A DNA stretch of 64,000 nucleotides from Periplaneta americana (lineage: Eukaryota; Arthropoda; Insecta; Blattodea; Blattidae), in assembly GCF_040183065.1 (NCBI RefSeq), contig NC_091120.1, positions 75,060,708-75,124,707 on the forward strand. Reading direction: 5' to 3'. Position 1 is the first letter of the stretch. Every line of letters starts with the position of its first letter. Shown piece after piece: positions 1-64,000 of the stretch. Under the pieces are notes generated by a model. It had not been told where the DNA came from. It worked only from the letters and a program-made list of their open reading frames with translations, and did no database searches. The translations under genes and the position numbers were made by a program.

Positions 1-539
1 TATGAAGTCTCGAAATTAATGTGTCTAATAAAAAAAATAGCAAAGTAGCACTTTATTTGTTCAATAATTGCAGTCACGTGATAATGTGAATATAGTAAAC
101 TTCTGCAATTGGGTGTTTATAATGTTAATAACAGCTATATTGATCCACATTTAATTTTAGCTTCACGGATAAAGCATAGTTTTATCTATATTCTCGTGTA
201 GCCACATAGAACAACAGATACTGTAATGTACAAAATCCCGTTCTTGTACACGAAATGCACATTTTACAGTGAATACTTACAGAATTATAGGGCTTATATT
301 TTTTCCAATATCATGAATATTGATAACATAATCACATCATTCCTGTGAGAATTATCTATCATTGAATGTACGAAGATTTTCCTAACAATATTCCGCTACA
401 GCGTATACAACTGATCTCTGGTTAGCATTAATTGCGGAAATTTTTGAAGATAGGGTCGCCGGTAAGAGAACAGCGCAATTCTCAGGTCTTACCGTATGCG
501 ATTTCTATTTAGGGAGGAACTTAAAACCTAAATAAAATG
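1..539. other. No recognisable gene
   Basis: AT-rich sequence without a supportable reading frame, RNA gene or repeat. The right part may belong to the mariner-type relic that follows, but no motif supports this. Confidence 0.4.
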
Positions 540-696
540 AAGTGTATGCTATTGGAATAATCCGCATACGCTGGAGAACGGTATAAGAAGGAAAATTGTA
601 GCAATTTCAGAAGAACTAATGAATGTTAATGTAAATTTTCTTAAAAGGTGTGAGATGTGTGACGTACAAGGACATCATTTCCAACATCTTCTATGA
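540..696 (+). pseudogene. Mariner/IS630-type transposase C-terminal relic
   Basis: A short open stretch from about 550 reads YWNNPHTLENGIRRKI and ends GHHFQHLL followed by a stop. Both blocks resemble the C-terminus of mariner/IS630-superfamily transposases, where an NPHT(L/I) block after the catalytic segment is followed by a terminal G-HF-HLL. The catalytic part is not readable upstream, so only the tail survives. No terminal inverted repeats were found. The fragment is too short to place in a named family. Confidence 0.5.
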
Positions 697-719
697 CAAA
701 AGAAAGGTGGTTATTGTAA

Positions 720-1990
720 TTGTAATTTGGATGAGCAATTTTTGCGCTTGACTTAGGAGACTATGAATATCCGATTCTGCCGGCAAACGGGATGCTTCCA
801 GCCGCCAAGCGCAACCGCACACTCACGGATGAACGTCTGTTTGAAGACTCTGTACTTACCAAAGAGGACCAGGTTTCAATCCTAATGAAATAGTGGGAGA
901 TTTTGCTTGGAAAACATTTATTTTGGAACGCATTTTGAACGAGTACTCAGTTTTCTCCTCTTATTTCTAATTCATTATAGTTTCATTATCACATCTTCTT
1001 ACAATCTCATCTCTGTAAATGGCTTAGTCAAAAAGATGCACTAAATGAAACATTCTCAATTGCCAAAAATACGCACAGCATTCTTGATTATTCATTTATT
1101 CGCATGTCAGGAATGCTATCTCCATGATCTTCTACTGATTAAAGCTGCAATAACGTAGTGGTTTGTTCCAAGTTCTTCACAAATGGTATAATACCTGAGT
1201 TCAAAGTTTAAAAACAATTGAACAGTAGCTTAGAAGGCCTGAAGTACAAAGACAGCATGCTGAATTTTTATCTACATTTTATTTCAGAAAATATTAGCTT
1301 AGACTGCTCTTATTGTTAGTGAAGCACTCGAAGGTGATCACTGAACAAAAGATTTTTACATTTTGTCCTGCTCCGAAATAAAAATTGGTGAATATTACTA
1401 ATATGTGCCCTAAATCTGAATTTAAAATCCAAATTGCCCCATCACGTAAAGTGGCCACGTTCAATTAGTAGGCTAGCGGTGTCAAAGAGGACGGAAGCTT
1501 TGTAGTTTCAATAATTTTAATTATGTCGCGCTGTCCATTGTCGTCAAGTCTTTTGAAGGCCGCTCCAATACTCCATGTTATATTAATATATAGCAGCAAC
1601 AAACAAGACGTGACAACGTCGCATTTTCATTTTATTATCGGTGCATGCAATAAAGACCTACAAATCTTAAAAGGAATGCCGCTGCCAAATAATTAAACGA
1701 GGCTACTTTGCCATTTTCCGGAGAAAATTAATTTAATGTTTTATGACAACTTATTTGTTTTTGTTTTCTTTTTTTTTTTTTCACTGCTACTGATAAAATC
1801 ACAACACACTAGGGATTCAAAATTTCTCATAAAACTTGAAAAATATGTACTGGATACAAAATTGATGTTACATTGTTAAAAACACAACAACAATAAAAAT
1901 ATTTCATGCATATAATGAGAAAAATCTCGAAATTTGAACTTACATTTAAAATAATTTCTGTTTATAACTAAAACCGAGACTGTATTTTAC
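720..1990. other. No recognisable gene
   Basis: Intergenic-like AT-rich sequence on both strands with a short poly-T run near 1770. No coding, RNA or repeat signal that I can support. Confidence 0.4.
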
Positions 1991-1996
1991 AAGGAA

Positions 1997-2443
1997 CTAA
2001 CAATAGTCTGCAAGCATGCTGGATGATCTTCCTTTATATTTCTTTTCCATTTCAGATATTTCTTGATGAAACCTTTGCCCATGCTGGTCGCTTACCGCTC
2101 CAAAGTTAGGAGGAAAGAAATTCAAATGGGAATGTAAAAGGTATATTTTGAGAGACGTATTACACTCCATTTTGCCATGTCCACTTAACAAGGTTTCCAC
2201 AACAAGTTCTATGTAGTTCTCTGCACTAGAATTTTCAAGGAAATTTGAGCAAACGTCTTTGAAAGCGCGCCACGCCATTCTTTCTGTAACGGAAAGTTTT
2301 TCCTCAAACAAAGGGTCATCCATAACTTTGTGAATTTGTGGACTAATGAAAATGCTCTCTTTTAATTTGCCTTCACTCAAACTGGTAAACATTTCCTTTA
2401 AATACTGAAAACCACACCCTTGTTTTTTCATTGCATAGACCAC
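1997..2443 (-). CDS. Open fragment of unknown, probably repeat-borne, protein
   Basis: An open frame of 148 codons ends in LADYC followed by a stop. It contains a block around SLKIYLLHSHLNFFPPNFG and then AVSDQHGQRFHQEI. I associate this His-rich block with a protein family found in many copies in arthropod genomes and probably carried by transposons, but I cannot name the transposon or a domain. Family members I recall continue past ADYC, so the stop may be a truncation. There is no clear start context and no inverted repeat or neighbouring gene to suggest function. It could also be an exon of an unidentified host gene. Confidence 0.35.
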   Translation of the reverse strand: MVYAMKKQGCGFQYLKEMFTSLSEGKLKESIFISPQIHKVMDDPLFEEKLSVTERMAWRAFKDVCSNFLENSSAENYIELVVETLLSGHGKMECNTSLKIYLLHSHLNFFPPNFGAVSDQHGQRFHQEISEMEKKYKGRSSSMLADYC

Positions 2444-3902
2444 ACTTTGAACTATTATGAAATTTACTTAATAGAAGGGATCATTATCTGTTTATTTATT
2501 AAAAGTACAAAAGAACAAGCCAACGACCATAAGAAACCGGAAATAAGTTATAAACACATAAATTGCATTAGCTTTTCTTTTGGTTTATACCCCCAACCCG
2601 CACCAGACATTTTCTTAGGGAGCACTTATCGAAAAGTGAAATCATAGTATATCTTAAAAACCTTACGTGATACGAGATGTATTTTCGGATTCAGCGCACA
2701 TCAAACCATAAGGGACACATTGTTTTAAGTCGGAGCAAAATTCTTGTTGTTCAGTGAAATTTTAGAAGCAAGATCTTCTTTCGTCTTCACGTGAGAAGAG
2801 TATCCTATTCATTAGGATCGTTACAAAGGATTGTCTACGCACACGTTTCAGTCTTAATTTAGACATTTTTGAAGACCCTAGTGAATACACTCAATCTTGC
2901 CTCTCTTTTTTTTACCAAAAGACGAAATATATTCCAACCTTGTCAAAGTTCACCTGTAATGAAAAATGTGTAAACTACGCTCTTTCTTAATAAACCAGTA
3001 TTAATTTCTCCCACATTTAGAATAAAACTTTTCACTTCCCAGGTGGGGAAAGTGAACCGATAAGAAAGGGCATTGACCTCTATAAAATGTATAGGCCTAC
3101 ATAAGGGTACTGTATTGGGAGTGTAAAACTTTATCTCATTATGTGGGGCAATGGCTTCACAATATGACAATAACCTGGATAAAGGGCATTATCACGGCCT
3201 ACTCTATAACCTTCTGCTAGTAGGACAAGTTCACAAATAAGATTGAACGCAATACATTGTGGTAAATACGTATATGAACAAACGTTGTGAACAAAAGAAA
3301 CGATCTTCATATTCAGATGAATGCTACCAAAAATTATTGTCCCGAATAGTGAATAATAGTAGATTAGGTTTTAAGTTCCATTCCCATTGGATAGGCCTAT
3401 ATTATGTCAAAAATGAAAATTTGTCACCATCATCATCACCACTATCACCACCACAATCATCATTATTATCATTACCATCACCATAACCATTATTATAATG
3501 GGTATTGACTAATAGATTATATGTCCCAGCTCTAAATTTGCTATTTTATGCAGTATTAATGCTGACTGCTTGTTTACAATACGAATTCCCCGTCCCTGTA
3601 ACAGGTTGTCCGTGACTTCGTTGTCCTTTGGGAACATAGTTCAACAATCTGTATTATATCGTCATTCGTTCCAAAAATGCGTTCATACTAGTTTCTTCTA
3701 TGTCATATTTTGTTGATAGATTTAAATATGCTTAGTTCTTTACGAATATCTTAACTTCTCAGTTATCGATCATAACGTACCATGTTAGGGACTTCAATTC
3801 TACTGTCGCCAATCCTCATAATGAATCTTTATTCAAAGTCCAACGTTTGGAACCCTAAACTAATTCAGGTACTGTTAAAACTTTAATAAGGGCTTCATTA
3901 TG
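2444..3902. other. No recognisable gene
   Basis: Short open frames only, none with family motifs. A simple (CAT)n/(CAC)n-like stretch lies near 3425-3500. Confidence 0.4.
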
Positions 3903-3904
3903 TA

Positions 3905-4594
3905 CAGTCAACTCCAGCTATAGTGAACTTCGGCGGACCAACATATTTCGTTCGCTATGTCCGAGGTTCGCTAAATTCGAAGTGTTTCTCCCCTAACCTT
4001 AAATGACAGGAATGAATGAAACTGTGTACAAGAAAATAAAATACTATAAAGTAATTAAAATAGTTCATTTTTATGAAATGGATTATACTGTATAGTGTTA
4101 CTCGCAGTTGATTTACTTAAACTATGCTATCGACCCACGTCCGCTTGCAAAAGACCACGTTCAGGGTTACTTATGTCTTATAATATTTGCCTTAACTTCC
4201 AAAGAAAGCACTTTACGTTTCGACATTTGTATACAGTACATTCACTTTTCGAACACTAGAAAGAGACTGATCAGGTAGAAATGACAAATGCTGTTATTGT
4301 CTAGGAATCACTAATCCTACCTTTGTCCTTTGACTAAAGGAGTAAGAAACTTAGAATGTTGTTCTCAAGACATTCTTTCAATTTTATACCAGAAGGTCTG
4401 ACTTCAAATAATAATTTGTCAGAATACAACTCTTGCAACTTCAATTTGTAAGGTTCACTATAACCGAAACGAGGGTTCACTATAAACGGAAATATTAATG
4501 TACTTTTTAATGTATGCGGGTCGGGACCAACGATTTAGGTTCACTATAGCCGAATGTTCACTATAACCGAATTCACTGTATCCAGAATTAACTG
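3905..4594. mobile_element. Pogo/Tigger-like non-autonomous element
   Basis: The ends are inverted repeats beginning CAGTCAACTCCAGCTATAG on the left and, read in reverse, CAGTTAATTCTGGATACAG on the right. Each is flanked by the dinucleotide TA (3903-3904 and 4595-4596), the target duplication of Tc1/mariner/pogo elements. The interior carries several copies of a GTTCACTATAACCGAA-type motif, which resembles pogo/Tigger MITE ends. There is no transposase frame, so the element is non-autonomous. Confidence 0.7.
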
Positions 4595-4649
4595 TACTTT
4601 CTCTGCTAATGTTCTCTTGATGGTACACGTTAGCCGAATGAGTGAAGTG

Positions 4650-4890
4650 TAGGCTTTCCACCCTGGTATCCCATATTCGAATCCCGGTGGATCCAAGTGG
4701 AATATGTGGTCAACAAAGATTATGTTTGGTGGTAGGTTTTCGGCATTCCACCATTGCTCCCTTAATCAGACGGTAAAGCATGACCAGAGCATTAGAATGC
4801 AGGCAACCAGATATCTCTTGTTTCTTTTTTGTACTCTGACGCCCACGACCAAGATAAGCCACTTCTAACTCAAACGTCAGCCTGGCTTAC
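4650..4890 (+). mobile_element. Possible tRNA-derived SINE fragment
   Basis: Contains ATTCGAATCCCGGTGG, which resembles a polymerase III B box, followed by a body seen in no other part of this window. No clear A box, tail or target duplication. Weak call. Confidence 0.3.
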
Positions 4891-5536
4891 ACTGTCTTCA
4901 TTAAAAATTTCCAGTCTTTATGCATTTCTTATGGTACCAACGCTGTTTATATAGACACGCGTCTTTCGTATCTTGAAAAGTTAAAGTTAATGTTTGTAAG
5001 AGTTTCCTTGGAGGGCTTTCATTATGAAAGGATCACTTTGCAACACAATAAGAATCAAAAATCTTTTCTTCCGCCATTAACATTTTCACACAACACACTT
5101 CATTTATAATTTTCTGTCAAACGAAGGCAACAATCTCAAACGTATATCTCGAAAAACAAACGTAAGAAGAAGAAAATCTCAAACGTACATAACTTAACAT
5201 CCGAATTTTAACAAAGAGATACTTTTATTGTTTTGGGTAATCCCGTGGTCCAGGTAACATAGGGGTATTTTCCGGAAGCTCCAGTTCTCCTGTGGCAACC
5301 CAAGAAATCTCCATCATCTTATTTTATCACGAATGTAGCGTAGACCGTAGATATCCATAGGTATAGGTATCCTACAAGCAAAACTCAGCTCGGATTCCTC
5401 GCGGCGCGCATGCTATACTCCTCTTACCCTCCTGAAGTAGGCGTTACAGCATGCTGGAAACGGGAGCATACGTCATCTGCACGAGACAGTCACGCCAGCT
5501 GGTTTCTGCGCACTGGGTTTCCTTGTTCGATGCCAT

Positions 5537-5693
5537 ATAACATGCCGGCATCATACAATAACGTGCGGTGTGCTTTTAAGACATAATTTTGCCGACCGAT
5601 TGTTGCTCTGTAGGTTTCACTCTAAGCGTCACGTTGTCACGTCTACTTCCTCGATAAGAATAAGCACTAGTTTGTTATATTGTTAAATGGCTA

Positions 5694-5732
<39 letters not shown>

Positions 5733-6067
5733 GTTGTTGTTGTTGTTTCATATACGAGTACGTTGACATTCTTAACTCTCTATAATAACTCTTTAATAAT
5801 AATTTTAATCACATTTCTAATGTTCATCCTCAGCACAAGACATTGCAACCTCGGTTTTAGTCCACGTGAATTATACAATTAGATGTAATTTTATAATGGA
5901 AGCAGCTTATTGATTGCAACATTGAAACTGAGGCGAGTGATTGGAGCGGCGGCACAAGAAATTGAAAACAGTAATACAAGTACATTTCAAAGACCTGCCG
6001 AATATTACGCACGAGGCCGCTCAAAAACCTGTCGAATGTTAAAGCATGAGACCGCGGCGATAATACC
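5537..6067 (+). mobile_element. TIR element copy A flanking the P-type transposon
   Basis: About 500 bp match the copy at 9805-10313 in the same orientation, with small differences throughout. The right end reads CGCGGCGATAATACC, the reverse complement of the left end of the other copy (GGTATTATCGCCGCGG). The family therefore has terminal inverted repeats and is MITE-like. The left end of this copy is missing before about 5537. A (ATT)n/(GTT)n microsatellite has expanded inside it at about 5697-5746. Confidence 0.65.
5697..5746. repeat. (ATT)n(GTT)n microsatellite
   Basis: Simple trinucleotide array inside TIR element copy A. The sister copy at 9.8 kb has only a few units at the same place, so the array grew after the copies separated. 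Confidence 0.9.
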
Positions 6068-6715
6068 CACCATTAGTAAAAAATATATTTCCCCCCTTCC
6101 CACAATCGCGGCGTTAATGGTTTTATACTGAGACATCACAAAGTCTAAAGATGTTCATGCCAAGTTTAAAACTGTATTGAAACATACTATAAAAGTGCAA
6201 CTTTTGAACGGCCTTTGAAATTCTACATAATATGCTCAGCTTAGAAATGCTTGCAAAAATACATAGGCCTACAGTCATGCGAAAATGTAATAGTTATCAT
6301 TTTTGTAATTTTACAGCTTACATGGGTTTTCTGCAAGATTATTACATTCAGGTTATCCACAATGCACGAGTCACTGGTATTGGCTCAGAATGGGTGACGT
6401 CACACAGATACCCACTATGTCGTCTGCTTCAGATACCAGGACGGATTCCTACTATATGCTACTGCTTTCTTTCTAACGTTTAGCTTATGATATAGGCCTA
6501 CGTTGTATTTTGCTAATGTAGCCTAATACTTAAAACAACTGCAACAAATAATTAATCGATATACCCAGTAGTCACCTAGAATTAAGCAAGCCGTGAGTTA
6601 ATATATGAAAGAATAAGTTTTACCTTAATTTGTAAACTTCTTCATTTTCCTCTTCACTGTAGGCTCCGATCTTTTAATTCTTTTCTGGCCACTGATTATT
6701 TTTTCGCCAAAGTTT

Positions 6716-9239
6716 TTACTTTATACGAGCATATGTCCTTACTTTGACGAAAGTTTTCACCAAGTCACTACTCACACTAGGATCACTTGAACATATTAAA
6801 GAAACCAAGTTCTTCATAACTCCGACCCCTCTTCGAACCTCAGGTCCATGATAAGAACAAAAGCGTTTCTCCATTTCCTTTACGATGTCTAACCATTTGG
6901 ATGTCGGCTCTGTAAGTCCACCATATGACAAACTACGAATCCAGGAGACTAGACAGTAAGAACTATGATCTGTTTCTTCTGTATCTGTTCGGTGACCTAA
7001 GTTGGGATGAGTTTCACTATGTTTGTTTGCTATCCAACCAGCAATGTATCTCAAACCTTCAGCCTCCATTTCAGTTTCCTTTTCACCTACAATCGTTGAA
7101 CCCGAACTAGATGTGTCGTCTTCTTCTTGAATGAAGATGTCAGGAATAGAATTTTGTACTAAATCTGTACACTTTACACCACATGTACGAAGTAATTGGG
7201 ATGAAAGGTATTCCTCACTAGATTCAGTATGTGTATTCTTGTGTTTTTCTATATTTCCGGCATTATTGCCAAGAATGATCATTCGCAGGCGGTATAGAGA
7301 GTTTAATGGGGTAGGATGGTCGTATAAACCACCTCGAGAACGGATCTGGGAAAATAAATTCTCAAGTGAATCTTGGTTCAGACGATGAGTTAAAATATAT
7401 GTCACTCCTAGCTTTTGTACATCGAGAAGAAGATATTTCAAGGAAGATATAGATACAAGAATGGCTGTCTGAAATACCTGTTTTACTCGTTTACCCCCTG
7501 CATGTCATGCTATTAATAGTGTCACACATATTCTTCAAAATTTTATCTTGTTCTTCCAATTTAAGTCCATATGCATTTTTGCTAGGAACTTTAGAATGAG
7601 CTGGACTATAAGAATTCATGAGATCAAACCAATTATTTACAATTTCAATGAACTCACTCGTGTTTTCTGCGATAGATGAATCGCCACCAAGTTTAAAATG
7701 ACGTAAAGCAGTTGCAACACTATGTGACATTAATTCTGCAGCTTTCCTTACGTTCATTCTTTCAGTCCCCCTACAATTCAAGTGACTGGAATCGATTTTA
7801 TGGCATGCTTTAATTTCATGGTTGTCATCCTTAATGAGAGATTCCAAAGGTTCTTTCGAGACAATTTTTTCATTAGAAAACATGAAGCCTGTATCGAGGA
7901 GCCAGTTTCTGGTTAATTTCAAAAGGTGAGGGGCATCAGCAAGGAAATATATTCTTTCTGATGTTCTTGGGTTGTAGAACCATGTTTTTGTTGGATTAAC
8001 TTCATATTCTTTCCACAAACCTTGATTCGCTGCACCCATATCACAAACACAAGCTACTACTCTGTATCCTATCTCTGCAAGACGCGATACTAGATTATCT
8101 AATATAATTTTTGTCATATTTTTATCAAAATCAACATAAATTAATTGTTTCCAGTTCTTGAAGAGATTTCTCACCATCACTGCCTGCAATCTTGAATGAG
8201 GACCCACGATTTCATCCTTTAGAGAGTCGAACTCGTATGCACGTTTGACATGCACTTCGTCAAACTGAAGGACTGCAATTTTATCTGATTGTCCATATGT
8301 GATAGCAGCTATCTTCATCATTCCCAACATATCTTCGAGGATACCAGTTCCATTTCGCATGTCAATTTTCGAAGCCCATTTTTCCAACGTCGAAAGTCCA
8401 GGTAGTGGGTAATGCAATTTTTGCTTCATATAAATGTACGTTTTCTTCCCCAGATATCTTAGAGTAAAAGCTGCAGATATGTCTTTGTCAGTCCAATTCA
8501 CACGTTTTTGTTTGTTTGTCAGTACTTTTATCTGAGTTTTAGTAAAAATGTCCGAAAGACCATCGACCAATTTGTTATGAATATTATGAGCACAACGTTC
8601 TTTCTTCTTACATGCTATTAGTTCCTTCCGTAAATTATTTATTTTTGTACGGTGTTGCTGTAACTTCCTTTCAGCTGCCTTCAATTTTAAATTCAGAACA
8701 AGAGAAGTTTTTCTCTCTTCATCTAACTCCTTTTTCAATCTTTCAATTTCTTCGATCAGAGCCACTGCATTCTCATCACAGGTCTGGGAAGGTGGAGTGA
8801 CTGAAGGAGATGGTGAACTTAATGTAGAATTAGACATACAAATATCCGAATCCTGTAACATTTCTGTAACAACTTTCTTAAGATCTCTCTTTTCCTTCCT
8901 AATTTCTCGATCATACGACAATTGTTCTTTATATGTGTCGCGATCAACACCCAAATTTAGAGAAGGAATAGCATCTTTCTTAAGTATGCGTGTGGTAGGA
9001 AGTCCTAATAATTCGCTCTTTAGGTCTCGATCAAAATCGCTGGCATGAAAATGTTCGGAACACACTCTACACGAATCCGGATTCCATTTTCCGTCACGCC
9101 TACATCTCTGAATCCACTGTTTTCTTAATTCCTCATTTTTCGGAAAAGTGAAGTATTTTATATGACTTCTGGAATTGTCTTTCCTTGTTTTCGCCCAGCT
9201 GTTATTGCACACTGCAACAGTACACCTCATACCCGGCAT
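6716..9239 (-). pseudogene. P-element-type transposase with THAP domain, one frameshift
   Basis: DNA transposase of the P-element/THAP9 family, the cut-and-paste enzyme of its own transposon. The first frame (9239 to 7491, 582 codons) opens with a THAP zinc finger. C6, C11, C60 and H63 form the C2CH site, with P33, W42, F64 and a DAIPSL block at 89-94. A coiled-coil stretch follows at about 165-220. The RNase H-like core then shows QFDEVHV near residue 325, CDMGAANQG near 400 and LADAPHLLK near 434. The frame stops just after MTCRG. The next frame (ending 6716) carries THRLNQDSLENLFSQIRSRG, the family's C-terminal catalytic block, then a DHPTPL-type segment. A one-base slip in the G-run at about 7496 would join the frames, so damage or sequencing error cannot be told apart. 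The start is the only ATG that gives a whole THAP domain. TIRs and target duplications were not identified. Confidence 0.85.
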
Positions 9240-9804
9240 GGTTACTACTCACTGTAGTGTATTGCGTTATAGGACTACACAAACACGCGAAACATGACAG
9301 TAACTCAGCAGCTACGCTAGTTCACACAACTTAAGCAGAATAATGACACACTCACTAGTACAACACACTCACTAATAAAACAGTATATGCGTATTAAAAT
9401 TAATACAACCACTTGAAACTTAATGCATGTAAGTGTATTCTTATTGTTTGTATAGCAGAGTAGCAGACGACTGACCAAACGCGGTATCCCTGTGACGTCA
9501 TAATCCGAATGTAGCCGGAAACTGCCGAATACAAAACTCCTTAATGTGGACAACCTGAATGTAATAATCTTGGGTTTTCTGTGAAATTTATTAGAAAAAT
9601 TGCACTAAGCATTCAACACCGAACATTTTCATACACATTATATGCACGGAATTATTTTTAAGAATTAAGGGAGTGATTTTATTGGTTACTATAATACTAT
9701 TACTAGGACGAATAGAATTTAAAAGTCAGCTAACTGATATTAGTTATGTTCTACCGTTGCGCGGCGCTAGTTTCGTTAGCAGGCGATGCTTTTTGTAAAT
9801 AACC
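9240..9804. other. Upstream flank of the P-type transposase
   Basis: No coding signal. The stretch 9690-9780 contains CTATTCGTCCTAGTAATAG (reverse strand) and GCGCCGCGCAACGG (reverse strand). Similar blocks recur at 22690-22780 beside the second P-type relic, so this may be shared terminal sequence of that transposon family or a separate repeat. Confidence 0.35.
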
Positions 9805-10313
9805 GGTATTATCGCCGCGGCCTCATGCTTAACATGCCGGCATCATACAATAACGTGCGGTTTGCTTTTAAAACATAATTTTGCTGACCGACTGTTGCTC
9901 TGTAGGTTTCACTCTAAGAATCATGTTGTCACATCTACTTCCTCGATAAGAATAAGAACTAGTTTGTTATATTGTTAAATGGTTATTATTATTTCAGATA
10001 AGAGTACGTCGACATTCTTAACTCTTAATAATAACTCTTTAATAATAATTTTAATCACATACCTTAATGTTCGTCCTCAGCACAAGACATTGCAACCTCG
10101 GTTTTAGTCCACGTGGATTAGACAAGTAGATGTCATTTTATAATGGAAGTTGCTTATTGGTTGCAACATTGAAATTGAGGCGAGTGATTGGTGCGGCGAC
10201 ATAAGAAATTGAAAACAATAATACAAGTAAATTTCAAAGACCTGCCGAATGTTACAAACGAGGCCACTCAAAGACCTGCCAAATGTTAAGCATGAGACCG
10301 CGACAATAATATT
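9805..10313 (+). mobile_element. TIR element copy B
   Basis: Second, more complete copy of the element at 5537-6067, in direct orientation. It starts GGTATTATCGCCGCGGCC and ends with a degenerated inverse of this, so both termini are present. No transposase frame. No target duplication could be identified with confidence. Confidence 0.65.
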
Positions 10314-10946
10314 TGAATATGTGAATAAAGTTACTGAATTTCCTGTTTCTAATGTAAATAAATACATTGGAGTAATATTTATTATATTTTCCCGTCCTTA
10401 AGGACTTACTACTTCATTTATTAGCCCCACATTCTGTTTTATTTAGAAAGGCATAATGCATAACATGAAACCATATCGAAATCTAACCTCTAACCAGTGT
10501 TGTTTCTTTTACTACTAGAGATGGGAACGATATATCTGTTTTTACGAAATACCGATATTTCCGTTTCGATATATCGATATCGAAATTTTGATTCAATATA
10601 TCGTATAATATATATCGGTTTTCTCATAAGTGTATCGTTTTTTTTTTTAATTATCATTATCAACAACAACAAAATCCACAATAGACAACTCCGATAATTC
10701 CTGAGAGATGGCACTACTGAAGGTGGACAGTTACATAATTGTGCAACCTCACTCAATATCTTGTTCTAATTGGATGGACTGGAATTCGAACTGTTTAATA
10801 TGCAGCACCAAATTCAAAAAGCAGCGTGTGCGAATTTGAGACAGACAGGAGGTTTATCTACTACTGTTTTAATATTGTTATTAATGTTCTCCAAGGCAGG
10901 AGAGCAACTCCCACCCTGAAAGGGAACCGCCTGACTTCAAAACGGG
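10314..10946. other. No gene; ATATCG-rich stretch
   Basis: About 10520-10650 is rich in overlapping ATATCG/CGATAT motifs and starts after GAGATGGGAACGATATAT. This is reminiscent of some hAT-type element ends, but no matching right end was found. The rest holds nothing recognisable. Confidence 0.3.
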
Positions 10947-11029
10947 TATACCTTATTTTATTTCAAGGAGTGCAGTTCGGTGTTCAAATAAGCCACCGAA
11001 CTGCACTCCTTGAAATAAAATAAGGTATA
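10947..11029. repeat. Perfect 36-bp inverted repeat (hairpin)
   Basis: Positions 10947-10982 and 10994-11029 are exact reverse complements, separated by an 11-base loop. The arm contains TTTCAAGGAGTGCAGTTCGG. Transcribed from either strand it would fold into a long mismatch-free stem. It lies outside any recognised transposon terminus. Confidence 0.9.
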
Positions 11030-11399
11030 TCAAAACTTTTATTTCTATATACCGATGGAAAGAGAAACAAGGATACAATACCGATGTGACATTTGTTGAC
11101 GTCTATGATTTCTATGCACAACCTAGTGCTGACATTCTGTTTTAGTATTATATCTTTTAGTGCAAAAAATTCTATCCCTATAATCATCTTCCAGCAGTCA
11201 ACTGTCAACACAGAGCACACACAGCTGTTAATGACAAACCTACAAGTAGTTCTCGTAGTATCCGCCTGTAGCAGCACATTGCTATATGCACGGAACCTTA
11301 AAAATGATGTTAAACTATAATATAATCTGTTTTGTTAGCTAACTTATCAGTTATTGCCGATGAAGTAAAGCATGTATTATAAAAACAACATTATAAAAT

Positions 11400-11609
11400 C
11401 AATTATCACAATATACTTATGTGCTATCCCATTTTCTTTAAATAATAAAAGTAATAAACCAATTTCATCTATACCATGAATTAAAATGCATAATTCTGAT
11501 TGTTCCGATATAAATTGCAGTTGTTCAGTTATTAATGAAGTTAATGAGGTTAAATACTAAGGTATAATTATTGATAATCATTTAAAATGGAATAATCATA
11601 TTCATTATA
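11400..11609 (+). pseudogene. LINE reverse transcriptase, 5' piece before Helitron insertion
   Basis: Translated in one frame (with two stops) this reads NCSCSVINEVNEVKY, then GIIIDNHLKWNNHIHYI. That is the conserved region after the RT palm in CR1/Jockey-type LINEs (usually F-YLGV.ID..L.W..HI). The frame is cut in the middle of a codon at 11609 and resumes exactly at 16472. The first two thirds of the RT and any endonuclease domain are absent, so the LINE was 5'-truncated or decayed before the interruption. Confidence 0.75.
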
Positions 11610-13246
11610 TCTATACTAATAATAAATCTGTAGCCAAAATTTTTCTGGTAATTTTCGATTTTCCAAAAATAATTAGTGTTAACATGTATAATTAACCATC
11701 CTGAAACCGAAAATCGCTTTTTTGAAATTTTTGTATGTCTGTCTGTCTGTCTGTCTGGATGTTTGTTACCCTTTCACGCGATAATGGCTGAACCGATTTA
11801 TATGAAAATTGGAATATAAATTAAGTTCGTTTTAACTTAGATTTTAGGCTATATGACATTCAAAATACTGTATTTAAAACGGGGGTTATAAGGGGCTTGA
11901 ATTAAATAAATCGAAATATCTCCCTTATTATTAATTTTCATGAAAGATGTTACATAACAAAAGCTTTTTTAAAAATGATTTCATATAACTTTTACTCTAT
12001 GCAAAATTTTGATAGGACTGATATTTAATGAGATAAATGAGTTTTAAAATTAAAATAGCGCCATCTAAGGCGCTGCAATTAAATAAAAACAAATGACTTC
12101 GTCTATAAGGGGCTTTGGACAACAACAATCGAAAGCTATTAAACAAAGCCTACAGATAATGTGTCTGTGTTTGTTTGAAGTAATATCGAAAGCTAATTAA
12201 CCGATTTGTATAATTAATTATTATTTCACCATTGGAAAGTGTAGTTTCTCTAGATGGACATAATGCTATAATGTTATTACAGTAACTTCTGAGTGAATTG
12301 AGGACACGTAAGATTAAAATAGCTTCTTATGCACAGAAAACTTGATAGGCTATTCTGTATATTCGTTTCCTGTATTTCTTAAAACGCTAAACTGGAGAAT
12401 TCCCACGGTATCTTTGAACCGTGCCGTTACGTTTAGCACCAAATTTAAGTAAATACACAATCTTGCCAACCTAAGAACACGACGTCGGTGTGTGGCGTCG
12501 TTGGAGGGAGAAATTTGTTTCTTTTCTCTCTCTACCTCCTTCGTTCTGAACATTACTGAGAGATAGCACCACTGTTAGCTACAAGATATATTTGCGCAAA
12601 TATATTGAAGTAGATTACGTGACCTATTACGTGACTTAGATGAGAGTCTCGAGACAAAACGGTTTTGCTACATTTCTTTTTTTATTAAATGTTAAGCACA
12701 GGAACGCCATTTCGTAATTTTATTTAAGAAACAAGCCAAACAAATTATCTTTGCATCAAAAACGGATGCTCCCTGGACCAAATTATTGTATTTTATAATT
12801 GTTTGAATGCAACAGAAGCCAGAAGTCTTGCACTTGACTAATGCAGTGAATTATTTAAGAATATAGCCGCGAATTTTACTACCACCATTTCGATTGTGTT
12901 TTGTTTGGCACGGCTCGGTACGGCCTGGTGACTAGTGGCCAGCGAGTAACGTCGACTATCGACATTGCTCTGCCGTGGGTATTATCCAGTTGTTCCTTAA
13001 AATAATGTTTATGAACACATTAATTTTCATCTCAGAGAATTAACGAACAACGAGAGTGTATTGATTTAGTATGCAGTAGGCTAATAGTACGTTAGCTATT
13101 TATTTGTCTATGACGTTAGCTTAGCATTCCATTATTTTATAATTCAAATTTTAACTATGCTCAATTGAATGATGTTAAAATACATAAAATACGTATGCAA
13201 TGCAACAAAATTGGGTAATGAGCCAAGCAGATTACGTTGCGCTGTT
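11610..13246 (+). mobile_element. Helitron copy 1 (5' end present, 3' terminus missing)
   Basis: Matches the copies at 14.8, 15.8 and 17.3 kb from its first base. Its later part, 12975-13246, matches 18049-18274 of copy 4 up to the shared block GCGCTGTT, after which the sequences part. The hairpin and CTAG terminus found in copy 4 are absent here. Confidence 0.75.
12586..12605. repeat. 20-bp perfect palindrome
   Basis: ATATATTTGCGCAAATATAT is self-complementary. It lies in Helitron copy 1 sequence not shared with the other copies. No function is assigned. Confidence 0.7.
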
Positions 13247-13318
13247 CCTCCTGAGATTCAAGAGCCCCCACAACAAATTAAAAACCTACTTATCGGAGTA
13301 CATCCGTTATCAACACAT

Positions 13319-13416
13319 AATATAATATAATATAATATAATGTAATATAATGTAATATAATATAATATAATATAATATAATATAATATAATATAATATAA
13401 TATAATATAATATAAT
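13319..13416. repeat. (TATAA)n microsatellite
   Basis: Pentanucleotide array immediately upstream of the LINE ORF1 segment. A second TATAA array lies at its other end (about 15708-15772). Confidence 0.9.
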
Positions 13417-13493
13417 CAGTTCACAAAGTGCAGTCGTAGAGAACGGTTGTGTAATAAGCAGCATATACAAGTAGGTTAGCGTGTGAAGGAGAT

Positions 13494-14489
13494 ATGGGCG
13501 ACGACCTAAATTCTTACAGGGCGCGAATCGGGAGCTTCAATGCAGGGCAGTGTCGCAGATGTTCAAAAGGTGAAAATGCAATAGTGTCTGATAGAATCAA
13601 CATATTGGTGGCCGCGGCTGTTTTATCAATTCTACTGATTATTGGAAATGTGGAGTTAAACCCTGGGCCTGGAGATACAGAAGGAAGAGTCTACAGTGAT
13701 GAATTGTTTCAAAGAGAATGGATAATCTACATGAAAGAAACGAGAGAAGAGAGACAAAAGTCAAGTGTTCTACTAAACAAAGTAGCAAGTGATATAGATA
13801 CATTAGTAAACAGATACACTGAAGTGGAAAAGAAGTTAAAGGAGGTTATCCAAGAGCAGGTGGTGTTAAAATCCATAGTTAAAAAATGGGAAAATGATAG
13901 TAGAATTAATAACATTGTGATTTATGGTGTTGAAGAGTGCAATCATGAAAAAGGAATTGATACTGGTTTCGTATTGTTAGAATTATTAACTAATTATTTC
14001 AGTCTAAACTTGGACATAAGTGCGATAAATAATGCGTATAGAGTCGATAGCGGAAAAAAAAGACCAATTATTGTGAAATTGAACAGTTATTTCATCAAAG
14101 AGCACATCATTGCCAATACGCGTCAACTCAAAGGCACTAATATCTACATAGAAAATGACTTTGCAAAAGAAACGAGAGAGAAACGAAAGAAATTAATTCC
14201 AATATTAAAAGAAGCTCGAGGTAAAGGATTTAGGGCAACTTTAGTAAAAGATAAAATGAAGATAAACGGAAACATAGTTAACGTAGAGCCCTTAAATAAT
14301 CAAAATATTGAGGATTTATTCAGTTGCTGCAACAAGAACAGAAATAAGGAAATTGAGACTTGTGGAAATAGAGCATCATCTCCACCACACGTAAACAGAA
14401 GAAGTGCATCACGAAACAGGAAGTCTAGAAGCGTAGAGAGGACTGATAAGAAAGTAACTCATCAAGTGGGCAGAAGCAATCAGAAATAG
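13494..14489 (+). CDS. LINE ORF1 protein with 2A-like motif
   Basis: Nucleic-acid-binding ORF1 protein of a non-LTR retrotransposon, 331 codons, uninterrupted. A short Cys-containing N-terminus (CRRC at 20-23) is followed by a hydrophobic stretch and GNVELNPGPG at 51-60. This resembles 2A ribosome-skipping peptides (D-V/I-E-x-N-P-G-P) but has Asn where the Asp belongs. A coiled coil covers about 75-130. An RRM-like/C-terminal region begins near RINNIVIYGVEE (about 139) and runs to about 260, then a basic Ser/Arg-rich tail. The ATG follows an in-frame stop-free leader after the TATAA array. Just before the stop another frame opens and continues the protein-like sequence to 14766. CR1/L2-type ORF1 is the closest match by eye; the clade is uncertain. 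Confidence 0.75.
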   Translation: MGDDLNSYRARIGSFNAGQCRRCSKGENAIVSDRINILVAAAVLSILLIIGNVELNPGPGDTEGRVYSDELFQREWIIYMKETREERQKSSVLLNKVASDIDTLVNRYTEVEKKLKEVIQEQVVLKSIVKKWENDSRINNIVIYGVEECNHEKGIDTGFVLLELLTNYFSLNLDISAINNAYRVDSGKKRPIIVKLNSYFIKEHIIANTRQLKGTNIYIENDFAKETREKRKKLIPILKEARGKGFRATLVKDKMKINGNIVNVEPLNNQNIEDLFSCCNKNRNKEIETCGNRASSPPHVNRRSASRNRKSRSVERTDKKVTHQVGRSNQK

Positions 14490-15707
14490 CAAATAGAAGA
14501 ATTGATGAGCTTACAGGAGTGAATGATATAAGAGCATACCTTAGTAAACTAGAGAACACTGTTTTCTCAGATCCCTTTAGAAGAAAGAAGAGTGAAGAAG
14601 GAAAGCCTAGTGTGGAAGAAGATGCTGGAACCAGTGAAGATGCTGTTTGGGGAGCTGTGGCACAGACTGAGAGAACGACCAGTGAGGGTAGTCTGAGGCG
14701 CGCGAGTGAAAATACAACAAGGAGAAGCGATGGTGGATCAACCGGCAAGGTCAGCGCAAGTGAAGATCTATACTAATAATAAATCTGTAGCCGAAATTTT
14801 TCTGGTAATTTTTTTATTTTCCAAAAATAATTGGTCCTAACATATATAATTAACCACTCTGAAACCGAAAATCACTTTTTTGAAATTTTTGTTTGTATGT
14901 CTGTCCGTTTGTCTGTCTGTCTAGATGTTTGTTACCTTTTCACGCGATAATGGCTGAACCGATTTATATGAAAATTGGAATGTAAATTAAGTTCGCTGTA
15001 ACTTAGATTTTAGGCTATATGACATTCAAAATACGTTATTTAAAAGGGGGGTTATAAGGGGGCCTGAATTAAATAAATCGAAATATCTCGCTTATTATTG
15101 ATTTTTGTGAAATATGTTACATATCAAAGTTTCTTTAAAAATGATTTCCGATAAGTTTTATTACTTGCAAAATTTTGATATGACTGATAAATGAGTTTTA
15201 AAATTAAAATACAATGCCATCTAAGGCGGTGAAATGAAATGAAAACAAATGACTACGTCTATAAGGGGCCTTGGACAACAACAATCGAAAGCTATGAAAC
15301 ATAGCCTACAGAGAATGTTTCTGTGTTTGTATGAAGTAATATCGAAAACTAAATTAACCGATTTGTATAATTAATTATTATTTCACCATTGGAAAGTGTA
15401 GTTTCTCTAGATGGACATAATGCTATAATGTTATTACAGTAACTTCTGAGTGCCCTCTGGACCAAAATGATCGCATTTTAATTATTTAAATACAATTTAA
15501 ATTAAGCAACATATTAAACGATTTATCCTTCTATCAAACACGAATGTTCCCTGGATCAAACGTCCAATTTTAATTATTTAATTACTTTATATTTATTTCT
15601 AACTGGTGCAGCGGAGCGCACGGGTACGGCTAGTCAGTTAATAAGAATGCCACAGACCGTTGGTAGTCCGGGGTGCTCGAGAGGAAGTACTACGATATGG
15701 AGGAAAA
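14466..15707 (+). pseudogene. Continuation of LINE ORF1 in a shifted frame, split by Helitron copy 2
   Basis: From about 14468 a second frame reads SEIANRRIDELTG and then an acidic, Ser/Thr-rich region to ASED at 14766. It resumes after Helitron copy 2 at 15634 as QLIRMPQTVGS and runs to the TATAA array. The join across the Helitron keeps the frame (GAT + CAG). The shift relative to ORF1 is either a mutation or the overlap of a second frame. No endonuclease motif is seen. Confidence 0.5.
14767..15633 (+). mobile_element. Helitron copy 2, complete short element
   Basis: Begins TCTATACTAATAATAAATCT after A and ends GCGCACGGGTACGGCTAG before T. The subterminal 3' sequence GTGCAGCGGAGCGCAC gives the GC-rich hairpin typical of Helitron ends. 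Length 867 bp with no coding capacity. It is inserted in the LINE ORF1-derived segment, whose frame rejoins on removal. Confidence 0.85.
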
Positions 15708-15772
15708 AAAATATAATATAATATAATATAATATAATATAATATAATATAATATAATATAATATAATATAAT
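15708..15772. repeat. (TATAA)n microsatellite
   Basis: Array abutting the 5' end of Helitron copy 3, whose first bases merge into it. Confidence 0.9.
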
Positions 15773-16471
15773 ATATACTAATAATAAATCTCTAACCAAA
15801 ATTTTTCTGGCAATTTTCGCTTTTCCAAAAATAATTGGTGTTAACATGTATAATTATTCATTCCGAGACCGAAAATCGCTTTTTTGAAATTTTTGTTTGT
15901 ATGTTTGTCTGTCTAGATGTTCGTTACCTTTTCACGCGATAATGGCTGAACGGATTTCGATGAAAATTGGAATATAAATTAATTTCGTTGTAAGTTAGAT
16001 TTTAGGCTATATGGCATTCAAAATACTTTATTTAAAAGGGGGGGTTATAAGGGGGCCTGAATTAAATGAACCGAAATATATCGCTTATTATTGATTTTTG
16101 TGAAAAATGTTACATAACAAAAGTTTCTTCAAAAATGATTTCCGATACGTTTCATTCCAAGCAAAATTTTGATGGGACCAAATTGCACCAAAAACGGATG
16201 TTCTCTGAACCAAATGATCATATTTTAATTATTTGCATGTAATAACAATTAAGAAACATGTTAAAGGAGTTATCATTGCACTAAATGAGTGCTCTCTGGA
16301 CCAAAATGATCGCTTTTAATTATTTAAATACAATTTAAATTAAGTGACATATTAAACGATTTATCCTCCTATCAAACACGAATGTTCCCTGGACCAGATG
16401 TCCTAATTTAATTATGTAATTACTTTATATTTATTTCTAATAAGTGCAGCGAAGCGCACGGGTACAGCTAG
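15773..16471 (+). mobile_element. Helitron copy 3 (degraded 5' end, intact 3' end)
   Basis: The first bases read TATATACTAATAATAAATCT, one substitution from the canonical TC start. The 3' end GCGCACGGGTACAGCTAG is followed by T. This copy provides the right boundary of the composite 11610-16471. Confidence 0.8.
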
Positions 16472-17240
16472 TTTGTAATAAATTACGTAAACATTGTTAC
16501 TTTGTTGTTCTGGGAAATATTTTGTCAATTAACTGTTTACGTATAATTTATTTAGCATTATTTCAATCTATATTTATGTATGGTATTATAGGTTGGGGTG
16601 GAACTTATAAATTCAACCTTTATCCGATAATTTTACTACAGAAAAAAGTATTAAACATTTGTTTAAAAAAGCAGAAAAATTACCCGACTGAATTGTTGTT
16701 TAAACATTTCAAAGTTTTCAACATTAAACAAATGTATTATTTTATTTTATTTTATTAAAATATTTTCATAGAAATTTTAATAACTTTGAAAGGTATGTAC
16801 ACAAATATAGAACTAAAAATATGAATTCTCTGCGTTTTTCTGAACCAAAATGTAAAACCAATGCAGCTTTTTATCATAGCATGAGTCAAGGTGCCAGATT
16901 ATTAACAATTTTTATTCTAATATAATTTTTACCACGAATCCCCTCCAAATTAATAAAAAAAAAATAAAAAAATTGTATTGAATTTATAGTTTGGGTTTAA
17001 ACATATTCAACAGTTTTTAATCTGTATTCACTCTCAATTTTAATTTTATTTTTGTCTGTATTGGAATCCCCTCCTGAGCACGAGTCTTACTCATTCAGGA
17101 GTGGGCTAGTTTATCTTTCATTGTATTTATTAACTTGCATTAATTTTATTTCAAACTTACTACCAACTTACAAGTACTCTTGCATCAAGGAAATACTGCA
17201 TCTTCTATCCTGTGTTATAACAACAATGACTTGTTTAAGA
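16472..17240 (+). pseudogene. LINE reverse transcriptase, 3' piece after Helitron
   Basis: Continues the frame cut at 11609: CNKLRKHCYFVVL, then ALFQSIFMYGIIGWGGTYKF. This is the thumb/C-terminal region of CR1/Jockey-type RTs (L-SI..YGI..WG). It runs on, with a frame break near 16757, through MSQGARLL near 16890. A probable 3' UTR reaches 17240, and the next Helitron begins directly after a TATTA-type array. Confidence 0.75.
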
Positions 17241-17263
17241 TAAGAGTAATATTATATTATATT

Positions 17264-18373
17264 ATATAAATAATAAATCTGTAGCCGAAATGTTTCTGGT
17301 AATTTTCGATTTTCCAAAAATAATTGGTCCTAACATATATAATTAACCACCCTGAAACCGAAAATCGCATTTTTGAAATTTTTGTTTCTATGTCTGTCTG
17401 TATGTTTGTTACCTTTTCACGCGATAATGGCCGAACCGATTTATATGAAAATTGGAATATAAATTAAGTTCGTTGTAACTTAGATTTTAGGCTATATGGC
17501 ATCCAAAATACTTTATTTAAAAGGGGGTTATAAAGGGGCCAGAATTAAATAAATCGAAATATCTCTCTTATTATTGATTTTTGTGAAAAATGTTACATAA
17601 CAAAAGTTTCTTCAAAAATGATTTCCGATAAGTCTTATTCTTTACAAAATTTTGATAGGACTGATATTTAATGAGATAAATGAGTTTTAAAATTAAAATA
17701 ACGCCATCTAATACGGTGCAATGAAATAACAAATGACTTCGTCTATAAGGAGCCTTGGACAACAACAATCGAAACAGGGGCCTTGGACATCAACAATCGA
17801 AAGCTATTAAACATAGCCTACAGAGAATGTTTCTGTGTTTGTGTGAAGTAATATCAGAAGCTAAATTAACCGATTTGTATAATTAATTACTATTTCACCA
17901 TTGGAAAGCGTAGTTTCTCTAGATGGACATAATGCTATAATGTTATTACAGTAACGTCTGAGTAAATCGAGGACAGGTAAGATTAAAATAGCTTCTTATG
18001 CACAGAAAATTTGATAGGCTATTTTGTACATTCGTTTTCTGTATTTCTTAAAATAATATTTATGTACACTCATTTTAATCTCAGAGAATTAACGAACAAC
18101 GAGAGTGTATTGACTGAGTATGCAGTAATAGTACGTTAGCTTAGCAATCCATTATTTTATAATTCAAATTTTAACTATGTTCAATTGAATCGTGTTAAAA
18201 TGCATAAAATATATATGCAATAAATGCAATGCAAAAAAAATTGGGTAATGAGCGAAGCAGATTATGTTGCGCTGTTGTAAAAGTTGTTCCCTGGATCAAA
18301 CGTCCTAATTTAATTATGTAATTACTTTATATTTATTTCTAACAGGTGCAGCGGAGCGCACGGGTACGGCTAG
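17264..18373 (+). mobile_element. Helitron copy 4, full length
   Basis: The 5' start lies within a TATAT-rich edge, so the exact first base is uncertain. From ATAATAAATCTGTAGCCG it matches the other copies. The 3' end is GCGCACGGGTACGGCTAG before T. It includes the block (18049-18274) that copy 1 also has and copies 2 and 3 lack, so it represents the longer version of the family. No Rep/helicase coding. Confidence 0.85.
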
Positions 18374-18813
18374 TATTATATAAATGAGGAGCAACTCTTC
18401 AAAGCGCATAATGTCCACCAATGCACAAAATTGAGTTTGATATGAAATCGGATAGTTTTTAACATGCCCTACGCGCTCCAAATACAGATTTCAACAAAAC
18501 GCATTTTAACACTTTGTAATAGAACTTCGAAATGTAGTGGACAGACCGAATAGCATTTTGTCCTCTAGTGTGAATGCATCGAATAGAATTTTGTCCATTT
18601 CTCCTTAAAATAATGTTTTCCTTCCGACACGAAATAATGTGGCAACAATGTTAGATTAGAATTTAAATTTAAAAAATCAACGTAATCAAGCGACAATATT
18701 AGTATTAACTTTAATTAATAATTTTTATTTTCTTTTATATGCGTTGTCGAGATATTTTTCATTCTCATTGTAAAGTAAAGTTGTGTTGTTTGGTGGACGT
18801 TTCTGTACTTTTC
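18374..18813. other. No recognisable gene
   Basis: No supportable coding or repeat feature. Confidence 0.4.
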
Positions 18814-19480
18814 ACTGTCAGAACAATGGATCATCTGATGGAAAGTTCTAGTGTTATAGTTGGAGAAGAAAAAGATCGAGGGACAAGGAAACGGATGAAG
18901 AGAAAATCAAAAAGAAAAATTGAACATGAAAACAGGTAAGAACAATGTAATATGGTATTGCAGGGCCTGAACATATTAAAGGAGATTAAAAATACATAAC
19001 TCTGGTTACAAAATTGAAGTATTATCTTTTAATTCATTCATTCATTTAGTTTTGTTGCTTTGTATTACAGGTTTCGAGACAACGATCCTCAACTCAACTA
19101 ATGAAATTTGATCCGCCATGCCATATAGTGTAGGACGTTTCCGATGTTGTTCTATTCCGGTAAACAACCTGCACAAAGCAAAAATGAAACGGCTATTGCC
19201 ACAGACATGAATAAAATGAATAAGCTAATGACTGAATTTGGATCACACAGACTTTCATAAATTAATGAGGCTTATTCCTAATAGTAGCAAGATATTCGCA
19301 TTTGATTTGCAACAGGTTCAGCCATTATCAAAACTGCAGTCCAATTGCTAACACACAGGTTTGGAGAAAATTGGAGTTCTTCACAAACTGCCTCCGCCTT
19401 CCTTGTATTCACCTTGGCGACGAAGAAGACGTTACTTGTGACTGTTCAGATGAGGAACCTGTTCTTGGGAAAATATTATA
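18814..19480 (+). pseudogene. Transposon-type protein relic, unknown family
   Basis: A possible first exon begins at ATG 18826, encodes a basic run (RKRMKRKSKRK) and ends at a donor-like AACAG|GTAAG near 18935. Downstream pieces include FAFDLQQVQPL near 19300 and DEEDVTCDCSDEE near 19425, separated by stops. I connect the DLQQVQPL block with multi-copy insect transposon proteins, but cannot name the family. Not convincing as a host gene. Confidence 0.35.
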
Positions 19481-19485
19481 AATAA

Positions 19486-19715
19486 TTTTATGCTCGACCA
19501 TGCCGAAATATAGTAATAGTAGTAGTCCTTTAATGCACCTCATTAAAGTACACCTATTCATTATAATTCAGTTTTTCAGCCAATGAGAAATCACCATTGT
19601 ACCATTATAAAACCGCAAGTATCGATTATTCTCGGATATGCAATTGAAAGACAATTAGTGAAAAGTCACGGCGGCTGGAAATCCAATACTGTCGCAGAAG
19701 GCTATGTTCTGTTAC

Positions 19716-19775
<60 letters not shown>

Positions 19776-20043
19776 TAGCATTAATTGTAAATAATATTCA
19801 AATAAATTCAATTTGTCATCTCGTTTTTCAATGTCGAATTCAATAATCAAGGTTATATCAAGTTTAACGGGATTACATCAAGGTCAATGACATTATTGTT
19901 CCTCGGAAAAAATCAATACTTTCGCGTCTGCGCACATCTCACAATTCACGACCTAGAACAAGGTCACTTCCGATCTTGTCAGATACAAATAAAATGTATA
20001 CATCTGAATAATTTCAAGTTAGAAATGTGGTCGAGCATAAAAA
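19486..20043. mobile_element. Small TIR element containing (AAT)n
   Basis: TTTTATGCTCGACCATG at the left and TGGTCGAGCATAAAA at the right are inverted repeats of about 16 bp. The target duplication is unclear. No coding capacity. A (AAT)n array lies inside at about 19720-19776. Confidence 0.5.
19720..19776. repeat. (AAT)n microsatellite
   Basis: About 19 trinucleotide units inside the small TIR element. Confidence 0.95.
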
Positions 20044-20058
20044 GTCGTATGAAACTTG

Positions 20059-20157
20059 CCTATAATGGTAATTAAGACGCTCGTATGAATATTATGAAAC
20101 TCGCTTGCGCTCGTTTCATAAACATCCATACTTGCGTCTTAATTACTATCATTATAG
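20059..20157. repeat. Imperfect foldback, ~45-nt arms
   Basis: CCTATAATGGTAATTAAGACG on the left is mirrored by CGTCTTAATTACTATCATTATAGG on the right with a few mismatches and small gaps. It lies about 120 bp before the second P-type transposase relic. Confidence 0.7.
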
Positions 20158-20280
20158 GCTCGTTGCATAATGTACTATTGTTTCGCGCGTTTAATGATGA
20201 AAGTTGCTAGGGGTTGTTAATATGCTTTGTTGTTGAGAGTTATGTAAATGTGTTCAATTTGTTGTGCTTTGAATTAACCA

Positions 20281-22197
20281 GTGACAAAAGAATATTGTGT
20301 GGTGGTTTACAAAATAATTACAAAAATTCCGTACTGTTTTATTTCGGGTTATAGATCGGAATACAATAGAAATAGTGTAACAAGACATTTCTTTTCATCT
20401 CCCAAAGAAAAAGATGAGTTTGGAAAATGGGCCAGAGCGATTCCGCGGAAAGCTAGTCAGCTTTTGGTAAATAACCGATCAGACTGTTTTAATATAAAAC
20501 GTCATAAGATAGAAATACCGCGAATGCGTTGAAAATTACAACAAGAGTTGTATCTCACATTTTCCCTAATTTACCGAAATGATGAAACATATGAAAATAA
20601 ACGTTAAGGAATGGTAATATTCGACGAGGTCCAATTCAGAGAATAAATTCAATTTAATAATTATTCCCTTAAAGTGTACGTATTTGTTGATTTCGGAGAT
20701 CTCGCGTCTGATGTCCAAAAGAAACAATTAGAAAATCATGCATTACTATTTATGCAAGATTGGATTCAACCAATTACGCTAGCAGAAACGCTACCCCAGG
20801 TGATATTCTCGCTAAAATTCTTATATAAATTATACTACAATTACAAGCAATTGGGACGAGAGTAGTCGGTTTCACTTGTGATGGCAGTCAAACAAATAGA
20901 AAGGCCTGGAAGTCTTAGAAATCAATGGAAACAATTTCCAGCATAATACTATATTCCTAATCTGTTCGACGAAAAAAAGAAAGATACGGGCATTCTCAGA
21001 TGTTGTGCACATACTGAAATGCATAAGAAATTATTTCCATGATAAAATCGAACTCTCTTGCAAGGAGAAAAATATCAATTTTAGTTTTTATAGGAAACTT
21101 TTTAAGGAAAACTTATCTGGATGGGCGAATGTATAGGGTTTGTCCCAAGTTGACAACGGCTCATTTAGATCTCTCGTCCTTTAAGAGAATGAATGCCACC
21201 AGACTCGCGTTCCAACTCTTCAGCAACAGTGTCGCCAAAGGCCTCAAATTTTATCGAGAAGTAAGGTCATTGGGTTTCGAAGGCAGTGAGGACACTGAAG
21301 AATTTACAAGGCATTTAAACTGTATTGCCGCCGCATTAAATTCACACATTTCTGCTAAGGCTCTTTATAAAGACTCTTCTGATCACAAATTTCTTACCGA
21401 TTTTCTTCAGTGTCTCTCAACTACAACCAACACATTTGCATCAGCTACAGCAATGTTTAGTAGTAATCTTGCAGAGTACCTTAGAAATGAGCGAATGACT
21501 CTGGAGCAAAGGATATAAATATATCCTAACAGGGAAAAACTTGCCCAAGATCCCTTGGAACATCACTTCGGAATTTTGTCTTGACTAAGTTCAGATGACC
21601 ATCCTTCGAAGATAGATTTCCTCCATATGCATTTACTACGAAGTAGATCATTCTTAACATTGCTGGAAACTCTGAAACGAAAAATGTTGATGAACTACTC
21701 ACATCATTAAATTTGTGAACCAAATTCGAACATTAGCGCGAAATGTGGAATTACTCAACAAGACAATTAAGAAGTCTGTAGAAACTTGTATAAAAGAAAA
21801 AAAAATGTTATTCATGAAAAAATACATGCTCAATAGGTACTTTGAAAGTGCTGCGCCCGAGTTGGTGAATACCACTCCTGTTGCGTTGATTGATAGATGT
21901 TTAGTGCATTATGTGGCCGGTTATGTCGTAAATCATTCCTCTAAGTTTATTGCGTGTACCCTCTGTGCCCTTCGACAGGAATGTAATAGGTCTAAATATT
22001 GTGCAGCTCTCACCCAAATCAAAGACTACGGATCAGGTAGGAACGTCAGTTTTTTAACTCATCCCTCCCAAGCTGTGTATGACGTACTTATTCAAACAGA
22101 ATTGAAAATTAAAGAAAAGATTAGCTCAGCAAGTGCAATGTGGGATGACATCTATCTTGACGCTCTTTCGATCCAGTCTTCGGGAGCAGGTTGTTGA
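20281..22197 (+). pseudogene. Second P-element/THAP9-type transposase, decayed
   Basis: Pieces of a P-type transposase lie in order but in several frames with many stops. First comes a THAP-like segment (20281-20530) with HFFSSPKEKDEFGKWARAI, a divergent form of the F-P....W..A zinc-finger pattern. Next are VFVDFGDLASDVQKK and DWIQPITL (20689-20790), which match the core after the first catalytic block. Then HLDLSSFKRMNATRLAFQLF and GFEGSEDTEEFTRHLN (21160-21320), the family's all-helical region. Last are a DHPSFEDF-like block near 21600 and LVHYVAGYVVNHSSKFIAC with a Cys pair at 21900-21970. It resembles THAP9 more than the gene at 6.7-9.2 kb does, so it is another lineage. The RLNQD..E..F catalytic block is not recognisable. 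Confidence 0.7.
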
Positions 22198-22763
22198 AGA
22201 GAACACATCATCGATATTATTCCTAAATTAGTCTACCACTATTTAAAGTGCTGATTCTTCTTCACGACAAAGTAAATCCGAAGATTTTTACAAGCTCGTA
22301 AATCCGTCAAGTCATCTCGGAAACTCTCAAAGGTAGCAAGCAACTAATCATGGTGAGTAATTTAATTCATTTACAGGCACGTAAAATATCATTAAACTCT
22401 TTATTTACTAGCACTTCGTAGAGTTTTCTGTCCCTGAATTCGCAACTTGTTACGAAAAGATTATTTAAATACTGAACTTATAATTGCTTTCACAGCGTTT
22501 CAGACCCCATTGTATATTCTGTTACGGAAGGTTCATAATAGTAATACCTCATAGAAGACTATTAATTATGAATAAGGAACTATAAAGGTATTTCTTAAGT
22601 TACGAATAGCCGGGTTAAATGGAAGAAATTTGCTTTTAAAAAGGACTACATTCAGCGTAACAAGTACTGAGAATTCCTTCCGAGTCCGCTCTTAGCAGTA
22701 ACAGCGCCGCGTTGCGGCGAATCCGTGTAAACTTTGAGTGCGTACACTATTTCTTCTATTCGT
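22198..22763. other. No recognisable gene
   Basis: Nothing coding. Its right part (22690-22780) shares blocks with the flank of the other P-type element at 9690-9780. Confidence 0.35.
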
Positions 22764-23034
22764 CCTGGTAGTAATAATACCACAGTCTAGTACAGCGGTT
22801 CCCAAACTGTGCTTCTCAGGGGCTCCGTCCGCGGAAGTTATAATGACTATTACACTCTTACTACGTCATACTACTTTTGACCAATAAAACGGCACGAAAG
22901 GACGTATTTCAACCAATCATGGCTGCTTATCGCACAATTTTATCGCGTCCCTAGCATTTATTTAATTTTATCGCGTCCCTAGCATTTGTTTCTTTGTTTG
23001 CCAACATTTGAAACTGCGCTGGTCTGGACGTCAA

Positions 23035-23041
<7 letters not shown>

Positions 23042-23096
<55 letters not shown>
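23042..23096. repeat. (AT)n microsatellite
   Basis: Dinucleotide array of about 27 units inside the hAT element. Confidence 0.95.
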
Positions 23097-23101
<5 letters not shown>

Positions 23102-23234
23102 CAAACCACTCCAGTCGATGCACAGCAGTTTCAAATATGACTCGCATTGGCATTCAAGAACAAGAATTAATAAAAATCACTTATCATACCTACGCATCTT
23201 CTGAAATCCGATTTACAAATGAATGAAGAGCACC

Positions 23235-23549
23235 ATTCGGAAATCCTGAATAAGTTGAACACACCATGTAGGCCTAAATCAACGAGTTCCACTTTTATTA
23301 CGCACACGTCCAATATAGCATCAATTGAACCACCAACCATATTCAAATTTGAAAATTGTACATTCAATAATTATTCCTTTTAAAATTATTCATTCGGAAA
23401 TTCTGAATAAGTTGAATACACCATGTAGGCCTAAATCAACGAGTTCCACTTCTATTACGCACACGTCCAATATAACATCAATTGAACCACCAACCACATT
23501 CAAATTTGAAAATTGTACATTCAATAATTATTCCTTTTAAAATTATTCA
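23235..23549. repeat. 157-bp tandem duplication
   Basis: ATTCGGAAATCCTGAATAAG begins both units (23235 and 23392); they differ at a handful of positions. Two copies, inside the hAT. Confidence 0.9.
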
Positions 23550-23609
23550 TGTTTATTTTTTATGTCATCGTCGTTAATTAAAACTTTTCTAACACTTGTG
23601 TATATTAGT

Positions 23610-24464
23610 CAGTAGCGTAGCATGAAATTTTGAGCAGGGGAAGCTAATTCAAGTTGTCTTTCATGCAATATGAGAAAACGTATTACAAAAATATAGTCTT
23701 AAAATAAATACTAGTCAATGTCAAGTCAGCAGTCGAAGATTGGTTGGAACCTCATAAGTAACACCAATAAGGCATGACCTCAAATGGTACGTAGTAAAAT
23801 ATGATTTCACGGTTTACACATATCTCTAACAAATAGACACGTATACCTATAACATTAGCTCACTCCCTGTCATAGTTAGAGGAATCACAATATTAACGAT
23901 CAATAGATACAGTACGTAAGTATGCGTCTGTCTTTTGGTTGTGTCCTTCATTGACAGCAAGAGAGTCGGCCATTTGTTGTTTAGATCACACTTTTGTTCG
24001 TAAGTCAGTTTTGATAATAGAATTGTCCTAAAAAAAATTCAAGTAAATTGGTGTCAGGAACTGTTATTTCACTCATCCTTTATTGTATCAACCACAATGC
24101 ACACTAACACTTCAACTGAACACAACTGACGAAAAGGGTAACTCGGAAACTACTTATTTTCAATGTCAAAGCTAGATTCTTGCTAGCCTTGCGACCAGGA
24201 TAGTTTAGTTAGAAAGGGATGGAAAATCTGCGAGGTGGGTTACACAGAAGAATGACAGTCTGCTTGGAAGCTGGTGTGTGCAGGCTTCTTGTTTACTGCT
24301 GCATCACAAATAATCCTGAGCTGCCGCATCACAATATTTAACGCGTAAATATAAATTCTATTAAAATTAATAAATAATTTTGTCCATAGACTGCAGGTTT
24401 ATTATGAAATTATTATTAACTGGGGAAGCTGAGCTTTTTAGCTTATATTGACGCTACGCTACTG
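23610..24464. mobile_element. Nested hAT MITE with 8-bp target duplication
   Basis: Begins CAGTAGCGTAGC and ends GCTACGCTACTG, flanked on both sides by ATATTAGT (23602-23609 and 24465-24472). 855 bp, no coding capacity. Inserted after the host hAT. Confidence 0.85.
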
Positions 24465-24786
24465 ATATTAGTTAGGTTATGTTATAGCTTCTGCTATATG
24501 ATATTATGGATAGTCACGTATCAGAGATTGTTTAATATTAAGATTTATTGAAAATCATCTGTCAAGTGACGTTGATTACTGGGGATTCGGATAATTGAAA
24601 TGGAATGTTGCATTTTAATAAAAATGAAACTGAATCAAGAAAGGCTTCTTGACTAGTGACATTGTCATCGTGTATAATAGATCGAGAACTTCTCGGCATT
24701 GCTCACTACTGCCATCTAGCATGCATCTAGCGTAATATTTGTAATGTTGAGATGGTACAATAATACATTTGAAGACAGTTGTATTT

Positions 24787-24935
24787 TCGTAAGTCAATTA
24801 ATATTTTATTGTATTGGAGTACTTCGTTACTTCTAATCTTTATATACTTTCTTCTAATCGTGTAATAGTCAATTAAATCCCACTCGAGTTTTGATTTTCT
24901 CTAGATAAATCAAAACGTCTAGTGAGATTACTGTT
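24787..24935. repeat. Block shared, inverted, with 46.6-46.75 kb
   Basis: The sequence around ATTTTATTGTATTGGAGTAC and ACTCGAGTTTTGATTTT recurs on the opposite strand at 46600-46750. It is part of the hAT body and shows that the 46.6-47.3 kb segment is a relative of this hAT. Confidence 0.8.
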
Positions 24936-25226
24936 GACAAAAATTGCTGCTTCCATCTAGTCTCTAGCGGGAAAAGGGAAACTACTTCCATCAAGCGAAA
25001 AATACTTTCTGAGAAAGTAGTTTGCGTTCTTCTCGCTACATGGAAGTATTAGTATTAGATCTACTCGTCACTGGAACTATCTCGATCTTTCTTGCTTGCC
25101 AAGTACTCAATGATTCTCGAAATTTATTTGTTTTTTTTTTATATATACTGGGCAGGCAGCGTTTCTTATTCGTGGTACGTGGAATCTACAATCTATTGAC
25201 TGTTACGTTACCTCAAAAATATACTA

Positions 25227-26692
25227 GTGTCCAAAAGTTAAGCATAATTCGTAAAACAGAGAAATGAGAGGGAAAACGGTGAGCAATCGCTATAAAACTT
25301 TATCATAGTGTGTGCCGCATCGTACTTGTGCTCTATGCATAGGGAGGGGGTACCCCAACCTCCACCTTCCCTCCGAATAAACACGTGTTTCGAAGGTATG
25401 CAGACCCAGTACGGCTCATTCGTTCGTGTTCTCTCATTGTGAACAGAGGGTAGTTTCTTATCACAGTGTATACAGGACAGCACCAACATGCCACAGAGAC
25501 GCCAATTGGACCCTGTTTTAAAGGGTAGAATAATCGACGTCTGGAACCAGGTCAGACACAGACCGAAGTCTCTGGAGCCCTGAATGTGGCACAAAGTGTC
25601 ATTTGCAGGCTTTGGCGACGGTTCGAACACACAGGAGATGTTCGTTGTATGCCTGTACAAGGTCGCCACGGGTCACAACGCCGCAAGAAGACCGATATTT
25701 GGCCTTAACAGCACGACGTGACTGCAAGATAACTGTCTTCTGAGCTTGCAGCCGCCTCAGGCAAAGTGTATACCGGAGGCGCAGGGCAGGCGGTCTCTAT
25801 GCCAGACGACCAGCAGTGTGGTCCAGCTCACTCGAGTACACATGAGGAACCGATTACAGTGGAGTCGGAAACATCAACATTGGACCTTGAATAAATGGAG
25901 GAACGTGCTGTTTACAGACGAGGACCGATTCAGTTTGACCAACGATTCCCGTCGCACAATAATCTGGAGAGAACGTGGAACCCAGCGTCATTCACAAACA
26001 TCATGGGAAAACGCTCATTTTGTGGAGGTGGCGTACTCGTGCGGGCAGGCATAATGTTCAATGGACGTACAGATCTGCGCATCTTCGCAGCTGGTACTGT
26101 GAATGCCTAGAGGTACAGAGACGAGGTATTGGAACATGTGCGACTTTTCAGAGGTGCAGTTGGTCCACACTTCATCTTTATGGACAACAATGCACGTCCG
26201 CATAGAGCCAACCTGGAGGACGAGTATCTTGAGGGGGAAGATATCCAGCGCATGGACTGGCTAGCGATGTCCCCGGATCTGAACCCTATAGAGCATGCCT
26301 GGTATGCATTAGGAAGACGAGTTGCAGCCCACCAGCCTCCACTGAGGACACTTTCAACCCTTCGCAATGCTGTTCGTCAGGAATGGGAACAGCTGCCTGC
26401 AGAGCTCTTGAACCACCTGGTAGAGTGCATGCCACGATGCTGCGATGCCTTGTAGCCATGAGGGGTAAATACACCCCATATTAACCGCTCAGCACCATCA
26501 TTGTTGTGGATGTGATAGTCAGATTTTGAACCGTAATTGTGTAAAATGTATCCCTAGGCCACAATAAAACAAAATTTGCTGATATGTGTTACTCTGTTGC
26601 ATACCAGATCCTGTGTGATTCATTTGTTCAAGTTTGGTGCCATTCTGATAGGTTGGGAACAAAATATTGAATTGTGCTTAACTTTTGGACAC
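25227..26692 (+). mobile_element. Tc1-like transposon nested in the hAT
   Basis: Inverted ends GTGTCCAAAAGTTAAGC at both sides, flanked by TA (25225-25226, 26693-26694). 1,466 bp, the usual size of a Tc1-type element, with a single transposase gene (broken) inside. Removing it restores a continuous hAT spacer. Confidence 0.9.
25488..26455 (+). pseudogene. Tc1-type transposase, frameshifted
   Basis: DDE transposase of the enclosing Tc1-like element. It starts MPQRRQLDPVLKGRIIDVW, the first helix-turn-helix, but the frame breaks near 25580 and again several times before 25900. The catalytic core is readable in pieces: LFTDEDRF near 25910, FMDNNARPHRA near 26180 and SPDLNPIEH near 26270, giving the two Asp and the Glu at Tc1-like spacing. 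It ends CCDAL and a stop at 26455. The last third is an intact frame from about 26129. Non-functional as it stands. Confidence 0.85.
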
Positions 26693-26889
26693 TAGTGTCT
26701 ATATTACTGTATATCTGCATATTAATTTGATAGCACATGTGTTAGCTAAACTTTCGTTGAACCGGAACTGTGGGTTAAGACGGGCTCCTTAAGACCTAAG
26801 AGTTATTAGCCATCAATCAGTGCTCAATCAAAGGGAGATAACAATAGCTATAACCTTACTTTCAAAGAAGATAGTGCGAATTCCTGGGA

Positions 26890-28705
<1,816 letters not shown>

Positions 28706-28816
28706 ACTTCGGGTGTACATGTAACATCGTAACATTTTTTAAATATCTGAACTACTTGTTAATATCATTTTGTAGATTTAAATAAATTATATCCAGTACT
28801 TTTTTACTATTGTTTC

Positions 28817-28817
28817 C

Positions 28818-28874
<57 letters not shown>
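28817..28874. repeat. (ATT)n microsatellite
   Basis: About 19 units near the right end of the hAT. Confidence 0.95.
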
Positions 28875-28876
<2 letters not shown>

Positions 28877-29429
28877 TACATACATACATATACATACTTC
28901 CGTTTATGTATCCTGTCAAATATGCTTCATAGAACGTAAACAGATAAAACTAAAAAGTAAACATTTCTTGGGGCTCCACGAGGAACTTTTGCATCAAAAA
29001 GGGCTCCGTGGCTGAAAAAGTTTGAGAACCGCTGGTCTAGTACATACAATCACGAAACTCAAAACGTAGGGAATATGGATCCATAGTTGCTAACCACTAG
29101 GAATGCTACTATCAACTCATCACAGACAATGCGAAATAGTACCGGCACAGTCTATTGTTCCTAGTACCCTCAAACTTTGTGACTGTATATACTAGACTGT
29201 GATAATATGTTAGCTAGTAGGATCTACTATATTAAACTCGTGATACAAACTGCAGCAGATGTGACTTGCGTGACGAACTGTATTTGTAGTCAAATTTCAG
29301 TGATAGATGGCATAGCAATTTGTTTAAACTACAGTGACTGTATGTAAATTATTCTCAAGGTGATTATCATTGTCTTTATTCCACTCTCCACAATTTTGAT
29401 TGGAATTGTATATCTTCCTATCGATGTCA

Positions 29430-32387
29430 GTGTTGCTACTAACTCTCTGTCAAAAATCGTTAATGATGCTGTAAGTTATCTAAAGCTGTCCCTGTCACCT
29501 TTGTGAAAAAGTCGCACTATCCTAAATGGTTTTCAAACACCTACGTTTACTTATTAAGAAAAAGAACAAAGCACATAGAAATTTCAAAAAATATAAATCT
29601 GATCACCACTATCAAATTTTCTCTTACTATAGAAAACAAGTCAAGGCTTTGATTAAGTCTGATAAATTTAAATGGTTAAATTCCATTGATGATAGTTTAA
29701 AAAAAGAGCCTAATCAATTTTGGAAATATGTAGAATCTTTTCGGAAATCGAAAAACATGCCTAATGAATTTATTATTAATGGGGTTCACATTGCTGATCA
29801 AAAAATTATTGCAAATGTACTATTTGCTAGTCAATTTAAATCAATTCAGATCAACCAAAATTTTAAGTTTCTCACTGTTATTCTAATTTTAAGGGGAGTC
29901 TGTACAACGAATTTTGACAAAAAAAATGAAATTTTGGTTTTTATCGTTTTTCGATAGTTTAAAATGTGTAAAATGGTAATATAATTTTATTTCTTCTAAT
30001 TGTCGGCTTTCAGCCGTATCTTCAGCAAAAATATTGTAGTAATTCTTAATGCAAAAAAAATGTTATCAATGAAAAAAAATTTTTTTTTTTTTTTTACCAA
30101 CCATTCAGTGGAATTTTAAACTTATTTAGCCGATTTTATACATAAAAGTATGTTACGTATGCCCTATTTTTCCTACATTTGTATCTTTTATCACTTCTGA
30201 GAAAAGTGTACCCAAAATTGAGGAATTTAACATTGCATGATATGGAAACTTTGACACCATATTTCTGCACTTTCTTATTTTTTTTAACATTGGTGCACTT
30301 TTCTCAGAAAGTTTTGTACCAAGAAGGCTGAAATTAATATACAATATCAATGTGATGACATTTTACACAGTATGTTAAAAAGAATTAAGATTATTTCTAT
30401 TTTCAGCAAAAAGAAAAAATAATTTGTAGTAATTCTTAATGAAAACAATGTTATCCATGAAAATTTTTTTTTGCTAACCTCTTAGTGGAATTTTAAACTT
30501 GTTTAACCAGTTGTATACATAAAAGTATGTTACATAAGCCCTATTTTTCCTACATTTCTATCTTTTATCACTTCTAAGAAAAGTGTACCCAAAATTGAGG
30601 AATTTAACATTGTAAGATATGGAAGTACAGTCTCCCCTAACTTTTTACCCCTTCCTGTAATCTCTTGTAATGATGTCAGGAAGGCCATAAGAAATGTCAA
30701 GCCAAATAAATATAAGGGTATGGATGGCATCCCTAATTTTATTATTAAAGAATGCTCTGAAATTTTCGTACAGTCCTGTTTTAACCTATATCTTCAATTT
30801 GAGTTTAAAAACAGGGATATATCCTTCTCTTTGGAAGAAAGCATCTATTATTCCCATATTTAAGAGTGGTAATAAAGCTATTTTAAGTAATTATAGACCA
30901 ATTTCCATACTTAATAACTTCTCAAAAATTTTTTAAAAAATAATTCATAAGCATATTTCTTTTTACGTGAAAAACAAAATCAATTCGGCCCAACATGGTT
31001 TTACAAAAGGAAAATCTAGGCTACTAATTTAGTATCTTATCTCAATTATGTTATGCCTATAGTTGAAACTCAGGGCCAAATTGATTCCATTTATTTTGAC
31101 TTCAGCCAAGCATTTGATGTTGTTCCCCATAATAGGCTATATTACTGAGTAAATTAAGTTCTTTTGGTCTTACCAGTAACTACCTGGGCTGGTTTGAAAA
31201 TTATTTAAAAGATAGACAATCCTGTGTTAGACTTGGAAGTTCTTATTTTGATGCTTATATTAAGTTAGTTTATGCGGAGTTCCACAGGGTTCCACTTTGG
31301 GGGCCTCTACTATTTTTATTATCTGTAAAAGAATAAGTTTTAACTGTCTTTTATTTGCCGATGACCTTAAAATATTTCGCAAAAGTAATAGTCTGCAGAC
31401 TGTATAACTTTGTAAAATGATATAAAAGCTATTGAGCTATGGTATGCTGATAATGGAATGAAAATTAATGAATCGAAAAGTTTTGTCATTTCCTTCTCTA
31501 GAAAAACCACTTCTCTTAAATTTAATTACACTCTTAATAATATCAACATAATAAGGAAAGACTGTATTAGAGACCTGGGAGTTCTACTCGATACCAAATT
31601 ACATTTTCATAATCATGTCCAATATATTTATAATCATTCCATTAGAATGCTCGGACTTATAAGGTCTATAACTTATTCTTTTTCTACTCCAGCTACTCTT
31701 GTAATTCTATACTATACATTAATCAGATCTAAACTCGAATATGCATCTGTCGCCTGGAATTCTATTACTTCTGATTCGGTTAAATTGGAAATCATCCAAA
31801 GAAAATTTATGTCCCTATGTGCTTTTAGGTTTTTACCAAATTAATCTGTTTTCAATTATGAGCGCACTTGTAAATATTTTAACTTTTCCAGCATTTATGC
31901 TAGACGTCTTGAACTTGACTACTTATTATTTTGTAAGGCCTTAAAGGGTAATATTGATTGTGAATCCTTCATAAGCAATATCTACCTTCGGGCCCTTCGA
32001 ATGGTTTAAGATTTCAAAAAAATTTGTATACCTATAACCCTAAATCTCTCTCTCCAGTTGTCAGATGCATGAAAGCTGCCAATTTACATTATATTAATTC
32101 TGATCCGTTTAATGTACCGGTATAGTTTCTTGTTTGGCTATTCTTATATTAAACATATTCATTTCAACTTCATTCGTTTGTGTTGTTTTTAGCTTTCCTG
32201 TATCATGTATTTTGTAGTTATCTATTCATTTTGTCATTATTGTTCATTTGTATTTGTCTCTAATTTTAATAATTTTTTGTATGCACTGTTTTTGTTATTC
32301 CTTGTACACTGTAAATCTTGTACTAACTTTTATCTTGTGCTGAACTGTTATTGGCCCTAGGCTGTTGTACAGCACAATAAATATTAG

Positions 32388-32390
<3 letters not shown>
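29430..32390 (+). pseudogene. Jockey/CR1-type LINE reverse transcriptase, decayed
   Basis: ORF2 relic of a non-LTR retrotransposon, missing its endonuclease. It opens SKIVNDAVSYLKL and HYPKWFSNTYVYLLRKKNK (29445-29570). An open segment to 29880 holds the pre-RT region (KWLNSIDDSLKKEPNQFWKY). After the MITE at 29893-30637, RT motifs follow: GMDGIPNFIIKEC, NYRPISILNNFSKIF, IYFDFSQAFDVVPH, a GVPQGS-like block and LLFADDLKIF (about 31350). The tail is an intact frame 31458-31844 (IRDLGVLLDTKLHFHNHV). Stops and shifts occur throughout. The 3' end merges into AATAAATAAATAAT-type sequence that leads into a long (AAT)n/(ATT)n array. Confidence 0.8.
29893..30637. mobile_element. Harbinger/PIF-like MITE in the LINE
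   Basis: Ends GGGGAGTCTGTAC and GTACAGTCTCCCC, flanked by TAA on both sides (29890-29892, 30638-30640), the 3-bp duplication of PIF/Harbinger elements. 745 bp, no coding. The interior is a direct duplication of about 230 bp (about 30010-30250 and 30398-30620, both containing ACATAAAAGTATGTTAC). Confidence 0.8.
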
Positions 32391-32394
<4 letters not shown>

Positions 32395-32418
<24 letters not shown>

Positions 32419-32423
32419 TAATA

Positions 32424-32486
<63 letters not shown>

Positions 32487-32488
32487 TA
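32395..32488. repeat. (AAT)n(ATT)n microsatellite
   Basis: About 30 trinucleotide units at the tail of the LINE relic. The strand switch AAT/ATT at about 32424 makes it self-complementary. Confidence 0.95.
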
Positions 32489-32714
32489 GAATGTGACACA
32501 ATCCATCTGTTTGCCAAAAAACAGAATAATTTGCTTCCTCCCTCAATTTTAAGTTTCCTGTGCTTTGTAAACATAAAATCTTTATACATTATATATAGGT
32601 ACAATAATTTTCTTCCTTCCTCTACTGGTCGGAATAAAACGTGGAACGTCACACATGATTTAGGAATCGAAATCTGTGAAGTAGGTACCGTAACTTAAGA
32701 AACTTACAATAGGT

Positions 32715-32945
32715 AGTCAGACCCTGTGAAGTTACTGTACTTCGGAAATGTATAACAATCAGATCCTCTGAAGTTGCTTAGGAAATACGCAACAATCAGA
32801 TACTGTGAAGTTACTTAGGAAACGTACAACAGTCAGATACTGTGAAGTTACTTAGGAAACGTACAACAGTCAGATCATGTGAAGTTACTTAGGAAACGTA
32901 CAACACTCACATTGTGTGAAGTTACTTAGGAAACACATAAGTTAG
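32715..32945. repeat. 37-bp minisatellite, about 6 units
   Basis: Unit core GTGAAGTTACTTAGGAAACG, six diverged tandem copies. Middle units are almost identical, outer ones more different. Confidence 0.85.
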
Positions 32946-33285
32946 TCAGTGAGATTTGATTGGATTGTGTAAAAGTGAAACCGAATGAGATACATAAGTT
33001 ATTGTGAATAGATTTGATTTTATATAAAAGCAAAGGAGGTATACAAGTTAATTATTGAGAGTTGATTGAGTTATGTAAAAGTGAAACCAAACGAGATACA
33101 TAAGTTAGTGTGAATAGATTGGACTTTATATAAAAGCAAAGGAGACATACAAGTTAGTCATTTGAGAGTTCATCGGATCGTGTACAACTGAAACCAAAGG
33201 AGACAGATATAAGTTTGTCAGTGTAAGTTGATTGGATTGTGTATAAGTGAAAGCAAAGGAGACATATAAGTTAGACAGATGAAGA
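32946..33285. repeat. Second, longer-period tandem repeat
   Basis: Alternating blocks around GAAACCAAACGAGATACATAAG and AAAGCAAAGGAGACATACAAG recur about every 55-60 bp with a two-unit higher-order period. It starts where the 37-bp array ends. Confidence 0.7.
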
Positions 33286-34178
33286 AAAGGTGATTAAGGA
33301 ATAAGTGAGTAAAACAATCATTAGGTAGAAAGCAGTGACGGCTGATTGGCTGAGGCAAGTGACCCCGGGCCTCACTGCTTTACTACCTTAAACTCAAAAT
33401 TTTGTGTTATTTAGTCGTATGTAACATATTATATTAGTTATTTGAATGAAACGTATGGAGTTGTAGAAGTAGAAAACTTAGTGATGTGTACAGACCTGTC
33501 TTGCAGGAAAATTTGTTCCTGAGGCACGAAATGTTTTGGCCAGGTTTGGCTTCTGCATTTCGTATATTTCCACGGGTTTTAAGGTTTCACTTCATCAGCT
33601 GAAATTGAGGCACATTTCTTGTGGCCTCTTGGCCTAGTAGGTATTCACCCAACCGACAGCCTTCACTTCTCCCATTCAGAACCCTGTCTTTTGTCAATGC
33701 CAGTGTCAAGGATGGGATGGGGTGAGAATAACAGTGGAATCATTGTGTGGTCCAGTGTGATTACCGGTATGTGTTTCGGGAAAATAGAAATCAAAATCAA
33801 AATAATGATGCTAATTGTAATAAATTCATTACTAGGAGTGTCCTTTTCGAGAGGAAAATAATATTGAAAGAAGGCAAGTTTTAAATTAAGACAGACCTAC
33901 GCCATCATTAACAATTTTTCGGAAAGATAATTTTAAGATACGAGCTTTCAATGCATCCTGGTATGGATGTAGTAATGTGGTGTGAAATAAATTTTTCTGT
34001 TGGCCGTGCTTGTTGCTGTAAAAAAAAAAAAACTAAAAAACAGCGTGGCTTATAGACAGTTTCAGTGACCTTCTTCAGCGGAGCATAATATTCATTGCTT
34101 TATAAATATGAACAGTTACTGAAACATATTCACAGCATAGCAACTTATTTGCTGAGTGACATATTATTTTTCATTAAT
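33286..34178. other. No recognisable gene
   Basis: No coding or repeat signal that I can support; a poly-A run at about 34020. Confidence 0.4.
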
Positions 34179-34179
34179 G

Positions 34180-34245
<66 letters not shown>
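34179..34245. repeat. (AAT)n microsatellite
   Basis: About 22 units, followed by imperfect AATCATAATATC repeats. Confidence 0.95.
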
Positions 34246-34246
<1 letters not shown>

Positions 34247-34629
34247 TATCAATCATAATATCAATCATAATAAAATATCACCAATAATAAACATTTTGTA
34301 CGGAAGCCAGCCTACTTAAACTAGTTGCATCAGACCTCACCGAGAATTCTATCACCAGTCACTACTGTAGGAAGTGAAGTGGAATAAGAGTGTATTAGGT
34401 GCAACTGCCATTCTGCATGAGCCCCTAATTGGCAATTAAACAGCGGCAGTGGCAGAATTTTTAATTTCTGGAAAGACATCTAGAAGGTCGGCAAAATATG
34501 ATCATGATAGGCAACCATGTTTTTTTTTGGCCTGCACCACTGAAATAGTCTTTGGTAAAGCAGATGCTTCCTGTAGTAAAATATATTAGTGCTTATTACC
34601 TATAATTTTCATTTTCGAGATAAAGTTAA

Positions 34630-34958
34630 ATGCTAGAGGAGATCTAACAAATTAAAATTAAGTGAAATACATTAAAATAAAATAAATTGAATTAAGTACA
34701 TAAATAAGCAAGTAACTAAATAAATAAGTGAATAAGTAAATGAATAAAGAAATGAATAAATAAAATAAATTGCATTAAGTAAAGAAATAAGCAAGTAACT
34801 AAATAAATAAGTGAATGATAAGTAAATGAATAAAGAAATGAATAAATAAATGAGTAAGTCATTAAATAAATAAGTTAATAATAAATACGCAAATAAAATA
34901 AATAAGTAAATGATAAGTAAGTGAATAAAGAAATTAATAAAATAAACAGATAAATAAA
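34630..34958. repeat. A-rich tandem repeat of AAATAAGT-like words
   Basis: Words such as AAATAAATAAGTGAATAAGT repeat with a longer period of about 85-90 bp (34690 and 34770 start similar units). Confidence 0.75.
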
Positions 34959-34963
34959 TCCGT

Positions 34964-35265
34964 GATGCAACAACCCATGAGGGGACGAGGCAGGCTGCTG
35001 GCCTCAAGTCCACATGCCTCAGAAAATGTGAACGTTCATCCAACAGAATGGAGATAAAGTATGGTTAGCACGTTGATTCCCTCAGCCATTATAGCTGGTT
35101 TCCATAACTGGATTTTTCTATCTATCCTATCTCCACTAATTCATCACAATGTTGGGTGAGCACTGGTCCCATACACTGACCAAAATTGCATGACAAAATT
35201 CCTTCCCCATGAGAATTTGATCAAGAACTCATCCTGTAACATGAGTCCAGACTTGATGCCTTAGA
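34964..35265. mobile_element. SINE-like repeat, family 2
   Basis: Matches about 42880-43100: GGCTGCTGGCCTCAAGTCCACATGCC against GCTGCTGGCCTCACGCCCACATGCC, and TTATAGCTGG in both. Contains a TATGGTTAGCAC block that resembles an A box. Probably a tRNA-derived SINE. Confidence 0.5.
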
Positions 35266-35441
35266 ACAGTATTTCTTAACCTTTTTGATGGTGCTGCCCC
35301 TCTTTTCATTACTTTAGTGCAGCTCCCTGGCTAAGGTGCAGAGTAGAATGTAGAACATAGTAATGCAAAATTTGGTATCAATTTGAAAAGAAAACAGTTT
35401 AACTACTGTATATTTTTATTTAACACTAAATAGAAGTTTAA

Positions 35442-35445
<4 letters not shown>

Positions 35446-35509
<64 letters not shown>

Positions 35510-35572
35510 TACTACTACTACTACTACTACTACCGGTACTACTACTATTACTACTACTACTACTAACTTACT
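35446..35572. repeat. (ATT)n(ACT)n microsatellite
   Basis: A trinucleotide array changing from ATT to ACT units at about 35508. Confidence 0.95.
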
Positions 35573-35692
35573 ACTTTTTCAGTTAGACCATAATGCCATG
35601 ACACAGAATGTGAGCTAAACATGTTACTAATTGAAGAAATTAGTGAATTGTGTGGAAAATGTCTGAAACAAGTTTTAGTTATACTTTCAATA

Positions 35693-36225
35693 CAGGGCTC
35701 CTACAAAAGACCTTTCCAGTTTCGAACATATGTAATTTACGTTCTATGAATCTGAGGTGCATGAAAATTGTACCAATGGAAAGAGAAACTCGAAAAGTTT
35801 AGTTCCTTACCTTAAAGATGTTCAATGTGTCCCTCCTTGGTATTACGCACACATCAAGCCTATAGTCAAGTCCAAGTGGGTATGCGGACTTTCCGACCCC
35901 CAGATTCTGAGGTTATGTCTGTTCACCTTATCAGACATGTGAAAAGTGGCGGATAAACTCCAGAACACGGACTGCACCCTTTCCCTCTTACTTCAAAATT
36001 CCAACCTTGTGCAAACAAAATAAATTATTGGCACTGAAAAGTGCCTTTTCGTAAATCTGATCTCTTTAGTATTTTAAGACATAATTTGGTAGGTGCAATC
36101 TGTGTTCTAAAATTTTCCCACTTTTTGAGTTTCTTTTTCCATTAGTGCTATTTTCATGAACCACAGATTCATAGAACGTAAATTACATGTTTTCTAAACC
36201 AGACATGTCTTTTGTAGGAGCCCTG
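35693..36225. mobile_element. MITE with ~105-bp terminal inverted repeats
   Basis: Left CAGGGCTCCTACAAAAGAC mirrors right GTCTTTTGTAGGAGCCCTG, and the match continues inward for about 105 bp at roughly 80% identity (TAATTTACGTTCTATGAATC and its inverse). Flanked by TA on both sides. 533 bp without coding capacity. Superfamily not certain (TA duplication suggests Tc1/mariner type). Confidence 0.75.
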
Positions 36226-36324
36226 TATTCAACGAACAACAGTCTAGCAGAGAGCAGAAGGCTGGCATAGCTGGGATGAAGGATAACACGCCACCAAGAG
36301 GCTCGGTTAGAGGCTCAGCTGCCA

Positions 36325-37735
36325 TGACCCCGGGAGTCTCAACCGCCACGCCCCTGGGAGTCTTAGGCGCCAAGTCCACTGGAGACTCAACCACCACGCC
36401 AACAGGGGTCTCAACCGCCACGCCCCCAGGAGTCTCAGGCGCCAAGTCCACTGCAGACTCAACCGCCACGCCAACAGGGGTCTCAACCGCCACGCCCCCA
36501 GGAGTCTCAGGCGCCAAGTCCACTGCAGACTCAACCACCACGCCAACAGGGGTCTCAACCGCCACGCCCCCAGGAGTCTCAGGCGCCAAGTCCACTGCAG
36601 ACTCAACCGCCACGCCAACAGGGGTCTCAACCGCCACGCCCCCAGGAGTCTCAGGCGCCAAGTCCACTGCAGACTCAACCGCCATGCCAACAGGGGTCTC
36701 AACCGCCACGCCCCCAGGAGTCTCAGGCGCCAAGTCCACTGGAGACTCAACCACCACGCCAACAGGGGTCTCAACCGCCACGCCCCCAGGAGTCTCAGGC
36801 GCCAAGTCCACTGCAGACTCAACCGCCACGCCAACAGGGGTCTCAACCGCCACGCCCCCAGGAGTCTCAGGCGCCAAGTCCACTGCAGACTCAACCGCCA
36901 CGCCAACAGGGGTCTCAACCGCCACGCCCCCAGGAGTCTCAGGCGCCAAGTCCACTGCAGACTCAACCGCCACGCCAACAGGGGTCTCAACCACCACGCC
37001 CCCAGGAGTCTCAGGCGCCAAGTCCACTGCAGACTCGACCGCCACGCCAACAGGGGTCTCAACCGCCACGCCCCCAGGAGTCTCAGGCGCCAAGTCCACT
37101 GCAGACTCAACCGCCATGCCAACAGGGGTCTCAACCGCCACGCCCCCAGGAGTCTCAGGCGCCAAGTCCACTGCAGACTCAACCGCCACGCCAACAGGGG
37201 TCTCAACCGCCACGCCCCCAGGAGTCTCAGGCGCCAAGTCCACTGCAGACTCAACCGCCACGCCAACAGGGGTCTCAACCGCCACGCCCCCAGGAGTCTC
37301 AGGCGCCAAGTCCACTGCAGACTCAACCGCCACGCCAACAGGGGTCTCAACCGCCACGCCCCCAGGAGTCTCAGGCGCCAAGTCCACTGCAGACTCAACC
37401 GCCACGCCAACAGGGGTCTCAACCGCCACGCCCCCAGGAGTCTCAGGCGCCAAGTCCACTGCAGACTCAACCGCCACGCCAACAGGGGTCTCAACCGCCA
37501 CGCCCCCAGGAGTCTCAGGCGCCAAGTCCACTGGAGACTCAACCACCACGCCAACAGGGGTCTCAACCGCCACGCCCCCAGGAGTCTCAGGCGCCAAGTC
37601 CACTGCAGACTCAACCACCACGCCAACAGGGGTCTCAACCGCCACGCCCCCAGGAGTCTCAGGCGCCAAGTCCACTGCAGACTCAACCGCCACGCCAACA
37701 GGAGTCTCAACTGCCACGCCCCCAGGAGTCTCATC
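36325..37735. repeat. 72-bp minisatellite, 19 units, stop-free
   Basis: Nineteen copies of GGCGCCAAGTCCACTG-containing 72-bp units, start to start exactly 72 bp (36366 to 37662). Each unit is built of three 24-bp subunits that on the + strand read VSTATPPG, VSGAKSTA and DSTATPTG. Variation is limited to a few positions (Ala/Gly, Ala/Thr, Thr/Met and rare silent changes), so units are kept alike by unequal exchange or conversion. GC content is far above the surroundings. The + frame is open from 36276 through the array into the CFAP58 exon, but two - strand frames are also open, because the period is a multiple of three and lacks stops. Openness alone is not evidence of coding. Confidence 0.95.
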
Positions 37736-37779
37736 TGTCAAGCCCGCAGTAGTCTCAGCTGCCAAGCCCACGGAATCAG

Positions 37780-37950
37780 AAAATCAACGTGGAATTCTGG
37801 AGAAAGAAACCAAAAAATTTAAAGCAGCCATTGTTCAATTAGAAAAAGATGTGGATGAAGCCAAGTGTCAGGCAGAGAATTACAGAAATATCTGTCGCAC
37901 CCTACAGAGAGAAAGAAAGATCTTGAACAAATACATCCTTAAAGCGAAAG
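37780..37950 (+). CDS. CFAP58 exon (first recognised)
   Basis: CFAP58 is a long coiled-coil protein of the ciliary/sperm-flagellar axoneme region, needed for flagellum structure. This exon reads ILEKETKKFKAAIVQLEKDV and QRERKILNKYILKAK, matching the family's mid-region where RERDILNKNMLKA occurs. The donor at 37950 is AAAG|GTAG and leaves one base. The 5' limit is uncertain: the frame is open leftward through the minisatellite, and the most likely acceptor is GGAATCAG at 37772-37779, with alternatives at 37749 and 37758. The upstream N-terminal exons were not found. Confidence 0.8.
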
Positions 37951-38467
37951 GTAGATATCATCAGTACACAATTTGTAATGGGTTACAGATAAATGCACCA
38001 AGCAGACATTTAATTCTCACAGAGTAGCGTCACTTCAATAGAGTGAACGTATTAATATTAGAATATTACCCATCCATTCATTCTAACTTCGACACAGCCC
38101 TAGTATTATGTAGTTTGAATTCCTTTTAAAGATCGAGATCTGAAGCTGTTTGTACATGATCAGATTTTTCTTCCAATTAAATAATTTACACGGAAACTGA
38201 TCAAAGATTGATCAGTACTGAAAAATATTTGCCATAGACTGTTTCGTATTGCTAAAGATTTGATAAGATTTTAAAATATGTGCTTCAAATTCATTGTAAC
38301 CTCTGTAGGCCTATCTACTGAATACTCTATTACAGCATAAATATGTAAATCCTTTGGAGAATTACTAAGCTTTAGAATACAATATTTACCCTAAAACAAA
38401 GAATATTAGTATATTACGATTGCATATTTTTTTAAACAAAATATTTATGATTAGTATTTGCCCCACT

Positions 38468-38860
38468 TTGAGAGAGAGAAACAGAGATTAAGGGTTTTTG
38501 AGAATAAGGTGCTTAGGAAAATATTTGGGGCTAAGAGGGATGAAGTTACATGAGAATGAAGAAAGTTACACAGCGCAGAACTGCATGCATTTTATTCTTC
38601 ACCTGTCATAATTAGGAATACTAAATCCGGACGTTTGAGATGAGCAAGGTATGTAGCACCTATGGGCGAATTTAGAAGTGTATATAAAGTGTTAATAGGG
38701 AGGCCGAGACATAGGTGGGAGAATAATATTAAAATGAATTTGAGGGAGGTGGGATATGATGATAGAGACTGGATTAATCTCGCTCACAATAGGGACCGAT
38801 GGTGGGCTTATGTGAGGGCAGCAATGAACCTTTGGGTTCTTTAAAAGCCAGTAAGTGAGT
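38468..38860 (+). mobile_element. 3' end of an RT-type LINE (GTAA-tailed family)
   Basis: Decayed copy of a repeat seen six times in the window. It encodes the C-terminus of an endonuclease-reverse transcriptase: GRPRHRWENNIKMNLREVGY, then DWINLA and AMNL near the stop, followed by AGTAAGTGAGTAAG. Lies in CFAP58 intron 1. Confidence 0.75.
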
Positions 38861-39410
38861 AAGAATTTGCCCAGGTTAAAGGTTATATTCTTCTTTATTG
38901 AATAAAATACATGTATTGGTATTTAATTCGAGATATCTAGCATGCAATTTCCTCATTCATTATTTTTCATTTTGTTGTGGTATTCCACAGAACTCTCGGC
39001 ATACAGACGTGGGTTTAATTTGTATAATTGAATTAACTCGCAGACAACTTTTCTCTACCAGGACATCACTTTTTTTCGAATCCCATGGTCACGTCTTTCT
39101 AAGAATTGTCAAGTCTTCGATCGATTAGAACATGTTCTTATATGTTTTTCAAGACAATCAAAGTTAAGTATTGAAAGCTTCTTTGTCTATGCGAAGTTGC
39201 TTAAACTCAGTAATCTTTAACTGTGAAAGGTTTATATCTTACATTTCTTTTATATTTGAATGAAAAGTGTAATCGAAAAAAACATGATGTATATATTTTG
39301 TGGAACAATATTAATAACATCGCCATGTTCTTTGTTTTCTTTTCTGGCATACTAACTTGTAACCTTACGAGTTTTCATTTTTTCGTAATATTTCACTTTT
39401 CTTATTTCAG

Positions 39411-39540
39411 AGGAAGCTCATGAACAGCAAACCCTGCAAGATCAAGCGAGGAAAACGTTAGAAAACGAAATTGAAAACCTTAAGTCCGAAATAGTGAAGC
39501 AGCGAAAGACTACATCAAACCTTGAGAAGGAGAGAGACAG
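39411..39540 (+). CDS. CFAP58 exon
   Basis: Acceptor TTATTTCAG at 39402-39410 and donor GACAG|GTGAC at 39540. Reads EEAHEQQTLQDQARKTLENE and ends TTSNLEKERDR, equivalent to LHEQAKRNLEGEI..HLEKERDR in vertebrate CFAP58. The split codon with the previous exon (G+AG) gives Glu; two bases carry over to the next exon. Heptad pattern of a coiled coil throughout. A pogo-like element begins 12 bp after the donor. Confidence 0.9.
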
Positions 39541-39552
39541 GTGACAAAAATA

Positions 39553-40420
<868 letters not shown>

Positions 40421-40782
40421 TAGTCTATTTGGTAGAGAAAATATGCTCATTGATGGATTTAAAAGCATCTAGTTGTTTCTTCACCTGCCTTAACTATTAA
40501 ATGCTACAGTTAAAAGTAGGCCTATGTTTTTTTAACATTCCATTATGATTTTGAAGCTAGTGAAGTACCCGACAGCTAGTCTATAATGTAGTGTACTCAT
40601 GTATTCATATTCTGCATTTTCAAGGAATGTTTGTAGAATTTAATTTAATATATTTTATAGCAAAAATAGAATAATAAGAAGCATTAATTGGTAACAGCAA
40701 GCCGAAGGTGAGGTGAATTCTAACAATTATAATCATCGTAACAAACAAATCTTATTTTCTACTGAAACAAATTCAGTAACAG

Positions 40783-40925
40783 CCAAGTAGCTCAGTGCCT
40801 GCATACTGAACTACTGAATGAGGGGATCCAGGTTTCAAGCAACAAGGGGTTTTTCTGTGGGTACTCCAGTTCCCCTATGACATCCCAACAGTTTCTCTAT
40901 TATCATTCATTCATCACAAATGAAT
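40783..40925 (+). mobile_element. tRNA-derived SINE (short family)
   Basis: GTAGCTCAGTGCCTGCATAC resembles an A box region and CAGGTTTCAAG a decayed B box. Weak relative of the SINE at 56.9-57.1 kb. Confidence 0.45.
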
Positions 40926-40930
40926 CTGTC

Positions 40931-41890
40931 GGAGCTGAAAGGCATTAAGTCAGTTTTTGCGACTTTTCAGGAGAGACAGAAAACATTATATCGTGAAGAA
41001 AACGAAGTAAATTTGTTGAATGTTTATGTTAAGCTGTACGATAATTCCCTAGTCTATGTGTGCCACAATAGAAATACAAATTCAATTCTTCATATACATT
41101 AAAAAGATTATTTAGAAAAATTGACTTAATGCTTTTCAGCGTCATGGTTGCTACTTACACTTCATAAATACGTTACATATTTAAATATTACATAATATTT
41201 TAGTTATATTTATTTGTAACATAAATATCACCTACATTCAATGAAAATATTGTTATAAATTACAACTTTTCTTAATATATAGCAAAATACAAACTAAGTA
41301 GAGTAAAGAAGACTGAAAAACTTAGTCACTTATGACTCATGTTACACTGATACATTGATATCACAAGGCTGCAGGTCCATACCTGTGGAGTAATGGTTAG
41401 CACATCTGACCGCGAAACCAGGTGACCCAGGCTCGAATCCCAGTCAGGTCAAGTTACATGGTTGAGGTTTTTTCTGGGGTTTTCCCTCAACCCAATATGA
41501 GCAAATGCTGGGTAACTATCGGTGCTGGACCCCAGACTCATTTCACCAACATTATCACCTTCATTTCACTCAGACGCAGAATAACCTGAAATCTTGATAT
41601 AGTGTCATAAAATAATCTACTAAAACAAACAAGGACGCGGAATTGGCGAGAATTGGAAAACAGCAGTTCAGCTGCTTGGTCAACTTCGCATGGTGTGACA
41701 TGGCACTGAAAGGCAGGAAGTCAATGACTTAATGCTTTCCTCGTCCATTAACGTTACAATAGCAACAGTTTCTTCTACAAGAAGAAGGCTGACTTAATTG
41801 TTTCTTGTGCCAATTGATAGGTTTTGCTTAAATAGTTCATAATGCTAAATAAAAAAGTCCAATTTTGACTTAATGCCTTTCAACTCTGAC
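40931..41890. mobile_element. TIR element with repeated ACTTAATGC motif
   Basis: GAGCTGAAAGGCATTAAGTCA at the left is inverted at the right (TTGACTTAATGCCTTTCAACTC, 41864-41885). Two further ACTTAATGC-TTTC copies lie inside at about 41122 and 41722. Boundaries outside the motif are unclear. A SINE is inserted in it. Confidence 0.5.
41378..41605 (+). mobile_element. tRNA-derived SINE, main family, copy 1
   Basis: ACCTGTGGAGTAATGGTTAGCAC holds an A box (GGTTAGCAC region) and GGCTCGAATCCCAG a B box, the internal polymerase III promoter. The body includes GGTTGAGGTTTTTTCTGGGG and GAGCAAATGCTGGGTAACT, shared with copies at 43.1, 56.6 and 58.7 kb. Confidence 0.8.
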
Positions 41891-42618
41891 CAATTGAAAT
41901 GTAATGTGGATCCGTCATCTGTGGTGCATTGTGGATAGTCACTAATAAACTAAGTGCTGTACGCCTCTCAGCACTAGTGACATCTATGAGCATGCTTGTA
42001 GAGTCGGGGTGAATAATGGCAAGTTAAGGGCCCTCCTGCCATTAATTATTCTTGTTTTAGTTGTTGTTGTTTTCTGAACTTTCTTGAAACATAGGGTTCT
42101 TGAATATGTTCATACTCGTGAGGGTCCTAATAAGGTTGGATTTGTTGGTATTTTGCAGCCTTTTAGACATGTTATTAAGCTTTCTACTAAGGAACAGACT
42201 TTCCCTTTCTTATCTAATTATTTATGTTATTATTTTGCTCCCATTCTTAGATTGTTTTTGGCTCTATTAGTTTGGTTTGTAATGCCTTATTTTACTGGTT
42301 TAATTTCTTTTGAGATGGGTTTATTATTTTTTCTTCATTGCACTAGTTTGGGGGATATACTGTTATGATTGCTGGAAGATCATCTAATTCAAATTATGCA
42401 TTGTTAGGTGGATTAACTGCTGTTGCTCAGACAATTTCTTATAAGGTTAGATTGGCTTTAATTTAATTATCTTTTGTATTTCTATTTGGTAGTTATAATT
42501 TAATGAAATTTTATGATTTTCAGATTTATAAATGAATGATTCTTTTTACTTTCCTTTTGAGTTTGCTGAGGGTGAGTCTGATTTGTTTTCGGGATTTAAT
42601 GTTGAGTATAGAAGAGGA

Positions 42619-42620
42619 GG

Positions 42621-42678
<58 letters not shown>

Positions 42679-42821
42679 CCTGTCCTCCAGAGTGGGCGTT
42701 ATGCGGCGGGCCAGTAGCTCGCCCATGTAAAAAATATAAGTACTAAAAACGCCAAAGGAAAAATAAATGTCTTTGGCGTGGAACGGGATAAACCCCAATC
42801 CTTGGAAAGGCAGAAGAAGGC

Positions 42822-42879
<58 letters not shown>

Positions 42880-43247
42880 CTGTGGTGCTAAGCCCGTGAA
42901 AGGCCTAGACCGACCGAGCTGCTGGCCTCACGCCCACATGCCGAAGCAGAGGTGGACGATCATCCAACCAGAATGACGGTATCGTGTGGTTAGCACAATG
43001 ATACCCCCAGCCGTTATAGCTGGCTTTCGCAATCGGATTTCACTACCTATCGTAGCTCCCGAAGTGCATCACGATGCTGGGTGGGCACCAGTCCCACACA
43101 CTGGCTGAAATTTCATGGTTCATATTGGGTCGAGGGAAACCCCCTAAAAACCTCAACCAGGTAACTTGCTCCGACCAGGAATCAAACCCGGGCCACCTAG
43201 TTTCGCGGCCAGACACACTAACTGTTACTCCACAGGTGTGGACTAGA
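42619..43247 (-). mobile_element. Composite SINE insertion in the NUMT
   Basis: Flanked by AGAAGAGGA on both sides (42610-42618 and 43248-43256), a target duplication that makes nad1 continuous again. From the right it contains, in reverse, the main-family SINE head (CCACAGGTGTGG, GAATCAAACCCGGG), then a family-2 body, a (TAA)n tail (42822-42880), a third unclassified unit of about 145 bp, and a second (TAA)n tail (42621-42675). Confidence 0.75.
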
Positions 43248-43540
43248 AGAAGAGGATTTACTTTAATTTTTTGGCTGTATATGCTAGTATGTTGTTTATG
43301 AGTATATTATTTTGTATTATTTTTTTGGATGGTAATGTTAATTCTATATATTTTTTATTTTTTTTATTTTAAGCTTTCTTTTATATTTATTTGAGTTCAG
43401 GAAACAATATTGCAATTATAAGGTAAATTAATGTATTTGGATTGAAAGGGATTTTTGCCTTTATCATTAAATTATATATTACTTTCCTTAGGAATTAGGA
43501 TTTATATATTTTTATTATTAGTTTAAGTGTATTAATTTAA

Positions 43541-43616
43541 GCAAAATTAATAGAAGATTTGAACTTATTTCTTATGCTTTCAAGACATATACTTTTCTTT
43601 AAACCTTTTTAACTTT
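43541..43616 (-). pseudogene. trnS2 (tRNA-Ser UCN) copy in the NUMT
   Basis: On the minus strand AAGTATATGTCTTGAAAGCATA forms an anticodon arm with a TGA anticodon, between acceptor halves AAGTTAA and TTAATTTTG. Position between nad1 and cob is as in insect mitochondria. Not a functional nuclear tRNA. Confidence 0.65.
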
Positions 43617-43800
43617 ATCTTTTTATATTGTCTCAATTTTTTGTTACTGTGGGATTTATAATAATATTAGGAGTATAATACTGTTAGAATTTGTCCAATA
43701 ATGATATAAAACTCTTCTACTGGTCGTGTGTCAATTCATGTTAATAAAATTACAATTATCTTTATTGATGAGAATAAAAAAATCATAAAACTTTCTTAGT
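43617..43800 (-). pseudogene. cob 3' end in the NUMT
   Basis: Minus strand reads RPVEEFYIIIGQILTVLY, matching the C-terminal GARPVE..Y...GQILT.LY of insect cytochrome b. Some substitutions, for example loss of the Gly-Ala before RPVE. Confidence 0.8.
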
Positions 43801-43929
43801 TGACATGTTAAAAGTGTTATAATTTTAAAGAGGTTATATACCTTATGACAGATGGGTCCTGTTTCGACACTGGTGAGGTGTCATTTTCAATGTTTTTGCA
43901 ACTACTGCTGTTCCAGCTGATCTTGATTT

Positions 43930-44240
43930 ACGCATTGTATTCTTCACCTGACATAATTAGGAACATTAAATTCAGGGGTTTGAAATGGGAAGGGCATGTA
44001 GCACGTATGGGCGAATCCAGAAATGCATATAGAGTGTTAGTTGGGAGGACGGAGACAAAAAGACCTCTGGGGAGGCCGAGACGTAGATGGGAAGATAATA
44101 TTAAAATGGATTTGAGGGAAGTGGGATATGATGGTAGAGACTGGATTAATCTTGCTCAGGATAGGGATCAATGGCGGGCTTATGTGAGGTTGGCAATGAA
44201 CCTCCGAGTTCCTTAAAAGCCAGTAAGTAAGTAAGTAACG
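43930..44240 (+). mobile_element. 3' end of RT-type LINE, GTAA-tailed
   Basis: An intact frame to 44216 reads GHVARMGESRNAYRVLVGRT, then RPRRRWEDNIKMDLREVGYD and RAYVRLAMNLRVP before a stop. This is the C-terminus of a non-LTR endonuclease-reverse transcriptase. The tail is AAGTAAGTAAGTAA. Best preserved copy of this family here. Confidence 0.8.
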
Positions 44241-44607
44241 ATAAAGTTAAGGGTGCTGCTGTTGGGGATGGGGGGGGAGGGATTAAAAAATACACACGAG
44301 TACAAGTTCTTAAAATTCGAGATATAAAATTTACATTTGGTACTATTGTGTAATTGTGAGAAGGTATGCATCACATGCAAAACGCTGTTTATTTCATGCT
44401 GATGTAAGTAGAGAAATTCAACTTTAAATCAAGTAAACATATCATTATCATATCAAGTTTTATTTTGAGAGTTTCTTTTTAGAATGTTCAGTATACTATT
44501 TTGTAGCAGTAAAATGATTTCTTATTGTGAATTTTTCTTAACTAAATTTTGATGTAAACGGTTCTGGTATTCCAAATATTAAGTTCACCATTTCATATCT
44601 GTTATAG

Positions 44608-44803
44608 ATACGTACTTGAAAATAAGGAATTGTCAAATAAACTTGGAGAGACTTCCCATAAAGTGAAACTAAAAGAAGAAGCAATTTTTGACTATGAAAA
44701 GAAATTAATAGAGGCAGAAAAGAAGTTTCGACTACAACAAAACAGCTTTGAAGCAGTTGATAGAGGTCGGCGTGCTTTCAGCAAGCAATTGATTGAGGCT
44801 GAG
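44608..44803 (+). CDS. CFAP58 exon
   Basis: Acceptor CTGTTATAG and donor GAG|GTGAGA. The split codon AG+A gives Arg, then YVLENKELSNKLGETSHKVK and EEAIFDYEKKLIEAEKKFR, equivalent to the IFDYRKKIAESEIK region of vertebrate CFAP58. It ends KQLIEAE in phase 0. Coiled-coil heptads throughout. Confidence 0.9.
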
Positions 44804-45492
44804 GTGAGATACAAATACCTACCTGTACCTTTTACTGTGAAAAAATATTAAAAAATACTCATTTGTTTTCAGTAAAGGAGTTGGTAGAATTCGTGATCAG
44901 TGTTTCATTCGCCTGATTTATATTCACAAATCTCAAAATAACTGTGCTTCAGTTAGTTACAGAGGTATTTAGGGTAGACAGAGTTAAAAAAAAAGACATT
45001 ACGGTATTATGTAATATCAGTGATGCCTAAACTATGTGTGGAATACATAAAATGTTGCCAACTTTAAGATTACCGGTATGTACAAATTATGTATAAATAC
45101 ATAATACATTTCTGCGTTTTAAATGTGTGTTTGATTCCTACATGTTTCACTATGTTTATTTCGTTATATTCCATAGCTGTCACCTGAGAACATCAAACAG
45201 CAATAACACTGAAGACATTCCTCTGTGTTGCTACCACAAAGTCACCTATATCTGGTGTACAAAGAGTTCTGAAATATTTTCATAATTCTGTCATCTTTTG
45301 TGATAAACTTCGGTTGAATTATTAATATATACTTCCGTTTTCCTTTTCGTTCTAATATTAAAGAACATAGTGATTGATTCGTAATATTTATAACGGATCC
45401 AGAAGTGTTCTTGTCCATATCCTCACATGAACATATCATGCCTAATCCTGTTGATTTAGAATTAAGATATATAGAAAATAAGTGAATATACT

Positions 45493-46250
45493 CTAACAAA
45501 GAATGATGAAAAGAGACTGGAGGTTCAAGAAATGCCATTTAAAATTCATATAACGTGCAGGAATAAAATTTCCAACAAAAATTACAGAGAATAATTGGAA
45601 ATAACATAATGGATATTAAACATTACCAGTTAAAATGGAAAAGTCATGTTTAAAGAATAAGTAACTTGAGACCTCCTAACTAAGAATTTTATTACAGACA
45701 AAAAGTAAGATGAGTAGAAGAGTTTTAGATCCTGGAATAGGCTTCACTTGAATCTTACTGATTTTGAATTACTGCACATAGAAAAAAATGTAGATATTCT
45801 CTAAGCGAGAATAATGAAAAAAAGACTAGACGCTCAAAAAATGCGATTTCTCAGACCACTAATTCATGTAATCCGTAGTAACAAAATTGTCACAAAAAGA
45901 TCAGAGAAGGCTTGGAAATAAGTAATATAGTGCATGATATTAAACATTACCAGTTAAAATGGAAAAGTCATGTTCAAATAATAACTTGAGACTTCCCAAG
46001 CAAGAATTTTATTACAGAGCAAAGGATAGGATGATTAGAACAGTTCTGAATCTCGGAACAGACCCTCGAGTTCTAAATCTTGATAGACAAAAGAAAGAGA
46101 AGAAGAAATTTAAATAGGAAGGCAAGCTTTTCATATTACAGAGCTTAATAATAATATAAGTGGAGAAACCATGTCCAATGAATGAATTGGAATAGACTTC
46201 CAAAAGCCATGCTTCAATACTATCCCCAAGGGACGAGATCTTTAGGCCAT
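45493..46250 (+). pseudogene. Two LINE RT C-terminal fragments in tandem
   Basis: 45493-45760 and 45820-46250 are diverged copies of the same region. Both contain CATTACCAGTTAAAATGGAA, which reads IKHYQLKWKSHV, a motif of the RT C-terminus before a Gly-rich RRP block. Many stops. They lie in CFAP58 intron 3. Confidence 0.65.
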
Positions 46251-46589
46251 CTAAAAAAAAAAGGTGGTCTGAGAGTGACTCACTGAGACCATAATGGGCC
46301 TTGGACCTTATATTTGTTTGGATGATGATGATGATGATGATGACGACAATGATGACGAATATAGTTTTAGTAACTAAGATAGTTTAAATAATAAATCTTA
46401 CTCTTTCTGCAAACATGACAATGAATAGCAGATTATTATGAAATAGAAACACACCAATATCGTGTACAAATAATGTTTGATATCTACTGTATCTCAGGAA
46501 ATGGGACTTCCATCCATGTTCAAGATTTCTGGTTTTATGTAAAGGGAGAAGCAATTGCTATTACAATTTGTGTAATTATATAAGTTTAT

Positions 46590-47330
46590 CAACAGTAATC
46601 TCACTAGAGGTTTTGATTTTATCGACAAATCAAAACTCGAGTAGGATTTAATTGAATATTACACGATTAGAAGAAAGTATATAAAGATTGGAAGGAATAA
46701 AGTACCGGTACTCTAATACAATAAAATATTAATTGACTTAGTAAAATTCTATTTCACTAATGTTAGCTTGACCAAAATGTTTGAAGAGAGCCTCCATTTT
46801 CAGTTGACTGTCTAAGTGGTAAACAAATGACGATCGCAAAGCATATTTATAGTATTGTAAAGAATTTGCAGTTTGAAATGTTGGCAAACAAAGAGACAAA
46901 TGCTAGGGTAGTGATAAAACAAACAAATGCGAGGGAAGTGATAAAAATAAACAAATGCTAGGAAAGTGATAAAATTAAACAAATGCTAGAGAATTGATAA
47001 AATTATGCGATAAGTAACCATGATTGGTTGAAAGACGTTCTTTCATACCGTTTTATTGGTCAAAAGTAGTACCGTAAAGTGGGGTGACTTTGAACACTGC
47101 TTTGAATAGTAATTTAGCACCTTTTTAATTTGAATGCTGTACCCTATTCTGAAAAAACTGAACTAGTTTATTGACAACTTAAACAGTTTTTTTCGCAATT
47201 AGGTACAACATTTAATTTAGAAAGGTGCTATATTACTGTTCAAAGTCATCCCGGCATTCAAAGTCACCCCACTTTACGGTATGACATAGTAAAAGTGTAA
47301 AAGTCATAAATAAACAGTCATCAAATTGAA
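46590..47330 (-). mobile_element. Internally deleted relative of the 22.8-kb hAT
   Basis: Two blocks match that hAT in reverse: 46600-46750 (its 24787-24935) and 46855-47070 (its 22858-23015). The part between, which in the hAT includes the MITE and tandem duplication, is missing, and no coding remains. A 208-bp MITE is inserted at 47072. Confidence 0.75.
47072..47279. mobile_element. 208-bp MITE, near-perfect TIRs
   Basis: CCGTAAAGTGGGGTGACTTT and its exact inverse AAAGTCACCCCACTTTACGG form the ends, flanked by TA. The empty site is visible in the related hAT at 22858-22880 (inverse: AAAAGTAGTATGACGTAGTA). Confidence 0.9.
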
Positions 47331-47505
47331 AAAACCTACGCACTACTCAAGGGGAGTTTATAATCACAAAATTAAATGTAAGAAACAGAGGACCAATTTA
47401 GAAAAGTTTTCGTTTTTAAATAGGACCATAATAGACTGGAACCAGCTATCTGCAGCAGCTTTCGATGGCTCTTCTAAGATTAAAAAATAACTTACGTTCT
47501 TATAA

Positions 47506-47915
47506 CTGCAGTGGGTACCAGGGCATTCAGGGAAATGAAAATGCAGACCAATTGACCAAAAAGAATACGGAGATACCCTTTGTTGGACCTGAACCTGTGG
47601 TTGGAATCAGCTTACTCACTGCCAAAACCTCGCTTAAGACATGGATTAAGGATAGACATCAAATTAGATGGCAATCCTATCCTGGACAAAAACTGACTAG
47701 GAAACTGGTCTTAGGTCCAACAACTCTCTCCCCTCATCTCTGTTCAAATTGGACAGAAGAAGAATGAGAAGTGTAGTTGCATTAATTACTTGGCATGATC
47801 ACTTCAGGAAACACCTACGCACAGTGGGACTCTATAAAGAGGAACCCATGTGTCGAATGTGCAAACAGGAGGAAGAGACTGCCTCACATATTATCCTGTT
47901 TTACTTCCACTCTTA
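47506..47915 (+). pseudogene. LINE RNase H and zinc-knuckle C-terminus
   Basis: Fragment of an I/Jockey-like LINE ORF2. It opens in one frame with WVPGHSG, shifts, and reads QGNENADQLTKKNTEI, the last RNase H motif (H..I.GNE.AD). After another one-base shift near 47762 it continues MRSVVALITWHDHFRKHLR and CRMCKQEEETASHI, a Cys-rich terminal knuckle, then a stop. 5'-truncated. Confidence 0.75.
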
Positions 47916-48669
47916 GAAAGGTAAAGATTTTCCCTTTCCATAACAAGGGAAGATTTAGGAATGGACACTAATGTTGGAGCCAAAATACTGTTGCTAGTCC
48001 AAGGAACAGATTTTGGAAGACGATGCTAGTGTCCATTCCAATAGGGATGCACAATAAACCTTTAGGCTGACGTACAGGAGACTTTTAAGACTCCTTAAAA
48101 ATCCCCTGTTACCTAACCTAACCTACCCTACGTTGTTATAACAAGAGTAATAGTAATTATAAATTATTTATTATTATGAACTAAATGTTATGTAAATGTG
48201 TGTAATGAATATTTAATAACTGCGTTATAGTTTTATATGTTGTTTTACCATTTCCCTGTGTTCTATTTGTTTTCTATATTGCTGCTTCGTTTGTGTTTAT
48301 TGGAAGTGTTTAGTGCTACAAATAAGTAAACATAGTATAAGTGTTCGAAGTGTTTAAATGTTTTGTAAACATTAAAATTGGTTTAAGATTTATGTGTTAC
48401 AAGTGTCACATAAGCGTCTTTTACTTTCTTCAGCTTAGTGTCAAGAATAATTTAGTGTTTTCTGAAATCTTAATTAGTGTTTTGTTTTTGTATTTCTGTT
48501 GTGAGTCATGTTCATGTTGTGATTTCGTATTTGTGTTGTTTTCTATTTGTGTTATTGTTTTGTAATTGTGTTACTTGATTTCTTTTGTGTTGGCATGTTA
48601 TTTTGTGTTTTGTTGTGTTCTTTGTATTGTATTGTAAATTGTGTTTGTTCCCTTTTGTATTGTACCAAC

Positions 48670-49110
48670 ATCGTACTTACTTACAAATGGCTTTTAAGGA
48701 ATCCGGAGGTTCATTGCCAGCCATCGGTCCCTATCCTGAGCAAGATTAATCCAGTTCCTAGCATCATATTCCACCTCTCTCAAATCCATTTTAATATTAT
48801 TCTCCCATCTAAGTCTCAGCCTCCCCAAAGATCTTTTTCACTCAGGTTTTCAAACTAACGCTCTATACACACTTCTAGATTCACCTATACATGCTACATG
48901 CTCTGCCTATCTCGAACGTCTGGATTTAATATTCCTAATTGTCAGGTGAAGAATACAATGCGTGCAATTTTGCATTGTGTAACTTTCTCCATTCTCCTAT
49001 AACTTCATTCCTCTTAGCCCGAAATATTTTCCTAAGCACCTTATTCTCAAAACTCTTAACCTCTGTTTCTCTCTCAAAGTGAGAATCCAAGTTTAAAAAC
49101 CATACAGAAC
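48670..49110 (-). mobile_element. 3' end of RT-type LINE, GTAA-tailed, reverse
   Basis: Starts at the tail (ACTTACTTACAAATGGCTTTTAAGGAA) and runs back through the same C-terminal region as 43.93-44.24 kb, extending further 5' (to the FENKVLRKIFG-type block near 49030). Several stops. Confidence 0.75.
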
Positions 49111-49347
49111 AATTGGTAATATAACGTTTTATAAATTCTAACTTCGTAATGCAATAAATAATTCATTTTCACTAAAATGTATATGATTTCTTTGTATTAC
49201 GTGTTGGATAGACATGTCTTCCTGATACTACCGTTATGCGATATTCAAGTTTTAATGCTTGGCTGGTTGAGTACTAAGATAAAGAATATAGAATTATTGT
49301 AATACGTATTTCCAACTAATCATTCGTCTATTTTTTCATGTATACAG

Positions 49348-49456
49348 AATGAGATATTAGAATTCAAAAAGAAGATGAAGATTATGAATCAAGCAGAAAA
49401 GCAAAACAAAGAGGTCATTGCAATGAAAGAGACACAACTTATGAGAGATAAGATAG
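49348..49456 (+). CDS. CFAP58 exon
   Basis: Acceptor TGTATACAG, donor AGATAG|GTAAT. Reads NEILEFKKKMKIMNQAEKQN and ends ETQLMRDKI, equivalent to DEITDMKRKLKIM...KESAL of vertebrate CFAP58. One base carries over to the next exon. Confidence 0.9.
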
Positions 49457-49790
49457 GTAATATTTATTCAATTATTATTTATCTCTTTTAAGAGAATATT
49501 GTTGATAGTTGCACTGTATTATGATAAGAGATAGTAGGCCTATAGCTATTTTCGGTAACTGTGTTCCATGTTTTTCATATCATAGTCTGGTGTAATTGCC
49601 CACAGTATTTTTAATGTCAAATTGTAATGTATTTGCATTCCAATAGCAATTTTTAAATAGGCCTACATAAATAAATTTGTCTTTCCCATTCAGTAATTGT
49701 CATAGGAAAAGAATATAGCAATCATAATTCAAGTCTGTAGTTGAACAAAAGTGTGATTTCCGCAAAATAATTTTAATTATTGGTTTCTCT

Positions 49791-49807
49791 CCCCCCCCCC
49801 CCCCCCC
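49791..49807. repeat. C17 homopolymer
   Basis: Unusually long C run in an AT-rich intron; length may be a sequencing artefact. Confidence 0.8.
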
Positions 49808-49914
49808 AGATCTATGTTTGTTGTATGTGATTTTATTATTATTGTGGATGTACTAGTATTGATTTAACAAGTAATGTAATTTTACATTTAAGACTCTGTG
49901 ATTATGATTCTGTA

Positions 49915-50055
49915 GTTCAGGCGTGTAGCACATATGGATGAATCCAGAAAATCATATAGAGTGTTAGTTGGGAGGCTGAAGGGAAAAAGACCTTTGGGGA
50001 TGCCAAGACCTAGATGGGAGGATAATATTAAAATGGATAGCCATAAGTAAGTAAG
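49915..50055 (+). mobile_element. 3' end of RT-type LINE, fragment
   Basis: GCGTGTAGCACATATGGATG to AATATTAAAATGGATAGCC, same family as 43.93 kb but truncated before the terminal block; ends CATAAGTAAGTAAG. Confidence 0.7.
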
Positions 50056-50319
50056 GTTCTGTAGTTCACTTTTGAGGACCAGTTTTTATAATCAAAACTT
50101 AAGATTTATTGATATGAGAACTTAAGAACCATTTACAATGAAAACACTACCATTAATGCGAGGACACAAAGATCTGACATGAACATAAGAATTGCTTTAC
50201 CATTCAGAATGTTAATGTCAAAACAAAACAATTGAAGAGTGTGGCAGATAAAAAGGAATGTTTCTGTGATTTATGCTTCTACATGAAAAAGAAAAATATT
50301 TTATATAAATAATATATAA

Positions 50320-50500
50320 CCTTTGGGGAGGCCAAAACGTAGATGGGAGGATAATATTAAAATGGATTTGAGGGAGGTGGGATATGATGATAGAGACTGG
50401 ATTAATCTTGCACAGGATAGGGACCGATGGCGGGCTTATGTGAAGGCGGCAATGAACCTGCGGGTTCCTTAAAAGTCATTTGTAAGTAAGTAAGTAATAT
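50320..50500 (+). mobile_element. 3' end of RT-type LINE, fragment
   Basis: Starts within GGGGAGGCCAAAACGTAGATG and keeps the final block to a GTAAGTAAGTAA tail. Same family, very close to the copy at 63.65 kb. Confidence 0.75.
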
Positions 50501-50559
50501 GAAACCTATTATGTTTATATTTCTCATAACCTGGAAAAATACTATATTAATAATACATA

Positions 50560-52081
50560 CAGGGACAAAAAAATCCGGACTCTTGTTTCATAAAAAGAAA
50601 AATTACATGTATGTTAGAGTTTTAGTAGGCCATGCAGTTTAATACCCATCAATTTGTGGTCATTTTGTTACCATGGATTCGTGTAAAAAAGCCATTATTT
50701 TGAGGTACACCATGTATTTGTAAAAGGTTTCAGTTACTACAGAATTTGTGTTTGTGTTTTTGTTCCTTATTATCGCTATTTATCTAATTTTCGCATGTTG
50801 TCAGTGTTTTGAGTGTAAGTTGGTAGTCACACTCTATCCTTTTAAAGAATGCGACCTGAAGATATTGCTGTAGCCATTGCTCTAAATGATGATGAATGCA
50901 ATGTATGCTACATCGCAGATGTCACGAATATGGCTAGAAGTACCATTCAGGATGCCCTAAAACATTTTAAAGAGACACAAGAATACACCAGGAAACCAGG
51001 TTCGAGTCGTCCGCGATGCACAACTCAAAATGAAGACAGGTGCATGGTGTTATCAGTTCTTAGCTATGATGGTAGCCCAACGATTTGTTGACATGCATAG
51101 ACATTCAATATCGGCGAAAACAGAAGAACATTGAAAACAAGTGGATTGATATCAGCTACACTTACAACTGGTCCCAGATTACTCGGAATGGATCATGTTG
51201 AAAGATTGCGTTTTGCATAGGATCATAGAGAAATGGACAGTGGAGCTGTGTTCTGTTTACAGACGAGTCTCGTTTCAATCTACGCTTACCTGATGGACGT
51301 GAAAGAATTTGGAGAAGGAGAGGGGAACGATTTTCGCAATGCTGTATTTCTGAGAGGTCGCCACTTGGAGATGGTGGAGTGATGGTTCGGGCAGGAGTGT
51401 GTATGAATGCTCTCAAGGAGTTGGTTTTCATAGATGAAAATCTAACAGCTGATAGTACATAAATGAATGTTTGGTCCATCATGTGGTGCCATTTGGTCCA
51501 TATATAGGCAATGGTTTTCCTCTAATGCACAACAATGCACGCCCACACGTCGCTTGAGTTACCAGAGATTATCTGCAAGAAGCGGAGATTCATGTTTTAC
51601 TGTGGCCAGCAAGGAGTCCTGACATGAATCCAATTGAGCACTTGTGTGGAATGCTGGCTCGGCGTATTACGAAGAGGCAGCCACCACCACAAGCACTTCT
51701 TGAAGCATGGGAAGACATTCCTCAAGAGGCCATTTCTTGCCTAATTCAAGGCATGGCAAGACGTATTGATGCAGTTATCCAATGCTGAGGGAGTAACACA
51801 CATTATTAAAAATGTGATTCCAATGTTACAAGCACGAAATATCTGAGCCACAGCTGAAAAATGTTGTTACTGGTTTTACGTCCTTCGTGTCCTGACAAAA
51901 AGATTTTATTTCTAATAATGTATTTATGATTAATTACACGATCCTTTGTTTTAAATATATTTTATTTTTCTATCATTTCAAAACCATTACATTTCATAAC
52001 CTACTAGACCTTTGATTAACAATTTCTGACATAAAAGAAGTGCCCTTGAACACTAAGTGTCCGGTTTTTTTTTTGTCCCTG
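50560..52081 (+). mobile_element. Tc1-like transposon in CFAP58 intron 4
   Basis: Inverted ends CAGGGACAAAAAAATCCGGAC and, inverse of the right, CAGGGACAAAAAAAAAACCGGAC. TA precedes the left end; the right flank no longer reads TA. 1,522 bp. Confidence 0.8.
50849..51787 (+). pseudogene. Tc1-type transposase, broken
   Basis: Opens MRPEDIAVAIALNDDECN and a helix-turn-helix (ADVTNMARSTIQDALKHF), frame lost near 51090. Later pieces are FTDESRFNLRL (about 51255), MHNNARPHVA (51525) and SPDMNPIEHLCGML (about 51615). It ends AVIQC and a stop. The second catalytic Asp is replaced by His (CAC at 51528-51530). Dead enzyme. Confidence 0.85.
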
Positions 52082-53350
52082 AGTGTATATATAATGTTTT
52101 TTCTTATAATCGCCCATACTGTCATTCCTCAACGTATGACCCTTTCCTCCTGAACCACCCTGTATGAAATGATAAATTCCCTTTTTCTTAATTTAGATCC
52201 TATTAATGCTGCTACAAATGAAGACTATATTTCTCACCAAAATAAAAATATTAATCTTGTCTGAATAATAGTATTAATTTGGCATTTTGTACTACAGTAA
52301 TTTACAATGGCCTGAATAAATTAATAATACTATGATCACGTTAAAACAATAAGTAGAAGCAATGATCTCAAGGGAAGACGCAACTTTGTGGAAATGAAAC
52401 AGAACATCCCTCCATCTTTGTTACAAATTGCTAATTTTGTGAGTAGGCCTACGTGATTAAATTTGTCAGTTTGACATCAAGTGCCTCATGACAAAGTATA
52501 ATCGCAATGAATTACCAGCAGTTGCAATATATGACTGACTGTGGTGCTTCTTTTGTGCCTCCTCTGACTACGTGGTTGCAGCTTGCCATGTATGAACATA
52601 CAGACCAAACAATAAATCTCTCTACTTCGGTTCTCAAATATTCTGTAGTGTTGGTAGGATATACAGAATGAGTCAGAATCTCTGCTACAAACTCTGGGGA
52701 GCAACAGATCTCACAGTGGAGATTATTTTTCATAAAACAACCCTTGTTCTCTGATGCTTCATTTAAGAGGTACGCCATATCAAAGAAGTGGCAAGTTTTA
52801 GTGACATTTATAATTATTATAAAATGTATTATTCATTTATTTCTTCATTTGCCCTTGTGGACGATTACAGAAGGAAGGTGTTCAAAGTGTCTACTGTGGG
52901 GAGCTAACGAAATTAGCCTTGGTAGAAATGCGGAGTAATGCCAATTCTACACGCAGGCAACATCCAGCATAACGCCACTTGCTCGCAGAAAGCACCATAA
53001 TGACACACTACTAAATACATTACAGTAACTAACCAACGTGAAACATTTGATCAACTTTTATAATATAAATTAACAGTTTCAACTTATACAACACACCCAC
53101 AAACAGCTACTCTCAAACTATCTGATATTTTCAGCCACAATATAATTAAACATCATGTGGTGACTGAGATGTCATTTATTTAGTGTCATAAAGGTCAAAC
53201 TTACAACAACTTATCTCTGGTCAGTTCTAGGAAGAGCGATGCTCCATTCATCAATACCTCCCTGCACCGCACCTAATTAAAATACATCTTGCAGAGACTT
53301 TCTCATCAGCTCCCCACAGTGCCCCGAACCTCATCACATTCATTGCACCA
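52082..53350. other. No recognisable feature
   Basis: CFAP58 intron sequence with no coding or repeat signal I can support. Confidence 0.4.
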
Positions 53351-53352
53351 TT

Positions 53353-55240
53353 GTTGTTGTTGTTTTCTAATGCCAGGCGTTTGACAATAAAGTCATTTGA
53401 CCTCTTGCACTCCAATATTTTTCAAAGATATTATCATGGCCAGCCACTGAAGCTCAGATTTTGAGGTGTTCCGAATCCATTTCTTGGTTTGAGTTGCACA
53501 ATGGGCAGTTAGGGGACTGATATATTCCAATTCTATCCAGGTGTTTGGCCAAACAATCATGGCCTGTTGCCAATCTAAATGCAGCAACAGACGATTTTCG
53601 TGGTAAATCGGGAATTAACTGTGGATTTTGATGCAGAGAGTTCCATTTTTTCCCTTGAGATTGTGTTATCAAATTTTGTTTGTTGAAGTCTAAGTATGTA
53701 GATTTAATAAATCTTTTCACAGAGTAATACGTAGATTTAGTAACAGGTCTGTAAGTAGCAGTGCTGCCCTTCTTTGCTAAAGCATCCGCATTCTCGTTTC
53801 CCAGGATTCCACAATGGGATGGTATCCATTGGAATACAATTCTTTTATTGAGTGATATTAATTGAGAGAGCATTTTAGTTATTTTTGCTGTTTGAGATGA
53901 AGGTGTGTGTTTTGAGACGATTGATAGAATAGCTGCTTTGGAGTCTGACAATATAACTGCATTTTTAAATTGATTGATGTGGCATAGAAGATTCCTGAGA
54001 CTTTCACTTATTGCAATGATTTCTCCATCAAAACTTGTTGTTCCATACCCAAGAGATCTATAAAGTGAGAAGAGACAGCACGTAACACCTGCACCGGCAC
54101 CTTGTTCTCTTGAGATCAAGGATCCGTCAGTGTATAAATGAAGCCAGTTTTGTGGAGGGTACCTAATATTAATTGTCTCTAAAGACAATTGTTTTAGTAT
54201 TTCAGTGTTTACTTCTGATTTTAGTATTTCTTCTGTTAAATTTAGATTATATTCTATATTTAATAGAGTTAAAGGGTTTGGTTTAATTTGTAGGTTTTCT
54301 GTTAAATTCGGGATATTGATTTTCTGTTTTAATTCTTGAACAATGGATATGAAACTTTTTTGTGTTTTCAATCTACAGAGAGGACTGTATGAATGCCAAT
54401 TGTTTCCTGGTAATCTAATAAGTTTTTCATATTGAATCAGTGCTTTTTCTTCTATTGTCATTTTGATGCTGTTAATATTAGTGAGGAATCTCATAGAATC
54501 TATTGGAGTTGTTTTGATTCCACCAGTAATGAGTCTGAGAGCTTGGTTTTGAACATATTCTATTTCGTTTATGAAAGATGAAGTAATTAAAATTTCTCCG
54601 CAATATGTCAGCACTGGCTGTATAAACATTTTGTATGTAGTGTTCAAAGTATTCCTAGAGCATCCCCATTTCTTTCCTGCTAGTCTTTTTAGAAGGGAGA
54701 ATCTTTTACGAGCTTTTCCAGAAATGTATTTCAAATGGTTGCTCCATGTTAACTTACTATCGAAAATAACTCCAAGATATTTGGATTCATAAGTCCTAGG
54801 AAGATGTTGGCCATTGTATTGGATATTGAATTCTCTTTCTTTTTACCGAGTAAAAATGTTTGATAGTTACTTTTGCTTAAATTGAGTGTCATCAAATTTG
54901 ATGTATTCCATTCATGTAGTTGATTTAGAGCTTTAAGAGCAGAATTTTGAATTTTGTCTCTATGTCTGTAAGATCCGGAAGTCCACAAAACTATATCATC
55001 TGCAAATAGTGCTGTTTTCATGTTTGATTCCTCTAATAGGGAGGGTAAATCATTTATATAAATATTGAATAAAGTTGTGCTGAGGACAGCGCCCTGAGGT
55101 ACACCTCGATATGTTTGTCTGTAACTAGGAAGTGAGTTATTGAATTTAGTGGCAATGAATCTTTGACTAAGAAATTCTGATATCCATCTGAACATATTGC
55201 TGGAGATATCTAATTTCTGGAGTTTTAGTAATAATACCTA
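53353..55240 (-). pseudogene. LINE ORF2 with RT and RNase H, 5'-truncated
   Basis: Reverse transcriptase and RNase H of an I/Jockey-like non-LTR element. The RT part (55195 to about 54840) has YRGVPQGAVLS and TALFADDIVLW, the active-site Asp pair. A one-base shift near 54840 follows, then YLGVIFDSKLTWSNHLKYIS. The frame to 53454 carries RNase H: LYTDGSLIS, FDGEIIAISESL, VILSDSKAAILS and PSHCGILGNENADALAK, with all four acidic positions and the His present. A CPLCNSNQEMDSEHL knuckle lies at the end. A stop at 53454 interrupts, and the reading continues VAGHDNIFEKYW to 53366. The 3' tail is (TTG)n-like on the + strand near 53353. Missing: endonuclease and first RT motifs. Confidence 0.85.
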
Positions 55241-55790
55241 ATTCCCTCTTTACCCTTTCCTATCCAGTCCTCTGACTGAACTCTTACTTTCTTCGACCCC
55301 AACGGCACTAGAGCATTCGAGGCCTAGGAGTTCATTTCCTTTCCTTCCTCCTCTTTCTACTTTTCTGTTCCTAGTGCTGACCTGCTATGGCACTAAAATC
55401 GTCCTCCAGTGGCTTAACGAGGGAAAGCTGGTGATCAACAAGATCTCCCAGCTAGGTCCAATGGACCCCAGCAGGTGTGGTCCTCCAGACATTCTGGGGG
55501 TTGTGTGTGAATGAAGTAGCCACCAAAACGTTAAAATATGGTGTTCACTTAAATCGGCTACAACTTGCCATTTAACCACTCCAATATGAAATGAGTACCA
55601 TTGCACCATTGTAGCTGTGATTGTTGACTGTGTCGAGTGTTTCAGGTCTGTCTCCAGCCAAGGTTTACTGTAAACATCTGGGCTGGAGTTGTTGTTGTTG
55701 ATCACCTGCTGGGGCCTGTCATTTTGTCGCTCTGTTTGAATGGAGCAACTTACCTTGAGGTCCTTCGGAACACATTTCCGCTGCTCACAG
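55241..55790. other. Unclassified repeat-like sequence
   Basis: More GC-rich than its surroundings, with GATCAACAAGATCTCCCAGC; could be the 5' part of a LINE on the minus strand. No frame I can name. Confidence 0.3.
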
Positions 55791-55794
55791 AGAA

Positions 55795-56070
55795 TTGCAT
55801 TCCACTGTACTTCAGCTTGGTCGTACACACACATCTGAACAACAGCTATGGGATGCAATAGATAGGGAGAGCAGGACCTGTTGCGTGGCCAGCACTGACT
55901 TAATGCCCCTAAGATTTTTTTTTCTTTGGGGGTGTATGGAGAATGTTATGTATGCCACCCCAGTTGACAGCAGAGAAGAACTGATTGTACAGACATTCAC
56001 TGGTTTTGATCAAATTCGACACAGACCTAAAATGTTATACAGAGTTCGAGTCACTGCTATGATGGTGTAA
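55795..56070 (+). pseudogene. Mariner-type transposase C-terminal relic
   Basis: Reads DLMPLRFFFLWGCMENVMYA and TPVDSREELIVQT, a decayed form of the SPDLTPLDFFLWG..K..VY.TPVD.EE.L block of mariner/IS630 transposases. No termini found. Confidence 0.65.
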
Positions 56071-56520
56071 CGAATGTTCAGAGTTGAGACTTTGAACACC
56101 TTTTTCAGCCTGTCCACAAGAGTACTTGAAGAAATAAATTGATAATAATTAATTTCATAATTATAAATGTCACTAAAATCTATTTTCTCTTGGATGTTGC
56201 TTAGCTTCGTCAGATAACATGAGTTGTTTCAGGAAAAAATTATCCTTATCGTGAGATCTATTGCTCTTCAGAGTTTGTCACAGAGGTCCTGACTTACCCT
56301 ATAGTGTTGAACAATGTGTATTTCTTGATGAAACAATATGTATATAAAAAACGTCGTATTGTGAAAGTGTCATGAAATTCAAAAGACAATTTCCTAATGA
56401 ATTGCGACCAAAAGGTGTGCTAAAGAATTGTATACTAAGTTTGATGAAACAGTTTCCATTGTGAATAAAAAGGTGTAGAAGTGAAAACATATGGAATCAA
56501 CAGTAAACAATTTAGCTATT

Positions 56521-56782
56521 ATTTTTTTACTTTAGTAGGTTATTTTACGACGCTTTATCAATATCTTAGGTTATTTAACGTCTGAATGAGATGAAGATGA
56601 TAATGCCAGTGAAATGAGTCCAGGGTCCAGCACCAAAAGTTACCCAGCAATTGCTCATATTGGGTTGAGGGAAAACCCCTGGAAAAAACCTCAACCAGGT
56701 AATTTGCCCCGACCGGGAATCGAACCTGTGCCACCTGGTTTCGCGGCCAGACACGCTAACCGTTACTCCACAGGTGTGGACC
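56521..56782 (-). mobile_element. tRNA-derived SINE, main family, copy 3
   Basis: Reverse orientation: the 5' head CCACAGGTGTGGA is at the right. B box GGTTCGATTCCCGG (reverse) and GGTTAGCGTGTCTGG A box region. The tail side carries TTAGTAGGTTATTTTACGAC, shared with copy 4. Confidence 0.85.
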
Positions 56783-56904
56783 TTAGCTATTATGTTCTGA
56801 AAATTTAAACATTTATGATTTCCAAATCAGGGTACTGGTAAGTCGGTAAATACAATAAGGTAAAAGTACTCCCATACAATCCAAGAGGGACATGGGGCAT
56901 AAAA

Positions 56905-57135
56905 GTACAATTCCATGCATTTTTTTACCCTGGCACTAGAACGAGGTGGTGTGGTTGGCACCATGCTCTGACTGCCAGGAAAGACCCGGTACTTAATTTG
57001 ACAGGAGGCTGAGTGAACCTCAGGGCTGTTCTGGAACTTTGGTCATGAGAAAATCCCGTCACCACCAGGGATCGAACCCCAGACCTTCCAGTCCGTAACC
57101 AGCTGCTGTACCAGCTGAGCTACCTAACCACAGAA
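56905..57135 (-). mobile_element. tRNA-derived SINE, second tRNA type
   Basis: The reverse strand reads GGTTAGGTAGCTCAGCTGGT (A box) and GGTCTGGGGTTCGATCCCTG (B box), a nearly intact tRNA-like head of about 70 bp, followed by a SINE body. Probably not a functional tRNA, because the acceptor stem does not pair. Confidence 0.75.
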
Positions 57136-57825
57136 AGCACGAATATAGAAATAAATTACATATGCTTAAGGGTTTGAAAAATGAGATTCGTATTGTAATG
57201 CAGGAAATTGTACAAGACCAACTGCAGTGAGCTCTTGGAATTTATTATGAAACTATAAAATGTGTATAAAATCTGAGGGGCATTGTTTTCAACAGGTTCT
57301 GTAAACATACGTAAGGAAATTTGTTTCAAGGATTAGTAAAGCTTTCTTCTGATTGACTAAATAAACTGAAAGTTCATCTAGACTTCACTTAATTTTCGGC
57401 ATAAGTCTTTCACATAGAGTATGTAATAGGGTATCGACAATATTATTGAATACAATTACTGTCACACTAAAATAACTGGTTGTGCAGCTCTAATGCTGCT
57501 CTCAGCAACAGGTTAATGCATGTGTCGAGAGGCAGGGAAATGCAATGCTGTGATACTTTCTCACGAGACACTATTATAAGAGTATTATTGCACTGTTAAA
57601 CGCACGAATATAATCATCAGAGTTTGTCGAAGTTAGGAAGTTCCAGTTGAGATTCTGTTGTAATTTTTATTTTCTTTTTAATTTATGTTTGATCCAGAAT
57701 AACTTTGTTTTCTATTTTGTCCTTTTATCAATAGCAGTACTGTACCTCGTATTTTTATAAATACCAACACACACTGAAGCACAAATAAATATGTGCAAAT
57801 TAAAATCTTTTAAAATCTATTATAG

Positions 57826-58004
57826 CATTGCAGAGAAGTGAGAAAGAAAAAACACTCGTGAAACTGGAATTGAAGAAAATTAAAGCCGAGTTCAAAGAAA
57901 TCAAAGAAGATAATGCTGTCCATAATGTGAAAGAAATAAAACTACAGAAAACCATTCAGGATGCTGATGAAGAAAGACAAAAGCTAAAAAAGGAAATGGA
58001 ACAG
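57826..58004 (+). CDS. CFAP58 exon
   Basis: Acceptor TCTATTATAG, donor GGAACAG|GTACAA. The split codon G+CA gives Ala, then LQRSEKEKTLVKLELKKIKA and TIQDADEERQKLKKEMEQ, equivalent to RIEKEKETLKAELQKLR...AEADGERLRQKKELDQ. It ends in phase 0. No gap is needed relative to the vertebrate protein. Confidence 0.92.
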
Positions 58005-58365
58005 GTACAAATAATTCTGTGTCCAAGTTTTGTTGGTTACTTCTGATATTTATAGACATCTAACACACTCAGGTATTTACTGGTTGATGATGTCTCTTAT
58101 TTCATACAATTTAAATGAAAAACGGTAAACTAATACATGTAATGGATGAAGAAAGATTAAAAGTACAGGCAAGTAATTGTATGGTGGGAACTTCCTTGCT
58201 TCAGTTTGAACAGAACAGGAATTTTCTAGTGCGCAATGATTAATGTATCCCTTTCCCCTAACGTTATTTAAAAAATATTTAGTTCATGTAAAGAAAAGGA
58301 ATTTAATTCCAATCAGATTGCTTAAACAGGTGTTAAATAGTGTTACATGATAAACTTCTTTTCAG

Positions 58366-58538
58366 ATTATGAATGAAAAAAACATGCTAGGCACTCAATT
58401 GATGAGGAGAAACGAAGAACTGTCTTTGCTTAATGAAAAATTGAGAATCCTAGAGAGCACATTACAAAAAGGCGAAGCTCAATATCAGCAAAGAGTTGAG
58501 GACGTTCGACTATTGAAGGTAGAAGTAAAGAAACTCAG
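58366..58538 (+). CDS. CFAP58 exon
   Basis: Acceptor CTTCTTTTCAG, donor CTCAG|GTAAGT. Reads IMNEKNMLGTQLMRRNEELS then KGEAQYQQRVEDVRLLKVEV, equivalent to ISERDILGSQLVRRNDELAL and KGESQYNQRLEDMRILRLEI. This is the most conserved stretch of the gene in the window. Only 361 bp separate it from the previous exon. Two bases carry over. Confidence 0.95.
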
Positions 58539-58630
58539 GTAAGTGTCCATTGCATGCATGCTTGTCTCAGCACTTCATTGATAAGTTCCCATCTGTGGGA
58601 TCATGTTTCAGTTTTATTGTGACAAATACC

Positions 58631-58866
58631 TTATTTTTTTTTAGTAGGTTATTTTACGACGCTTTATCAACATCTTAGGTTATTTAGCATCTGAATGAGA
58701 TTAAGGTGATAATGCTCGTGAAATGAGTCCCAGCATTTGCACATATTGGGTTGAGGGAAAACCCCTGAAAAAACCTCAACCAGGTAACTTGCCCCGACCG
58801 GGAATCGAACCCAGGCCACCTGGTTTCGCGGCCAGACATGCTTACCGTTACTCCACAGATGTGGAT
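58631..58866 (-). mobile_element. tRNA-derived SINE, main family, copy 4
   Basis: Same orientation and structure as copy 3: GGTTCGATTCCCGGTCGGGG (reverse) B box and TTAGTAGGTTATTTTACGAC at the tail side. 92 bp downstream of the previous CFAP58 exon. Confidence 0.85.
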
Positions 58867-58919
58867 GACAAATACCTATTGACTAGATTGATTAAGACAA
58901 AGATGCATTTTGTCTCTGC

Positions 58920-59715
58920 TATTATTTAATATTTATACAGACGATATTCTCCGAAGCTTAAAAGAATACCATTTGGAATTAGATAAAAATTATACTCTTA
59001 ATATGCTACTCTTTGTAGACATATGATATGATATTAATTCAAGATAATGAGAATAAATTACAAAAATTATCCCAAGATTATAATTTTAACATTTTAACTG
59101 GAAAATCAAATATTATAGCCTTACAGGAAGAAACATAATAAGATCAAAAATAGTTTTAAACAACAAAAAAGTAGTAGAGCAGGTTGTAAATTTTAATTAT
59201 CTGGGTTGTAATGTAACACATAAAAACAACAATGAAGAAGTATAGAATAAACTAAATAAAGTTCAACACATTTGTGGAGTAATAGCAATTGGAATGAAAA
59301 AGACTAAGGGAAACAAATCTAAAATTCTATAAAACAATGGCTGTTCCGGTTTATTACATGGTTGAGAAATGTGGACTGTTTATAAGGAAGAAAGATTGAA
59401 ATCATATACAAGCAACAGAAATGAAATACCTTCGAACAATAACAGGATGTACTAGATTATACCAAATTAAAAATGAAGATATACTGTATATTTTCGATAT
59501 TTTTGTTGAATGAAAAAATTATGACATACAGGAAAAAGTGGAAAAATTATCTCTTGAGAATGGATAATACCCGTAATTCACTACAAATATATAGATATTA
59601 ACCTTCTGGCTATAGAGATGTAGAAAGACCAGCAAGAAGATGGCACGAAACATGAGGCCAGAACAGGAGAGCTCTCTTAAACCTTGAAGAGTTGATAACT
59701 AGATTTTAAATAGCT
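58920..59715 (+). pseudogene. LINE reverse transcriptase relic
   Basis: Reads LLFVDDMILIQDNENKLQ (active-site block, decayed) near 59010, VVNFNYLGCNVTHKNNN near 59190, then pieces such as MKYLRTITGCTRLYQIKNED near 59420 and RPARRWHET near 59630. Many shifts. Related to the RT fragments at 45.5-46.25 kb. Confidence 0.7.
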
Positions 59716-59756
59716 ATAAGCTAACGGCAGGTTAGTAGCGTAGCATTTGGCAATAC

Positions 59757-61145
59757 AGTTAGATAGATAGATAGATATTTATTAGCCTTAGGAAATACAA
59801 TGATTTCATGGCATCGTCAGAGTGAATACATAATAAATATGTGGTTACATACATGTTATTCCGACATACAAGATGTCTACAATAATATACAAATAATATA
59901 CAATCAACACATTCAGTAATGAAGTCAATTCTCCACAGTTTTCTTCAGACCATTACTTGCACAAGGTTCTTGGTTTCCTTATCTTCTTGGGCAGTCTCAC
60001 CCCAGACATGAATCAGATAGAAAAGAAGAGCAGTAAACACAAAAGGAGATACTAACTACTGTAAGCTAAATTTGGATTGCTAAACTAAGATACTCATTGA
60101 CAGTAAAAGGCATGTGGAAAAGTAAAATATGTTTCACTGACTTTTTAAGGGCTTTAGTTTCAACAGGGAGTTTGTTGTAAAGTCTTATCCCTGTATGTGA
60201 TAAGCTATTGAGACTTTTGGATAACCTATGATGATTAAAATGTAAATTATTGCATGTTCTTGTGCTGTAGTTGTGATAATCAGAGTTTATTTTAAAACTA
60301 TCATAATTTTGGTGGATGAAACAGACTGTTTCAAGAATGTAAATACAAGGTAGGGGCAAAATATCAAACTCTATGAATATTTTTTTACTATCCGAGCGAA
60401 TAGGTACTTTCTTTATAATTTTCAATATTCTCTTTTGCAGTCTAAACACTTGTGCAAGTTTTGATGACGACCCCCAGATAATTATCCCATATGATAATAC
60501 AGAGTGAACATAGCCAAAGTAAACCGCTCTAAGTAGTTCCTTGGGAGTTATATTGGTTAGGACACGGAAAGCATAACACAAACGACTTAGTTTATCAGTT
60601 AAGAATTGAATATGACTTTCCCACGTGAGGTTGGAATCAATCCATATCCCTAAAAATTTTGTACAATCGACGTCCTTTATTCCAGTATTATTAAGTAGTA
60701 TTTCAATGGAGTCATGTAGTTGTTTCTGACTGAAATACATACAAACGGTTTTACTGAAATTCAGTTTTAGTCTATTGCTAGCTAACCACTGTTCTAGTTG
60801 TCTTGAGGTTTCATTTATTTTCTCCTGTAAATTATTTTTATCAAGAGCATTGAAAACAATATTGGTGTCATCTGCAAAGAGAACGGTTTTAGCTTGTGTT
60901 ATCCTTGAGGGAAGGTCGTTTATATACAGAAGAAATAGAATTGGGCCAAGTATGGAACCCTGGGGCACCCCGCTTTTCATGATAGTGGGATATGATTTTA
61001 TTGAGCCTATTTCAACAAATTGTTGCCTTGCACTTAGGTAAGAAACAAACCAACTAATACAAAGAACTCTGTTCTGTTCCTTCGTGCTAGTTTTTAAGGA
61101 TTTGATTAGTGATCCCAGACATTCCAGTTTTGAGACCTTTGTCTA
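59757..61145 (-). pseudogene. CR1/Jockey-type LINE RT, 5'-truncated, GATA tail
   Basis: A 304-codon frame (60980 to 60066) contains SGVPQGSILGPILFLLYIND, TVLFADDTNIVF (active site), FLGIWIDSNLTWESHI and YGIIIWGSSS, then a C-terminus with STRTCNNLHF and a natural stop. It is open upstream to about 61145 in the same frame (WFVSYLSARQQFVEIGS). So the RT from the fourth motif on is intact. The 3' UTR ends at CCTAAGGCTAATAAATATCTATC (inverse), a (TATC)n tail. The ATG given by the frame is internal; the real start is lost. Confidence 0.85.
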
Positions 61146-61370
61146 ATGTTCCATCTAAATCTCGTGGGACCTACATTTCTACTGGTTTTTATGTTAACTT
61201 ACATAGCAAAAAGAACCTGAAACAGCTCTACTAATGGTCAGTTAAATGACGGTAGTAATCAAGCCCATAATTTTTCAAGAAATAAATCATTAACACATCA
61301 TTTTCTGAAAATATGCAGTTTTATTCATTTAATCGTATTCGAGTTGAAAACTTACAACATTACCTAAATA

Positions 61371-62718
61371 CAGAGGGTACCAAAAAAATGTATACACACT
61401 TCAAGCAAAGAAAAACCTATGTTAACATAACAAAGCTGAATTCACACAAACAGAAAATGATGAGGACTAATCATATTAGACTTTTACAGTTACAACAGTT
61501 GCTCAAAATGACCACCATGGGCGTCGACACACTTCTGAGTAAACTGAACTACTGTTCGAGCAACGTTTGCGAAAGTGTCCTCAGCAATTGCAGCACATAC
61601 TGTTTCAATTTCTTCCTGAAGTACTGCCAGTGTAGCTGGTTTTCTACGGTAAACAACATTCTTAAGAGTCCCCCATAAGTAGAAGTCCAACAGAGTTAGA
61701 TCCGGAGAACACAACGGAAACTCAATCGAACCTCTTCGTCCTATCCAGTGCCCTGGAAGATTGTCATCAAGGTACGCACGTACATCTCGGTGGTAATGTG
61801 GCGGTACACCATCCTATTAGAAGTAAAATTCCTCATTTTCATAGAGTGTATAAATGGCGGGTAAGATGGATGTGCGTAACATGTTCCAGGTACACTTAGC
61901 CAGTTACTGTTCTATCAAAAAAGAATGATCCAATTAGACCCCTAGATTACAACCCATACCAAACATTAATTCCAGGTAAATTAACAGCCTTTTCCACAAA
62001 AACATGTGGATTGTTTGCACACTAGTAGACAATTATGCGGGTTAACAGTTCCGTTCAACTTAAATTGTGCCTCATTGGACCAAACAACTTTTGTTACGAA
62101 GGCCTCATCCTCTTGCACCACGTTCCGAAACCATTCACAGTACTGCATTTTCCGACCAGGGTCATTTTCATTTAATGCATGCAAAAGTCTTGGGATGAAA
62201 ACTTTCAACTTTGCTGTTTTAATAATACGAGATATGCTGGTTCTGCTAATCCAAGTCTCACGTGCACATTGCTTTGTAGATTTCTGCGATGAGTGCTGAA
62301 AACGTTCCAAAACCAAAGCCGAGGACGCAGGAATTGTTGATGTGCGAGGTCTCCCAGATCTCCCTTGTAAATATCGCATAGGGTACCATGAATCTCAAAT
62401 TTGTCATGAATGTGTGCAATTGTTAGTCGCGTTGGTCGTTCTGTTGTGTACTCACGTCTTCATTGCCGTTGAACTTCAAAAACATTCTCAGTTCTCCAAT
62501 ACCACTACAAAATTGCTTTCCGCTGTTCAAACAATAATCTTGGATCCATTTTGTTGTTGATTGACCTGTCTCACAGCAATGCTGGCATAACATATGTGAG
62601 TCTCATTTGTTTACAGGACATCATACTACACATTACTGTTGTTTTTCGGTCCAACTTTAAAATATATTAAATAGATATCTCCTGTCAAAGTGTGTATACA
62701 TTTTTTCGCCACCCTCTG
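61371..62718 (-). mobile_element. DD41D mariner-like transposon in CFAP58 intron 6
   Basis: Ends CAGAGGGTACCAAAAAAATG and, inverse of the right, CAGAGGGTGGCGAAAAAATG, both followed by TATACACACTT; flanked by TA (61369-61370, 62719-62720). 1,348 bp. The right end is 34 bp from the next CFAP58 exon. Confidence 0.9.
61490..62570 (-). pseudogene. DD41D mariner-type transposase, inactivated
   Basis: Transposase of the enclosing element. It begins MDPRLLFEQRKAIL (62550) then a stop and shifts. An open stretch reads GRSGRPRTSTIPASSALVLE, QCARETWISRTSISRIIKTA (second helix-turn-helix) and VTKVVWSNEAQFKLNGT. After another break, DGVPPHYHRDVRAYLDDNLP and SPDLTLLDFYLWGTLK. The last two acidic residues are Asp...Asp with 41 residues between. 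The first catalytic Asp is replaced by Asn (62074-62076). The C-terminus is intact: GGHFEQLL and a stop. Confidence 0.85.
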
Positions 62719-62752
62719 TATATTATATGAAAATGTTTTGAAATATTTTCAG

Positions 62753-62915
62753 ACAGGAGAAAAACATACAGTCACGCAGTATAGTCAACATGACTGATAT
62801 GCGCCAAGAGATACTCCATCTCCAACGAGACGTGACCAGAGAAAAGTCAAAAGCTCGCGCACTTGAAGAAGAGCTGCAGAATCCACCTAATCTCCATCGC
62901 TGGAGAATACTAGAA
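62753..62915 (+). CDS. CFAP58 exon (last in window)
   Basis: Acceptor AAATATTTTCAG, donor CTAGAA|GTGAGT. AG+A gives Arg, then QEKNIQSRSIVNMTDMRQEI, LHLQRDVTREKSKARALEEE and LQNPPNLHRWRILE. The last block is the signature ELENP.NVHRWR.LE of CFAP58, the strongest identification in the window. It ends in phase 0; the remaining C-terminal exons lie beyond 64,000. Confidence 0.95.
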
Positions 62916-63651
62916 GTGAGTGCCTCTTTGTGAAATATGTCCATTGTATTGTTTCATATTATCTTTTTAAAAATTAATATCGTGATGTAACAGAACATTG
63001 TTTTCCGATTCTGTCTGTCTGTCTCTGTTCTCCATTTATACCTAAGGCTTTTTACGAATTTTATTCATATTTGGTAGGATATGATATGCTGAAAAATATG
63101 GAGATAAAATTTATTATCGAATACTGTGAATAATTATAAGAGAGGAAAATCCTAGATGAAAGAGAAAGTAAGCAGCTTTTCTGATCAGGAAATATCCAGA
63201 GAATGTCACATGGAAGGTACAAAATAAATCATGAATTTGATGCCCAATGGGAGTAGGAAAAGAGGTGACCCTAGGTCGACATGAATGGGTTATAATTGAA
63301 AATCATGTCTGAAATAAATTTATGGGGTGGGGGACTAGTTTGTTCGTCATAATTACGTGGAAACAGGACATTGAAAATCTTAAAAAAATATATGTAAATT
63401 GGGCACACACACTTACCTGTGTAGACTATTTCATATGAAGCTCTAAGAATGACGATTTTTTTTTCAGCACCTGAAATAGTAACTAAATTTTCTTATACCC
63501 ACTGCTACAAACTCAAGTTGGATAAAGTCTCATAACAAACAGAGCTTGCAATTGACACGGAGTTTCTTATTGCACATTTTACACCAGAACCGAAGGAATA
63601 AAAGTACTATTGTGCAGAACCTTTATAATCAAATGAATTGGTGCAATCACT
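62916..63651. other. No recognisable feature
   Basis: CFAP58 intron. Nothing coding or repeated that I can support. Confidence 0.4.
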
Positions 63652-63812
63652 GAGGATAATATTAAAATGGATTTGAGGGAGGTGGGATATGATGATAGAG
63701 ACTGGATTAATCTTGCACAGGATAGGGACCGATGGCGGGCTTATGTGAGGGCGGCAATGAACCTTCGGGTTCCTTAAAAGCCATTTGTAAGTAAGTAAGT
63801 AAGTAAGTAAGG
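63652..63812 (+). mobile_element. 3' end of RT-type LINE, GTAA-tailed
   Basis: GATAATATTAAAATGGATTT to a (GTAA)n tail at 63785-63812. Nearly identical to the copy at 50.3 kb, so this family moved recently or is homogenised. Confidence 0.8.
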
Positions 63813-64000
63813 GTCTTACTTTGATTTATGGTGAGCCAATTTCTATCCGTCCATGCTGCGAGATTGTTTATCATTTCCTGTAGAACATTTTTGTTGGTTG
63901 AGTTGAGCACCATGTTGACGTACATATACATCACCACTGAGGGCATGCATATCTGTATGACATCTACTGTCGAAACATTGAAAAGTAGGAGGCTTAGTGG
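63813..64000 (-). pseudogene. LINE RT fragment running off the window
   Basis: Minus strand reads PLSLLLFNVS near the edge, then NSTNKNVLQEMINNLAAWTD and RNWLTINQSKT, the segment just after the RT active site. The active-site block itself is decayed. Confidence 0.6.

Follow-up and report, generated by a model that had tools for sequence, protein, structure and literature searches.

Helitrons transpose by a rolling-circle route, and LINEs have given rise to ORF1-only derivatives such as the mammalian HAL1. Helitrons with several 5′ termini are already described in Fusarium (PMC5148889) and maize (PMC3288121). In Fusarium oxysporum, FoHeli pairs multiple 5′ termini with a single 3′ terminus, and the authors of that report propose that a nested pair is nicked at the leftmost 5′ terminus and transposed up to the first 3′ terminus (PMC5148889). 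The maize study gives multiple 5′ termini for 17.6% of HelA and attributes multiple termini to nested Helitrons (PMC3288121). The unit described here resembles FoHeli in having several 5′ termini and one 3′ terminus, and its family resembles maize HelA in having multiple 5′ termini.

The window is a 64,000-nucleotide stretch of Periplaneta americana DNA, and all positions are counted from its first base. Its block 11610-16471 very probably belongs to a non-autonomous, two-headed Helitron present in many copies; this one landed once and afterwards received an ORF1-type element, a complete short Helitron (copy B) and a 608-bp segment. The outer 5′ end has the canonical form (A|TCTATACTAATAATAAATC, at 11610), and the outer 3′ end (GGGTACAGCTAG|T, at 16471) closes with CTAG at 16468-16471; the block carries 5′ TC and 3′ CTAG and sits between A and T with no target-site duplication. 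Helitrons typically have a hairpin some 10-12 nt ahead of the 3′ end. Folding of three 3′ ends gave an identical bulged stem of 6 pairs in 3/3, placed 12 nt from the terminus, with a stability not above that of shuffled sequences (z -0.49, -0.05 and 0.04). The left flank (11460-11609, + strand) is a LINE-like repeat, the target of the landing, and the right flank (16472-16621, + strand) is the resumption of that repeat. The two flanks were joined into a 300-base query, and the junction was spanned in 40/40 loci scored out of 2058 candidates, with 94-96% identity; matches extended over 1-300 in 37 loci, 3-300 in two and 1-299 in one. The exact A|T empty site was present in all five loci aligned, which supplies the empty LINE site that the initial annotation had proposed to look for. 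That annotation had also held that removal of the block rejoins a LINE reverse transcriptase frame. The ends, the empty site and a readable frame that crosses the junction and holds a single in-frame stop sustain this, but the name of the frame is an assumption: we take it to be a LINE reverse transcriptase, and Pfam gave zero matches for its right-hand 95 residues. Because the joined flanks match as one and the empty sites are exact, the outer ends 11610 and 16471 bound a single landing inside a LINE-like repeat. As the empty site shows, everything between the outer 5′ end and the single 3′ end entered as one, between an A and a T of the repeat.

Head 1 of the unit opens the block (11610-12384, + strand) and resumes at 12993-13311 on the same strand. 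A head-1 search scored 40 of 2754 candidates, one of which was the window; among the remaining 39, the 16 at ranks 2 to 17 were read and are called siblings. Head 1 was found in 16/16 siblings, one with a 271-bp internal gap. It had been proposed that this first Helitron copy lost its 3′ terminus at GCGCTGTT (13246). The sequence instead runs on for ~65 bases, to about 13311, up to a (TATAA)n tract. Point 13246 was spanned in 39/39 other scored loci, the query itself extending past GCGCTGTT, which keeps deleted copies such as the one near 17.3 kb out of the ranking; the loci read onward entered (TATAA)n in 6/6 cases. Loss of the terminus at GCGCTGTT was rejected on these counts. The deleted copy is a neighbouring Helitron, D (17261-18373, + strand), which lies outside the block, is an internally deleted relative of head 1 with a degenerate 5′ end, and leaps from GTTGTTCC to CTGGATC; the Helitron 3′ region also has TGTTCCCTGGA. 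The resumed part of head 1 bears a reading-frame remnant, KLGNEPSRLRCAVPPEIQEPPQQIKNLLIGVHPLSTH, also present in relatives and resembling what we take to be a Helitron-like N domain; Pfam returned nothing for this 38-aa stretch. No RepHel transposase, the mark of an autonomous Helitron, was found in the block, just this remnant of ~35 codons, and no ORF of at least 90 aa lies wholly within the Helitron parts.

Between the two parts of head 1 lies a MITE-like inserted segment of 608 bp (12385-12992, unstranded), flanked by TTCTTAAAA and TTCCTTAAAA and carrying 19-nt subterminal inverted repeats (12390-12408/12973-12991). It had gone unmentioned in the initial annotation. The segment was found in 0/16 siblings, in which head-1 positions 775 and 1384 are directly joined.

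Downstream of head 1 lies the left part of the (TATAA)n tract (13312-13416, unstranded); the right part is an A-run plus (TATAA)n (15706-15771, unstranded). The stretch 15772-16471 (+ strand) holds head 2 and, on its far side, the only outer 3′ end (...CGAAGCGCACGGGTACAGCTAG). Head 2 opens with TATATACTAATA, without TC. This further head at 15772, beyond the second (TATAA)n tract, had not been noted in the initial annotation. At least four TATAA units follow head 1 in 13/16 siblings, and a second Helitron head follows it in 12/16, mostly across (TATAA)n. Five siblings (K5_169, K12_43, K1_52, K12_166 and K17_136) have an outer TC, two heads and CTAG|T within differing flanks; the unit is multi-copy, with two 5′ ends in the same orientation and one 3′ end. 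These five have in common a form of head 2 in which position 75 is joined to 468; the window has its head-2 internal junction in common with K5_102, K9_137, K2_027 and K9_41. That junction was found in 0/20 short Helitron copies selected for likeness to head 1 (40 scored of 2282 candidates, 20 fetched, ranks 2 to 21). The 3′ end is CTAT in K5_102 and lost in K2_027; none was found in K3_191 within the stretch read, and reading of K7_97 stopped before the outer 3′ end. Two-headedness is not demonstrated for every relative, as two siblings (K11_92 and K7_118) could not be followed to the end and a second head was not found in 2/16 (K14_120 and K5_5). The latter two may be deletion forms rather than a single-headed parent, because K8_109 combines a second head with the segment seen in both, and K7_97 combines one with the start of that segment.

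The notion that the block moved by read-through holds for one part: the unit from the first 5′ end to the next Helitron 3′ end is present at other loci and so moved as one, in line with read-through models. A purely local history can also be written, in which head 1 landed ordinarily, head 2 inserted into it, and sequence from one 3′ end to the other was then deleted so that only one of them survived. An exact empty site would be equally expected from it, but head 1, (TATAA)n and head 2 occur with the same head-2 internal junction at four other loci, and the sibling flanks read differ, against segmental duplicates with common outer flanks; we consider this history scarcely credible. Given the same arrangement at four other loci, the two-headed form most likely predates this landing.

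The layout of the unit is an outer 5′ end (head 1, ~1.1 kb), (TATAA)n, a second 5′ head and a single 3′ end. Most likely the type arose when a Helitron without its 3′ part met a second Helitron at the A+T-rich (TATAA)n, lying upstream of it or being invaded by it; the founding move would have been a transposition that set out at the first start and stopped at the second finish. The duplicated 5′ stretch in FoHeli is typically <200 bp (PMC5148889), whereas in the present unit head 1 measures ~1.1 kb and head 2 reaches ~0.4 kb at most, with (TATAA)n linking them in most cases. The two starts of the unit also differ. With inner starts positioned by eye, TC was present in 13/17 outer starts (window included), in 0/13 inner starts and in 19/20 starts of the solo short family; counting two shifted starts of K9_137 as TC gives 14/17 outer and 1/13 inner. 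In maize, by contrast, pseudo and true 5′ termini are without distinct differences (PMC3288121). Transposition that begins from the outer start probably preserves the two-headed unit, because an intact TCTATAC is missing from the inner start in 13/13 copies read, one of which may retain TC with a base missing after it.

The 5′ part of an abundant ORF1-type, retrotransposon-like element lies within (TATAA)n (13417-14766, resuming at 15634-15705, both + strand). It starts at the junction (TATAA)n-CAGTTCAC and is broken off at GGAGGAA, followed by the A-run and (TATAA)n. As had been described, a long frame (13494-14489), which we take to be ORF1-like, is followed by another Helitron. The frame contains the motif GNVELNPGP, presumably 2A-like; Pfam gave two unrelated matches for the protein, both below cut-off. 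An ORF1 search scored 40 of 534 candidates, one being the window, and 35 of the 39 other copies started from one common base (L082 being 5′-truncated). Two whole copies, L029 and L030, have their own ends, a (AATATGTC)n tail and target-site duplications (ACTTCGGATAT and CAGTGATATACT). The uniform 5′ start together with the tail and duplications of these two copies are features expected of an ORF1-only retrotransposon. Both are 2.38 kb long with no second long forward frame, and run ~950 bp beyond the point where the window piece breaks off. The idea that the element's own 3′ tail is (TATAA)n was rejected, since L029 and L030 end in (AATATGTC)n ~950 bp downstream. They keep one ORF1-like frame, as HAL1 does; unlike HAL1, the element here has a 2A-like motif and no Pfam match above cut-off.

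The initial annotation had read ORF1 as cargo: a Helitron without terminator would have read through ORF1-bearing DNA to the next Helitron 3′ end and captured it. The single 5′ end, single 3′ end and exact empty site agree with this, and read-through is established for Helraiser (PMC4778049). The siblings decide against it. The same two heads are joined there by (TATAA)n without ORF1, and the tract occupied by ORF1 in the window is plain (TATAA)n; with matches of at least 60 bases and >78% identity listed, ORF1 recurred between these Helitron ends in 0/16 siblings, of which K11_92 and K12_43 were read just ~530 bases past head 1. Within these siblings the observation that had been named as refuting capture, ORF1 never occurring between these ends elsewhere, was made. 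Head 1 is moreover not cut at GCGCTGTT, and the ORF1 element has its own mobility hallmarks. ORF1 as read-through cargo was rejected on the siblings, and the reading is very improbable. The Helraiser/Helibat1 events are experimental, whereas here we deal with a repeatedly copied two-headed family in which a captured gene is not demonstrated (PMC4778049).

Alternatively, a donor copy may first have received the ORF1 element in its (TATAA)n and, thus loaded, have transposed here as a two-headed element with ORF1 as a passenger. Divergence figures permit this, but no other loaded copy was found (0/16 siblings), and (TATAA)n surrounded 0/31 of the ORF1 5′ flanks read, from 31 of the other 39 copies, L064 and L068 having one flank in common; we hold it to be improbable. 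Most likely the ORF1 fragment came in on its own, as a stowaway, and was not picked up by the Helitron. It would have been retrotransposed at this site, where its 3′ ~950 bp are missing and (TATAA)n on both sides leaves no provable target-site duplication. An ORF1 element inserted in a Helitron occurs elsewhere as well (L089, head position 620).

Copy B (14767-15633, + strand) is complete, from TC to CTAG, and is inserted A|T in the ORF1 element; L029 and L030 keep its site unoccupied (GAAGA|TCAATTTATAAG). Lying inside the ORF1 piece, copy B is therefore younger than it. The main alternative named initially, a single landing followed by nested insertions, better accounts for the 608-bp insert, for ORF1 and for copy B. 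We infer from sibling loci or copies without each that all three postdate the landing: the 608-bp inverted-repeat segment would have entered head 1, the ORF1 element (TATAA)n, and the short Helitron B the ORF1 element. Divergences do not show ORF1 to be younger than the landing. The ORF1 piece has 59 private changes in ~1.4 kb against 34/1051 and 20/695 in the Helitron parts (the subtype-1 set omitting K9_41, identified later), so that its divergence is not below theirs, as read-through capture would allow. Dating by divergence is uninformative here: copy B must postdate the ORF1 piece, yet it stands further from its own consensus (53/847, from 12 short copies picked by hand out of 20, the remaining eight including several that are truncated or carry inserts) than head 1 does (46/1060). 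As in the stepwise acquisition of Sfru_Hel1A, Helitron forms here differ by added internal segments; the additions there are read as filler DNA at breaks (PMC6544945), whereas here whole elements lie nested inside in two cases at least, copy B and the Helitron of K7_97.

K7_97 is a two-headed copy with a complete short Helitron inserted at its (TATAA)n (TATA|TC..CTAG|TAATATAATA). A tentative and rather doubtful reading is that the (TATAA)n between the heads might act as a Helitron-borne landing pad, drawing A|T-seeking Helitrons and other elements to a fixed spot; as insertions recur in this microsatellite of its own, the lineage might alter its 3′ half or load, with the outer start in control as inner starts lose TC. 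The ORF1 element in the window and the Helitron in K7_97, both inserted at the supposed pad, are consistent with it, as are extra segments at (TATAA)n in K11_92, K5_5 and K9_41.

Taken alone, this locus resembles gene capture by a Helitron; set beside its siblings, it reads as a two-headed Helitron with later stowaways, and such cases could inflate capture counts drawn from single loci. The family is a natural, multi-copy, two-headed one in which TC is mostly kept at the outer start and mostly not at the inner, which bears on how Helitron transposition is initiated.

Removing positions 11610-16471 and joining the flanks (300 bases per side) restored a frame that reads across the junction with one stop. 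We take this frame to be the terminal part of a LINE reverse transcriptase; Pfam gave no match on its right-hand 95 residues. When the genome (3.23 Gb, 91 contigs) was searched with 150+150 joined bases, the junction was spanned in 40/40 scored loci at 94-96% identity (the best 40 of 2058 candidates), with 37 matches covering 1-300, two covering 3-300 and one covering 1-299. The initial annotation was thus right that 11610 and 16471 are the ends of one block. An empty LINE-like site for the outer junction was looked for and found exactly in all five of these loci that were aligned at single-base resolution (...CATTATA|TTTGTAATAA...), and none of them shows a gain or loss of bases at the junction. 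The outer ends represent a standard Helitron landing because an A precedes the block and a T follows it; the outer frame landed once.

The region contains four Helitron heads on the same strand (11610, 14767, 15772 and ~17261) and 3' ends at 15633, 16471 and 18373. The first head was thought to have been cut at the GCGCTGTT block with loss of its 3' terminus. A query spanning this block (12990-13316) contradicted that view: all 39 other scored loci, of 2754 candidates, continue beyond GCGCTGTT to query position 320 or further. The six loci read further all show the frame remnant followed by (TATAA)n. The remnant presumably resembles the beginning of a Helitron-like N domain; its 38 residues gave no Pfam match. 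It is the neighbour at 17.3-18.4 kb, outside the block, in which GTTGTTCC jumps directly to CTGGATC. TGTTCC also lies ahead of CTGGA in the Helitron 3' region, and the neighbour is therefore the internally deleted copy.

Sixteen sibling loci (ranks 2 to 17 of the same search) were read. Head 1 is present in all of them, lacking positions 39-309 in K5_102, and is followed by at least four TATAA units in 13/16 and by a second head in the same orientation in 12/16. The internal junction of the window's head 2 is shared by K5_102, K9_137, K2_027 and K9_41, the last with an extra segment preceding the second head. Another form, with position 75 joined to 468, occurs in K5_169, K12_43, K1_52, K12_166 and K17_136, and further forms occur in K3_191, K8_109 and K7_97. 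A second head was not found in K14_120 and K5_5; the reads of K11_92 and K7_118 stop short of the element ends. In each of the five siblings with position 75 joined to 468, a two-headed element runs from an outer TC to CTAG|T, and the flanks differ among them; the two-headed Helitron has therefore been copied as a unit, now multi-copy. Others are damaged: K5_102 ends in CTAT, K2_027 lacks the 3' end and K8_109 lacks the outer TC. At K7_118 (positions 1-210 of the L061 reverse complement), head 1 without its first four bases comes immediately after the 3' end of a Helitron (...ACAGCTAG), giving a head-to-tail pair. The (TATAA)n zones of K5_5 (L060) and K11_92 (L044) hold a similar extra segment, GGAACCC..AGGTTCA.TGCCGCCC..., perhaps a SINE.

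The siblings lack the window copy's other inserts. Segment 12385-12992, flanked by TTCTTAAAA and TTCCTTAAAA, is absent from 16/16. This 608-bp insert has 19-nt inverted repeats near its ends (89% identity) and may itself be composite, since 12716-12812 resembles repeat units near Helitron 3' ends (~71-81%).

The piece with an ORF1-like frame (13417-14766 plus 15634-15705) lies between two (TATAA)n tracts and was likewise looked for in the siblings, with 0/16 positive. The proposed read-through is thereby supported in part: a composite Helitron did move, but its captured cargo most likely did not include ORF1. The piece represents the 5'-most 1.4 kb of an element that is abundant in the genome (534 candidates). 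Another 39 scored copies show 94-95% identity, 35 of them starting at the first base. Two copies read whole, L029 and L030, are ~2.38 kb long, end in (AATATGTC)n, have target-site duplications ACTTCGGATAT and CAGTGATATACT, and carry one ORF each (511 aa in L029, 428-1963), with no second forward frame above 80 aa. The element is perhaps an ORF1-only retrotransposon. Its protein carries GNVELNPGP (window frame 13494-14489; L029 428-1963), which we take to be a 2A-like ribosome-skipping motif. None of the 31 5' flanks of the element that were read is (TATAA)n, and in one of them (L076/L089) head position 620 of a Helitron is the insertion point. The window piece keeps its full 5' end but breaks off on the 3' side at GGAGGAA, beyond which come an A-run and (TATAA)n (15700-15712); usual LINE truncation runs the opposite way. 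Within it, a complete Helitron (14767-15633, TC and CTAG) is inserted A|T, at a site unoccupied in L029 and L030.

Elsewhere in the window, two long, overlapping open frames on the minus strand (262 and 585 aa, 6716-9248) match Pfam THAP, P-element HTH, RNase H-like and GTP-binding domains, and together are predicted to encode a P-element-type transposase. A fragment of another transposase of this type lies at 21027-21518 on the plus strand (Pfam TNP-like_GBD), and a perfect 36-nt inverted repeat, arms 11 nt apart, at 10947-11029.

The divergences of the parts give no order of events. The inserts in the window copy would have arrived after landing, and the two-headed form may have arisen by bypass or by self-insertion at (TATAA)n. 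Helitrons do insert at the (TATAA)n of two-headed copies, as K7_97 shows with a complete short Helitron there. By a scripted rule, a TC start was scored in 13/17 outer, 0/13 inner and 19/20 solo short-family copies. The K9_137 starts (outer TTCATACTAATAA, inner ATCTTACTAATAA) may keep TC with one base lost after it; including both gives 14/17 and 1/13. Loss of its TC could have silenced the inner start.

The two-headed family is unnamed in the titles and abstract beginnings of the literature found by a search not aimed at the family itself. For Fusarium elements that combine several 5' termini with a single 3' terminus, the explanation offered is a nick at whichever start of a nested pair lies furthest left and a run to the first finish (PMC5148889); multiple 5' termini are given for 17.6% of maize HelAs (PMC3288121). 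The window element is of the same kind, and it adds a member to the known Helitrons with multiple 5' termini.
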